DNA of 48,757 nt from positions 1-48,757 of the forward strand of contig JAAXIC010000053.1 of NCBI GenBank assembly GCA_012270555.1, written 5' to 3'. Below are positions 1-48,757 of this stretch, in pieces. The stretch comes from Chloroflexota bacterium. GTDB taxonomy: Bacteria > Chloroflexota > UBA11872 > VXOZ01. Position numbers and translations under genes: made by a program. How positions within the stretch are numbered: the first letter of the stretch is position 1; the number at the start of each line of letters is the position of its first letter. The notes under the pieces were generated by a model. That model did not search any database and was not told where the DNA came from. It worked only from the letters and a program-made list of their open reading frames with translations.

Positions 1-176
1 CCGGTAGCGCAGGTTTGCATCTCGCCGGGAGCGCGGGCGTCTCGCCCGCAGACGTCTCCTCCCCCGGAGCCCGCAAGTGTGCCACCTGTGGACGCAGCGC
101 ACGATCAAGGACAGTGCCAACAGCCCCCTCAATCCGCTGCGGCGATGCAGTTTTGCAAGCCGCATGATGCCAAGAG

Positions 177-195
177 GCGGGGGGCAATCCCCCGC
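177..195. repeat. REP-1 hairpin
   Basis: GCGGGGG and CCCCCGC arms flank a short CAAT-type loop and are followed by GCTACG. The same arm and flank pattern recurs at 4171-4191, 19037-19052, 19260-19273, 48150-48164 and 48386-48405, so this is a dispersed hairpin family rather than a local accident. Confidence 0.6.
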
Positions 196-259
196 GCTAC
201 GTCTAAGGCGGCGAAATGCTGGGATCAGACGAGGATACAGCCGTCGCTGCCATGCATCC

Positions 260-308
260 GGTAGCACAGGCCCTTCGACAGGCTCAGGACACGTTTGCAA
301 CCTGTGCC
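260..308. repeat. REP-2 palindrome interrupted by a second short repeat
   Basis: The outer arms GGTAGCACAGG (260-270) and TTTGCAACCTGTGCC (294-308) match the intact palindrome at 39808-39833. Between them sit about 23 bases reading CCCTTCGACAGGCTCAGGAC plus ACG, a motif of the type often seen as a dispersed repeat in environmental bacteria (recalled, not searched). The arrangement reads as one repeat inserted into another. Confidence 0.5.
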
Positions 309-372
309 GAATTGCAGCGTTGTCAGTGAAGGCGCCAGTCCAGGTACTCGTCAAGACAACAATGTTGAGCCG

Positions 373-2937
373 CTAGTCTTCTACCTGATTCTTAAGTTCG
401 TAGAGCGTGCTGATCGCTTCCAGCGGGGTCATAGCGTCTACGTCGAGAGCCTGTAATTGGGAAACCACCGGGTGCGGACCGCTAAAGAGTGGGAGTTGAT
501 CGGCGCCATTTTCACTTGGCGCAGACGCAGGCTCACCGCGCAGATGCCGCTCCTCCAACTCGTGCAGCACTTGCTCCGCGCGCCGCAGCACCGGACGCGG
601 CAACCCGGCGAGCTTCGCCACGTTGACGCCATACGAGCGATCTGCACCGCCGGGCACCACTTTGTGCAGAAAGACCACGTTTCCTTGCTCTTCCAAAACG
701 TCCACACGGGAATTCCTGACGCGCGGCAGCGTGCCCTCCAGTTCAGCCAGTTCGTGAAAGTGCGTGGCAAAGAGGGTCTTGGACTGGAGACCCGAATGAT
801 TGTGCAGGTACTCCAGCACGGCACGCGCAATTGCCAGCCCATCGTAGGTGCTGGTACCGCGCCCCACCTCGTCGAACACCACCAGCGAACGCGGCGTAGC
901 ATGGCTAAGAATATAGCTCGTCTCCGTCATCTCCACCATGAACGTGCTGGCGCCGGACGCTATCTCATCCTGCGCGCCCACCCGCGTGAAGATGCGGTCC
1001 ACTATGCCCACATGTGCGGAGCGGGCCGCCACGAAACTGCCAACCTGCGCCATCAAGACGGTGAGCGCCACCTGCCGGAGGTACGTGGACTTGCCGGCCA
1101 TGTTCGGCCCGGTAAGCACGATGATCTGCTGCCCTGCATCCAGCCGCACGTCGTTGGGTATGAAAGGCGCGCCCTCCAGCATGGCTTCCACTACGGGATG
1201 GCGTCCCTCGCTGATCTCGATACCCTCACCCTCATCCACTACCGGACGCACAAAGTTGCGGCGCACGGCTATCCGGGCAAACGCGGCAAAGACATCAAGC
1301 GCGGCGAGGGCGCGCGCCAGCTTGCGTAGGCGTCGTTCCTCCGCCGCTACACTTTCCACGATACCTGCGAAGATTCGCTGTTCCAGCGCATCCAGTTCCT
1401 CTTGGGCGTTCAAGATGAGCGATTCCGCGTCCTGCAACTCCGTGGTGCTGTAGCGCTCGCCCGTCGTCAAGGTCTGCTTGCGCATGTAGCGCTCCGGCAC
1501 ATCGGCAAGGGCGCCCTTGCTCACTTCGAGGTAGTAGCCGTAAACCTTGTTATGGCCCACCCGCAGTGTCTTGATGCCGGTGGCGTGCCGTTCCTTGGCC
1601 TCAAGATTGGCAATGAACGCCTGCGCCTCTTCAACGCGGCTCACCAGTCCGTCCAGTTCCGCGCTGTATCCCGCCTTGATAGGCGACTGCCCGGGTTCAG
1701 TGGAAATCGAACCCGCGATCAGCGCCGCCACCTCCGGCGCCGGATCCAGGCGTGCCCCACGCTCCTGGATTGGCGGCGCCGATGCTGCGCTCAAGAGATC
1801 TTTGACGGTCGCGGCGGCTTCCAGCGACGTTCCGAGACGCGCCAGGTCCTGCGGGGTCGCCAGGCGCTGCAAGGCACGATGGGCGAGCCGTTCGACATCG
1901 GCGAGCTTCCCCAGTTGTTCACGCAACCGCTCCAGCAAGACCTGGTCCTGCGTCAAAGCCTCGACGGCTTCCAGGCGTGCTTCTATGGCGTCCACGTCTA
2001 CGAGGGGCTGGGTCAGCCACTGCCGGAGGAGGCGGCCGCCCATTGCCGAGCGGGTCTCATCAAGGACGCCGAGCAACGAGCTCTGCTCCTGCTGGGTACG
2101 GCTATTGCGCAGGATTTCCAGGTTGCGCAGGGTCGCGGGATCCAAGCCCATGAAGGAGTCGAGTGAGTATGTCCGCAGGCCGTCGAGTCCGCCCAGGAAT
2201 GACTTTTGCGTCTCTTCCAGGTACGCCAGCAAGCCACCGGCGGCACGGGTTGCCAACGGCAGGTCGGCGCATCCAAAGCCGTCGAGCGTGCCCACCGCCA
2301 GCACCCGCAGCAGCGTGCTCGTTGCTTCCTGCAGATCGAAGTGCCATGCCGCATACGGGGTCAGCGCCGGAACAGACAGTTGCGGTGACTTGCCTTCTGG
2401 GACTACACACTCCGCGGGCTTTAGCCTGCCAAGCTCAGCAGCGAGAACAGCGTCGGCATCCTCCCGGATCTCCGTCGCGGCAAACTCCCCCGTACTCACG
2501 TCGGCGTAGGCCAATCCCACCCGCTTCTTTTCCCGTACAACTGCCGCGACGTACGTATTCTCCTTGGCAGCGAGCAGCTTGGGGTCGACGATTGTCCCCG
2601 GCGTGGCGACGCGCACCACCGCGCGTTCCACCAGGCCGCGCCCCGGTTCGGAAACCTGTTCGCAGATAGCGACGCGGTGTCCGGCGGCCAGGAGGCGTCC
2701 CAGGTACGTTTCCGCGGCATGGGCCGGCACGCCGCACATCGGCATTTTCTTACTCTTGCCGAATTCACGGGCAGTGAGGACGATCTGCAAGGTTTCGGAG
2801 GCTACTTTCGCGTCGTCGCCGAAGAGTTCATAGAAATCGCCGAGCCGGAAGAAGAGCAGCGCATCCGGGTAATTCTGCTTGATGCGGTAGTACTGCTCTT
2901 GGATCGGCGTCATGCTCCGGGAGGAGGATTTAGGCAT
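373..2937 (-). CDS. mutS: DNA mismatch repair protein MutS
   Basis: This is full-length MutS (854 residues), the ATPase that recognises mispaired and looped bases and recruits MutL. The mismatch-reading Phe-x-Glu is F35-Y36-E37 in domain I. The core and clamp domains are followed by the ABC-type ATPase: Walker A GPNMAGKST at 610-618, Walker B LVVFDE at about 685-690, and signature DEVGRGTSTYDG. ATHFHEL follows at about 724-730. Near the C-terminus QLPLF (814-818) has the form of a beta-clamp binding motif. The ATG at 2937 starts MPKSSSRSMTPIQEQYY, leading straight into the conserved N-terminal block. No mutL is visible in the window. The gene runs leftward from its own promoter (3007-3035). 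Confidence 0.97.
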   Translation of the reverse strand: MPKSSSRSMTPIQEQYYRIKQNYPDALLFFRLGDFYELFGDDAKVASETLQIVLTAREFGKSKKMPMCGVPAHAAETYLGRLLAAGHRVAICEQVSEPGRGLVERAVVRVATPGTIVDPKLLAAKENTYVAAVVREKKRVGLAYADVSTGEFAATEIREDADAVLAAELGRLKPAECVVPEGKSPQLSVPALTPYAAWHFDLQEATSTLLRVLAVGTLDGFGCADLPLATRAAGGLLAYLEETQKSFLGGLDGLRTYSLDSFMGLDPATLRNLEILRNSRTQQEQSSLLGVLDETRSAMGGRLLRQWLTQPLVDVDAIEARLEAVEALTQDQVLLERLREQLGKLADVERLAHRALQRLATPQDLARLGTSLEAAATVKDLLSAASAPPIQERGARLDPAPEVAALIAGSISTEPGQSPIKAGYSAELDGLVSRVEEAQAFIANLEAKERHATGIKTLRVGHNKVYGYYLEVSKGALADVPERYMRKQTLTTGERYSTTELQDAESLILNAQEELDALEQRIFAGIVESVAAEERRLRKLARALAALDVFAAFARIAVRRNFVRPVVDEGEGIEISEGRHPVVEAMLEGAPFIPNDVRLDAGQQIIVLTGPNMAGKSTYLRQVALTVLMAQVGSFVAARSAHVGIVDRIFTRVGAQDEIASGASTFMVEMTETSYILSHATPRSLVVFDEVGRGTSTYDGLAIARAVLEYLHNHSGLQSKTLFATHFHELAELEGTLPRVRNSRVDVLEEQGNVVFLHKVVPGGADRSYGVNVAKLAGLPRPVLRRAEQVLHELEERHLRGEPASAPSENGADQLPLFSGPHPVVSQLQALDVDAMTPLEAISTLYELKNQVED

Positions 2938-3006
2938 TGGGGCACTGCTCTCAGGGCGGGAATTTCGCCAAGCTCCGGCCTTGGGAAATAGGACGACTTT
3001 GCCACC

Positions 3007-3035
3007 ATTCTAGGTTGGGTGGGAGTACCGTTCAA
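3007..3035 (-). promoter_or_regulatory. Predicted sigma-70 promoter of mutS
   Basis: On the minus strand TTGAAC (3030-3035) is separated by 17 nt from TAGAAT (3007-3012), giving a predicted start near 3000 and a leader of about 63 nt before mutS. The call rests on hexamer match and spacing only. Confidence 0.5.
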
Positions 3036-3075
3036 GCGATACTGCACCAAATGCCTGCGCACAATAGTGACAGCT

Positions 3076-4146
3076 TTAAGCGTCGGGTGACGCCGCTTGG
3101 TCTTGGAGTATCGCCGGCCAGCGGTTGACGAAGGTGAGCAGCAGAGTCGTGAGGTTTGTCAATGAATCCAGATGCGCCATCTCGAAACCGTGCGTATTCT
3201 GACACGGGAAAGCAACCGCCGCAATCCGTCCGATCGCGGCCACCTTGCGGGCAATCGACGCGTTGGTACCGTATGAGTCGAAGGCGGCGTACTGCACCTC
3301 GATCTCAAGCTCCTTCGCCAAGTCGGCGAAGTGCCGCAGCAAGCCTTCGTCGTAGACGTTATAGGCGTCCTTATACACCAACACGGGCGCGCCGCCGGCC
3401 ACCACGCCATACTCCTCCGCCACCGGGGCAATCTCTAACGCAATGTACGTATCCCCCGGCAGGGTGCGCGCCGCAAACGGCCCACCACCCCCAGCATTCT
3501 CCTCCGTACTCGAAAACACGAGATAGATGTCTTGCGGCGGCGGTTCATTGGCAAGCAACGTTGCCAGGGACACGAGAATCGCGACTGCGCCCTTGTCGTC
3601 GAGGGCGTACGTGCCCACGAAGTCGCCAATGCGCACCGGCTGCTTGCGCTCCCGCGAGACGACTACTTTGGAGCCGGGATGTACACCCCGGGCCAAGAGT
3701 TCATCCTTGCTGAGCTTAGCGTCGAGGTAACAGTCAGACCACTTGAGCTGCCGGCCGCCATCCGAGCGAACGGCCTGGATCGGACTCTCTTCCGTCACGT
3801 GCATCGCGCCAAAGCAGAGGATGGCTGGCACGACACCTGCATCCCCCAGGATGTCCATGGGGCCTTCGCCGTACTTCCAGGGATACGTGCCGCCCAAGGT
3901 CGCGACGCGTATCTTGCCGTCGTCCTCGATGCGCTTGATGACGAGACCGAGCTCGTCCTTATGGGCATCCAAGATGAGCGGACAGTCACTCGCATTTCCT
4001 GCAATTCTAACGATGAGGTTGCTGGCGGTATCCTGCCAGACCTCACACGGGAGAGGATCAAGATGCGTGCGCAGCACGGCATCGATCTCCCGTTCGTTAC
4101 CGACGGGAGAATGCGCGGTTGTCAGTTCTGCAATGAGGTCAAACAT
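3076..4146 (-). CDS. M42 family metallopeptidase (glutamyl aminopeptidase/endoglucanase type)
   Basis: A dinuclear-metal aminopeptidase of the M42 family (FrvX/YsdC/PepA type), probably cytoplasmic peptide turnover. Visible family motifs are LDAHKDELG (first metal-binding His and the catalytic Asp), ALDDKGA (bridging Asp), FSSTEENAGGGG (catalytic Glu-Glu), ALEIAPVAEE (metal acidic residue) and the late QNTHGFEMAHL (metal His). The start chosen is the ATG at 4146 (MFDLIAELTTAHSPVGNE), where family similarity begins; 356 residues result, near the family norm. The reading frame stays open to 4209, but those extra codons only translate the REP hairpin at 4173-4191. Substrate preference cannot be read from the sequence. 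Confidence 0.9.
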   Translation of the reverse strand: MFDLIAELTTAHSPVGNEREIDAVLRTHLDPLPCEVWQDTASNLIVRIAGNASDCPLILDAHKDELGLVIKRIEDDGKIRVATLGGTYPWKYGEGPMDILGDAGVVPAILCFGAMHVTEESPIQAVRSDGGRQLKWSDCYLDAKLSKDELLARGVHPGSKVVVSRERKQPVRIGDFVGTYALDDKGAVAILVSLATLLANEPPPQDIYLVFSSTEENAGGGGPFAARTLPGDTYIALEIAPVAEEYGVVAGGAPVLVYKDAYNVYDEGLLRHFADLAKELEIEVQYAAFDSYGTNASIARKVAAIGRIAAVAFPCQNTHGFEMAHLDSLTNLTTLLLTFVNRWPAILQDQAASPDA

Positions 4147-4172
4147 AACGTGTCTACCATAAAAGCCGTAGC

Positions 4173-4191
4173 GCGGGGGCTTGTCCCCCGC
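4173..4191. repeat. REP-1 hairpin
   Basis: A perfect inverted repeat: GCGGGGG, loop CTTGT, CCCCCGC, preceded by CGTAGC. It lies just upstream of the M42 gene and has created a spurious in-frame extension of that gene. Confidence 0.65.
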
Positions 4192-4256
4192 TTCCCTATG
4201 TTGTGGCAATCAGCAGGCTTAGCGCCAAGAGCAAACACCTGCTTAGGCAAGGCGCT

Positions 4257-4880
4257 TTAGAACAACGGCAGCTTGACGGTGATGAAGCGGCGGTGGATGC
4301 TGCCCAACGCATGCACGGGGATGCGGTTCTCCGTCCGGTCATTCGTAAGCGTGCCAACTACTTTCAGACTTTGGAGCTTGTGCGTAAACGGGTCAACCCG
4401 CATCTCGTCCCAGTGCCCTACCTTAGCATAGACATCCCGCACGAACGTGTTCCCATCGAGTTCGGCATCGGGCACGAAGCTATCCGGCAGTCCCGCCGCT
4501 ACCGCCTCCAGGCTGCCGTCGGCACGTGTCCGCAACACGAGCGGGACACCGGCAATAGAATCGACGTCCGGATACGCCGCGAGCGTTTGGCGCAGGTCGA
4601 AAAGATCCAGCGCCAAGGTAATGGTCTTGCCGGAAACACCGCGCACGAGCGTAAGCGGCACCTGCACACGCACGATGCCTGCGGCTGACGTGGACGGCGT
4701 CGTCGCCCGGCCCTCGCGCACGGCTTCAACCTCTACCGGCGCCGGCACGACGAGGGCTTGATCCAGGAACAACACAAGCGCCTTCACGGTACGCGACAGC
4801 GGGTCGATAGTTATGCCGCCGAGCGTGCCAAGCGCCCTCCCGTCTTCTGCAAGAATCGGTGCGCCAAGCGGTAGATCCAT
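4257..4880 (-). CDS. PRC-barrel domain protein
   Basis: A 207-residue protein starting at the ATG at 4880 (MDLPLGAPILAEDGRALG), preceded by GGGAGAAG at suitable distance. The N-terminal 70 residues have the PRC-barrel pattern (LGAPILAEDGRALGTLGG, then hydrophobic strands). A second barrel-like segment lies at the C-terminus (FVRDVYAKVGHWDEMRVDP and onward). PRC-barrels serve as small adaptor or RNA/protein binding modules. The specific role here is unknown. The frame is open up to 4982, but that extension translates the palindromic repeat at 4959-4978 and is not supported. No signal peptide or membrane segment is seen. Confidence 0.75.
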   Translation of the reverse strand: MDLPLGAPILAEDGRALGTLGGITIDPLSRTVKALVLFLDQALVVPAPVEVEAVREGRATTPSTSAAGIVRVQVPLTLVRGVSGKTITLALDLFDLRQTLAAYPDVDSIAGVPLVLRTRADGSLEAVAAGLPDSFVPDAELDGNTFVRDVYAKVGHWDEMRVDPFTHKLQSLKVVGTLTNDRTENRIPVHALGSIHRRFITVKLPLF

Positions 4881-4958
4881 CAATCTTCTCCCATTATTAC
4901 CATGGCCTTGCCTAGACCATACAAGGTAATGAAAATGGTGGACGGCTTCCTGACCGTC

Positions 4959-4978
4959 ATTCCCGCGCAAGCGGGAAT
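4959..4978. repeat. Palindromic repeat, ATTCCCGC type
   Basis: ATTCCCGC, loop GCAA, GCGGGAAT, embedded in a GTCATTCCC...GGGAATCCA context that is a widespread dispersed repeat type. A relative with ATTCC...GGAAT ends is at 26961-26982. Confidence 0.6.
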
Positions 4979-5103
4979 CCATCTTCTCCCTTTAGTCACA
5001 CAGCGGATTGAAGCCATTGTAGCGGAATCGTACCTTGGTGACTAGCTTCCACCAAGAGCCGAAGAACGGGCCCTGGACCGTCTAATGCGGAACACAAAGG
5101 CAG

Positions 5104-5523
5104 CTACCTGGGAATGGTTAGCGCCATGCTCACCACAAAGCCTGCCAGCAAGCCCCACCAGCGCCAGTCCGGTGGACGCCAGCTCCCTTCGCTGCGAGTC
5201 TCGGTCCACGCAAACGCGCCAAAGTGCGTCAGGCCCATCAGCAAGAGCGCAAGCCACGCCCACCAGTGGCCGTCGCGGATGCCCCAAAAGGTCAACCCCC
5301 ACCACGCCACGCCCATGATGAGAACGTGCATGGCAATGTGACGGGAAAAGGCACGCACCTCTGGAATGTCGCTTGCACCCAGACGAGCTTGCAGGCACTT
5401 GCCATACGGTCCGTAGCCGAACAGAGTCGCAATGGTTAAGGCAAAGTGAATAAGCGCTCCCACGAGTAGCAAGAGCCAACCGAGGCTGAAGGGACTGATT
5501 ATTGGGGAAACTTCTGCTACCAC
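5104..5523 (-). CDS. Small membrane protein of unknown function
   Basis: A 139-residue protein with four likely membrane helices: around residues 12-36 (SLGWLLLLVGALIHFALTIA), 64-85 (HIAMHVLIMGVAWWGLTF), 87-106 (WWAWLALLLMGLTHFGAF) and 122-137 (WGLLAGFVVSMALTI). It starts with GTG at 5523, preceded by GCGGGG. A longer overlapping frame (5042-5578) on the same strand lacks membrane or domain character and is a shadow. I do not recognise a family. It sits between the PRC-barrel gene and an MFS gene, all leftward. Confidence 0.65.
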   Translation of the reverse strand: MVAEVSPIISPFSLGWLLLLVGALIHFALTIATLFGYGPYGKCLQARLGASDIPEVRAFSRHIAMHVLIMGVAWWGLTFWGIRDGHWWAWLALLLMGLTHFGAFAWTETRSEGSWRPPDWRWWGLLAGFVVSMALTIPR

Positions 5524-5676
5524 TGTCTATCCCCGCAACAAAACACCCAGTCCACGCCCAAGTATTCACTGCTGACAACTGCCATACCAGTGTCCGGTTT
5601 GAGTATTATTCTCTGCCGAGTGACGGCGGCCTGCGCCGTCTGTCTCGCCTCACAATTACGCTCTAGCGCGATACCT

Positions 5677-6876
5677 TCACGTCAATGCACGCCGCTCGCG
5701 CTGGTGGCGGGTTTCCGGCACGAACCACGCCAAGTTGCTGGCCGCCAGCGCCCCGACACCGGCCAAGACAACTGCGGCGAGGGCAAGCCCTGTGAGGTCA
5801 GCCACCGCGCCGACGACCAACGGCCCGCCCGTATTCCCGCCGTCGCCGATCAGCCGCCACATGCCGAGGAACTCGCCCATGGCGTCCCGCGGCGCCAGAT
5901 CGCTTCCCAGGGTCATCATCGTGCCGGAACCGAGACCATTGCCTAATCCCATGATAGCCGCCGCCGCGAGCAGCGAAAACAGCCCACTGGTGAGCGGCAC
6001 CATAGCCATGCCCGCACCGAGAATGATCATCGAGGGGACAGACGCCCACTTGCGCCCCATGCGGTCTTGCAGGAGACCGGCGATGCCGAAGAGGGACATA
6101 TCAATCGCCGCAGAAACTGTAAGAATGACACCCACTGCGGCAACATCCAGCCCAAGCACGGTAGCACCATACAGCGGAACGATGATCTCGCGCCCTGCGC
6201 GGATCATCTGTGCGAGGATCTGAGCGCTGCCGGCCGCAAACAGGTCGCGCCGATACGTGGCCACTATCTGCCCCATCGTCCGCCAGTGAGGTCGCCGGTG
6301 CTCCGTTTTGGCGGGCTTTCGTGACTCCGGCACGTACTTGAGAGTGATGACAAGGGCGACGCCGGTCAGGGCCGCCGCCAGCAGGAATGGGGTCTGTAGC
6401 CCGAATTGTGCACCCACGAGTCCCCCGATTGCAGGGCTGGCAAACACGCCAATTCTGTTCACGCCCCCAAATGCTGAGAGTGCGCGTCCCCGCACTTCCA
6501 ACGGCACGGCTTCCGATATGAATGCCATACGAGAGAGCATCCACATGGCCGTCCCGCAACCGGAGAGCAGCCGCAGAATCACGAGAACATAATAGTTCTC
6601 TATGAGCCCCATCAGCACCAAGGACACACACGCTACGCCCACGCCCAAGAGCATTACCTTGCGAGTGCCAAATCGCTCCAGCATGACGCCCGATGGCAGG
6701 TCCATGACGAGCGTGCCGATGCCCTTTGCGGCAACCGCCAGGCTGACAAGACTGAACGATACGCCAAAGGTCGTAGCATAGAGGGGCAGGGTAGGAATCA
6801 AGAGTCCCTGGGTAAACGCCAGCAGAAAGCTGGGCACGTACACCGGCAGCATGAGCGCAAAGACACGGCGGCTCAT
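5677..6876 (-). CDS. MFS transporter
   Basis: A 12-helix major facilitator superfamily permease of about 399 residues, likely a proton-driven exporter of small molecules. The N-terminal half shows the loop 2-3 family motif in the form DLPSGVMLERFGTRKVMLLG. The central cytoplasmic loop holds the basic stretch RKPAKTEHRRPHWR, and a matching motif GLLQDRMGRKWASVP occurs in the second half. The ATG at 6876 (MSRRVFALMLPVYVPSF) is preferred; the frame is open to a TTG at 6942 but that extra stretch is not family-like. No regulator is adjacent and the substrate is unknown. Confidence 0.85.
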   Translation of the reverse strand: MSRRVFALMLPVYVPSFLLAFTQGLLIPTLPLYATTFGVSFSLVSLAVAAKGIGTLVMDLPSGVMLERFGTRKVMLLGVGVACVSLVLMGLIENYYVLVILRLLSGCGTAMWMLSRMAFISEAVPLEVRGRALSAFGGVNRIGVFASPAIGGLVGAQFGLQTPFLLAAALTGVALVITLKYVPESRKPAKTEHRRPHWRTMGQIVATYRRDLFAAGSAQILAQMIRAGREIIVPLYGATVLGLDVAAVGVILTVSAAIDMSLFGIAGLLQDRMGRKWASVPSMIILGAGMAMVPLTSGLFSLLAAAAIMGLGNGLGSGTMMTLGSDLAPRDAMGEFLGMWRLIGDGGNTGGPLVVGAVADLTGLALAAVVLAGVGALAASNLAWFVPETRHQRERRALT

Positions 6877-7378
6877 GGATGGGGCCAAGGCAGCGGCGGC
6901 GGATGGAGTGCGCCACCGTAAGGCGCGAGGCCAAATGCACAAGAACTGCCGGCGGCAACAGCCGCGTTACAGGCACTGTATGAGGAGCGCAAAGCGGCAG
7001 GCTCTGCGCCAGAGATCGTCGGCATATTCTCGTCGCGAGGATGGTGCGTATCGCTCAATCGGCGCTGGCGCATCTACTATAGCACAGGCCGCAGACCGGC
7101 TTGGCATACGGTCTGCCCATCACCTTGCACCCGCCCGTCATGGATATCGCAAGTGCCGCAACTACCTTGATAGACCTCTCGTACGCTCACTACGCTAAAG
7201 AGCTTGCACAGATACCTATAGTCCCGTATACTTGGTCAATCAATTTGCACTGTGCGCGGCATAGGCACAATTGAGGAGTGAACAAAAGTGGTGCTGAGAC
7301 AACGATACGTCCGCACTGCACTGTTCGGTTAGGTACGCGGGGAATAGTGGTGAGAACCATCGCAAGGAGAGGTTCACA
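6877..7378. other. Divergent intergenic region before the zinc-ribbon gene
   Basis: No gene is supported here. It separates the leftward MFS gene from the rightward zinc-ribbon gene and holds a good promoter for the latter (7204-7232) plus about 140 nt of untranslated leader. No tRNA or hairpin terminator was recognised. Confidence 0.5.
7204..7232 (+). promoter_or_regulatory. Predicted sigma-70 promoter of the zinc-ribbon gene
   Basis: TTGCAC (7204-7209), 17 nt spacer, TATACT (7227-7232). The predicted transcript start near 7239 leaves a leader of about 140 nt before the GTG start at 7379. Confidence 0.5.
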
Positions 7379-7657
7379 GTGTCACCCGAGGATCGGACGA
7401 TAATTTGCGTGGAGTGCAGCCAGCCGTTTACGTTTACTGCTGGCGAGCAGGAGTTCTACCAGGAAAAAGGCCTCATGCATGAACCGCGGCGCTGCCAGGA
7501 GTGCCGCACCGCTCGGCGGCGGGAGCGCTACGGTGAGCGGCAGATGCATGAAGGTGTCTGCGCGGAGTGCGGCAGTGTCGCGCGCGTGCCGTTCGTACCC
7601 CGGGATGACCGACCGATCTACTGCAGCGATTGTTTCACCACTCGCCGTGCCAATTAA
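7379..7657 (+). CDS. Small zinc-ribbon protein with four CxxC pairs
   Basis: A 92-residue protein beginning with GTG, preceded by an excellent AAGGAGAGG. It contains four CxxC knuckles: ICVECSQ near residue 11, RRCQECR near 39, VCAECG near 61 and YCSDCF near 82. These would make two zinc ribbons, and the layout matches the zf-trcl type of probable zinc-binding protein. Such proteins are small cytoplasmic and probably bind nucleic acid or protein; no catalytic function is implied. It lies just upstream of rho but has its own promoter. Confidence 0.8.
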   Translation: MSPEDRTIICVECSQPFTFTAGEQEFYQEKGLMHEPRRCQECRTARRRERYGERQMHEGVCAECGSVARVPFVPRDDRPIYCSDCFTTRRAN

Positions 7658-7764
7658 CGCGAACTGAGGCCCTGCACAGAGTGAGCGCGGATGAGAAAAC
7701 TCGCGGCGCGGAGTGCTCGCGCCTGATCCGAGGGTGCGCTCACTGTGGAGTTTAGCCGTGGCGC

Positions 7765-7809
7765 AACCACGGTACGTGCGTAACCAAGGTACGTGCGTAA
7801 CCACGGTAA
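7765..7809. repeat. 17-bp tandem repeat, about 2.6 copies
   Basis: Units AACCACGGTACGTGCGT (7765-7781) and AACCAAGGTACGTGCGT (7782-7798) differ at one base, and a third partial unit AACCACGGTA follows at 7799. The copies lie upstream of the rho promoter. Confidence 0.6.
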
Positions 7810-7915
7810 GCGATCGTAGGACACAATGTCCTCAGCACCTTCCCGCGCCTTCGTTGGTTTTCGCAGCACTTTTCCTTGATGAGTCGGTTGACAGGGATTT
7901 AATTATTTGGTAGTC

Positions 7916-7944
7916 TTGACTATGAAGCGTGACCTCTATATAAT
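7916..7944 (+). promoter_or_regulatory. Near-consensus sigma-70 promoter of rho
   Basis: TTGACT (7916-7921), exactly 17 nt, TATAAT (7939-7944). Of the promoters I could read in the window it matches the consensus best. The predicted start near 7951 gives a leader of about 340 nt ahead of the rho coding region. A second TTGACA lies at 7889-7894 without a matched -10. Confidence 0.65.
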
Positions 7945-8198
7945 CCCTTCGAAACACCCGCACGACCTTCTCTTAGAATAACTATAGAAGTAGCTGCTTC
8001 AACGCCTGCTCTTTCCACAAGCCCATCACGTTACCCATCACTGCTTAGCAGCGCCTCGATATTTCGAGACCACACAGGCTCAATATCACCCGATTTTTTG
8101 AAACACTCTAGTTGGCGCAAACGCACGTAAACATCTCGCGGTAGGGTAACTCACCAGAGGCGAAGGTCGTACCCGTTGTAATACACTACGCCTACTAT

Positions 8199-8261
8199 GC
8201 TGGATACAGCATTGGCTGGGTACAGCATTCGCTGGTGCAACATTGCTCAATGCAGCATTGG
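8199..8261. repeat. 16-bp imperfect tandem repeats in the rho leader
   Basis: Four units in a row: GCTGGATACAGCATTG (8199-8214), GCTGGGTACAGCATTC (8215-8230), GCTGGTGCAACATTG (8231-8245) and CTCAATGCAGCATTGG (8246-8261). They end 20 nt before the AGGAGG of rho. Confidence 0.55.
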
Positions 8262-8292
8262 TTCGTTGTATTGCTCTTGAAGGAGGACACAC

Positions 8293-9675
8293 CTGTCAAC
8301 CGTACTACCCTCTCGCAAACGTGGCAATCGTCGTCGCAAACGTTCTACCCGCCATTGGATGCAACGTAATGGAACGAACCATTCATCCAAGCCAACCAAG
8401 CAAAGGAGCGACCCCGGAGTGCAATATGCAGATCTAGACGCCAAACCTCTGGCTGAATTGCGAGAGCGTGCGAGAGAACTGGGAATCAGTGGTTACTCGG
8501 TTCTCAAGAAGCACGAACTCGTCAACCGGCTCTTGCAGGCACAATCTGAAGAACAAGGCAACCTCTACCGCACGGGGCTCCTCGAGACCATCGACGATGG
8601 CTATGGATTCTTGCGCCTGCATCGGTATTGGAACACCGGCTGGGCGGAGGACGTCTACGTCGCCCCCACGCAGATCCGGCGCTTGAGTCTGCGCACGGGC
8701 GACATGATCGCGGGCCAAGTGCGACCGCCGAAAGAAGGCGAGAAGTATTACGGCCTGTTGCGGGTCGAGACCGTGAACAACCTCGATCCGGAAGAAGCCA
8801 AGCGCCGCCCGCACTTTGAAACTCTAACGGCGATTTTCCCCGATGACCGGCTGGATCTCGAGACAGCTTCGCGCAGTATCACAGGCCGTCTCATCAATCT
8901 CGTCTCGCCGGTTGGCCGCGGTCAGCGCGGCTTGGTCGTCGCGCCGCCCAAGACCGGCAAGACCATGCTCCTCCAGAGCATTGCCAACGCCGTCATGACG
9001 AATTATCCCGAAGTCCACGTCATGGTGGTGCTCATTGGCGAGCGACCTGAGGAAGTGACGGACTGGGAGCGTAGCGTCGGCGCTGAGGTCGTCGCTTCTA
9101 CCTTCGATGAGATGCCGGAAAACCAAACCCGCATTGCAGAACTGGCGTTAGAGCGCGCGAAGCGGATGGTGGAAGGCGGGCAGGACGTGATGTTGCTGCT
9201 TGACTCGATCACACGCCTGACGCGCGCCTACAACCAAGCCATCCCGCCGAGCGGCCGGACGCTCTCCGGCGGTATCGATCCCGCCGCGATCTACCCGCCG
9301 AAACGCTTCTTCGGCGCGGGCCGCAACGTCGACAACGGCGGCAGCCTGACGATGCTTGCGACGTGTCTGGTCGAAACCGAAAGCCGCATGGACGACGTCA
9401 TCTACGAGGAGTTCAAGGGCACCGGCAACATGGAACTGCGGCTGGACCGCAAGTTCGCCGAGCGCCGCATCTTCCCGGCAATCGACGTCGAGCGTTCCGG
9501 CACCCGACGCGAGGAACTCCTGCTCGAGTCGGAGACGCTGCAGAAAGTGATCACGCTGCGCCGCATGCTCGCGGCCCTCGGCAATACCGAAGGCTACGAA
9601 GCCATGCTAAAGAGATTTGAGCGCACAAAGTCGAACGCGGACTTCCTCGCGCGCCTGAGCAAAGACGCGGTATAG
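8293..9675 (+). CDS. rho: Transcription termination factor Rho
   Basis: Rho is the hexameric RNA-dependent ATPase that ends transcription. Residue numbers count from the ATG at 8359: N-terminal helical Rho-N domain (about 22-62, [20 protein letters not shown]), cold-shock-like primary RNA-binding domain (about 67-142), Walker A APPKTGKT (195-202), Walker B VMLLLDS with the downstream ITRLTRAYN, and the secondary-site region [20 protein letters not shown]. From the ATG the protein has 438 residues, but that ATG has no Shine-Dalgarno sequence. AGGAGG at 8281-8286 sits 6 nt before an in-frame CTG at 8293, and a TGA at 8278-8280 bars anything further upstream. The CTG start adds 22 very basic residues and is my preferred but unproven start. 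Confidence 0.93.
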
Positions 9676-10009
9676 TCGCGGCGCGCACTTCGCCCGGCGC
9701 GCTTACTCCTAAGTCAATGCGGCTCTTCAGTCAGCAGGCCGCGCGACAGCAGGCTGCGTCGGCGCTGTTTCCACGATCCTGGCTGCCGCATCTCTTGTGG
9801 CTGCTGCTCTTCCTGCCCGGCTGCGCTTTGGCCGATACTCCACGCGCGCTCCTCGCTCTCCAGATCAGTCCGGCCTTGCTGCACGCCGACGGCACTGGGT
9901 CCCTCACGAATCAGTATCACGTCGCCCGTGGATTGGACAGTGCATAGCGACCGCACGTATGGTAATCACGGTGTGAAGGCCGAGAAATCCGCACATACCC
10001 CTAGCCGCT
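9676..10009. other. Region between rho and the kinase gene
   Basis: Shortly after the rho stop two GGCGCGC copies occur about 17 nt apart, with self-complementary GCGCGC cores that could pair, but no U-tract follows. A 76-codon frame at 9717-9947 has a hydrophobic core and LPGC resembling a lipobox, yet it lacks a ribosome binding site and family similarity, so I do not call it a gene. Confidence 0.4.
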
Positions 10010-10987
10010 ATGCCAGTAGACGCAGACTTCTACAAGAACATCATTGAAACGTGCTTTCCTGACATCCAGGTCACGCACATCCGATTCGTGGGCGGTGGGA
10101 CCTGCCGTGTATTCACCGTCAACCACGCGCTGATCTTCCGTTTTCCTCACGGCGGCGGCTCGGTCGATGACGGTGATTCCCTTGAGGATGACGGCGCCTT
10201 CCTCTACCACGAAAAACGTGTCTACGACAGCGTAGCGCCGCTGCTCCCGCTTCCCATCCCGCGCTACCGCTATTTCAGCACCGGTTGTGAGCAGTTCCCT
10301 TACCCGATCGCAGGCTACGAAATGCTGCCCGGCCGCAGTCTGTCAGCGTGTCAGCTTACCTCCCAAGAGCTTGCGGGCGTGGCGCAGCAGATCGGCGAGT
10401 TCCTTTCAGCCCTCCACAGCGTTCCGTTCTCGGCGCTGCCGGCAGAGTTGCAGCCCCCTTCACCGGCGAGCCTCGGACGTTCCAACGCCCGCAGCCTGTT
10501 TCGTCAGGTGGAAGCGCAAGCGTTCCCACTGCTGAGTCCGGCGGACCAGGCCTGGACGAGCCGCCTGTTCCAGGAGATTGACAGCGACTATTCTCTGCGA
10601 GAAATCACGCCCGTATTCACCCACGGCGACTTCGACGGCTCGAACATTCTCTACGATGAATCACGGGGAGCGGTCAGCGGCGTCATAGACTTCGAGGAAG
10701 CCGGACAGAAAGGCGACCCGGCGGTAGACTTTTGTGCGCTGCTCGGGGGCTTCGGCACCGCCTTCCTGGACGCCGCGCTCGATGCCTATACGCTCGGCGT
10801 TTCCGCCGCTATGCGCCGCCGCATTGAACTTCTGGCAAGGCGGATTCTCTTCATCGAGTTGCTCTACGGTGTTCAGGTTAACGACCGCCGCTTCATCGAA
10901 AATGCCCGCCAGCGTCTCCACCGCGCGCGGCACGATATTCACCCCATCGGCGACTGGCTGGATGTCTCCACCAGCGAGACGAGATAG
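10010..10987 (+). CDS. APH-family phosphotransferase
   Basis: A 325-residue kinase-fold protein of the aminoglycoside phosphotransferase/choline kinase group. The catalytic loop is THGDFDGSN with H205, D207 and N212; the metal-binding segment is VIDFEE (D227) followed by GDPAVDF. The N-lobe (VGGGTCRVFTVN, then FRFPHG) fits a nucleotide-binding glycine-rich strand pair. Many such proteins phosphorylate small alcohols or are not resistance enzymes, so a drug substrate should not be assumed. No mobile element lies next to it. The ATG at 10010 has only a weak ribosome site. Confidence 0.85.
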   Translation: MPVDADFYKNIIETCFPDIQVTHIRFVGGGTCRVFTVNHALIFRFPHGGGSVDDGDSLEDDGAFLYHEKRVYDSVAPLLPLPIPRYRYFSTGCEQFPYPIAGYEMLPGRSLSACQLTSQELAGVAQQIGEFLSALHSVPFSALPAELQPPSPASLGRSNARSLFRQVEAQAFPLLSPADQAWTSRLFQEIDSDYSLREITPVFTHGDFDGSNILYDESRGAVSGVIDFEEAGQKGDPAVDFCALLGGFGTAFLDAALDAYTLGVSAAMRRRIELLARRILFIELLYGVQVNDRRFIENARQRLHRARHDIHPIGDWLDVSTSETR

Positions 10988-11121
10988 CGGCCACTGACTC
11001 ACGCCCGCATTAGCAAACCTGCTGCGCCTGCGGTATGGTGGAATCAACGCAAGAGGTCCGGTCAGCGGGCGAATCGGAGCAGTCTCACCTTCCCTATAAA
11101 GAAGCGAGCAGGCAAGCAATC

Positions 11122-12213
11122 ATGACAAGAAGAAAACTACTCGGCCAAGGACTGGCGGTGGCCGGCGTGTACCTGGCGGCGGCGTGCGGCGGCCAATCCG
11201 AAGAAACGACGGAGGAAACTCCCACCACACCTACGACGACGCCAGCCGCGGTTGCAACGCCCGCGACAGAGCAAGCGCCGGAGCAAAAACCTACCGCGGA
11301 TACCGTGACGCTACAAGAATTCCCCGTACCCGGCGGCGCGCATCCCCACGACGTGGCGCCCGTGCCGGAGGCCGACGGCATTGTCTGGTATACGGCCCAA
11401 CACCAAGAAGCCCTCGGTATCTTGAATCCGCTCACCGGAGAGACCCGGCACATTCATCTCGGCAGCGGCGCGCGCCCTCACGGCGTGATCGTCGGACCGG
11501 ACGGTGCACCGTGGATCACCGACGGCGGCCTGAACGCTATCGTGCGCGTGGATCCCGCAACTGAGGAAGTTAAGCTGTTTCCGCTGCCGGAGAGCACCGG
11601 GTACGCCAATCTCAATACGGCAACGTTCGACTTACAGGGTATTTGCTGGTTCACCGGCCAGAGCGGCATCTACGGACACGTAAACCCGCAGAGTGGGGAA
11701 TTACAGGTATTCGAGGCTCCACGTGGGCGCGGCCCGTACGGCATCTGCACCACACCCGACGGCAACGTCTATTACGCCTCGCTGGCGGGAAGCTACGTGG
11801 GGCACATTGATCTCACGACCGGTGACGTCACCGAACTAAACCCACCAACAGCCAACCAGGGCGCACGGCGCGTGTGGTCGGATTCCCAGAGCCGCATCTG
11901 GGTAGCGGAGTGGAATACCGGACAGGTGAGTCTCTACGACTCGCAGGACGGAAGCTGGCGGGAATGGCTGCTCCCCGGCGGTTCGCCCCGCGCCTATGCC
12001 GTCTACGTCGATGAACACGACATTGTCTGGCTCACAGACTTCGGCGCCAACGCACTCGTCCGGTTCGATCCGAGTACAGAGACCTTCGCTGCGTATCCCT
12101 GGCCGGGCAGCGGTGCCGCGGTGCGTCAACTCCTCGGCCGATCCGGCGAGGTCTGGGGCGCGGAGTCTGGCGTAGATGCGCTGGTAGTGGCCCGCACCGC
12201 CATCTTAGGGTAG
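11122..12213 (+). CDS. Tat-type lipoprotein beta-propeller, virginiamycin B lyase-like
   Basis: A 363-residue exported lipoprotein. It starts at MTRRKLLGQGLAVAGVY: the twin-arginine TRRKLL, a hydrophobic stretch and the lipobox LAAAC. A Thr/Pro/Glu-rich linker of about 45 residues follows, then a repeat domain with blades of the pattern 'G.-V-W-T-D--.N-I-R-D-.T-E' (for example APWITDGGLNAIVRVDP and IVWLTDFGANALVRFDP). This pattern is typical of the Vgb/streptogramin-lyase-like propeller family. True Vgb linearises streptogramin B; most relatives have unknown substrates, so lyase activity is not claimed. The frame is open to 11035 but the export signal fixes the start at 11122. The stop codon overlaps a palindromic repeat. 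Confidence 0.85.
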   Translation: MTRRKLLGQGLAVAGVYLAAACGGQSEETTEETPTTPTTTPAAVATPATEQAPEQKPTADTVTLQEFPVPGGAHPHDVAPVPEADGIVWYTAQHQEALGILNPLTGETRHIHLGSGARPHGVIVGPDGAPWITDGGLNAIVRVDPATEEVKLFPLPESTGYANLNTATFDLQGICWFTGQSGIYGHVNPQSGELQVFEAPRGRGPYGICTTPDGNVYYASLAGSYVGHIDLTTGDVTELNPPTANQGARRVWSDSQSRIWVAEWNTGQVSLYDSQDGSWREWLLPGGSPRAYAVYVDEHDIVWLTDFGANALVRFDPSTETFAAYPWPGSGAAVRQLLGRSGEVWGAESGVDALVVARTAILG

Positions 12214-12237
12214 CGCAGGTCTGTAACCTGCGCCTAC
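12210..12237. repeat. REP-2 palindrome between convergent genes
   Basis: GTAGCGCAGGTCTGTAACCTGCGCCTAC forms a long hairpin. It begins at the stop codon of the propeller gene and ends 9 bases before the rnhA stop, a position suited to bidirectional termination or mRNA 3'-end protection. Confidence 0.6.
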
Positions 12238-12245
12238 TGCGAGAT

Positions 12246-12731
12246 CTACGCCTCCGGCAACGGCGTAGGGCGTTCGTACCCCACGTCAATGCACAGTTTC
12301 TCTCCCCGCGCCGCTTGGTTTGCCAGCTCGTCGCAGCGTTCGTTTTCCGTGATGCCGCGATGTCCCGGCACCCATTTGAAGGTCACGCGGTGAGTAGCTG
12401 TGAGGTTGAGCAGCCGCTCCCAAAGATCGGGGTTGGCGGCCCTCCCTTGCTTCCCGCGTTTCCATCCTTGCGCCTGCCACTGTTTCGCCCACCCCTTCTT
12501 CATCGCGTTCACGACGTACTCGGAATCGCTGTGCAGAACTACCTCACACGGTTCATTGAGAGCCTCCAAGGCACGGATGGCTGCCAGGATTTCCATGCGG
12601 TTGTTCGTCGTCTGGCGATACCCGCCGGAGATTTCCTTGCGATACTGCCCAAACAGAATCACGGCGCCATAGCCGCCAGGACCCGGATTCCCAATGCACG
12701 CGCCGTCGGTGTAGATCGTGACATGCTTCAT
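12246..12731 (-). CDS. rnhA: Ribonuclease HI
   Basis: RNase HI (161 residues) cleaves the RNA strand of RNA-DNA hybrids, removing R-loops and primers. The catalytic carboxylates are D9 (YTDGACIGNPG), E47 (NNRMEI), D69 (HSDSEYV) and D134 (ERCDELAN), with the catalytic-loop His H124 in VPGHRG. The basic protrusion of the E. coli type enzyme (KKGWAKQWQAQGWKRGKQG) is present. The length and ATG start at 12731 are normal. It converges with the propeller gene. Confidence 0.96.
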   Translation of the reverse strand: MKHVTIYTDGACIGNPGPGGYGAVILFGQYRKEISGGYRQTTNNRMEILAAIRALEALNEPCEVVLHSDSEYVVNAMKKGWAKQWQAQGWKRGKQGRAANPDLWERLLNLTATHRVTFKWVPGHRGITENERCDELANQAARGEKLCIDVGYERPTPLPEA

Positions 12732-12939
12732 AGAGTTATCTTGTTGCCCAATGCCTGCCGGTGACGTCCAGCTTGATCGCGCGAGTCTCCGCGAATTCTG
12801 AGAAACTCACTCAAAAAGCAAAACAAAAGGAGCATCCCGCTTCCCTGCACTACCAGGAAGAGCAGAATGCCCCTCGCAATCCGATATTGACCTACTAGCC
12901 TTGGTGAGAGCCAACACGGGCTCTCGCTTAGCCGCCGCC

Positions 12940-13236
12940 TCAGCCGGCGGTATCCACGCCGCTTATCTTGAAGCCACGGCGCGCGCCCTCATTCACGTAT
13001 TCCACCGACGCGCCGTCCAGCGCGGCAAACGCCTGCGGGTCCATCACCACGCCGACACCGGCCGAGTCCACCACCTGGTCGTTGTCTTCCACTTCCTGAT
13101 CGAACCCCATGCCGAAGTTCACCTTGCCGCAGCCGCACTCGCTCTGCACAAAGATGCGCAGCTTGGCGTCCGCCAGGTCGTTATCCGTCATCAGCCGCTG
13201 CAACTCAGCCGCCGCCGCATTCGTTACCGTAATCAC
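12940..13236 (-). CDS. IscA/HesB-like iron-sulfur assembly protein, atypical cysteines
   Basis: A 98-residue A-type carrier-like fold starting at GTG 13236 (ITVTNAAAAELQRL), the usual family N-terminus; the frame is open to an ATG at 13281 that would add 15 non-conserved residues. A-type carriers hold Fe-S clusters with one central Cys and a C-terminal Cys-Gly-Cys. Here the central site reads ECGCGKVNFGMGFD (C34 and C36), and the C-terminus is GFKISGVDTAG with no cysteine at all. It therefore probably does not act as a classic cluster carrier. Related HesB-like proteins with this altered pattern exist, but their role is unclear. It stands alone, not in a suf or isc operon. Confidence 0.8.
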   Translation of the reverse strand: MITVTNAAAAELQRLMTDNDLADAKLRIFVQSECGCGKVNFGMGFDQEVEDNDQVVDSAGVGVVMDPQAFAALDGASVEYVNEGARRGFKISGVDTAG

Positions 13237-13390
13237 GTTTTCGCTCTCTTTCTCGTAATCAATCCCAGTGCGCCAGGTCATTAGCGCAACGCACCGGCAT
13301 TATAGCACACATCCCTGCGGCAATTGTCCTTCACTGCGCAAGGAAGCCGCGTCAATGACTCATTACGCGACACTGTAGCAACTATGTCTT

Positions 13391-13750
13391 TGGTGGAGAT
13401 GGGGGAGAGTCGAACTCCCCGTCCAGAGCTGTTCTTCCTGCAACCTCTACGAGCGTAGTCAGCTTTTGGGTTTCATTCCCAGAGCACGAGCAGACGAAAA
13501 CCTCTGGAAACTAGCCTCCGTTTGTCTTTCACAGTCGCCGAAGGCTGGCGGACCGCGGCACCCCGGTTGATAGGTCGCCCAAGCTGCGCTCACCGGAGGA
13601 AGAGCAGGTGGACGTCACAGCTTTATTTAAGCCGCGAGAGCAAATTCGTGCTTGTTGGCACTTAAAAGAGTTGCTACCTGTTTTACGAGGGTGATAGCAC
13701 CTCGGCTCGCAGTTCCAGGCCTCCCAACCCTGTCGAATCCACTCATCCCC
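13391..13750 (-). ncRNA. ssrA: Transfer-messenger RNA (tmRNA)
   Basis: One-piece tmRNA of about 360 nt. Its 5' end GGGGATG pairs with 3' CATCTCC, followed by encoded ACCA, to give a seven-pair acceptor stem with one G-U pair. The 5' end continues into GAGTGGATTCGAC, the conserved tRNA-like block, and the 3' part has the T-arm loop GTTCGACTC. The internal tag frame uses a GCC resume codon at 13657-13659 and encodes ANKHEFALAA, stopping with TAA at 13627-13629. The ALAA end is the recognition signal for ClpXP, which is also encoded in this window. An extended -10 promoter lies just upstream. Confidence 0.97.
13627..13659 (-). other. tmRNA proteolysis tag reading frame
   Basis: Ten codons plus TAA: A-N-K-H-E-F-A-L-A-A. 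With the alanine carried by charged tmRNA the added tag is AANKHEFALAA. It lies inside ssrA and is not a separate gene. Confidence 0.93.
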
Positions 13751-13762
13751 GTCTGCTCCTTA

Positions 13763-13771
13763 AGTATAGCA
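13763..13771 (-). promoter_or_regulatory. Extended -10 promoter of ssrA
   Basis: The minus strand reads TGCTATACT, an extended -10, ending 12 nt before the mature 5' end at 13750, so a short 5' leader would be removed by RNase P. No clear -35 is present. The same nine bases occur at the selD promoter. Confidence 0.45.
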
Positions 13772-13942
13772 TGCCCAGTACCCGACTCCTCTCTTGAATA
13801 CGCAAAAACTCCAGCGAAAGATACGGGTACTGCCATGGCGTCGAGCAACTGAACGGGAATCCGGCGGAGCACAGGTGAGGCGGCGCGGAATAACTAAGGG
13901 CCGCTCATGGCCTTACAGCCTCTCAGGCAAGCAAACCTGCGG

Positions 13943-15205
13943 TCAAGCGCTCTGCGGATGCTGGAGCAGCCCAGCCTCTACCAGATTGCCCGCGGCGTCG
14001 AATTCCCACGCGTACGGAACGTCGAGAATCTCCAGATTCGGATTCTCGCGCGCCGCCGGAATGAGCGCCTCGGAGAAGAGCAAGTACTCCAGATGGAGCG
14101 TGCTGTAGATGCGGACGACCCGGGGCGCAGCAACGTCGGTACAAGCTGATTTGAAGGCCGTCTCGATGGCAACCTTGTCGTTTTCCAGCGTGATAGGAAT
14201 CTTGGCAACGGCCGGGTTGTTGGCGGTGAGAGCGTTCATGTAGAGGTCGTAGTAGTTGATCTTGTCGGCCAGGCGTTTTGTCACGAAGTCGGCGTGGCCG
14301 ATGCCTACTGAATTGCCATGCGATTCCGGCGTCAGGTCGCGTACCAGCACCCGTTTGTAGTTGGGGTGGCGGTCCATGGTCATGCCGCGATTGAGCCCAA
14401 TGACGTTCGGGTCCATCCCCGCGCCGGAGATGTTCTTGCCCATCACGTCGACGATGAGCAGATCAAGCTCGTCAAACGGCACGCGAGGCAGCAGCGTCTT
14501 TGAGAGAGTCTGCAATTCCTTATCGGTCTCGTAGATGTCGTCTGCCAATGCCGCTCTGATGGTGTGCGGCTGGTCATACCCATTCTCCACGACACCCAGA
14601 CCCAGGACGATATTCGACTTTTCGATGGCAACCGCGGCGGCCTGGGGGATAGTCTCCGCCAAGCCGTGGGCGTGCATCTGCTCCGCGCCCTTCTGCTTGC
14701 CGAGACCCACGGTAATCATCTTGCAGAGGCCGCTCTCCACCGGGCCGCGGAAACTGGTGTGGGGCTTCACCCGGGCCACCACAATTACCGCGTCGGCATG
14801 GTAGGCATTGCGATCGAAGTAGACCGTGGCGCCGTTTGCCGTGGTGCCCAAGTCCACCACATCCATCGTGGCGCGCACCTCCGCGCCGGTGGACTCTTCC
14901 GTGATGCCGTAGTCACGCAGCACAGCAGCTTGCCCCTCAGCAATCGCGCCGCCGTGGCTGCCCATGGTCGGCACGATGAAGGGGGTGGCGCCAGCCGCGC
15001 GCACCGCCTCGGCTACCGTGCGGATGATCTCCGGAATACGTGTGATCCCCCGGCTGCCGACCGTAATGGCAACCTCCATACCGGGACCAACGACGTTCTC
15101 CAAGCCCACGCGCGCTAGCTCGGCCTGAATGGAACCGGGCAGGTCTTCAATCTGCTCCGCAGAGAAGCTTTGCCGCACGTGAACCATGCGGGGCAAGTCT
15201 GCCAT
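13943..15205 (-). CDS. LarA-like (lactate racemase N-terminal domain / DUF2088) protein
   Basis: A 420-residue protein with the LarA-type fold pattern. It has an N-terminal strand-rich region (GMEVAITVGSRGI), then PFIVPTMGSHGG carrying a conserved His. The segment RVKPHTSFRGPVESGLCKM follows, with VGLGKQKGAEQMHAHG containing further His and Lys residues. True LarA uses a nickel-pincer cofactor made by LarB, LarC and LarE; none of these is in the window, so lactate racemization is not claimed. Many relatives in environmental bacteria are racemases or epimerases of other 2-hydroxy acids. The ATG at 15205 is plausible, with a weak ribosome site. Confidence 0.75.
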   Translation of the reverse strand: MADLPRMVHVRQSFSAEQIEDLPGSIQAELARVGLENVVGPGMEVAITVGSRGITRIPEIIRTVAEAVRAAGATPFIVPTMGSHGGAIAEGQAAVLRDYGITEESTGAEVRATMDVVDLGTTANGATVYFDRNAYHADAVIVVARVKPHTSFRGPVESGLCKMITVGLGKQKGAEQMHAHGLAETIPQAAAVAIEKSNIVLGLGVVENGYDQPHTIRAALADDIYETDKELQTLSKTLLPRVPFDELDLLIVDVMGKNISGAGMDPNVIGLNRGMTMDRHPNYKRVLVRDLTPESHGNSVGIGHADFVTKRLADKINYYDLYMNALTANNPAVAKIPITLENDKVAIETAFKSACTDVAAPRVVRIYSTLHLEYLLFSEALIPAARENPNLEILDVPYAWEFDAAGNLVEAGLLQHPQSA

Positions 15206-15362
15206 GGTCTTAACTCAATGCACTTGCGTATCAGCTACTATCGCTCTTGGAACCCCAGCCGCGCAGCACAAGCTCCCAGGCCTCGATCTACACCACGCCG
15301 CCACTACCGCGGTAGTATGCAGACTTGCGCCCAACTCGTATACGTTCGCTGCCGCGTAAAGG

Positions 15363-16286
15363 TTAGATCGTCTCCCAGAACGGCGTTGCGCTGTCCAACG
15401 TAAAGATGACCAACTGATTACTGGGCGCCCGCACGTCCGTGAGATTTTCGGCAGTAATGAGCAGGCGGTTATACTGCCGCATGCCCTTCGTTTCGGGCGG
15501 GGCCGTCATAACAATTTGGGAATCGCCATTCGGCGTCACCGTGAGCCACGAGCCGTTATACGTCAGCGGATCTTCGCTCAGCGTATCCAGCACCCACAGA
15601 ATAAGAAACTTATCGCCGTATTCGCGCGGCTGCTTGAGACCGGCAAACGTGATCGAGACGCCTCCATTCACACCTATGCGCACGACCGAACTGACGTCGC
15701 CGCCAAGCTCAGTTGGCTGCAATTGGAAGAGCCTGCCCGGCCGCATCATCATCGGTCGCGCCAGGATGAGCCGAAAAGGCGCATCTTCAATCGCAACCGA
15801 GGGATTCTCTACCATAGCATGCTCTTCGGCGGTGACATAGATCGCCTTGACTGCATCAAACGTTGTATAGGTCCACAGCGTGGCGACACGCGAAATATCG
15901 GAAATGAATGCTCCCCCATTCTCGTACACGATGGTCCCGTTGCGCTCCGCGCCAACCCAAACCACGAAGGTATTGCCGCCAAACGCAGTGGGCCCGGGCA
16001 TGCGCCGGCCGTTGACGAAAATGGCCCCTTTATCGGAGTTTAGCGCCACGTTGACCTCAGCGTTGCCGGCCGTCTCATCAACGACCATGCGCAGCGGCAA
16101 GTCGCGTCGGGATTCCTCCGCCTCAGTGATGGCCCGGGCCTGAGCCGTGGCTACGACATTCGGGTTAGGCGTGGGAACTATCCGCTCACTGTCTGATTCT
16201 TGAACGCCGCAGGCTGCCCCTGCGATGAGCAGAACAAAGCTTAGAATCGCAACCCGGTAAATGAATGGCATCTCCAGCCGTCTCAT
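15363..16286 (-). CDS. Lipoprotein of unknown function
   Basis: A 307-residue secreted lipoprotein. After MRRLEMPFIYR comes a hydrophobic signal (VAILSFVLLIAGAAC) with a lipobox Cys near residue 26, then a low-complexity linker (SERIVPTPNPNVVATAQARA) and a beta-rich extracellular part. The ATG is preceded by a strong GGAGGG at 16289-16294. I do not recognise a domain; the first mature half has an ordered strand pattern around 'GAIFVNGRRMPGP', with another segment at 'GSWLTVTPNGDSQIV'. It is not part of an obvious operon. Confidence 0.75.
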   Translation of the reverse strand: MRRLEMPFIYRVAILSFVLLIAGAACGVQESDSERIVPTPNPNVVATAQARAITEAEESRRDLPLRMVVDETAGNAEVNVALNSDKGAIFVNGRRMPGPTAFGGNTFVVWVGAERNGTIVYENGGAFISDISRVATLWTYTTFDAVKAIYVTAEEHAMVENPSVAIEDAPFRLILARPMMMRPGRLFQLQPTELGGDVSSVVRIGVNGGVSITFAGLKQPREYGDKFLILWVLDTLSEDPLTYNGSWLTVTPNGDSQIVMTAPPETKGMRQYNRLLITAENLTDVRAPSNQLVIFTLDSATPFWETI

Positions 16287-16647
16287 GGTCCCTCCTGTAT
16301 TCTCGAGTACAGTGCCCCGGCATGCTGCGCTACGTAACGCGCGTTAGTATCTCAATAACTGGGCTTCGTATTCCAATGGTATGCGAACAATCCGATTATC
16401 ACAAGTCCACGAGCAACGCTCGCGGCAGCCTGCCAGCCGCACCCGTTTGCAATCCGCAGTTCGACGTTTGCAGTTCTCGCTTGCTACGTTCTCCGTCCGT
16501 CTATTCCTGCCGGCCACTCAGTTTTTGCGTTGATCAATCGCCGTAGCCGCCATAGCCGCACCTACTGCACAAGAGCATAGCACACTCCAGAAGGGATGAG
16601 AATTGTATAATGACAAGAAAGTCGTTGTTCTCCCCAGGATCGGCGCT
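16287..16647. other. Divergent intergenic region
   Basis: No gene is supported. It separates the leftward lipoprotein gene from the rightward C4 zinc-ribbon gene. A TATAAT at 16606-16611, without a good -35, is the likely -10 for the rightward gene. Confidence 0.4.
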
Positions 16648-17358
16648 ATGCCACCACTCGCTTTTGGGCGCTTACAGCATCTCCAAGAGGTCGATCTTCA
16701 ATTGGATGCGTTTCGCGCCGAGGTCAAGCACATTGAAACTACCCTCGCCGATCACGGCGACATCGAAGCGGCGCGCCGCACGCTTGCAGCACTCCAAAAG
16801 GTGCAGGAGCAGACGAGCACCACCTTGCGCGACGCTGAACTCGCACTGGCGACCCTGACCACCGAAGTCGAGGAAAAGTCCAAACGCCTCTATAGCGGAA
16901 CCGTGGTAAGTCCCCGGGAGTTGGAGGCCTTGCAGGCCGACATCGCGCAGCTCATGCAACAACGCTCCGTGCGCGAAGACCACGCCCTCCAGGCCATGGT
17001 TGCGGCTGAAGAAGCCGAGAACGCGCGAGACGAGCAGCGGGACGGCCTGGAATCGCTGGAAGCAACCTTTGCCACTCTGGAGAAAGAATACAGCGCTCGG
17101 TTGCAAGAACTGGCAGTCGAGATTCCGGCGCGGGAAGAGGAACGTACGGCACTTGCGGCTCAAATCGACCGCACTTTGCTCACGCAGTACGAATCATTGC
17201 GGGCACGCCTTGGCGACCGGGTCCTCGTGCTTGTTTCCCAAGGCCGCTGTACGTTCTGCCACATCGCGCTGCCGGATACCCAACTGCGGCGCGCCCAGCA
17301 GAATCAAGAAATCGTCTATTGCGATAGCTGCGGCCGCTTGCTGTATACGGCGCTCTAG
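16648..17358 (+). CDS. C4-type zinc-ribbon coiled-coil protein (DUF164/CdsZ type)
   Basis: A 236-residue protein: a long antiparallel coiled coil (about residues 8-180, heptads such as FGRLQHLQEVDLQLDAF) and a C-terminal zinc ribbon with CTFCHIALP and YCDSCGRLLY (two CxxC pairs about 40 residues apart). This is the conserved DUF164 family, found near nucleotide and RNA metabolism genes in many bacteria and thought to bind nucleic acids or act as a scaffold. The ATG at 16648 fits the family N-terminus and lies about 36 nt after a TATAAT. A TTG at 16603 is open but would overlap that -10 element. Confidence 0.85.
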   Translation: MPPLAFGRLQHLQEVDLQLDAFRAEVKHIETTLADHGDIEAARRTLAALQKVQEQTSTTLRDAELALATLTTEVEEKSKRLYSGTVVSPRELEALQADIAQLMQQRSVREDHALQAMVAAEEAENARDEQRDGLESLEATFATLEKEYSARLQELAVEIPAREEERTALAAQIDRTLLTQYESLRARLGDRVLVLVSQGRCTFCHIALPDTQLRRAQQNQEIVYCDSCGRLLYTAL

Positions 17359-17452
17359 CTACACCGGGGACTGCGGGATTGCCGCGCCCTCATGGCTGAA
17401 CGGCGCGACGAAGGTGTCGGCGACGCACGTGTCGCAATGAACTGCGAATAGG

Positions 17453-17537
17453 TGCCGAAGAAGGGACTCGAACCCTTACGAGCGCAATGCCCACTAGCCC
17501 CTCAAGCTAGCGCGTCTTCCAATTCCGCCACTTCGGC
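17453..17537 (-). tRNA. tRNA-Leu (anticodon GAG)
   Basis: An 85-nt class II tRNA on the minus strand. The acceptor GCCGAAG pairs with CTTCGGC, followed by discriminator A and no full encoded CCA. The D-arm begins TGGCGGAATTGG. The anticodon arm CTAGC-TTGAGGG-GCTAG gives GAG. The variable arm is long and the T-arm AAGGG-TTCGAAC-CCTT is standard. A good promoter precedes it. Confidence 0.97.
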
Positions 17538-17558
17538 AAAGCTTGTTTCCACACTCTG

Positions 17559-17588
17559 ATTATATGAAAGCGGGAAAACCGCCGTCAA
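17559..17588 (-). promoter_or_regulatory. Predicted sigma-70 promoter of tRNA-Leu
   Basis: On the minus strand TTGACG (17583-17588), 18 nt, TATAAT (17559-17564), placing the start a few bases upstream of a short tRNA leader. Both hexamers are close to consensus. Confidence 0.6.
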
Positions 17589-17731
17589 TGCGCGGTCTCA
17601 ATTAACGCGGCTTCTCTATGGGCAGCATGCCCGCTCTGCCAACCTGAGGCCGGTAGCCGCTTGCATGGCTGTTTGCGCTATGCCCGGGCTCTTCTGACCG
17701 CGTGCCACGTGCATGCGCAAGACCCGCCATC

Positions 17732-18568
17732 TCAGATCGACTGCACGGAGAATCCGCCGTCGATGACAAAGGCAAGACCGGTCGTAAAGGCGCTGGCCTT
17801 GGATGCGAGATAGACCGCCGCGCCGCCAACTTCGTCGGGCTCGCCAAAGCGGCCCATGGGCGTGTGGGCGACGATCTGCTCGCCGCGCTCGCTTAAGCTG
17901 CCGTCCGGGTTACGGAGCAAGCCACGATTCTGCGTGGTCTCAAAGAAGCCGGGGACGATCATATTGACCCGCACCACGCCCTGCCATTCACGCGCCAGAA
18001 AGTACGTCAGCGTCGCCACGCCGGACTTGGCAATGGCATAGACCGGCACCCGTGAGAGCGGACGTTCCCCGCCGGCCATGGAACCGATGTTGATGACGCT
18101 GCCCCGTCCGTTGGCGAGCATGGCCGGACCGAATTCCTGGCAGGCCAGCCACGCCGACGTAAGGTTGAGATCGAAGTTTTCACGCACCGCATCCAGCGTG
18201 AGCTCTTCAAACGCTTGGTCCGCGCTGACGACCGCCGACGGCTGGTTGCCGCCGACCGCGTTCACCGCAACCGTAACCGCGCCGAACGCGTCCCGCACCT
18301 GCGCGTGCGCCTGCGCGATCGATTCGGCGTCAGTGGCGACATAGGGCACGAAGATTGCCTCGCCTCCGCTGTCAGTGATGACCTTGACTCGGCGTTGGCC
18401 CTCTTCCTGGTTGCGCCCCAACACCGCGACCTTGGCGCCGGCTTTGCCCAGATATTCAGCAATCACGCCACCCAATATACCCGTGCCGCCGCCTACGACC
18501 GCTACTTCTTCACGCAGGCCAAAAACCTCGTCCAGGAATTCATTGCTCCGATTGTCTCTTGTAGTCAT
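17732..18568 (-). CDS. SDR family oxidoreductase (fructuronate reductase-like)
   Basis: A classical short-chain dehydrogenase of 278 residues. The NAD(P) loop is GGGTGILGG (26-34), NAVGGN follows the fourth strand, and the catalytic set is a Ser in VINIGSMAGG with Tyr and Lys in VYAIAKSGV. The extra N-terminal helix (NEFLDEVFGLRE) and the 'NAVGGNQPSA' segment resemble the SDR-type D-mannonate/fructuronate oxidoreductase group, which suggests a sugar-acid substrate. That is inference. The C-terminus FVIDGGFSVQSI is typical. The ATG at 18568 begins MTTRDNRSNEF. Confidence 0.88.
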   Translation of the reverse strand: MTTRDNRSNEFLDEVFGLREEVAVVGGGTGILGGVIAEYLGKAGAKVAVLGRNQEEGQRRVKVITDSGGEAIFVPYVATDAESIAQAHAQVRDAFGAVTVAVNAVGGNQPSAVVSADQAFEELTLDAVRENFDLNLTSAWLACQEFGPAMLANGRGSVINIGSMAGGERPLSRVPVYAIAKSGVATLTYFLAREWQGVVRVNMIVPGFFETTQNRGLLRNPDGSLSERGEQIVAHTPMGRFGEPDEVGGAAVYLASKASAFTTGLAFVIDGGFSVQSI

Positions 18569-18642
18569 TGCCGCTATCCAATGCCTCTCATGCTTGTATT
18601 CGTAGCCCCCTGCGTCCCATCAGGCTTGGGGAAGAGAGTCGG

Positions 18643-18965
18643 TTAGGGAGTCGCTGCTCTCTCAATTGTCTCGGCGAGCCATTCATTGAGGCTCTTACCT
18701 TCCGCTCGCGCCGCAGCCGTAGCGGCGCGATGAACCTCGGGCTTCAATCCAGTGGCACGTGCCCTGAGAACGTCTGGTCCGGTGTCCGACCTCGTTCGGC
18801 ACAGGCAGCCAGGTAGTCGTCGATAGAGAAGCGAAACTCCTTTTCAAGCTGCTCCACGGAATCAGCCTCAAATACAATCACGACACGTGTGTCCACCACT
18901 TCACCATGAAAGACACGTGCCTCGACATCAAAACTAAGTGCTGCGCTATATCCCTTATACTTCAT
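18643..18965 (-). pseudogene. HicB-family antitoxin gene broken by a frameshift
   Basis: The 5' part (ATG 18965, MKYKGYSAALSFDVEARVF, then VFEADSVEQLEKEFRFSID) is the HicB partial RNase H-like fold and ends at TGA 18744-18746 after FSGHVPLD. Directly there, in another frame, the sequence continues as LKPEVHRAATAAARAEGKSL-NEWLAETIERA to TAA at 18643-18645, the usual C-terminal ribbon-helix-helix of HicB. One indel of +1 or -2 therefore splits the gene. No hicA toxin is found next to it: upstream lies a MITE-like repeat, downstream an SDR gene. It is an orphan relic, or an assembly error. Confidence 0.8.
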
Positions 18966-19036
18966 GATGGCCCAAATCCAACATCTGTCAATGCCAAGCG
19001 TAGGAACGAGGCGGCTGTTCACTTCCGCTCAAAGAG

Positions 19037-19052
19037 GCGGGGGACAAGCCCC
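19037..19052. repeat. REP-1 hairpin at left end of MITE copy A
   Basis: GCGGGGGACAAGCCCC, the REP-1 hairpin in its ACAAG-loop form, overlaps the first four bases of the MITE-like element. A matching GGGGACAAGCCCCC abuts the other end at 19260-19273. Confidence 0.5.
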
Positions 19053-19263
19053 AATGTTGGTCGCATTAAACACAATGGCAATGAATACCGCGCCTCACGT
19101 CCCCGGTAGCGTAGGTTTGCAACCCCGTATCGAGTACGGGGCAGGCTCTGCGCCGTCTGTCGGCACCTGCCATTTCCCCTCACCCCGGCCCTCTCCCCAG
19201 AGAGAGGGTGCAGAGCGCGCCCAATGAGCGTACCGCCTTAATCTCAATGCGACAGCATTGGGG
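19049..19263 (+). mobile_element. MITE-like element, copy A
   Basis: About 215 bp bounded by near-perfect terminal inverted repeats: left CCCCAATGTTGGTCGCAT (19049-19066), right ATGCGACAGCATTGGGG (19247-19263). It has no coding capacity. Inside are a REP-2-like GGTAGCGTAGGTTTGCAACC, a hairpin CCCCGTATCGAGTACGGGG and a CCCCTCACCCCGGCCCTCTC tract. A clearly homologous inverted copy lies at 48162-48390. No transposase is encoded, so mobilisation would be in trans. Confidence 0.65.
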
Positions 19264-19360
19264 ACAAGCCCCCGTGCTTCAGCGTATTCCCAAACGGTTT
19301 GGTGTGCGCGGCAAAAGCGCGCTGGCTCACCGTTGCGACAGCTCCAGAGCCTAAACGTGG

Positions 19361-20683
19361 CTAGCCTTCCCGTGTACTCACGCTCAGGTCCGCCACCAGA
19401 ATCGGTGGCGCGTAGAAGCTGCCGCCGGCCCACTCCGGCTCGCTGCCAATGGCGGCGATGTTCTTGAGCGCCGCGTAGGCATTGCCCGCAACCATCGTAT
19501 CTTTCACCCGGCCGGCGAGCTTACCGTTTTCGATCTTGTAGCCCAAGTGCACGTTTCCCGAGAAGTCGCCGGAGAAGAGATTGCCCATCGAAGCGCCCAT
19601 GGCGTATTCGACCACAATACCCTCGTCAACACCGCCAATCAGGTCATCGAGGCTCCCGCCGCTGCCGGGCGCCACAACCCCGTTGTGGTAGCCGGGCGCA
19701 GGCAGCGAGTTCGGCGAGCGCTCGCCATTGCCGGTTGGTTCCGCGCCGGCCAGTCCCGCCGTCTGCAGGTCATAGATGAACGTACGGATGTAGCCGTTTT
19801 CTATAAGCGCCCTCCGTTGTAGCGGTATGCCCTCGTCGTCGGTAGGAGAAGAGCCTACGGCGTGATCGATGGTGCCGTCATCGTAGATGGTCAGCTTCTC
19901 ATCAAACACCTGCTCACCCAAACGCTCGCCCAGGGGTGAAGCGCCTTGGAGTACAGTTTTACCGTTGAACGCCTGCCTGAGCGGCAGCATGAGGGCGGAG
20001 CCAAGCCCCTGGGGGGTAAAGAGCACCGGCATGTGCTTGGTCCGGACACTCCCCTGGTGCCGCGCATCTTCCACACGTCGAATGATGCGCTGGGCAACGG
20101 CTTGTGGTTCCAACTCGGCGCGACATGAAACCGCATAGTGCCAGACATCCAGGAGGTCTTCACCCCGCGTCAAATTGATGCTGGCGCCCAACGACACCAC
20201 CGACTTGCGGTACTCGGTGCCGCCGCCATGGGAATTGAATAAGCGCACGTTGCTCACCCGCTTGGACGCGCCCACGTCGCACAAGAACTCTTTGTCGTGG
20301 TTGCGCAGCAAATCGAGCGCTTCCGTTCCGAGCGCGACAAGATCGTCTAGCGTAAGCCCTTCCACCGCCGGATCGAAGATGGTAACGCCGTTGGTCGTGT
20401 AGGTGCTCGGGAGTGTAAACTTCGCCTCAGCGCCAAACTGCGCGGACTCCACCGCGCTCTCCACCAGCGCGTCCAGATCGCCCGGCTCACTCAACTTGGT
20501 CGAATAGCCCAGCCCGATGCGCCCGTCCTTGATGATGCGCAGGGCCATGCCGCTCGACTCGCGGGCGTTAATAGATTTCATGCGGTTGGCTTCAAAGGAG
20601 ATGGGGAGTTCTGTGGACTCGTGAAAGAGCACCTCCGCCACCTCGGCTGTCTTTGTTGCTTTGTCCAGTAGTTCTTCAACCAT
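19361..20683 (-). CDS. tldE: TldE/PmbA-family protein, partner of TldD
   Basis: A 440-residue TldE (PmbA) subunit. TldD/TldE is a heterodimeric metalloprotease that trims leader peptides (microcin B17 in E. coli) and degrades unfolded peptides. TldE has the shared fold but no catalytic motif, and none is seen here: the position of HExxxH in TldD is not matched. Family features include MKSINARESSGMALRIIKDG near residue 35 and YAMGASMGNLFSGDFSGNVH near residue 375. It starts 4 bases after the tldD stop, so the two are translationally linked. The C-terminus overlaps no repeat. No peptide substrate gene is obvious nearby. Confidence 0.9.
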   Translation of the reverse strand: MVEELLDKATKTAEVAEVLFHESTELPISFEANRMKSINARESSGMALRIIKDGRIGLGYSTKLSEPGDLDALVESAVESAQFGAEAKFTLPSTYTTNGVTIFDPAVEGLTLDDLVALGTEALDLLRNHDKEFLCDVGASKRVSNVRLFNSHGGGTEYRKSVVSLGASINLTRGEDLLDVWHYAVSCRAELEPQAVAQRIIRRVEDARHQGSVRTKHMPVLFTPQGLGSALMLPLRQAFNGKTVLQGASPLGERLGEQVFDEKLTIYDDGTIDHAVGSSPTDDEGIPLQRRALIENGYIRTFIYDLQTAGLAGAEPTGNGERSPNSLPAPGYHNGVVAPGSGGSLDDLIGGVDEGIVVEYAMGASMGNLFSGDFSGNVHLGYKIENGKLAGRVKDTMVAGNAYAALKNIAAIGSEPEWAGGSFYAPPILVADLSVSTREG

Positions 20684-20687
20684 ATGA

Positions 20688-22046
20688 CTACTGACCTCCC
20701 ACCAAGCACTTGCTAATCAGCACGTGGGGACTGCCATCGCCCACCGGGGCCGACTGCCCGCCCTTGCCGCACGTCCCACCCGCTGGGTCCCACGCAAAGT
20801 CGTTGCCGACGGCGACGATGTTCTCCAGGGTGGTAAAGACGTTGCCCGAGAGATTCACCCCCCGCAGCGGTTCGGCCAGCTTGCCGTCGCGAATGGCATA
20901 GGCCTCCATGCAGGAGAACGTGAACATCTCCATGCTCGTCTGGCCGCCGTACCAATTCTTGCAATAGACGCCGTCCTTCACCTCGGCCAGCATATCCTCA
21001 AGCGGCGTTTCGCCCGGCTCGATGGCGGTATTGCGCATACGCACGAGCGGCGGCACGCTATAGCTCTGGGCACGTGCGTTACCAGTGGGAGCTTCGTTCA
21101 TCTTGCCGGCGGTCTCGCGCGAGTGCAGACGCCCCACCAGTTCTCCCTCGCGGATGAGGTACTGCTTTCCGGTGGGCACACCTTCGTCATCGTATGCGAA
21201 AGAACCGGTGAGACCGGGAACTTGGCCGCTGTCAGTGATATTGAGGAAATTGCCGCCAAACGTGCGGCCCAAGACCATGATCTCGCGCAGCTTGTCATTC
21301 TCGTACACATGATCGGCTTCCGAGAGATGCCCGAACGCCTCATGGGCAAACACACCGGCCAGTGTCGAGTCCAGAATGACCATGAACTCACCGCCCTTCG
21401 GCGGCTGCGCGTCCAGCATAGCCACGGCCTTCTCGGCAGCTTCCCGCACGTCCGCATGGCGGCCTTCAACCACGCTGTAGTCTTCGCTGCTGGCAAAGCC
21501 GGCCCGGGACTGCTGCACATTGCCATTGTCGCGGGCGACAACGCCAAAGCGAGCAGTCACCCGTCCACGCTCTTGCTCGATGTACGTACCCGTCGAGTTG
21601 GCGTAGTATTGCTTGCGGTAACCATCGCCGTAACCCACCGTAGAGGTCTGGATTTTCGGCGTCCGCCAAATCTCCTCCACGTACGAGTCCATGAGTCGCT
21701 TCTTCTCCGCCAGCGGAACCTGCCAGGGATCGCGCTGCATAGCGACGTGTACCACGTCTTGCACCGGCGGCACTTCCACGAGTTCGGTCTTTTCATTGCC
21801 CACGAGGCGGGCCTGGCTGACCGCTTGCGAAACCTTCTCCCGCAAGTCGGCAATCCGGTTGAAGGAGACGAACCCCCAACCGCCGTTCACCGCCGCGCGC
21901 ACATTGCCGCCAAGCTGGGTGGTGGTGCCCACCTCTTCCAGGTCCTTGCCGCGATAGGTGATGCCGGTAGATTTTGTTTCCTCGATGCGGATTTCCACGT
22001 AGTCTGCTGTATGCTGCTTTAGCGCTTCTTCAATGCGTTCCCGCAT
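20688..22046 (-). CDS. tldD: Metalloprotease TldD
   Basis: The catalytic subunit (452 residues) of the TldD/TldE protease. The zinc motif HEAFGH (HExxxH) sits in VFAHEAFGHLSEADHV near residue 236, followed by the third-ligand region and the C-terminal GGTCGKGGQSAPVGDGSPH glycine-rich block typical of TldD. The N-terminal domain begins MRERIEEALKQHTADYVEIR. It starts 9 bases after the stop of degV and is followed by tldE, a three-gene leftward operon. Confidence 0.95.
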   Translation of the reverse strand: MRERIEEALKQHTADYVEIRIEETKSTGITYRGKDLEEVGTTTQLGGNVRAAVNGGWGFVSFNRIADLREKVSQAVSQARLVGNEKTELVEVPPVQDVVHVAMQRDPWQVPLAEKKRLMDSYVEEIWRTPKIQTSTVGYGDGYRKQYYANSTGTYIEQERGRVTARFGVVARDNGNVQQSRAGFASSEDYSVVEGRHADVREAAEKAVAMLDAQPPKGGEFMVILDSTLAGVFAHEAFGHLSEADHVYENDKLREIMVLGRTFGGNFLNITDSGQVPGLTGSFAYDDEGVPTGKQYLIREGELVGRLHSRETAGKMNEAPTGNARAQSYSVPPLVRMRNTAIEPGETPLEDMLAEVKDGVYCKNWYGGQTSMEMFTFSCMEAYAIRDGKLAEPLRGVNLSGNVFTTLENIVAVGNDFAWDPAGGTCGKGGQSAPVGDGSPHVLISKCLVGGQ

Positions 22047-22055
22047 GGATGGGAC

Positions 22056-22913
22056 TTACTCCTTGTGAAACGTTATGCCGACGGCCCCCGGCCCGGCATG
22101 TGTGCCGATCGCTGGGCCGAATGTGCCGTTAATGACGTTTTGCGTTGAAACCCGCTCGAGTATCGCTTCCTGCAACTCTCCGGCAAACTCCGGCGCATTT
22201 GCGTGCATGACTCCCAGATGCGTGAGCGAACCTTCCGAGCCTGCCACACTCTCCACATAGCGCACCATGCGTTCGACAACACGCGAGCGGGTACGCACTT
22301 TGTCAAGGACTTCAACTGCGCCATCCTCGAGGATGAGCACCGGCTTGATCCGCAGCAGGGAGCCAATGAGATGCGACGCCGCGCCCAGTCGTCCGCCGCG
22401 CCGCAGGTACTCCAGCGTTTCGGGCGTAAAGGCGACGTGCATGAGGTCCGCTACATACTTGACGTGATTCACAATGCGGTCCGGCTCAACGCCCTCTCCA
22501 GCCAGCCGCGCGGCCTCAAGCGCCATGTAGGCCACGCCTAGTGAAGCCGATTGCGTGTCAACCACGTGAATCTTGCAGGAAGACTCCTCTTGCATCTGTT
22601 GCGATGCTGTCAACGCTGACTGCATCGTGCCGCTCAGCTTGCCGGAGACATGCAGCGAAACGATGTGTTCGTGGTCCTGTGCGAGTCCTTGGTAGACTTC
22701 GACAAACTCCCCTACCGAGGGTTGCGAGGTCTGCGGCAAATCTTCCGCTTCCGCGAGCATTGCGTAGAACTGCTCGCCGGTGATGTCCACACCATCCTTG
22801 TAGTCGATATCGCCAAAACGCACGTGCGCCGGCACTAAGGTGATGTGCTGCTCTGCGGCAATCGCGGGATCAAGGTCGCTCGTGCTATCAGTGACGATGG
22901 CAATCGTACTCAT
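22056..22913 (-). CDS. DegV family fatty-acid-binding protein
   Basis: A 285-residue DegV protein. The family binds a fatty acid and, in Firmicutes, hands it to the fatty-acid kinase FakA. The start IAIVTDSTSDL (residues about 4-14) and the Ser-rich loop QTSQPSVGEF are the hallmark motifs, as is the later EYLRRGGRLG. The ATG at 22913 (MSTIAIVTDSTSDLDP) is preceded by GAGAGG and is preferred over 22961. No fakA-like kinase is present here. It is the first gene of the degV-tldD-tldE operon. Confidence 0.9.
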   Translation of the reverse strand: MSTIAIVTDSTSDLDPAIAAEQHITLVPAHVRFGDIDYKDGVDITGEQFYAMLAEAEDLPQTSQPSVGEFVEVYQGLAQDHEHIVSLHVSGKLSGTMQSALTASQQMQEESSCKIHVVDTQSASLGVAYMALEAARLAGEGVEPDRIVNHVKYVADLMHVAFTPETLEYLRRGGRLGAASHLIGSLLRIKPVLILEDGAVEVLDKVRTRSRVVERMVRYVESVAGSEGSLTHLGVMHANAPEFAGELQEAILERVSTQNVINGTFGPAIGTHAGPGAVGITFHKE

Positions 22914-23397
22914 GCCGTTTCCTCTCTCTTCTCTATAAAGAAGGACACCCGTGTCTTCCACGCCTGCGAACTACCTTACTATTCCTTGCAGGTGGTGAAA
23001 TACTCGGTCTCGCACAACCAAGGACCCGATTTACGCATTCCAAGCTATACTAACGTGGACATGGCAGTCAACCGCCGGTTAACTGAGATGGGATGAGGCT
23101 TGCTCCCTCTTACACAAGAGTAGCACGTATTCCGCTTTGGTTCTCGCAGAATATGTGAACTCTGCTTGACCTTGGCAGTATGGGAACTACCGCAAGCATT
23201 CTACGCGGTTTGGTTTTTACGGAGGGTCGATTCTCCGTTTTCATTATCGCTTGCAGACATTTGGCTTGACCGCGGAACGACTACAATAGCGATCAAGAGA
23301 GATGGAACCAAATGGCGCCATGCTCTGTGCAGTCTGAAATGTGTGCCACGTGAGGGTCTGTTCAAGCCCTAAGCCAATTCGATGGGAGGACAACACC
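22914..23397. other. Divergent intergenic region
   Basis: 484 bases without a supportable gene, between the leftward degV operon and the rightward epimerase gene. It contains the degV promoter (23044-23071). A TACAAT near 23281 is a weak candidate -10 for the epimerase. Confidence 0.45.
23044..23071 (-). promoter_or_regulatory. Predicted promoter of the degV-tldD-tldE operon
   Basis: On the minus strand TTGACT (23066-23071), 16 nt, TATAGC (23044-23049). The predicted start near 23037 gives a leader of about 124 nt before degV. Confidence 0.45.
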
Positions 23398-24246
23398 ATG
23401 AAAGTAGTCGTGACAGGCGGCAGCGGCGGCATTGGACGGTACGTCGTACGAGAACTCTTGCAGCACGGGCATGAGGTCGTTTCCTTTGATCGGGTGAGGC
23501 CGCCTGAACCGGAGCCCGGCGTCCATTACCGCCTCGGCGACCATGAGGACGAAGGCACGGTGTTCGAACTCCTAGCTCCGGTCGAAGCGGTGGTGCACCT
23601 ATCCGCCATTCCTGCGCCGGGAACACACGCCAATGCCTTTGTCTTCCGCACGAACGTGATGGGCACCTACAACGTGTGCGAAGCCGCCGCCACTTTAGGA
23701 CTAAAGAAGATCGTCGCCACGAGCAGCATCAACGTACTCGGCATGGGCTTCCGCTACCGTGACTTTTCCCCACACTACCTGCCGGTAGACGAGAAGCATC
23801 CCGATCTGCCGCAAGACCCGTACGGGCTTTCGAAAGTAGTGGGCGAGGACATCGTGGACATGGTCCATCGCCGCACGGGCATACCCGCGGTGTCCATCCG
23901 CCCGTCGCACGTGGTCATGCCGGAGACGTGGCCGGACCGTATAGCGGCTATGAAAGCAAACTCTAACGCCTACTTCCGCGGCATCTGGGGTTACTCCGAC
24001 GTGCGTGACTTGGCGGTGGGATTCCGCTTGGCCTTGGAAACGGAATCCGCCGTACAGGGAGCCTACTACATCGTGGCCGACGACGCCTTTTGCTCAGTGC
24101 CGCTGGCCGAAGCCGCGCCGCTTGCTTTTCCGGGCATTGGCTACATGGCGGCTCACCTGACCGGCACGGAGTCCGGCATCACGAACGCCAAGGCCAAGCG
24201 TGAACTTGGGTTCCAAGCACAGTACTCGTGGCGGGACTTTGCTTGA
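23398..24246 (+). CDS. NAD-dependent epimerase/dehydratase (extended SDR)
   Basis: A 282-residue extended SDR. It starts at MKVVVTGGSGGIGRYVVREL: GxxGxxG at residues 7-13, ATG 23398, with GGGAGGA a good distance upstream. The active-site pair is Tyr and Lys in DPYGLSKVVGE, and SSINVLG holds the Ser. The size and short C-terminal domain fit UDP-glucose 4-epimerase-like or uronate dehydrogenase-like enzymes; the substrate cannot be decided. It lies 140 bases upstream of selD and may share no function with it. Confidence 0.87.
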   Translation: MKVVVTGGSGGIGRYVVRELLQHGHEVVSFDRVRPPEPEPGVHYRLGDHEDEGTVFELLAPVEAVVHLSAIPAPGTHANAFVFRTNVMGTYNVCEAAATLGLKKIVATSSINVLGMGFRYRDFSPHYLPVDEKHPDLPQDPYGLSKVVGEDIVDMVHRRTGIPAVSIRPSHVVMPETWPDRIAAMKANSNAYFRGIWGYSDVRDLAVGFRLALETESAVQGAYYIVADDAFCSVPLAEAAPLAFPGIGYMAAHLTGTESGITNAKAKRELGFQAQYSWRDFA

Positions 24247-24343
24247 GCAAAGTACTCGTGGCTAAAGTGCAATCTGTGCGTTCCGCGGGCTGCCAATCGC
24301 ATACATAGTATGGCCTGCATTCGCCTTGTCTTTAGGCGAAATT

Positions 24344-24352
24344 GCTATACTT
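24344..24352 (+). promoter_or_regulatory. Extended -10 promoter of selD
   Basis: TGCTATACT, identical in nine bases to the extended -10 of ssrA. No good -35 with normal spacing is visible. The predicted start near 24359 leaves a short leader with GAGGAG before the GTG start. Confidence 0.4.
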
Positions 24353-24386
24353 TAACGTGTTCTCTGGCTTAATGAGGAGCACTGCA

Positions 24387-25430
24387 GTGGCGCTACCAGT
24401 AAAGTTGACCAGCCTGGCTGCCTGCGCGGGGTGAGCAGGCAAACTCGGCCCCGCCGAGCTCGCGCAGGTGCTGCGCGCCTTTCCCTCACAAGCGAATAGC
24501 AACCTGCTCGTGGGGCTGACCGCCCCCGACGATGCCGCCGTGTATCGCATGAGCGACGAGCAGGCCATCATCAGTACGGCGGACTTCTTCCCGCCCGTCG
24601 TCGACGATCCTTACGCCTACGGCCAGATTGCGGCCGCCAATGCCCTGAGCGACGTCTACGCCATGGGGGGAGAGCCGCTCTTTGCTCTGAACCTCGCCGG
24701 CTTTCCCGACGACCTCGACCTGGATATCCTCGGCCGCATCTTTCAGGGCGGCGCGGACAAGGTGATCGAAGCCGGTGCCCTGATTGCCGGCGGTCATACG
24801 GTGACCGATGAGGAACCCAAGTACGGCCTGGCGGTGACCGGCCAAGTACATCCCGAGCGCATCTTCACCAAGGCCGGCGCGCAACCGGGCGATGTGCTGG
24901 TGCTGACGAAACCCATCGGTACCGGCGTGATCACCACGGCCCACAAGCGCGATTGCGTGGATGCGGCACACCTTGAAGAGGCGATTGCGAGCATGTGCCG
25001 TCTGAATGGCGGGGCCGCGCGCCTCTTCCAGCAGTTCACCGTTCACGCCTGCACGGACGTGACCGGCTATGGCCTGCTCGGTCACGCCATGGAGATGGCG
25101 CGCCACGGCAACGTCCGCTTTGAAATCGACGCGCAAGCCGTCCCGCTGCTTTCCGGCGCATTAGGCTATGCCCAAGACGACGTGGTGCCGGGCGGTCTCG
25201 ACCGCAATCGCGCCCACCTAGAAGATGAGGAGCTGCTTTCGCTGAACGCGGACATCCCACCCGCGCTCGCCGCCCTCCTCTTCGATCCCCAGACCAGCGG
25301 CGGCCTCTTGGCAGCCGTACCACCGCAACAGCAACCCCAACTGGAAAAGGAATTCCGCGCCGCCAACGAGCCGCTCTGGATTGTCGGCAAGGTACGCGAG
25401 GGAACCGGCATTACAGTTACTGCGGTGTAG
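24387..25430 (+). CDS. selD: Selenide, water dikinase SelD with in-frame UGA (selenocysteine)
   Basis: SelD makes selenophosphate from selenide and ATP, the selenium donor for selenocysteine. Reading from GTG 24387 (GAGGAG seven nt upstream) gives MALPVKLTSLAACAG, then TGA at 24432-24434, then AGKLGPAELAQVL. E. coli SelD has GAGC17GCK at this point, so residue 16 encoded by UGA replaces the catalytic Cys; the invariant Lys follows three residues later. After it come LTAPDDAAVY, the metal-binding ADFFPPVVDDPY, ANALSDVYAMGG, IAGGHTV, TDVTGYGLLGH and DPQTSGGLL, all SelD hallmarks. Total 347 residues, as in E. coli. Two GC-rich hairpins lie just after the UGA. SelA/SelB/SelC are not in the window. 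A caller that treats UGA as stop would begin wrongly at 24468. Confidence 0.93.
24432..24476 (+). promoter_or_regulatory. UGA selenocysteine codon with candidate bacterial SECIS hairpins
   Basis: Downstream of TGA 24432-24434 lies a perfect hairpin CTCGGC-CCC-GCCGAG (24444-24458), its loop about 17-19 nt after the codon, a distance usual for bacterial SECIS. A second, GCGCAG-GTG-CTGCGC, is at 24462-24476. Which one SelB would bind is undecided. Confidence 0.55.
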
Positions 25431-25504
25431 CAGAAGAGTCAGTGCGGGTTCGAGCCGATCTCCGCACACAAGGCTGACGCGCCACCCGCGTTACCTGGCA
25501 GCAA

Positions 25505-26119
25505 TCACTCGCGCGGAACGGCAGTCTCATACTCAGTCCGCCACACGACCAGATCGGTGTTGACCCTGCCGTCCGGTTCCTGGATGCGGGCGTGGCAGGT
25601 GAACCCGTTTTTTTGGAAGGCGCGCTGGCTGCGGTGGTTGTCCGCCATGACGGGGGCGAATATGGCGTCGGCCCACGCGCGCTGAAAGCCAAAGTCTACG
25701 AGCAAGCGGATGGCCTCCGTGCCGTAGCCGCGTCCCCACAGCTCCTTCTCGCCGATCATCAGGTCGATGCGGCGCAGGTCTTGATCGGGAAACTGCGCAA
25801 CGACCCGCTGCAAATTCATCCGTTGCAGCCAGCACTCGCCGATGGGATTTCCATCTACCTCCATGATGAAACAGTAGGCATGGGTTGAAATCCAGCGGTA
25901 GATAGTCTGTAACTCCTCTAATGTGCTCTCTTCAAAGGGGTTGTGATCGGCGAGTTCCATCACGGCGGGATCGTTATTCCACTTAAGCAGAATGTCCCAA
26001 TCGCCTTCACCCATGGGACGCAGCGTCACTGCCGCTCCCCGCAGGGTGACGGCATGAGTCTGCATCGTGGAGACGCGGCGTTCAGGCGTGGGTTGCAGTT
26101 CCGGGATGACGGTTTCCAT
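25505..26119 (-). CDS. GNAT family N-acetyltransferase (RimJ/RimL type)
   Basis: A 204-residue acetyltransferase. The core begins TLRGAAVTLRPMGEGDWDIL, and the acetyl-CoA loop is ELWGRGYGTEAI (the R/Q-x-x-G-x-G/A motif). The closing strand NHRSQRAFQKNGFTCHARI is the usual RimJ/RimL feature for moving an acetyl group to an amine, often an N-terminal or antibiotic amine. The substrate is unknown. The ATG at 26119 has no Shine-Dalgarno sequence, but the promoter 26126-26153 would place transcription start at the ATG itself. An internal ATG at 26065 is an alternative start just before the domain. Confidence 0.87.
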   Translation of the reverse strand: METVIPELQPTPERRVSTMQTHAVTLRGAAVTLRPMGEGDWDILLKWNNDPAVMELADHNPFEESTLEELQTIYRWISTHAYCFIMEVDGNPIGECWLQRMNLQRVVAQFPDQDLRRIDLMIGEKELWGRGYGTEAIRLLVDFGFQRAWADAIFAPVMADNHRSQRAFQKNGFTCHARIQEPDGRVNTDLVVWRTEYETAVPRE

Positions 26120-26125
26120 AAGCGT

Positions 26126-26153
26126 AGTATACTAAGTGCAAGCCAGATTTGAA
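26126..26153 (-). promoter_or_regulatory. Predicted promoter giving a leaderless GNAT mRNA
   Basis: On the minus strand TTCAAA (26148-26153), 16 nt, TATACT (26126-26131). Six bases separate the -10 from the ATG, so the start of transcription would coincide with the start codon. Confidence 0.35.
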
Positions 26154-26231
26154 GGATTGGTGGAAGAGTAGAGCAAACTCGTCATTCCATCCGGTACGTT
26201 TTCCCAAAGGGCCGCATAAGGAGCACACACC

Positions 26232-26933
26232 ATGAGTCAGGTACAAGAAAGAGTCGCTACAGTCGATGTCGATGAGCGTTGGCTGCCGCCTTCGCCGCAC
26301 CGTGAGAAGATACTCGAAAAGGTCGCGCTGGGCCGCGCACACATCGAGGAGGCCGGCCACAACCAGCCGCCGCTCGTCTATTTTGAGGATGGCGGCATGA
26401 TGGAATTGCCGCGCGTACGCTGGGCCGGCGGGAACCAGTTCGTGCCGGACATGTCGGAGGGAAACGCCGCGCGCCAGACCCACTATACCGACGTGTGCGG
26501 CAGCATTGACGAACTCAAACGCATCGAGGAAGAAGAGCCCGCACGGGTGGGTACCGACGTCGCGCACATCACTGAACTGCTCGACGACATTCAGCACATG
26601 ATGGAGCGCATGCACCGCCGCTGGGACGTCTACAAAGAAGCCGCCGACGCGCTCATGGCCGTGGCACAGCAGATGCAGGCGATCACCGGACCGGACGTGC
26701 CCGGCGGCCTCGCCAAGCTGGCAGAGATGCGCCAATTCCTATTAGAGAGGCCGGAGGAAGTCGCCGACAACGTGCCGTGGCTGCATAAGACCGCGGAAGA
26801 GGTACGCTCCGTCGCCGGCCGCAACGAGCAAACGCTCTACGCCTACCGCGAAGCGTGGGTCGAAGCCGGCGCACACTATCTGCACGTCAAAGGCAGTAGG
26901 ACCTGGAACTCCGACAACGGTGAGGCTTCTTAA
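26232..26933 (+). CDS. Protein of unknown function, 233 residues
   Basis: Start ATG 26232 with AAGGAG at a good distance, codon use like neighbouring genes, length 233. The first 80 residues are mixed, with DVDERWLPPSPHREKILEKV and a Gly/Pro-rich segment (PPLVYFEDGGMMELPRVRW). The rest is largely helical and acidic (HITELLDDIQHMMERMHRRW, EEVADNVPWLHKTAEEVRSV). There is no signal peptide or membrane helix. I do not recognise a family. It stands alone between a leftward GNAT gene and a repeat plus DUF4926 relic, so context gives no function. Confidence 0.7.
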   Translation: MSQVQERVATVDVDERWLPPSPHREKILEKVALGRAHIEEAGHNQPPLVYFEDGGMMELPRVRWAGGNQFVPDMSEGNAARQTHYTDVCGSIDELKRIEEEEPARVGTDVAHITELLDDIQHMMERMHRRWDVYKEAADALMAVAQQMQAITGPDVPGGLAKLAEMRQFLLERPEEVADNVPWLHKTAEEVRSVAGRNEQTLYAYREAWVEAGAHYLHVKGSRTWNSDNGEAS

Positions 26934-26960
26934 AGTTCACGCTCAGTTGACAATAACGTC

Positions 26961-26982
26961 ATTCCGAGCGAATGCGAGGAAT
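26961..26982. repeat. Short dispersed palindrome, ATTCC type
   Basis: ATTCCGAGCG, AAT, GCGAGGAAT: an imperfect inverted repeat in a GTCATTCC...GGAATCT context, related to the repeat at 4959-4978. It lies about 50 bases before the truncated DUF4926 frame. Confidence 0.5.
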
Positions 26983-27033
26983 CTAGAGCCGCGGTTCTGC
27001 TTGATCAGGCAATTACTCAGGGAAGCTGTTTGA

Positions 27034-27273
27034 ATTACCACAGAGCTTAGGGAACACGAACCAATCGTCCTCACTGCCGTCGTTCGCGACGATGAAGGCA
27101 AATGCTTGTATGCAGGGGATGTCGGCACAATCATACATATCCATCCCGAAGAGAGAGCCTTTGTAGTCGAATTCATGGCCCAAGACGGCGAGACTGCAGC
27201 CATCGCTACGGTTCTGGCATCGCAAGCGCGCCCAGTAACCCGTGCGGACCACACAGACTCCCAGATCATATAG
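27034..27273 (+). pseudogene. DUF4926 protein, 5'-truncated or with a non-standard start
   Basis: In this frame the DNA reads LREHEPIVLTAVVRDDEGK, LYAGDVGTIIHIHPEERAF, VVEFMAQDGETAAIATVLAS, QARPV and stops at TAG 27271-27273. This is the DUF4926 pattern: a small SH3-like beta protein with AGDVGT, VEF and the final QARPV. The frame is bounded upstream by TGA at 27031-27033, and no ATG, GTG or TTG precedes the domain; the first in-frame codon is ATT. A repeat (26961-26982) lies just before it. Either the N-terminus was lost, or an ATT start is used. Related genes usually begin with a few residues before 'LDxVVLTxDLPE'. Function unknown. Confidence 0.62.
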
Positions 27274-27359
27274 GCCGACGTGTATGCAGAATATCCAATC
27301 CTGCAACGGCGATTGCCGCACGAGTGATCGTCGTGGCTTGCGTGGTTCGCGTTAGTGCC

Positions 27360-28037
27360 TTACCCCGAGTCGCCGCTGGGCAAGTGCGGAATAAGCCAGG
27401 CAAGAAAGGCGTCGGTGCTGCGGGACTGGATCGTTATCTTGCCGGGGCCGGTCAGTTCCACCACCAGACCTTCACCGCTGAAGAACGTTGACTTCAAGCC
27501 GCCCACGCGCCGCACGCTATAGCCGACACCCTCAGCGAATGAGACCATGTGGCCCGTGTCCACGGTATAGGACTGTCCTGCCTCCAACATGATCTCGTGG
27601 ATGGCGCCATAGCTCGAAAGGAAAACGGTGCCGCTGCCGCTGATCTTGAGGAGAAAGAGGCCTTCACCGGAGAAGAACGTCTTCGCGCCGCCCCATGAAG
27701 AATCCACCTCGATGCCGGCCGTGGAGGCGATGAACGAGCCTGATTGCGCAAATATCACTTCGTTGTTGAGTTCCACCGCATAGATGTCGCCGGGCAGGCT
27801 GGGCGCAAAGTTCACCTCTCCATCCTGGGATGCGCTGAACGTGTTGATGAAGAAGGACTCGCCGCCCAGGAACTTGCGCCGCAAACCGCCAAATAGCCCG
27901 CCGCGCATACTGGTCTCAATCTCGATGCCGCTCGACATGCTGACCATGGCGCCGGCCTCGGCGCTCACATTCTCTCCGGCAGTCAGTTGCAAGTTGAGCA
28001 GCGCATACGACGGACGGTGATAGATCTCGTATTCCAC
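27360..28037 (-). CDS. AIM24 family protein
   Basis: A 225-residue protein of the AIM24 (TIGR00266) family, a duplicated beta-sandwich that in mitochondria helps hold the MICOS complex; bacterial function is unknown. Family marks are MLNV-like NLQLTAGENVSAEAGAMVSM, GGESFFINTF, GSFIAST and FFSGEGLF, repeated with GEGLVVELTGPGKITIQSR. The start is GTG 28037 (VEYEIYHRPSY), with AAGGAGG six bases upstream; the frame open to 28112 is not supported by any ribosome site. Confidence 0.88.
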   Translation of the reverse strand: MEYEIYHRPSYALLNLQLTAGENVSAEAGAMVSMSSGIEIETSMRGGLFGGLRRKFLGGESFFINTFSASQDGEVNFAPSLPGDIYAVELNNEVIFAQSGSFIASTAGIEVDSSWGGAKTFFSGEGLFLLKISGSGTVFLSSYGAIHEIMLEAGQSYTVDTGHMVSFAEGVGYSVRRVGGLKSTFFSGEGLVVELTGPGKITIQSRSTDAFLAWLIPHLPSGDSG

Positions 28038-28367
28038 AAAAGGCCTCCTTGTGGGAATCACCCAATATTGCACTTCAAACCTAGCGTACCCCAAGCACCA
28101 CGTGCTGCGCACCTGGAGATGATTCCACCATCGCGCAGGCTACAATTGCGGTGCGTGGTCCGACGCCCTACGTGCCTTTGCGCAGGCTGATCAGCATCAA
28201 GCTGCACGTTCGCTCCGGCAAGAGACAAAAAGCCTAAAGGGACTCATATCGTGCGCAAAATGGACGGCCCGTTGTGACCCTCAAAAGACAATAGAGTTAC
28301 AACACACAGGCAGGGCACCGCGATACGCACAGCACCTTCCGGCACTGTAATTTGTAGCAGCGCTTCG
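28038..28367. other. Intergenic stretch
   Basis: 330 bases between two leftward genes. No tRNA, hairpin terminator or reading frame with family character was found. Confidence 0.35.
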
Positions 28368-29216
28368 CTACCTGATGTCTTCCGCCAAAGCCGCCAGGTC
28401 TAGCTCGGGGACATTCGTGCTAAGGACGTGAATCCGGCCCTCAGCAACCCAGACCAGCATGCGATCATCGTCATCCACACCGAAGAACCGCACCGCAGTC
28501 GCGGAGCCGACATTCACTTCCTCCGACATACCCTCCACCAGCGGCAACACCAGCGTGCTCTCCCAGTCGTCAATCGCGCGCAGTTGCGCGGCCAATTCCG
28601 GAGGCAGAATCTCCAGTTCCAAAAGCCCCTCGCGAATGGAGTCCATGTCTATTTCATCAGGCACCGCAAGTGTTGGGCTGGTAGTTTGGATGAAGCGCAC
28701 GCCTTGCTCGGAGTCCTCCTTGGTAGCATAGAACAGCATCCCCACCTGGGGCATGGTCACACGGAAGACCGCACCCTCCATGTTATCGGGCAGAATGGTG
28801 CCATCACCTCCCAGCGCCCAGATGTAGTTGCGAGCCACAGGCAGATCTATCGTAAATGAGGCTTCTTCCGCGTCGGTAATCATGACTTTGGGCTCCGGCT
28901 GCAAGGACTCAGGCAATGCAGAGAGTTGCGCCATGCGAAAGCCCAGGGCGTCCTCAGCCTCATCGAGCGTGACCTCACGCGGTTCCTCGTCTCCTGTCGG
29001 CTCCTCCACCCACTGAATGAGCTCGGCGTCCGGTTCCGGCAAGGAATCCAAGAACTCCTGCGTGAGCTGTACGGTTTGTACCTCTTGCACGCGGAAGAGA
29101 TTGAGGAACTGCTGGCCCGCGTCACGAACGGACGCGAAGATCACAAGAAGGAGAATGAGCACGCCCACGCCTAATGCGGATAAGCCAATCCATGCTTTTC
29201 GATCCATTGTTCCCAT
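28368..29216 (-). CDS. Membrane-anchored DUF4367-like protein
   Basis: A 282-residue protein with a short cytoplasmic head (MGTMDRKAW), one membrane helix (about 9-29, IGLSALGVGVLILLLVIFA) and an extracytoplasmic part with the segment GFRMAQLSALPESLQPEP and repeating strands. The order resembles DUF4367 or anti-sigma-linked proteins, which sense lipoprotein or envelope state. No sigma factor gene accompanies it here; the gene to its right is a divergent ABC exporter. Assignment is by resemblance only. Confidence 0.65.
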   Translation of the reverse strand: MGTMDRKAWIGLSALGVGVLILLLVIFASVRDAGQQFLNLFRVQEVQTVQLTQEFLDSLPEPDAELIQWVEEPTGDEEPREVTLDEAEDALGFRMAQLSALPESLQPEPKVMITDAEEASFTIDLPVARNYIWALGGDGTILPDNMEGAVFRVTMPQVGMLFYATKEDSEQGVRFIQTTSPTLAVPDEIDMDSIREGLLELEILPPELAAQLRAIDDWESTLVLPLVEGMSEEVNVGSATAVRFFGVDDDDRMLVWVAEGRIHVLSTNVPELDLAALAEDIR

Positions 29217-29622
29217 GCGCAGACCTCCATGGTAGCAATTGGCGTTGCAGTCGCTACTGTTGCTTTCGGATGGCGGATGCCATCCAGCCTCTATGACTTA
29301 ATCATACCTATTCTACTCGCGCAGGCTGAGAAGCGTCTAAGAATATCACCTTCTTGACGGAGAACGCCGGCTTTGCATGGCGCCGTAGACAAGACAGTGA
29401 ATGCCATGCTCCGAGAGAAGACGTAATTCTAACCGGTTTCTCGGCTGACTTCTCCGGTCGATGCCAAACTGCAGTACTTTAGTTCAAAGCCAAATGAGTG
29501 TTATGATTAATTGAAAGAGATGTTCACTTTGTGGTTGTGCGTGAGCCTCCCGCAACCGTTAAGACCACAGTTTCTTGCTCTCCTTTCGTCAGCCAAGGAC
29601 ACACGCAGAGAGGACACTACCC
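29217..29622. other. Divergent intergenic region
   Basis: 406 bases between the leftward membrane protein and the rightward ABC exporter. A TATGAT near 29501 with a poor TTAGTT -35 is the only candidate promoter seen. Confidence 0.35.
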
Positions 29623-30558
29623 GTGGAACCGGAATTGGCAATCGAGACGCGCCAGCTAACCAAATTCTACGGCAAGAATCGCGGCGTGGTGGACCTGGAT
29701 CTTGACGTGCGTCGCGGCGAAATCTATGGCTTTGTCGGCCCCAACGGCGCGGGGAAGACGACCACGGTCCGCTTGCTGCTCGACCTGATACGCCCCACGC
29801 GCGGCTCCGCGACGATTCTCGGCATGGACGTGGGCGGTCAGTCGAAAGCCATCCGCGCCCGTACCGGCTTTCTGCCTGGCGAATTGCGCATGTACGACAA
29901 TCTCACCGGCAGGCAACTCCTGCGCTTCTTCGGCGCGGTGCGTGGCGTGACGGATATGACGTACGTGCACGAATTGGCTGAGCGGTTGAGTGCGGAACTC
30001 AACCGGCGCATCGGCACGCTATCGCGGGGCAACAAGCAGAAACTTGGCGTACTGCAGGCGCTGATGCACCGGCCGGACTTGGTATTGTTCGATGAGGCCA
30101 CCAGCGGGCTCGACCCGCTCATGCAGCAAGAACTCTACGGCATCCTGAATGAGTATCGTGAGCAAGGCGGTACGGTCTTCTTCTCCAGCCACTACCTGAA
30201 CGAGGTGGAGCGCATTTGCGACCGGGTGGGCGTGATCCGCGACGGCACGCTCATCCTGAGCGACACCCTGGAAGCTCTCCAAGAGAAGCACGTGCGTCGG
30301 CTGCGCTTGGAATTTGCCGAACCGCCGGGTGCGGACTTCCTTGCCGGTTTGTCCGGCGTGCAAAAGGAATCTCAGCAAGGCACAACCGTGATTGCGCTTG
30401 TGCAGGATAACCTCGCCGGAGCGCTTATAGAAGCGGCGCGCTACACCGTGGTGGACATCGAATACCAGGAACGACGCCTCGAAGACATCTTTCTCCAGTA
30501 TTACGACACCCGAGAGGAAGCCCATGCTGCGGAATCTTCTGCTCAAGACACTGCGTGA
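29623..30558 (+). CDS. ABC-2 type exporter, ATP-binding subunit
   Basis: A 311-residue ATPase of the DrrA/BcrA/CcmA group. Start GTG 29623 (VEPELAIETRQLTKFYG), with AGAGAGG upstream. Walker A GPNGAGKTTT, Q-loop region around ARTGFLPGELRMYDNLTG, signature LSRGNKQKLG (a variant of LSGGQ), Walker B LVLFDEATSGLDP and switch His in FSSHYLNEVERI. The C-terminal extension is the DrrA-type accessory domain. It overlaps the permease gene by 35 bases, so the two are co-translated. Substrate unknown. Confidence 0.92.
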   Translation: MEPELAIETRQLTKFYGKNRGVVDLDLDVRRGEIYGFVGPNGAGKTTTVRLLLDLIRPTRGSATILGMDVGGQSKAIRARTGFLPGELRMYDNLTGRQLLRFFGAVRGVTDMTYVHELAERLSAELNRRIGTLSRGNKQKLGVLQALMHRPDLVLFDEATSGLDPLMQQELYGILNEYREQGGTVFFSSHYLNEVERICDRVGVIRDGTLILSDTLEALQEKHVRRLRLEFAEPPGADFLAGLSGVQKESQQGTTVIALVQDNLAGALIEAARYTVVDIEYQERRLEDIFLQYYDTREEAHAAESSAQDTA

Positions 30559-31327
30559 CCAGCGCATCCCCGTTCTGGCCTATGGACTGGGCTTGGGCGC
30601 GCTCGCGTTGCTGATTGTCGCAATTTACCCGGCTTTCGCAGCCAGCGGCGCCGAACTCGAAGAAGCTATGGAGAACCTTCCCGACGCTTACAAAGCCTTT
30701 ACAGGCGGCGTGCTTTCGTTAACAGAATTCGACGGCTATTTAGTATCGCAGTACTTGATCATCTTGCCGCTGATCCTCGCCATTTTTGCCATCATCGAGG
30801 GCACCGGGGCGCTGCGTGGCGAAGAGGAGCGCGGCACGATGGATACCCTGCTCTCACTCCCCATTTCGCGCAGCCAAGTGGTTCTGCATAAAGCCATAGC
30901 TACACTCATAAGCGTCGTTTTCGTTCTCATCATCATTGGCGCGGTGCTCTATGTGAGCACACAGTTCGTGGAGGACGCTACGCTGGCGCTCGACCGGCTC
31001 GCCGTTGTCCTCCTCAACACGTTCGGCATGGGTGCGCTCTTCTATTGCTTTTCGCTCTTCCTGTCGGCTTCACTGCCATCACGCCGCTTGGCCGGAGTCA
31101 TTGGGGCCGTCTTTGCCGTGGGCGCGTATTTCTTCGACGCGATGACGGACATCGTAGAGGGCCTCTACGACTATCGTATCCTCGGGCCGTTCAACTACTT
31201 CGAACCGCTGGCTATCTTGAAGGAAGACCTCTCCTTCCAGAATTCCGGCGTGCTCCTTGGCGCCAGCCTCGTCTTCCTCGTGGCCGGCCTGCTCATCTTC
31301 CGGCGACGGGACGTTGCCGGCATCTAG
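30524..31327 (+). CDS. ABC-2 type exporter, permease subunit
   Basis: A 267-residue membrane protein with six helices: a first one at 15-38 (ILAYGLGLGALALLIVAI-like), a central set from about 80 and two near the C-terminus (LVFLVAGLLIFRRRDVAGI). The cytosolic segment between helices contains EEERGTMDTLLSLPISR, the coupling-helix motif of ABC-2 permeases. It partners the ATPase ahead of it. Confidence 0.88.
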   Translation: MLRNLLLKTLRDQRIPVLAYGLGLGALALLIVAIYPAFAASGAELEEAMENLPDAYKAFTGGVLSLTEFDGYLVSQYLIILPLILAIFAIIEGTGALRGEEERGTMDTLLSLPISRSQVVLHKAIATLISVVFVLIIIGAVLYVSTQFVEDATLALDRLAVVLLNTFGMGALFYCFSLFLSASLPSRRLAGVIGAVFAVGAYFFDAMTDIVEGLYDYRILGPFNYFEPLAILKEDLSFQNSGVLLGASLVFLVAGLLIFRRRDVAGI

Positions 31328-31574
31328 CGCCGCCAGTCTTGTGCGCAGCCAATTCGGCAGCACCGCCTGGCTCTGCCCAGAGCAACAAAGGCCCCACGTT
31401 CGATGAGACTTCAACGGGCTCTTATCTCATTGCTGCATTTGGGACCTCGGAGAGGGACTTTCCTGTTTTGTCCAAATAGCTTGGGCTGTCCGCATCCGAC
31501 CCACCACTTACCATGACTGTAGGGTCGCTACAACGAAATGAGGAAATCCCCAAGGAAAGAAGAGGAGATAGCAA

Positions 31575-31715
31575 ATGAGCAGACAGAGCGATCTTGACAA
31601 CCACGCCAATCAACTCAACTCCAACAACGATGCCTACTGGGAATCGAGGGGTTGGGACGAGCGGCCTGACGATTGGGAAGAGCGTGCCGCTGAGGACGAA
31701 GATGAAGCTGAGTAA
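31575..31715 (+). CDS. 46-residue acidic small protein
   Basis: A short gene: ATG 31575, TAA at 31713-31715, preceded by AGGAG nine nt upstream. The protein starts MSRQSDLDNHANQLNSNNDA, continues YWESRGWDERPDDW and ends in EEREDEDE-like acid-rich sequence. No signal peptide or membrane helix is present. The Ser/Asn-rich head and 'YW-SRG--ERPDDW' core recall small proteins I have seen annotated as hypothetical in other bacteria; I cannot name a family. It sits 115 bases upstream of the HTH-TPR gene in the same direction and may be its partner. Confidence 0.55.
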   Translation: MSRQSDLDNHANQLNSNNDAYWESRGWDERPDDWEERAAEDEDEAE

Positions 31716-31830
31716 AGCCGCCGGTGAAGGAACAGGCTAAGAGATAGACGCTTGAGAGAGCGGCAAGCGCCCGGCCAGAAGCGGCCCCTACCGGGTTCTT
31801 GCCGCAAGGAGGTAGAAAACAAGAATCGCA

Positions 31831-32577
31831 ATGGTAACCGCAACACCCTACAAAGCGCCGTTCAGTGAGATCGTCATTGGGACGATAGTCAAGGAGTTTG
31901 GCTTCCAAGATGACATTCTGCAGCAAAAGACGGCAAAGCGCTATTTTAGCGGTAAACGAGTCAAGGATGAAAACAAACGTGAGATTTGCGCCGCTATTGG
32001 CAAGGCACTGGTAGACCTTGGCTTCATCCCGTCATCGCCTTTGCTGGAACGGGAAGGCTTTACCCTGGAGCAAGTAATTTCTCCCATGATTGCGTGGTAC
32101 GCCGATGAGTGGGACCGACTCGTGGGGTACATGCGAAGCACGTCCGCGCCAGTAGACAGACCCGATCTCGCCGCCATCTCCTATCTCAGACTCGCAGTGA
32201 TAGACTTGGCCCTCCGTGCTTCTGCCATCTTGTGGCTCACGGAGGCGCCTACTCCCAAAGAAGGGACGCCGCTATGGGCTGAGGAGAAAGGTGGAGCAAA
32301 ATACCTACGGGAACTCTTAGACAAGTGTCAAGAAGGACACAGGCCAACCCGCGACGAACTGGCTGAACAATTGGATGTCTCCTATAACACCATCGACAAC
32401 TGGCTCGATACCGATACTAGACCCTCGCGATCGAACATCGATAGAATTGCCGAGGAACTAGCGCCACGCATTCCCGCTGTAGACTCGAAGACCCTTAAGG
32501 CTCAATTACACCGCCACTACGCCCTGTGCACTCTTTGCAACCTACTCGCAGAGCACGTAGGTCGCGCGATGCCGTGA
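31831..32577 (+). CDS. HTH protein, N-terminal part of a probable HTH-TPR regulator
   Basis: A 248-residue piece. It contains a helix-turn-helix near residues 166-206 (PTRDELAEQLDVSYNTIDNW) and a helical N-terminal region that may be a second HTH (about 10-55). It ends at TGA 32575-32577. Just before the end, the (CG)3 at 32563-32568 is a slippage site: removing one CG would read ...EHVG-RDAVIDLATAL... straight into the TPR frame below, giving one protein of about 581 residues. The last residues of this frame (RAMP) are therefore probably a frameshift product. Confidence 0.7.
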   Translation: MVTATPYKAPFSEIVIGTIVKEFGFQDDILQQKTAKRYFSGKRVKDENKREICAAIGKALVDLGFIPSSPLLEREGFTLEQVISPMIAWYADEWDRLVGYMRSTSAPVDRPDLAAISYLRLAVIDLALRASAILWLTEAPTPKEGTPLWAEEKGGAKYLRELLDKCQEGHRPTRDELAEQLDVSYNTIDNWLDTDTRPSRSNIDRIAEELAPRIPAVDSKTLKAQLHRHYALCTLCNLLAEHVGRAMP

Positions 32578-33578
32578 TAGACCTTGCGACGGCGTTGGTA
32601 CGGTTTACAAGCCGCAATCTCGACGGCCTCAGGCAGTACAGTAAGCTGGACCCCGACGATGCTGCAAGCAGCCAGTTCTTAATCCTGCTGTTGGGGACGC
32701 AATTTGCTTCCAGCGAGTACCTGCTGCAGGCACTCTGGCGCCAAGAGAAGGATAGGGTCTGGCAAGCAGACTTGCTAGCAGCATCAAAGCCGTGGCATCT
32801 ACGCCTCACGCATGTCGCCCAACACCTCGGGGGACTCGATGAAGCCATACAACGCATTCACGACGAGTATGGGATTCCAATAGAAACCGTAAAAGGGCAA
32901 ATGGACAATGTGCTGCGCGAGGTTCAGGCCGACCGGACTCGACTAGGCAGTTTGGATCCATCCGATTTGGAAGACATGACTTTGATCAGAGTCAAGGGAG
33001 ACGCGAAGTTCAGCGCCAGGAACCGGATGATACAGTGCGCCCAGGCACGTTCCGAGGGGGATATTGGCACAGCAATCTTCCATATGAAGCGAGCAGTAGA
33101 ACTCCAACCCGAGAGTGCAGAGTATCACTTCCATCTTGGCGCCGATCTCGGCAAGGCCGGGGAAGTCGAGGAGGCGATTCAAGAGTGCTGGGTAGCTGCA
33201 CAACTCAATCCCACGTGGGAGTTGCCGCGCGTCGAGGTCGGAATCATCCTGTTGAACGCGGGGCGCAGTCAGGAAGCATGCGAGCACCTGGAGAGTATGG
33301 CCCGTAACCAGAGCGGTCTCTCAGCACATCTGGCATTCAATCTGGGCGTCGCTCGCTTGCGGACAAGTGATGCGGCTGGAGCCTTGGACGCTCTGGAAAA
33401 AGCAATCGAAGCAAAACCGGATCATGCCCTTGCACTGGATATAGCTGCTCATTGCGCCTTCTTGATTGGAGACCAAGTGAAAGGGCGAAAACTGGCAAAA
33501 CTGGCGAATCAGTTCGGTCAATCTGAGACCTACCAGGAGTGGAAGGATGGGAAGTATCGAAAACGAAACATCCCATAG
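32526..33578 (+). CDS. TPR protein, C-terminal part of a probable HTH-TPR regulator
   Basis: A 350-codon frame that begins at GTG 32526 with no ribosome site; its first 13 residues are the shadow of the HTH frame, so the real protein begins near RDAVIDLATALVRFTSRNL. From about residue 175 there are tetratricopeptide-like units: AIFHMKRAVELQPESAEYHF, HLGADLGKAGEVEEAIQECW, and GALDALEKAIEAKPDHALAL. HTH-plus-TPR proteins include peptide-sensing regulators, but no such activity is proven here. See the frameshift remark at 32563-32568. Confidence 0.72.
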   Translation: MHSLQPTRRARRSRDAVIDLATALVRFTSRNLDGLRQYSKLDPDDAASSQFLILLLGTQFASSEYLLQALWRQEKDRVWQADLLAASKPWHLRLTHVAQHLGGLDEAIQRIHDEYGIPIETVKGQMDNVLREVQADRTRLGSLDPSDLEDMTLIRVKGDAKFSARNRMIQCAQARSEGDIGTAIFHMKRAVELQPESAEYHFHLGADLGKAGEVEEAIQECWVAAQLNPTWELPRVEVGIILLNAGRSQEACEHLESMARNQSGLSAHLAFNLGVARLRTSDAAGALDALEKAIEAKPDHALALDIAAHCAFLIGDQVKGRKLAKLANQFGQSETYQEWKDGKYRKRNIP

Positions 33579-33923
33579 CTCTGGTGGACAGTGATTCTTC
33601 TAGATAGAGCTATCTGTAGAAAAGTAAGGCAATAGCCAATTCGTCACAATCATACTTGCCACTGCAGGAACGCTCTAATTTGCCCCGCCTGTTCTTTAGC
33701 CCCTTCTCTGCACTGGCACTTAGACTGAATGTCGAACACAGTGTAAAGGGACACAGGCTCTAGGTTGGCGGGGCGCGGCGCGGCTACTATACTTGAAGTA
33801 TGTACTGTTGAGCGGCGTATGTGCGCGTGCTCAACCCGCTCACACCGGCATTCGAGTGGCTACGGAGCGTTGCCGTGCGATCATCCTAACGTGCCTACTC
33901 CTCGCGCTGGAGGAGCTTGAGCA
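33579..33923. other. Intergenic region before the iscS-rib operon
   Basis: 345 bases without a supportable gene. It contains a well-spaced promoter (33765-33793). No FMN riboswitch pattern was recognised here or ahead of ribBA. Confidence 0.4.
33765..33793 (+). promoter_or_regulatory. Predicted promoter of the iscS-rib operon
   Basis: TTGGCG (33765-33770), 17 nt, TATACT (33788-33793). The predicted start near 33800 leaves about 124 nt of leader. Confidence 0.5.
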
Positions 33924-35084
33924 ATGAGCGACTTGATTTTTTTGGACCACGCCGCAACCACGCCGGTTGACCCGGCCGTGCTTGACGCCATGCTGCCCTA
34001 TCTCACGGAGCAATGGGGCAACCCATCGGGCATATACAGCATTGCGCGCCAGGCCAAGCAGGCCTTAGAAGAAGCGCGAGAAGACATTGCGGACGTCTTC
34101 CTGTGCAGTCCCAATGAGATTATCTTTACCGGCAGCGGCAGCGAGGGCGCCAATCTGGCCCTGAAAGGGGTGGCATACGCCCGCCAAGATGAGGGCCGGC
34201 ACATCATCACGACCCAGATCGAGCACCACGCCGTGCTGCACACGTGCCACAGACTGGAGAGGGAAGGATTTGAAGTTACGTACCTTCCGGTAGACGGCTG
34301 CGGCGTCGTAGACCTGGACGCCCTGCGGGAGGCCGTGCGACCCGATACCATCCTGCTCAGCTTGATGATTGCCAACAATGAGGTCGGCACCATCCAACCT
34401 CTGCAAGAAGCAATTGGCGTGGCGCGGGAACAGAACGAGGACATCGTCGTGCACACCGACGCCGTGCAAGCCGCCGGCTGCATGGAGCTGGACGTGGAGG
34501 AATTGGACATTGACCTTATGTCAATCGCCGCGCACAAATTCTACGGGCCCAAGGGCATCGGCGCGCTCTTCACGCGCCGCGGCACGCCCCTCATCCCCTT
34601 GGTGCAAGGCGGCGGACAGGAGCGCAACCGGCGCTCCGGCACGGAAAACGTCCCCTATGCCGTCGGTATGGCAAAGGCGCTCATGCTGTCTCACGAGCAG
34701 CGCGAGGAACGCAATGCGCACTGTCGGGCACTCCGGGATCGCCTGCTTGGCGGCATCTGCGAGAGTATCGAAATCGCGGAGCCTACCGGTCATCCCACGC
34801 AGCGGCTGCCGCACATTGCCAGCCTGACGTTCGCGAATATCGAGGGTGAGAGTGTGCTGCTCAATCTCGACATGCACAACGTCTGCGCCTCCGCCGGTTC
34901 CGCCTGCTCCGCCACTTCGCTGGAGCCTTCGCACGTGCTGCAGGCGATGGGCATCCCAGTGCATCGCGCCCGGGGCGCCCTGCGCTTGAGCGTCGGCCAC
35001 CGCAATACGGCGGCAGAAATCGAACGCGTGCTAGACCTCTTGCCCGGCATCGTGAGCCAGTTGCGCGCGATGGCCGTGGTGTGA
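33924..35084 (+). CDS. Cysteine desulfurase (IscS/NifS type)
   Basis: A 386-residue PLP enzyme that takes sulfur from cysteine for Fe-S clusters, tRNA thiolation or cofactors. PLP Lys is K205 in AAHKFYGPKG, and the catalytic Cys is C328 in SAGSACSATSLEPSHVL, an IscS-like position. The start MSDLIFLDHAATTP is at ATG 33924 with GGAGG upstream. It heads a run of rightward rib genes; its last codons overlap the possible start of the next frame, but the true ribD start is downstream. Which pathway it serves is not decided here, since no iscU or suf gene follows. Confidence 0.94.
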   Translation: MSDLIFLDHAATTPVDPAVLDAMLPYLTEQWGNPSGIYSIARQAKQALEEAREDIADVFLCSPNEIIFTGSGSEGANLALKGVAYARQDEGRHIITTQIEHHAVLHTCHRLEREGFEVTYLPVDGCGVVDLDALREAVRPDTILLSLMIANNEVGTIQPLQEAIGVAREQNEDIVVHTDAVQAAGCMELDVEELDIDLMSIAAHKFYGPKGIGALFTRRGTPLIPLVQGGGQERNRRSGTENVPYAVGMAKALMLSHEQREERNAHCRALRDRLLGGICESIEIAEPTGHPTQRLPHIASLTFANIEGESVLLNLDMHNVCASAGSACSATSLEPSHVLQAMGIPVHRARGALRLSVGHRNTAAEIERVLDLLPGIVSQLRAMAVV

Positions 35085-35161
35085 GTCAGGCCGCCCTCTT
35101 TCCGTCGCCACACTTGCTAACAGACTCCGTCGTTGATCCATATCCAGCTTCAGCTATCGAT

Positions 35162-36295
35162 ATGCCCACCGACTACATGACACGCGCCCTCGCCTTGGGA
35201 AAAAAGGCACAGGGTCGCACTTCACCGAACCCAGCGGTCGGCGCCGTAGTGGTGAACAACGGCGTTATCATAGGCGAGGGTGCCACGCAGCCGCCCGGCC
35301 AAGCGCATGCGGAAGTCGTGGCGCTAAGTCAGGCCGGAGAAGCCGCCAAGGGCGCAGATCTCTACGTCACACTGGAGCCCTGCGCATTCCAAGGCCGTAC
35401 GCCGCCCTGTACCGACGCTATCATTGCCGCCGGCATTCGACACGTCAGCATCGGTGTCCTCGACCCCCACCCACAGGTAAACGGCAAGGGCGTTGCACAT
35501 TTGCGCGACGCAGGTGTTTCAGTGAGTGTCGGCGTTGAAGAAGCGCAGGCGCGGCAGTGTCACGAGGCCTATCTGTACAGCATCCGGACCGGACTGCCGT
35601 TCGTTACCCTGAAGATGGCCATGAGCGCCGACGGCAAGGTGGCGACCGCCAACAGCGCAATGCCGTACCTTACCGGCAAAGCGGCACGCACTCTTGTGCA
35701 CGAATTGCGCGACCGCAGCGACGCTATCGTCGTAGGGGCTGATACAGTCATTGCCGATGACCCGCGCTTGACGACCCGGTTGCCGCGAGACGATGTGCAC
35801 CATCCCCGGCGCTTCATCCTCGATAGTCGCGGCAGAACGCCGCTGGATGCCACCGTCTTGCAACCTGATCTCCCCGGCCGGACCACGGTAGTCACCTCAG
35901 AATCCGCACCTGCAGAGCGGCTCCAAGCGCTTCGCGCCTGTGAGGCGGCCGTTTGGTCGCTGCCGGCCAGAGACGGGGGCGTTGACCTGCTCGCCTTTCT
36001 GCAGCAGCTCGGGGCGGAGGGAGTGCGATCAGTACTCTTGGAAGGAGGCCCCACACTGGCCGGAGCTTTCCTGAGTGTCGATCGTGTGCAGAAGCTCCTG
36101 CTCTTTGTGGCCCCTCTCTTAGTTGGCAGAGACGATATACCAGCCCTGCTTGCCGGCCGCCACCAACCAGCACTCACGGCAATGCGAGGCTTTCACTTCT
36201 CGTCGGTCAGGTGCATCGGCTCCGACGTGCTCATGACCGCCAATCTTGAGACGGTTAAACGCTTGCGGAGCCCTGCTCTCCGGGAATCCCCATAA
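35162..36295 (+). CDS. ribD: Riboflavin biosynthesis protein RibD (deaminase and reductase)
   Basis: A bifunctional enzyme: the N-terminal pyrimidine deaminase has the zinc site HAEVVAL (His) and EPCAFQGRTPPC (two Cys). The C-terminal reductase starts after LPFVTLKMAMSADGKVA and holds the NADPH-binding GADTVIADDPRLTTR and SVLLEGGPTLAGAF. It converts the GTP-derived pyrimidine to the 5-amino-6-ribitylamino precursor phosphate. Start is set at ATG 35162 (MPTDYMTRALALG); GTG 35081 is open but adds a low-complexity head overlapping iscS. 377 residues, normal length. Confidence 0.94.
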   Translation: MPTDYMTRALALGKKAQGRTSPNPAVGAVVVNNGVIIGEGATQPPGQAHAEVVALSQAGEAAKGADLYVTLEPCAFQGRTPPCTDAIIAAGIRHVSIGVLDPHPQVNGKGVAHLRDAGVSVSVGVEEAQARQCHEAYLYSIRTGLPFVTLKMAMSADGKVATANSAMPYLTGKAARTLVHELRDRSDAIVVGADTVIADDPRLTTRLPRDDVHHPRRFILDSRGRTPLDATVLQPDLPGRTTVVTSESAPAERLQALRACEAAVWSLPARDGGVDLLAFLQQLGAEGVRSVLLEGGPTLAGAFLSVDRVQKLLLFVAPLLVGRDDIPALLAGRHQPALTAMRGFHFSSVRCIGSDVLMTANLETVKRLRSPALRESP

Positions 36296-36329
36296 CGCTG
36301 TATTCAACCAAGAGCGGTAGGGAGCCACC

Positions 36330-36926
36330 ATGTTCACCGGCATCATCAAAGCGCTTGGCACCGTAACCCGTGTCGCCGTGACGAGCGACGGGGCACACCT
36401 AGAGATTGCGGCTCCGGATTTTGCTGACACCCTCGGCGCTGGCGAGAGCGTTGCCGTGAATGGCGCGTGTCTTACCGTCGCAGCGCTCGCTTCACCCGCG
36501 TTTTCTTTTCAACTCACGCCGGAAACCCTCTCCCGTACGAACCTGGGCAACCTCGCCGCAGGCGATCTTGTCAACCTGGAACCGGCGTTGCGTGTGGGCG
36601 ACAGCCTGAGCGGTCACGTGGTCCAAGGACACGTAGACGGCACCGGTACCGTCCTGGAGCAGACCGTGGTAGGTGATTCGGTGGAGATGCGGTTCTCCGC
36701 CCCGCCGGAGGTGCTTCGCTACCTCATTGAAAAGGGTTCCATTGCGGTAGATGGCGTCAGCCTCACGGTTTTCGACATTAATTCGCGGGCTTTTGGAGTC
36801 TCCCTGGTACAATATACCCAGGAACACACGAATTTGACACGCAAACCGGTTGGCGCCAGCGTAAACTTGGAAGTGGACCTGTTTGCGAAGTACATTGAGC
36901 GCATATTCCAACTGACTCAGGAATAG
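36330..36926 (+). CDS. ribE: Riboflavin synthase (alpha subunit)
   Basis: Two repeats of the lumazine-binding barrel: MFTGIIKALGTVTRV, VNGACLTV and SGHVVQGHVDGTG in the first, VDGVSLTVFDINSRAFGVSL and HTNL in the second. It disproportionates two 6,7-dimethyl-8-ribityllumazines into riboflavin. 198 residues, ATG 36330 with GGGAG upstream, 34 bases after ribD. Confidence 0.95.
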   Translation: MFTGIIKALGTVTRVAVTSDGAHLEIAAPDFADTLGAGESVAVNGACLTVAALASPAFSFQLTPETLSRTNLGNLAAGDLVNLEPALRVGDSLSGHVVQGHVDGTGTVLEQTVVGDSVEMRFSAPPEVLRYLIEKGSIAVDGVSLTVFDINSRAFGVSLVQYTQEHTNLTRKPVGASVNLEVDLFAKYIERIFQLTQE

Positions 36927-36962
36927 CAGTTATTGGAGCAACTAAGCGGGAGCGCAAGACTG

Positions 36963-37196
36963 ATGGCAGTTTTCGACACCCACAAGGCGTTTGAAGTCCT
37001 AATTGCCGCGGGCTTCACGGAGCGCCAAGCCAAAGCCTTGCTGGAAGTGGGCAGCGAAGGGTATGGCGCGCTGGCAACGAAATCCGATCTTCGGGAGTTG
37101 GAGCTGCGACTAAAGCATGATCTGACGCTACGCATGGGTGGCCTGGTAGCAGCGGGCGTGGCGATCATCGCAGTGCTGGAACTGTTACCGAGATAG
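36963..37196 (+). CDS. DUF1640 small coiled-coil membrane protein
   Basis: A 77-residue protein (MAVFDTHKAFEVLIAAGFTE, ATG 36963): a conserved head FDTHKAF, a helix EVGSEGYGALATKSDLRELE, an amphipathic segment ELRLKHDLTLRMG and a C-terminal membrane helix GLVAAGVAIIAVLELL. This is the DUF1640/CCDC90 type. Its eukaryotic relatives regulate mitochondrial calcium uptake; bacterial function is unknown. The longer frame from 36933 lacks support. It lies inside the rib operon with good spacing, so it is co-transcribed. Confidence 0.78.
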   Translation: MAVFDTHKAFEVLIAAGFTERQAKALLEVGSEGYGALATKSDLRELELRLKHDLTLRMGGLVAAGVAIIAVLELLPR

Positions 37197-37357
37197 GTAT
37201 CACTGAGTGAGAGCAGTACGCTTGCCCTGATTGCTGTCGACTTTAACGCCTTGCCGTGACGTGGCGCTCACACCGAGGATGCCTACCAGCGGCAAGAGCA
37301 GTCCGACCGCGCTGCAACAATTCAAACACTGGATGAATTAGCAGAGAGGCCATGCAC

Positions 37358-38575
37358 ATGCCACTGGCTACGATAGAAGAAGCCGTAGAGGAATACCGCC
37401 GCGGGAACTTCGTCATCATAATCGATGACAAGGACCGCGAGAACGAGGGCGATCTCTGCATTGCCGCGGAGAAGATCACGTCCGAAAAGATCAACTTCAT
37501 GGCCAAGTACGGGCGCGGCCTCATCTGCGCGCCGCTTACCGGCCAGCGCCTGGATGAACTCCGCATTCCGCTCATGGTGCAAAACAACGACACCATGTTC
37601 GGCACGGCGTTCACCATTTCCGTAGAGTCACGGCACGGCGTCGCCAGCGGTATCTCGGCCTCCGACCGAGCGACGACGGTCAAAGCCTTGGTGGACCCCA
37701 ATACCAAGCCCAGCGACCTCATCATGCCGGGGCACACCTTCCCGTTACGCGCCTGCGACGGCGGAGTGCTCGTGCGTGCCGGTCATACCGAGGCCAGCAT
37801 CGATCTCGCCAAGCTTGCCGGTCTCTATCCCGGGGCGGTGGTTTGCGAGATCATGGACGAAGACGGTTCGATGATGCGCCTGCCGCAACTCGAGATATTC
37901 GCCCGCAAACACGACATCAAGATTATCAGCATCGCCGACCTCATCGAATACCGCTACCGCACGGAGTCGATTGCGCGCAGGGTGGCCCGCAGCCGGATTC
38001 CGACGGAGTACGGCGAATTCACCGCCTTTGCCTATGAGAGCACCGCCGACTGGCAGGAGGGCATTGCCCTCGTCGCCGGCGCGATTACGCCCGATGAGCC
38101 GGTGCTGGTGCGCGTCCACTCGCAGTGCGCCACCGGCGACGCGCTCGGTTCGCTGCGCTGCGATTGCGGCATGCAACTGCGTCTTGCCATGCAGAAGGTG
38201 CAAGAAGAAGGCGCCGGCATCATCCTCTACTTGAACCAGGAAGGCCGGGGTATCGGCCTGATGAATAAGATGCGCGCCTATGCGTTGCAGGACGACGGCT
38301 TGGATACGGTAGAAGCCAATCACCGCCTCGGCCTGGGCGCGGACCAGCGCAACTACGGCTTCGGCTGCCAGGTATTGAAGGACCTTGGCGCGTACAAGGT
38401 ACGGCTGCTCACCAACAGTCCCATCAAGGCGGCAGCGCTGAGCATCTACGGCCTGGAGTTGGTTGAGCGCGTGCCGCTCAGTGTGGAGCCAAACGACGAG
38501 AACCTGCGCTATCTGCAAACGAAACGTGATAGACTGGGGCACGATTTGACGTTTATTGACACGGACACGGGGTAA
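37358..38575 (+). CDS. ribBA: RibBA, DHBP synthase / GTP cyclohydrolase II
   Basis: A bifunctional enzyme of 405 residues. The N-terminal DHBP synthase half has IDDKDRENEGDLCIAAE and RHGVASG. The C-terminal GTP cyclohydrolase II half has VRVHSQCATGDALGSLRCDCG (zinc Cys ligands) and YLNQEGRGIGL. It makes both branch precursors, from ribulose-5-phosphate and GTP. GAGAGG sits 8 nt before ATG 37358 but only 2 nt before ATG 37352, so 37358 is preferred. Confidence 0.96.
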   Translation: MPLATIEEAVEEYRRGNFVIIIDDKDRENEGDLCIAAEKITSEKINFMAKYGRGLICAPLTGQRLDELRIPLMVQNNDTMFGTAFTISVESRHGVASGISASDRATTVKALVDPNTKPSDLIMPGHTFPLRACDGGVLVRAGHTEASIDLAKLAGLYPGAVVCEIMDEDGSMMRLPQLEIFARKHDIKIISIADLIEYRYRTESIARRVARSRIPTEYGEFTAFAYESTADWQEGIALVAGAITPDEPVLVRVHSQCATGDALGSLRCDCGMQLRLAMQKVQEEGAGIILYLNQEGRGIGLMNKMRAYALQDDGLDTVEANHRLGLGADQRNYGFGCQVLKDLGAYKVRLLTNSPIKAAALSIYGLELVERVPLSVEPNDENLRYLQTKRDRLGHDLTFIDTDTG

Positions 38576-38582
38576 GAGAACG

Positions 38583-39047
38583 GTGGCACGCACCCTCGCA
38601 GGATCGCTCACAGCCGGAGACCACCGCTTCGCCATTGTCGCCGCGCGCTTCAACGAGTTATTCGTTGACCGCCTCGTCCAAGGCGCCGTGAACGGTCTGA
38701 CCCGTCACGGCGTTGACGCTGACGCCATTGACGTCGTGCGCGTGCCCGGCTCTCTTGAAATCCCCATTGCGGCCCAACGACTCGCCGCGAAAGGGAGCTA
38801 CAGCGCCATCATCTGCCTCGGCGTCGTGATTCGCGGCGCGACGGTGCACTTCGAACACGTTGCCGACGGCGCGGCCAGCGGCATCGCCCAGGTCGCCCTC
38901 ACCCACGACATCCCCGTCATCAACGGCCTGATCGCCGCGGAAACCCTCGAACAAGCCATGGAACGCTCCGGCACCAAGCTCGGCAACAAAGGCTTCGACG
39001 CCGCCCTGGCCGCAATCGAAATGGCCAATCTGCTCGAGCAAATTTGA
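38583..39047 (+). CDS. ribH: 6,7-Dimethyl-8-ribityllumazine synthase
   Basis: Lumazine synthase, 154 residues from GTG 38583 (VARTLAGSLTAGDHRFAIVA), 8 bases after ribBA. Motifs: ARFNELFVDRL, VVRVPGSLEIPIAA, CLGVVIRGATVHFEHVA and PVINGLIAAETLEQAMERSG, the family core. It forms lumazine in the penultimate step. The frame open to 38556 overlaps ribBA and is not needed. Confidence 0.95.
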   Translation: MARTLAGSLTAGDHRFAIVAARFNELFVDRLVQGAVNGLTRHGVDADAIDVVRVPGSLEIPIAAQRLAAKGSYSAIICLGVVIRGATVHFEHVADGAASGIAQVALTHDIPVINGLIAAETLEQAMERSGTKLGNKGFDAALAAIEMANLLEQI

Positions 39048-39114
39048 TTGCGTTGTACTGCCTACTTGCTCAAGCTGTCTGGTTACCTCCCAATCTTACT
39101 GGAGATTGATTCCG

Positions 39115-39729
39115 GTGCTTGATGTTCACCGTTTGATGAAATCATTGTCTGATCGCCGACCAATCTTCCATTCAGAAGCTGACTTTCAGCACGAATTCGC
39201 CTGGGAGATTCGCAGCGCAATGCCGCAGAGCAAGGTCCGCCTTGAGTATCCAATTGATCCCGAAGCAAAGAAGGCTGTGCATCTGGACATCTGGCTACCA
39301 ATAGAGCAGGTAGCCATAGAGTTGAAGTATTACACAAGAGAGTTTGCAGCAGAATGGTACGATGAGGTCTTTTTGCTGCGAAACCATGGGGCACATCCAC
39401 CCAAGAGATTTGATTTCGTGAATGACATACAGAGGCTTGAGCAATGTAATTGCAAGAAAGGTTTTGCAATCTTGCTAACTAATGAGCCTCTCTATTGGCT
39501 AGCACCCCCACGTTCAGGGACAATTGACGCCGCCTTCCGCGTACATGAATCTAAAGAGTTAACAGGTAGCATGAGTTGGCAAGGGACTCCCGCAGCGGGA
39601 ACAAAAGGAAACCGAGAGTCGAATATCACTCTAAGTGGACTTTACACGATGCAGTGGAGAGACTATTGGGCATTTCCCGGAAAACGCTTTGGACAGTTCC
39701 GATATCTCGCAGTCCCCGTTAATCCCTGA
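39115..39729 (+). CDS. PD-(D/E)XK nuclease-like protein of unknown function
   Basis: About 205 residues (GTG 39115, or TTG 39106 which gives a few more). The N-terminal half shows SEADFQHEFAWEIRSAMP, then VHLDIWLPIEQVAIELKYYT. A Glu before, then Asp followed by a spaced E-x-K on the next strand, is the PD-(D/E)XK nuclease pattern. The C-terminal part is mixed alpha and beta. It ends in YLAVPVNP. It follows ribH by 67 bases in the same direction, but has no link to riboflavin that I know of. No methyltransferase lies nearby, so restriction is not claimed. Confidence 0.55.
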   Translation: MLDVHRLMKSLSDRRPIFHSEADFQHEFAWEIRSAMPQSKVRLEYPIDPEAKKAVHLDIWLPIEQVAIELKYYTREFAAEWYDEVFLLRNHGAHPPKRFDFVNDIQRLEQCNCKKGFAILLTNEPLYWLAPPRSGTIDAAFRVHESKELTGSMSWQGTPAAGTKGNRESNITLSGLYTMQWRDYWAFPGKRFGQFRYLAVPVNP

Positions 39730-39807
39730 CAGAGAATTGCCGACCGGACCTTCAAAGAGGGATTGCTGGCTGAGTTCAACAGTATATCTGCAACCAACCA
39801 TTGGCCC

Positions 39808-39833
39808 AGCACAGGTTTGAAACCTGTGCTACC
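39808..39833. repeat. REP-2 palindrome, intact copy
   Basis: AGCACAGGTTTGAAACCTGTGCTACC: arms of ten bases with a short loop. It lies 79 bases after the nuclease-like gene and may serve as a terminator-like structure. Confidence 0.6.
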
Positions 39834-39969
39834 AGAAAGTAACCCTTCCGCCTTCCATACGTTGCGCATCCCTCCATGCTCCTCTTCCTTCTCCCGCAAA
39901 TGCATCAGCAGCTCGAAGAATACGGTACAGTGGAACTAAGGGATTTAGCGCAATTGAGACGGGAAGTAT

Positions 39970-41142
39970 ATGAACCAAGGAGCGCTCACGCTCTTTCGTT
40001 TGGCGGGCATTACGGTGCGGCTGCACTATACGTGGTTCCTCGCCTTCTTCCTGATCGCCTGGACGGTGCCGCGCTTGATCTATCCGGTCGGCTATCCGGG
40101 ATGGTCTGAACTCAACTACTGGCTAGCGGGGAGCGCGGCGGCGATTCTGCTCTTCGGTTCCGTGCTGTTTCACGAATTCGCCCACTCCTTCATGGCGCTG
40201 GCGCGCGGCCTGAAGGTAGACGGCATCACGCTCTTCGTCTTTGGCGGCGCCGCGGCGCTCAAGTCCGAACCACGGCGGCCGGCTGACGAATTCCTCATCG
40301 CCGTAGTGGGGCCCGCGAGCAGCCTGTTGCTCGCCATAGCCTTCTTGGTTCTGAGCGCACTCATTCCGCGAGACGTGCCCGCACAACCCCTCATCCAACA
40401 CCTTGCCTTCGTAAACAGCGGCCTCGCCGTCTTCAATCTGCTCCCCGGCTTTCCACTTGACGGCGGCCGCGTCTTCCGCGCCACGGTCTGGGCACTTACC
40501 GGCAGCATGCGCAAAGGGACTACCATCGCGACGATTGTCGGGCAGGTCTTCGCGTTCGGTTTTATCGCGCTGGGCATCTTCATGCTCTTCAACGTCAGTT
40601 TTGTTCCCGGTGTTTGGTTTATCTTCATCGGGTGGTTTCTCAACGGCGCAGCGGCGGCGAATCGCCGTCAAGTGACCCAGGATGAGGCGCTCCGCGAGAT
40701 TCCTGTGTCTAATCTCATGCGCGCCAATCCTCCAGTGGTGCGCCCCGACGAGACGATAGACCGCGTTGTGCTCACCATGCTCTTGCACGATGGTATCCGT
40801 GCCCTGCCGGTGATGCTGACCGGGCGCGTGATCGGCATCATCACCATCGACGACGTGCGCACTGTGCCGCAGCACGCCTGGTCTGAGCAAACCGCCTTCG
40901 CTGCAATGACATCGTCGCCCCCCATCACCGTGGGGCCCAACGACTCCATTCTTCACGCCATGGACCTAATCGAGGAGCACGACGTCCAGCAGGTGCTCGT
41001 GATGGACCGTGCCGAGGTGGTGGGCATGCTGAGCCGACAGGGAATAGCTCGTTTCTTGCAGCTATCCCGCGAGCTTGGGGTCGAGGCGACGCTTGGCCGA
41101 CGTGAGAAGGCTGGTAGACCCACTGATTCTACCGCCGACTGA
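39970..41142 (+). CDS. Site-2 protease family metalloprotease with CBS pair
   Basis: A 390-residue intramembrane zinc protease. The zinc motif HEFAH is at 68-72 and the third ligand is Asp 164 in LPGFPLDGGR. It has about six membrane helices in the first 240 residues, then two CBS domains (SNLMRANPPVVRPDETIDRV and MTSSPPITVGPNDSILHAMD), which bind adenine nucleotides. This layout is a known S2P group (Rip3/RseP-like without PDZ). The ATG is at 39970. A substrate (for example an anti-sigma factor) is not identified here. Confidence 0.92.
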   Translation: MNQGALTLFRLAGITVRLHYTWFLAFFLIAWTVPRLIYPVGYPGWSELNYWLAGSAAAILLFGSVLFHEFAHSFMALARGLKVDGITLFVFGGAAALKSEPRRPADEFLIAVVGPASSLLLAIAFLVLSALIPRDVPAQPLIQHLAFVNSGLAVFNLLPGFPLDGGRVFRATVWALTGSMRKGTTIATIVGQVFAFGFIALGIFMLFNVSFVPGVWFIFIGWFLNGAAAANRRQVTQDEALREIPVSNLMRANPPVVRPDETIDRVVLTMLLHDGIRALPVMLTGRVIGIITIDDVRTVPQHAWSEQTAFAAMTSSPPITVGPNDSILHAMDLIEEHDVQQVLVMDRAEVVGMLSRQGIARFLQLSRELGVEATLGRREKAGRPTDSTAD

Positions 41143-41418
41143 TTTCGCCGCCGCACTGCCGCCCGCCCGTCCCAAGCGTGGATTTGCCAATCCTCTTCCC
41201 GAGGCATAGCGCATCTCCAGCCGGGCCTCCTCCAACTGACTGCACGGAAGATGTGACTTCCGTTTGCGCAGCGCACCGCCACTGCTTAGAATGCACGTTA
41301 ACGTGTACGTAAGAAAGCAGTAGGACACACATAGCTTGGCACGTATCGTGTGTAAGGCAATTCATACATGGAAAGTGCGCCGGACGCCTCCACGGTGGCT
41401 TGATGGGAGGTTCGCGCG

Positions 41419-42774
41419 CTGAAAGACCAGAGTTCGACACAGCAGCGGGATGAATCCGCATCTGCCGAACATTCCGATTCAGGCGGCAAGGGCAAGCCCG
41501 GCCTACACTTCATCACGCAGACCTTTGACGCGCTTTCGGTTCCCGCCTACCGCGACATGTGGCTCGGCATGATCATCTCCTTTGGCGGCCTGCAAATCGC
41601 GATTATCTCTCGCGGCTATCTGGCATACGACCTCAGCGGGTCCGCCGGCATCCTCGGTCTGGTCGGACTGGCGATGGGTCTGCCGATGCTCTTCTTTTCG
41701 CCTGTCGCGGGCGTACTGGCCGACCGCCTCGACAAACGCCGTCTCTTAATCGGCTCCCAACTCTTCATGTTCACGGTTGCCGGTCTGCTGGCGCTGCTCA
41801 TCCACACGGGTCTGATCGCCATCTGGCACCTGATCGTGTTTGGCTTTTTCCAGGGGATTGCGTTTTCGCTTGGCATGCCCACGCGTTCCTCGCTGATTCC
41901 CGCGCTGGTGGGACGCGAGCGGCTCGGAAACGCCATTGCGCTCAATAACTCGGGCCGGAATATGATGACGATAGTTGGGCCCGCTGTCGCAGGCATCGTC
42001 ATTGTCACACCGTGGTTGGGCACCGCCGGAGCCTTCGATATCACGGCGCTGTGCTATGGTGTCGCCACCCTCTTCCTCCTACGCCTGCCCAAAGCGGCGG
42101 ACAGTGGCAAAAAAGCCGATCCCGGCAAATTCTCTGCGCAGATGTTTGCCGGTTTCAACTATGTGTTCACCGAGCGCACGTTGTTGCTACTTCTGGTGCT
42201 GGCTTTCGTGCCAATACTGCTCGGCCGGCCCTACCAGATGCTTCTCCCCGTTTTTCAGGCGGACGTGCTCAACGTTGACGCACGCTGGCTCGGTTTCCTA
42301 AACGCCGCCTCCGGCGCGGGCGGACTGCTGGGATCATTGCTAGTGGCCTATTTGGCGGCGAGTCAGCACGCCAAGTTGCTGCAGACCGTCTTCGGCGGAC
42401 TCTTCGGTATCGCGCTGATACTCTTCGCCTACACTTCCTGGCTTCCCCTGAGCCTCGTGCTGGTCGGGTTCGTCGGACTTGCGGCCAATGCCTACATGTC
42501 TCTGAACAACACGCTGGTGATGCTGCATACCGACCAAGCCTACTATGGCCGGGTGATGAGCATCTACATGATGTCGTTTTCGCTTATGATGTTCAGCGGC
42601 TTGCCCATGGGCATGCTGGTAGACCGCTGGGGCGCGCCCCAAGTTGTGGGCGTTGCGGGCGCGGTGATCCTGTTATTCATCCTGGCGGTCTCGCTCGCAG
42701 TACCCGCCTCACGCCAAAAGGACGAAAGCGAGCCGCGGACTGCTCCACCAAGGAGAACGCCCGCCCCGCTGTAG
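41419..42774 (+). CDS. MFS transporter with an apparent CTG start
   Basis: A 12-helix MFS permease. The usual first ATG, 41557, cuts into the family head: the frame upstream reads ...FITQTFDALSVPAYRDMWLG, the normal entry to helix 1 of this group. The frame is open back to TGA 41401-41403. GGGAGG at 41405-41410 lies 8 nt before CTG 41419, the only plausible initiator before 41557. From CTG the protein has 451 residues. Family marks are GVLADRLDKRRLLIGSQLF and VGFVGLAANAYMSLNNTLVM. It ends with basic and Pro-rich residues. Substrate unknown. Confidence 0.85.
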   Translation: MKDQSSTQQRDESASAEHSDSGGKGKPGLHFITQTFDALSVPAYRDMWLGMIISFGGLQIAIISRGYLAYDLSGSAGILGLVGLAMGLPMLFFSPVAGVLADRLDKRRLLIGSQLFMFTVAGLLALLIHTGLIAIWHLIVFGFFQGIAFSLGMPTRSSLIPALVGRERLGNAIALNNSGRNMMTIVGPAVAGIVIVTPWLGTAGAFDITALCYGVATLFLLRLPKAADSGKKADPGKFSAQMFAGFNYVFTERTLLLLLVLAFVPILLGRPYQMLLPVFQADVLNVDARWLGFLNAASGAGGLLGSLLVAYLAASQHAKLLQTVFGGLFGIALILFAYTSWLPLSLVLVGFVGLAANAYMSLNNTLVMLHTDQAYYGRVMSIYMMSFSLMMFSGLPMGMLVDRWGAPQVVGVAGAVILLFILAVSLAVPASRQKDESEPRTAPPRRTPAPL

Positions 42775-42939
42775 GTCGAGCGCTTGAGGTAGAGCGGAGC
42801 ATGTATCTAAACCTCCCAAAGCGGAACCACAGCAGGGTGAGTGCGCTTATGCGGCCAACCGGGACGCGCGGGTGGCCCCACGACCAAGGCCGTGAATACG
42901 TTGGTTCCCGTTAGCAAGCTCGAAGAAGGAGTATCTCTA

Positions 42940-43785
42940 ATGAATAGTACGCGGCGATCGGTGCTTAGCGCTGGAGCGGTAACCGGCGGCGTTGTTGTTC
43001 TCTCAGCGTGCGACGTGGCGCAGATCAGGGAGGAGAGGACCAAGGCTGAATTGACGGAAGCGCCGCAAGCGACGCCTGGCGGAGAAGATGGATCGCACGC
43101 AGTCACGTGGGGCTATGCCGGCGGTATTGGCCCAGCGCATTGGGGCGACCTCTCCCCGGCGTTCGCGGCGTGCAAGCTGGGCGTGTCGCAGTCGCCGATC
43201 GACCTGACGAGCGATGCCGAGACAAAGCCGCATGATCTTGACTTCCGCTATGCCTCCGCGCCGCTCGATATCATCAACAACGGGCACACCATCCAGGTAA
43301 ACTACGCGCCTGGAAACATGCTCCTCAGCGGCGGCAGGCAGTTTGCGCTCGCGCAATTCCACTTTCACCACTTGAGTGAGCACACGGTTGACGGCAAGCC
43401 CACAGACATGGAGTTGCACCTCGTACACCGCGATGCCGCCGGGAATCTCGCCGTCGTCGGCGTCTTCCTAGCGGCAGGACAACAAAACGAGGCGCTACAA
43501 CCGGTATGGGCGCACATGCCGGCGGCAGCGGGCGAAGAGCGGCAAGTGCAAGGGGTGACAATCAACGCCGCGGACCTGCTGCCCGCGGATCTTTCCTACT
43601 ATAGCTACATGGGCTCGCTCACGACGCCGCCGTGCAGCGAGGACGTGCGCTGGTTCGTCCTCAGCAGTCCGGTAGAGGTCTCCCCGGAGCAGATTGACCG
43701 CTTTGCGGCGCTCTATCCTGACAACGCCCGCCCGACCCAGCCACTAAACGGGCGGACGCTGTTCCTCAGCCAAGCGGCTAACTAG
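42940..43785 (+). CDS. Alpha-type carbonic anhydrase, Tat/lipoprotein exported
   Basis: A 281-residue exported enzyme that hydrates CO2. It starts at ATG 42940 with AAGGAG upstream: MNSTRRSVLSAGAVTGGVVV then LSAC, a twin-arginine motif plus lipobox. The mature part shows WGYAGGIGPAHWGDL, then SQSPIDL. The zinc ligands are H141 and H143 (FHFHHLSEH) and H160 (MELHLVH), and the Thr gate is in GSLTTPPCSEDVRW. The frame open to 42841 is not needed. One variation: the classical HFHWG reads HFHHL here. Confidence 0.93.
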   Translation: MNSTRRSVLSAGAVTGGVVVLSACDVAQIREERTKAELTEAPQATPGGEDGSHAVTWGYAGGIGPAHWGDLSPAFAACKLGVSQSPIDLTSDAETKPHDLDFRYASAPLDIINNGHTIQVNYAPGNMLLSGGRQFALAQFHFHHLSEHTVDGKPTDMELHLVHRDAAGNLAVVGVFLAAGQQNEALQPVWAHMPAAAGEERQVQGVTINAADLLPADLSYYSYMGSLTTPPCSEDVRWFVLSSPVEVSPEQIDRFAALYPDNARPTQPLNGRTLFLSQAAN

Positions 43786-44041
43786 CCGCCCCATGTAGCA
43801 CCGGGCGGCCCAATGACCTAGACCATCAAGGAAACGGAGAGTATTTTAAAGATGCAGGGCGCTACTCACAACTCCGACGTTAGAAGTTGCGTAGACACGT
43901 CCGTCTACACGCGCGAGGAACATGGGTGGAAGCAGGGGCCGTTCAGACAAACGTGATGTTTGAAAGCAGAAGCAACGCGCTGCTCATTGCAATAGTCATC
44001 TGTCATGAAACACTTCCGGCAGACATGGAGGAAACCAACTC

Positions 44042-44428
44042 ATGAGAAACGGCAGAGACGAGGCCGTAGAAAAGTACACGAACCGCAGCCGGTCGCTTAT
44101 TCTCCAAGCACAAGAGGAACTTGACAAAGGAGATAGCCCGCAGGCGTCAGAGAAAGCATGGGGTGCAGCGGCTCAGGCCGTAAAAGCCATAGCCGAGCTA
44201 AGAGGCTGGGAACATAGAACCCATGCTCATCTTTTTCGGAATTTGACCTTGATCAGCACTGAGATTGGTGAACCCGGGTTGCTGGCTCTGTTTAGAGAAG
44301 CCAGTTCCCTGCATCAAAACTTCTATGAAGATGCCCAGACCGTTGAATCTGTGCAGGGTGGCATTGACCACGTATCCCGACTGATCGACAAGCTGCTTCC
44401 TCTTGCGCCATCATCACCTGCGCGCTGA
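44042..44428 (+). CDS. PaREP1/HEPN-type small protein
   Basis: A 128-residue all-helical protein with GGAGG before ATG 44042. The segments QASEKAWGAAAQAVKAIAEL and RTHAHLFRNLTLISTEIGEP match the PaREP1 family, a HEPN-related fold best known from archaea. HEPN proteins can be RNases or partners of nucleotidyltransferases. The usual R-x4-6-H catalytic motif is not clearly seen, and no partner gene is adjacent. Confidence 0.72.
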   Translation: MRNGRDEAVEKYTNRSRSLILQAQEELDKGDSPQASEKAWGAAAQAVKAIAELRGWEHRTHAHLFRNLTLISTEIGEPGLLALFREASSLHQNFYEDAQTVESVQGGIDHVSRLIDKLLPLAPSSPAR

Positions 44429-44515
44429 GCTGGGTGGATTCACGTTGCAAGTACAACGCCTAGTTCAATACGGTTTCCGCGGCGTTTGGCAGAGGTGGCA
44501 TTTGTAGTGCTAACA

Positions 44516-45835
44516 CTACGCCGTAGCCGATGTGTCTTCGTCCAGCAGTGTCGCGTCATGCTCACCGGCAGGGGCGGGGCGCTTTGTTTCAGAAGCAACG
44601 AGCATCGGCTGTGCGCGTTTGGCAATGACGTCGGCAGTCACGACGACTTCACGCACGTCATTGCGTGATGGCAGGTCGTACATCACGTCCAGCAGCGCCT
44701 CTTCCATGATGGTCTGCAACGCGCGCGCGCCGGTGGTGAGATTCTGCGCCATCTGCGCCGCTTCTTCCAGGGCATCGTCCTGGAAAACAAGCTCAACGTC
44801 GTCGAGCGCGAACAAGTGCTGATACTGCCGGACGGGCGCATCGCGCGGCTCGGTCAGCACCTGGATCAACTCATCGTGCGTCAGCGCATCCAGGGCCACC
44901 GTCACCGGCAGGCGGCCGACGAACTCAGGAATCAGGCCGTATTTCAGAAGATCGTCAGGCGAAATCTGGCGGAGCAGGTTCTTCGCCTCTTCCGCGCGCT
45001 CCGCGGCGTCCATGGCGCCAAAACCGACGCGGCGGTTACTGCCAACCCGCTTCGCGATAACTTCCTCCAGACCCTCGAAGGCCCCGCCGCAGACGAAGAG
45101 AATGTCGGTAGTGTCGATCTGGATGAACTCTTGGTGCGGATGCTTGCGGCCGCCTTGGGGCGGCACGTTGGCCACCGTACCTTCGATGATTTTGAGGAGC
45201 GCTTGTTGCACACCCTCGCCGGAAACATCGCGCGTAATCGAGGGATTGTCCGCCTTGCGGGCGATCTTGTCGATCTCATCGATGAAGACGATCCCTCGCT
45301 CGGCGGCAGCGGTATCGTAATCCGCCGCCTGAATCAACCGGAGCAGGATGTTCTCCACGTCCTCGCCCACATAGCCGGCTTCCGTCAGTGACGTGGCGTC
45401 GGCAATGCAGAAGGGCACCCCGAGAATGCGAGCGAGCGTGCGCGCCAGCAGCGTCTTGCCGCAGCCGGTCGGCCCGATGAGGAGCACGTTGCTCTTGCCC
45501 AGCTCGACATTCTCGCTGTCTTCACCGCTCGCCACGCGCTTGTAGTGGTTGTAGACCGCTACCGCCAGCACCTTCTTCGCGTGCTCTTGGCCGACTACGT
45601 ACTGGTTGAGGAACTCGTGAATCTCCTTGGGGCTCAGCAGCCGCGCGGGACCGGCGGCGCCCTTACGCTGGGATGAAGACGCCTGTTCCTCGCGAATCAA
45701 CTCCCGGCAAAGTTCGACGCACTCGTCACAGATATATACGCCGTTCTGCCCGGAAATCAACCGACGCACCTCTTCTTGCGCCTTATTGCAGAACGAGCAG
45801 CGGTACTGGCCTCGAGAATCACGACGACTTGGCAA
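44516..45835 (-). CDS. clpX: ATP-dependent Clp protease ATPase subunit ClpX
   Basis: ClpX unfolds proteins and feeds them to ClpP; it also recognises ssrA-tagged proteins. The N-terminal zinc domain has C13, C16, C36 and C39. AAA+ features: Walker A GPTGCGKT (121-128), pore loop in [11 protein letters not shown], Walker [14 protein letters not shown], the RKH loop in [10 protein letters not shown], and C-terminal sensor [19 protein letters not shown]. The ClpP-binding loop reads VGF (RVGFGAM) where E. coli has IGF. The start is TTG 45835 with AAGGAG seven bases upstream. It follows clpP by about 38 bases. Confidence 0.97.
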
Positions 45836-45874
45836 TGTTGATCTCCTTCGTGTGCGCGCGCTTGGCAGGTCCTG

Positions 45875-46495
45875 CTATCTGCTGGCTACTCCGTCGGTTT
45901 CCGGCGTCCTGACGGCGGACGGCAAAACGTCATCGATCAGCCCGTACTCCTTGGCTTCTGTGGCATCCATCCAGAAGTCGCGCTCGCTATCGCGCTCGAT
46001 CTTCTCCAGGTCCTGCCCGGTGTGCAGGGCAATGATGGAATTCACCTGGTTGCGCGTGCGCAGGATTTCGCGCGCCTCGATTTCAAGATCGCTAGCCTGC
46101 AAAGGCCGCGATGCCTGCGTCCACGGCTGATGAATCAGCATGCGCGAATTGGGGAGCGAATACCGCTTGCCCGACGTGCCGCCGGCGAGCAATAGCGCGG
46201 CGATGCTTGCCGAAAGGCCCATGCAGTAGGTAGCCACGTCGTTCTTGATGTACTGCATGGCGTCGTAGATTGCCAGACCTGAGTGCACGCTGCCGCCGGG
46301 AGAGTTTATGTAAAGTCCAATATCAGCATCGCTGTCCTCGCTCGAAAGCAGGAGCATTTGCGCGATGATGCTGTTGGCCACGTTATCGTCAACCGGTGTG
46401 CCTAAGAAAATGATCCTATCCCGCAAAAGCCGGGAAAAAATATCCATGCCGCGTTCGCCGCGGTTCGTCGTCTCGATGACATACGGTATGAGCAT
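45875..46495 (-). CDS. clpP: ATP-dependent Clp protease proteolytic subunit ClpP
   Basis: ClpP, 206 residues, the serine peptidase barrel. The catalytic triad is S97 ([11 protein letters not shown]), H122 (LIHQP) and D173 (ERDFW). The start is ATG 46495 ([20 protein letters not shown]), with AAGGAG upstream; the extension to 46534 is not needed. It heads a leftward clpP-clpX operon from the promoter at 46604-46632. Confidence 0.97.
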
Positions 46496-46603
46496 CCTGT
46501 TCTCCTTCGTGTCGGCTCGTTCTCTAGCGTGCAAAGGTTGTTGTAATAGGCTTTTGGTTAGGCCGATGGGCTGACGAATCGGCTTCTACAAATGATCTGT
46601 TCC

Positions 46604-46632
46604 ATTATAGACCGCATCCTCGCCTCGGTCAC
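46604..46632 (-). promoter_or_regulatory. Predicted promoter of clpP-clpX
   Basis: On the minus strand GTGACC (46627-46632), 17 nt, TATAAT (46604-46609). The predicted start near 46597 gives a leader of about 100 nt. The -35 is partial. Confidence 0.5.
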
Positions 46633-46723
46633 TTTGCCTGAGACGGCCCCAAAGCACAGGCGCGAACACGCTCCTATGAAAGCAACCCGCCCAACTATCC
46701 ACTATGTAAGGCCCTGCCAATGC

Positions 46724-47698
46724 TCAGGCAGAAACCTCCGTGGCCACCGTTTCCGGGCGCTCTACTCTGTCGTACAAGTCTTCCAGGTAGTGGGTCGCGG
46801 CCACGGCCGCCGTGGTGGCGTCACCCACCGCCGTCGTGATCTGCTTCGTCAACTGCGTGCGCACGTCACCCGCAATGAACAGCCCCGGCACGTCCGTTTC
46901 CATGTGCGAACCGCCAATCAAATACCCGTTCTCATCGCGCTCCACCGGCTCCTTGATGAAGTCGGTGTTGGGATCGAAGCCGATGAAGATGAAGACGCCG
47001 TCGGTCTCGTGCACCCACTCCTCGCCCGTCTTGACGTTGCGCAAGCGCATGCCGGTGACGGCGCCGTCATCGCCAATGATCTCGTCAGCCACCGTATCCC
47101 AGATGATCTCGGTCGTCGGATTCGCAATGAAGCGGTCTTGGATGATTTGCTGGGCGCGCAGTTTATCCCGCCGATGCACCAGATAGAGCTTGCTAGCGAA
47201 GCGGGTGAGAAAGAGGCCCTCTTCCACCGCTGAGTCACCGCCGCCGACCACCGTGATTACGCGGTCGCGGAAGAACGCACCGTCACACACGGCGCAGTAG
47301 GAGACGCCGCGGCCCGCATACTCGAATTCGCCCGGTATGTTCAACGGCGTGGGCGATCCGCCGGACGAGATGATCACGGCGCCAGCGCGGTACTCGTCGC
47401 CGTCCGCCGTGCGCACGACCTTCTGCCAGCCGTCTGAGAAAACTTCAGACACCTCTGTCGTGAGGATCTGCGCGCCAAATGCCTGGGTGTGCGACACCAT
47501 CTTTTGGATAAGATCGGCGGCATCAATGGACTCGAATCCCGGGTAGTCCTCAATCAAGGAGGTATTGATGAGCTGCCCGCCGGGCGCCATCTTCTCCAGG
47601 ATCACGGTATCCAGCCGCGCCCGCGCCGTATACAGACCGGCGCACAGTCCCGCCGGTCCGGCGCCGATTACGATGACGTCGTGATATGAAACTGCCAT
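46724..47698 (-). CDS. trxB: Thioredoxin reductase
   Basis: A 324-residue FAD enzyme that reduces thioredoxin with NADPH. FAD motif IGAGPAGLCAGLYTARA near residue 11, redox pair C135-A-V-C138 in SYCAVCDGAFF, NADPH motif VVGGGDSAVEEGL, and the C-terminal FAD motif GLFIAGDVRTQLTKQITTA. The start is ATG 47698 (MAVSYHDVIVIGAGPAG); the frame open to 47794 is unsupported. It runs leftward and is not linked to a thioredoxin gene here. Confidence 0.95.
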   Translation of the reverse strand: MAVSYHDVIVIGAGPAGLCAGLYTARARLDTVILEKMAPGGQLINTSLIEDYPGFESIDAADLIQKMVSHTQAFGAQILTTEVSEVFSDGWQKVVRTADGDEYRAGAVIISSGGSPTPLNIPGEFEYAGRGVSYCAVCDGAFFRDRVITVVGGGDSAVEEGLFLTRFASKLYLVHRRDKLRAQQIIQDRFIANPTTEIIWDTVADEIIGDDGAVTGMRLRNVKTGEEWVHETDGVFIFIGFDPNTDFIKEPVERDENGYLIGGSHMETDVPGLFIAGDVRTQLTKQITTAVGDATTAAVAATHYLEDLYDRVERPETVATEVSA

Positions 47699-48041
47699 AG
47701 TTTGATAAACCTTTCGCTTTCGCAGCCTTGCGTACACAGCGGCGTGCCGCAAAGACTGCGACCTTTGGTGACTGTCGCAGTAGTCCTCTTTCAAGTTTCG
47801 TAGTCGCCGCTAGGCGGTACCCTTACTCTTTCAGAGTACCAAACCTGTTGACCTGCCGCTATCCTTACAGGTAGGTTGGGGCGTCCCATACGACGGCAGA
47901 CGTGAACTGCTTTCGTGGTATGCTACCCGTGGCGAGGCGCGAAAGTGGTATGGAAATACCCCGAGGTAACTGTCGCTATTGTAGTTTGGCGCGTAGCTCC
48001 AGCACGTTCGTGGACGGCGCAGAAGGCGCTTAACCAGGCTC

Positions 48042-48065
48042 GGTAGCGCAGGTTTGTAACCTGCG
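48042..48065. repeat. REP-2 palindrome
   Basis: GGTAGCGCAGGTTTGTAACC followed by TGCG, the same GGTAGCGCAGG...CCTGCG pattern as at 12210-12237. Confidence 0.55.
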
Positions 48066-48161
48066 TGTTTTGGCACGAACACTCTCGCCACTGCCCAAAC
48101 GGGCAAGAAATCACAACATTCAGGTCCCCTCCCTATCAGCAGCCAAGAAGCGGGGGACAAG

Positions 48162-48390
48162 CCCTAATGCTGTCGCATCAAGATTAAGACGGTACGCTCA
48201 TTGGGCGCGCTCTGCCCCCTCTCACTGGGGAGAGGGCCGGGGTGAGGGGAAATGGCACCGACAGGCGGGCGCAGAGCCTGCCCCGTACTCGATACGGGGT
48301 TGCAAACCTACGCTACCGGAGACGTGAAACGCGGTATTCATTGCCACTTTGTCCGTGGGGGCTTTGCCCCCGCATGCGACAACATTGGGG
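48162..48390 (-). mobile_element. MITE-like element, copy B (inverted)
   Basis: About 229 bp, inverted relative to copy A (19049-19263). Ends: CCCTAATGCTGTCGCAT (48162-48178) and ATGCGACAACATTGGGG (48374-48390). The reverse complement matches copy A across most positions, including the hairpin, the CCCCTCACCCCGGCCCTCTC tract and ATGAATACCGCG. It carries an extra GTGGGGGCTTTGCCCCCGC insert near one end (48354-48373), which accounts for its greater length. Confidence 0.65.
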
Positions 48391-48480
48391 ACAAGCCCCG
48401 CGCTACGGTGTCAGTCAGGTGGCAGCGGGCATAAGGCCGACGCTGCCGGGTGCTGGTTGCTGCGCGAGGGACGTATTCTA

Positions 48481-48757
48481 GGGGGTGTCGTCAAAGTCAG
48501 TTAGTGCTGGTAAGCTGAGGATGTAATCACTGTAGCAGGACGGGAGCTATGTCAGCAATGGTCGCAGCGCCGGCGCACCGTCGCCACGATATTTCAGACC
48601 GGGCGTGGGGGATTTTGGAGCCGCTTCTGCCCGGTGGCGCGGGCAAGACGGGTCGTCCGGCTCAGGACAACCGCCGTTTCATCAACGCCGTGTTCTGGAT
48701 TTTGCGCACTGGCGCTCCCTGGCGCGACTTGCCACCGGACTACGGGGACTGGAAGAA
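48481..48757 (+). mobile_element. IS5-family insertion sequence, left part only
   Basis: A sequence GGGGGTGTCGTCAAA at 48481 follows a TA and looks like a terminal inverted repeat of an IS5-type element. The transposase starts 68 bases further on. The right end lies beyond the window, so the IS cannot be named. Confidence 0.6.
48549..48757 (+). CDS. IS5-family transposase, N-terminal part (cut by window edge)
   Basis: ATG 48549 after GGGAG starts MSAMVAAPAHRRHDISDRAW and continues GILEPLLPGG, RRFINAVFWILRTGAPWRDL and PPDYGDW, the DUF4096 head of IS5-group transposases. About 69 codons lie inside the window and the frame is open at the edge; the DDE catalytic residues lie beyond. Confidence 0.88.
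   Translation, partial: MSAMVAAPAHRRHDISDRAWGILEPLLPGGAGKTGRPAQDNRRFINAVFWILRTGAPWRDLPPDYGDWK

Follow-up and report, generated by a model that had tools for sequence, protein, structure and literature searches.

Selenocysteine (Sec)-containing selenide, water dikinase (SelD) forms the second most widespread selenoprotein family in prokaryotes. A 2006 survey ranked it among the top two selenoproteins by distribution (PMC1794560), and among 223 reference prokaryotes Sec was found in 19% of SelD genes, always at the same position (PMC4561486). Sec-containing bacterial SelD proteins are catalogued in these two studies and in PMC13188914, the last of which also provides a model of the bacterial SECIS element (bSECIS), with a stem of 4–16 bp, a loop of 3–9 nt, a G in the first two loop positions, a distance of 16–37 nt from the UGA and an energy of −7.5 kcal/mol or below. 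The selD gene investigated here (24387–25430; this and the selD features below are on the plus strand) is located in a contig of 48,757 nt from a Chloroflexota bacterium; the contig is referred to as the window. It shares with the known Sec-containing proteins the N-terminal active-site position of Sec, a lysine three residues further on, a predicted SECIS hairpin directly behind the UGA, and the accompanying selA, selB and selC genes. No essential difference from these proteins was found; the SECIS loop, 33 nt from the UGA, lies near the far end of the 16–37 nt range. The Cys-containing SelD of E. coli (PDB 3u0o) belongs to the same family but carries Cys17 where Sec is encoded here, and the Cys homologs examined lack a hairpin in the 33-nt register. 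The Chloroflexota SelD is thus an ordinary addition to a known selenoprotein family and, as the original prediction held, not a new one. A literature search of limited depth did not turn up any publication dealing with selenocysteine in Chloroflexota from sponges.

The reading frame starts at GTG 24387, contains a single in-frame TGA (24432–24434, codon 16) and continues to a TAG stop codon at 25428–25430, giving upon read-through of the UGA a product of 347 aa with the N-terminal peptide VALPVKLTSLAACAG-U-AGKLGP. This product scored 387.9 bits against TIGR00476 (cut-off 125) and 342.7 bits against NF002098 (cut-off 299), and both the AIRS N and AIRS C domains were detected. When aligned to the SelD of E. 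coli (3u0o; E 7e-71, residues 5–321), the product had U16 opposite Cys17 and K19 opposite Lys20, in agreement with the predicted pairing of the UGA with the catalytic cysteine and of the essential lysine three residues later; the active-site Cys/Sec and Lys columns were invariant in the SelD alignment (A2). The Shine-Dalgarno-like GAGGAG reported upstream was likewise found, at 24374–24379 and 7 nt 5′ of the GTG, and is also present 5′ of selD in two relatives (L023 and L026), with a weaker purine-rich element in two others (L024 and L025). Stop-based ORF calling without read-through starts at GTG 24468 and yields a protein of 320 aa from which the active site is lost, as had been anticipated. 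Elsewhere in the window, a tmRNA with the tag ANKHEFALAA (13391–13750), a tRNA-Leu(gag) (17451–17537) and a GNAT acetyltransferase (25505–26119) that weakly resembles AAC(6′) aminoglycoside acetyltransferases but scores far under their cut-offs are encoded on the minus strand.

The codon at the Sec position was compared in 71 relatives from many phyla, these being the genome contigs in which the position was readable, and was TGA in 54, TGC in 16 and TGT in one, with no other codon observed. SelD matches were found in 82 of the 101 Chloroflexota genomes searched, and 77 of the 83 matches in total contained an in-frame TGA. All five other genomes of the same genus encode a SelD with exactly one TGA, sharing 83–96% identity with the window SelD across the UGA. 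Within the genus, codons 1–15 differ from those of the window by 3–6 synonymous and 2–4 non-synonymous changes per pair, while identity in the 60 bases 5′ of the start codon drops to 25–68%. As these codons are conserved as protein while the bases preceding them diverge, the frame upstream of the UGA is very probably translated.

Several relatives deviated in detail. SelD matches with two in-frame TGA codons were listed for G087 and G050, of which the G050 gene (L121) has one in the translated stretch, and G022 encodes two UGA-type selD genes (contigs C55 and C127), one of them within an open frame of 784 aa that is possibly a fusion. In G011 (96% complete, same class) neither a SelD nor a SelB match was found, as would be expected if the whole trait had been lost.

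The same comparison bears on whether the UGA is a real stop codon, with translation restarting at GTG 24468 to give an N-terminally truncated SelD-like protein, or with the gene decaying. The 320 aa mechanical ORF does begin at this GTG, but codons 1–15 are kept as protein throughout the genus, opposite to the pattern of a stop without upstream SelD conservation that the original prediction had named as counter-evidence. Furthermore, UGA or Cys occupies the position in 71/71 relatives, the remainder of selD is intact at 83–96% conservation, and GTG 24468 coincides with the loop of the predicted SECIS hairpin, making termination and restart highly improbable compared to read-through with insertion of Sec.

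The source genome, a draft of 56 contigs and 3.18 Mb with 97% completeness, was searched for the Sec machinery, whose absence had been proposed as grounds for rejecting the prediction. SelA (571.8 bits), SelB (377.6 bits, with the SelB beta-barrel and the C-terminal winged helices of the wing-2 and wing-3 domains) and a tRNA-Sec with anticodon TCA (UCA; 67.1 bits, above the Rfam cut-off) were all found. SelB was present in 36 of the 41 genomes examined. Of the five other members of the genus in this set, four carry it, and the one without a SelB match is only 69% complete. A second selB-like match at the end of contig C18 comprised an EF-Tu-type GTP-binding domain only and was not accepted as a second selB. 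The genome search revealed no mnmH/ybbB (selenouridine synthase), and the role of selD here therefore appears to be in the Sec pathway.

The same genome encodes a formate dehydrogenase alpha chain (contig C7 of genome G000, 164422–166284; L125, L133) with one UGA in the context IDSCNRT-U-HAPSVVGL, the site at which formate dehydrogenases usually carry Sec. This UGA is followed by a hairpin whose loop, GGUCU, lies 18 nt downstream of it, and the protein is probably a second selenoprotein of the genome. The chain seems to be split: a separate frame further downstream (C7, 169079–169228) accounts for the first 50 profile positions, which correspond to the N-terminal Fe-S part, and an ORF of approximately 650 aa lies between the two frames. 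One CMD/AhpD-like protein was also found in the genome, with no internal UGA.

The identity of the inserted residue cannot be told from an open frame alone, and the UGA could in principle be read by a near-cognate tRNA or be reassigned to Trp or Gly. Against this, the homologs carry Cys, never Trp or Gly, the full Sec machinery is encoded in the genome, selA and selB are open frames with no UGA inside them, and in the families that were searched UGA is confined to the two known Sec positions, in SelD and formate dehydrogenase; we regard such decoding as very improbable. A TGC or TGT codon misread as TGA through sequencing or assembly error, conceivable for a draft genome of 56 contigs, is refuted by the five other genomes of the genus, which were assembled separately and have the same codon, and is the least probable explanation of all.

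The selD UGA would thus most plausibly direct insertion of Sec, and the RNA behind it was examined for a SECIS element. The predicted hairpin (24461–24477) consists of 7 bp, CGCGCAG/CUGCGCG, with the loop GUG at 24468–24470, 33 nt after the UGA, and an energy of −10.4 kcal/mol, in accordance with all published bSECIS criteria. Among 14 Chloroflexota-type sequences, five have C-G and eight have G-C as the outermost of the seven pairs, and the covariation score of the helix exceeded those of every shuffle and of all slid registers. In the 33-nt register, 40 of 65 distinct UGA genes have a stem of ≥5 bp, where synonymous codon shuffles gave an expectation of about 6.6 that ignores kinship, the relatives not being independent, compared to 0/18 Cys genes; a looser criterion based on energy folding found a model-like hairpin in 61/65 UGA genes and 6/18 Cys genes.

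The original prediction had cited hairpins just after the UGA as support. Folding energy alone does not provide it, as the value for 24432–24476 was not significant (z −0.35) and three of four spans gave z between −0.35 and −0.67; it is the comparative tests that make the evidence strong. There are also alternative folds, among them a long helix enclosing the UGA (24420–24470), which gave a z of −2.65 and has its 3′ arm in common with the 24461–24477 hairpin. The hairpin was not matched by any Rfam model. Bacterial SECIS elements vary in sequence, and the lack of any SECIS match in the window at either gathering or permissive Rfam thresholds is for that reason not evidence against one.

The span 24444–24476, which had been put forward as a single fold, was resolved into two hairpins, the second being the predicted SECIS element at 24461–24477. 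The first is a perfect hairpin, CUCGGC-CCC-GCCGAG (24444–24458), located between the UGA and the SECIS hairpin and unchanged in five species of the genus; it was initially considered as the SECIS element and rejected as it has no loop G. Codons 19–27 (24441–24467), within which this hairpin falls, are nucleotide-identical in these five species and constitute the longest identical run in selD, directly behind the UGA (next longest, five codons; permutation P 0.003), which points to selection acting on the RNA just 3′ of the UGA.

Across Sec-type SelD genes (loci L023–L124), SECIS-like hairpins were found in two main registers, with the loop approximately 33 nt or approximately 15–21 nt after the UGA. 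The former was seen in this lineage, other Chloroflexota, Armatimonadota and others, and most UGA genes without the 33-nt hairpin show a similar structure, with a G in its loop, at approximately 15–21 nt. These may represent distinct SECIS registers, and the 24444–24458 hairpin, near the closer one, could conceivably be the relic of a SECIS element that moved within the gene, although we consider this reading rather doubtful. No description of the distribution of hairpin registers in SelD genes was found in a non-exhaustive literature search, and this is the only point that might merit a short note.

Taken together, the conserved frame, the exchange of Sec and Cys, the machinery genes and the conserved hairpin form the basis for assigning selD as a Sec-containing selenophosphate synthetase, and judging from these genomic data it almost certainly carries Sec at position 16 by SelB-dependent insertion; what had been put forward as a likely selenoprotein is supported by the UGA/Cys column, the machinery and the SECIS-model hairpin alike. 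Translation would start at GTG 24387, and when the ribosome arrives at UGA 24432, SelB with Sec-tRNA-Sec would bind the hairpin at 24461–24477, so that Sec is put in at position 16 rather than translation being terminated. By analogy with established SelD biochemistry, Sec16 would have a catalytic role, its selenolate and Lys19 taking part in the synthesis of selenophosphate from selenide and ATP. The selenophosphate would be used by SelA for further Sec-tRNA, and SelD would consequently depend on its own product.

The analysis fixes the true start and the active site of a selD gene for which stop-based calling would lose both, and documents that the selenocysteine system is intact in this genus of Chloroflexota. 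Otherwise, it confirms a well-described pattern, in which SelD is itself a selenoprotein reliant on its own product.
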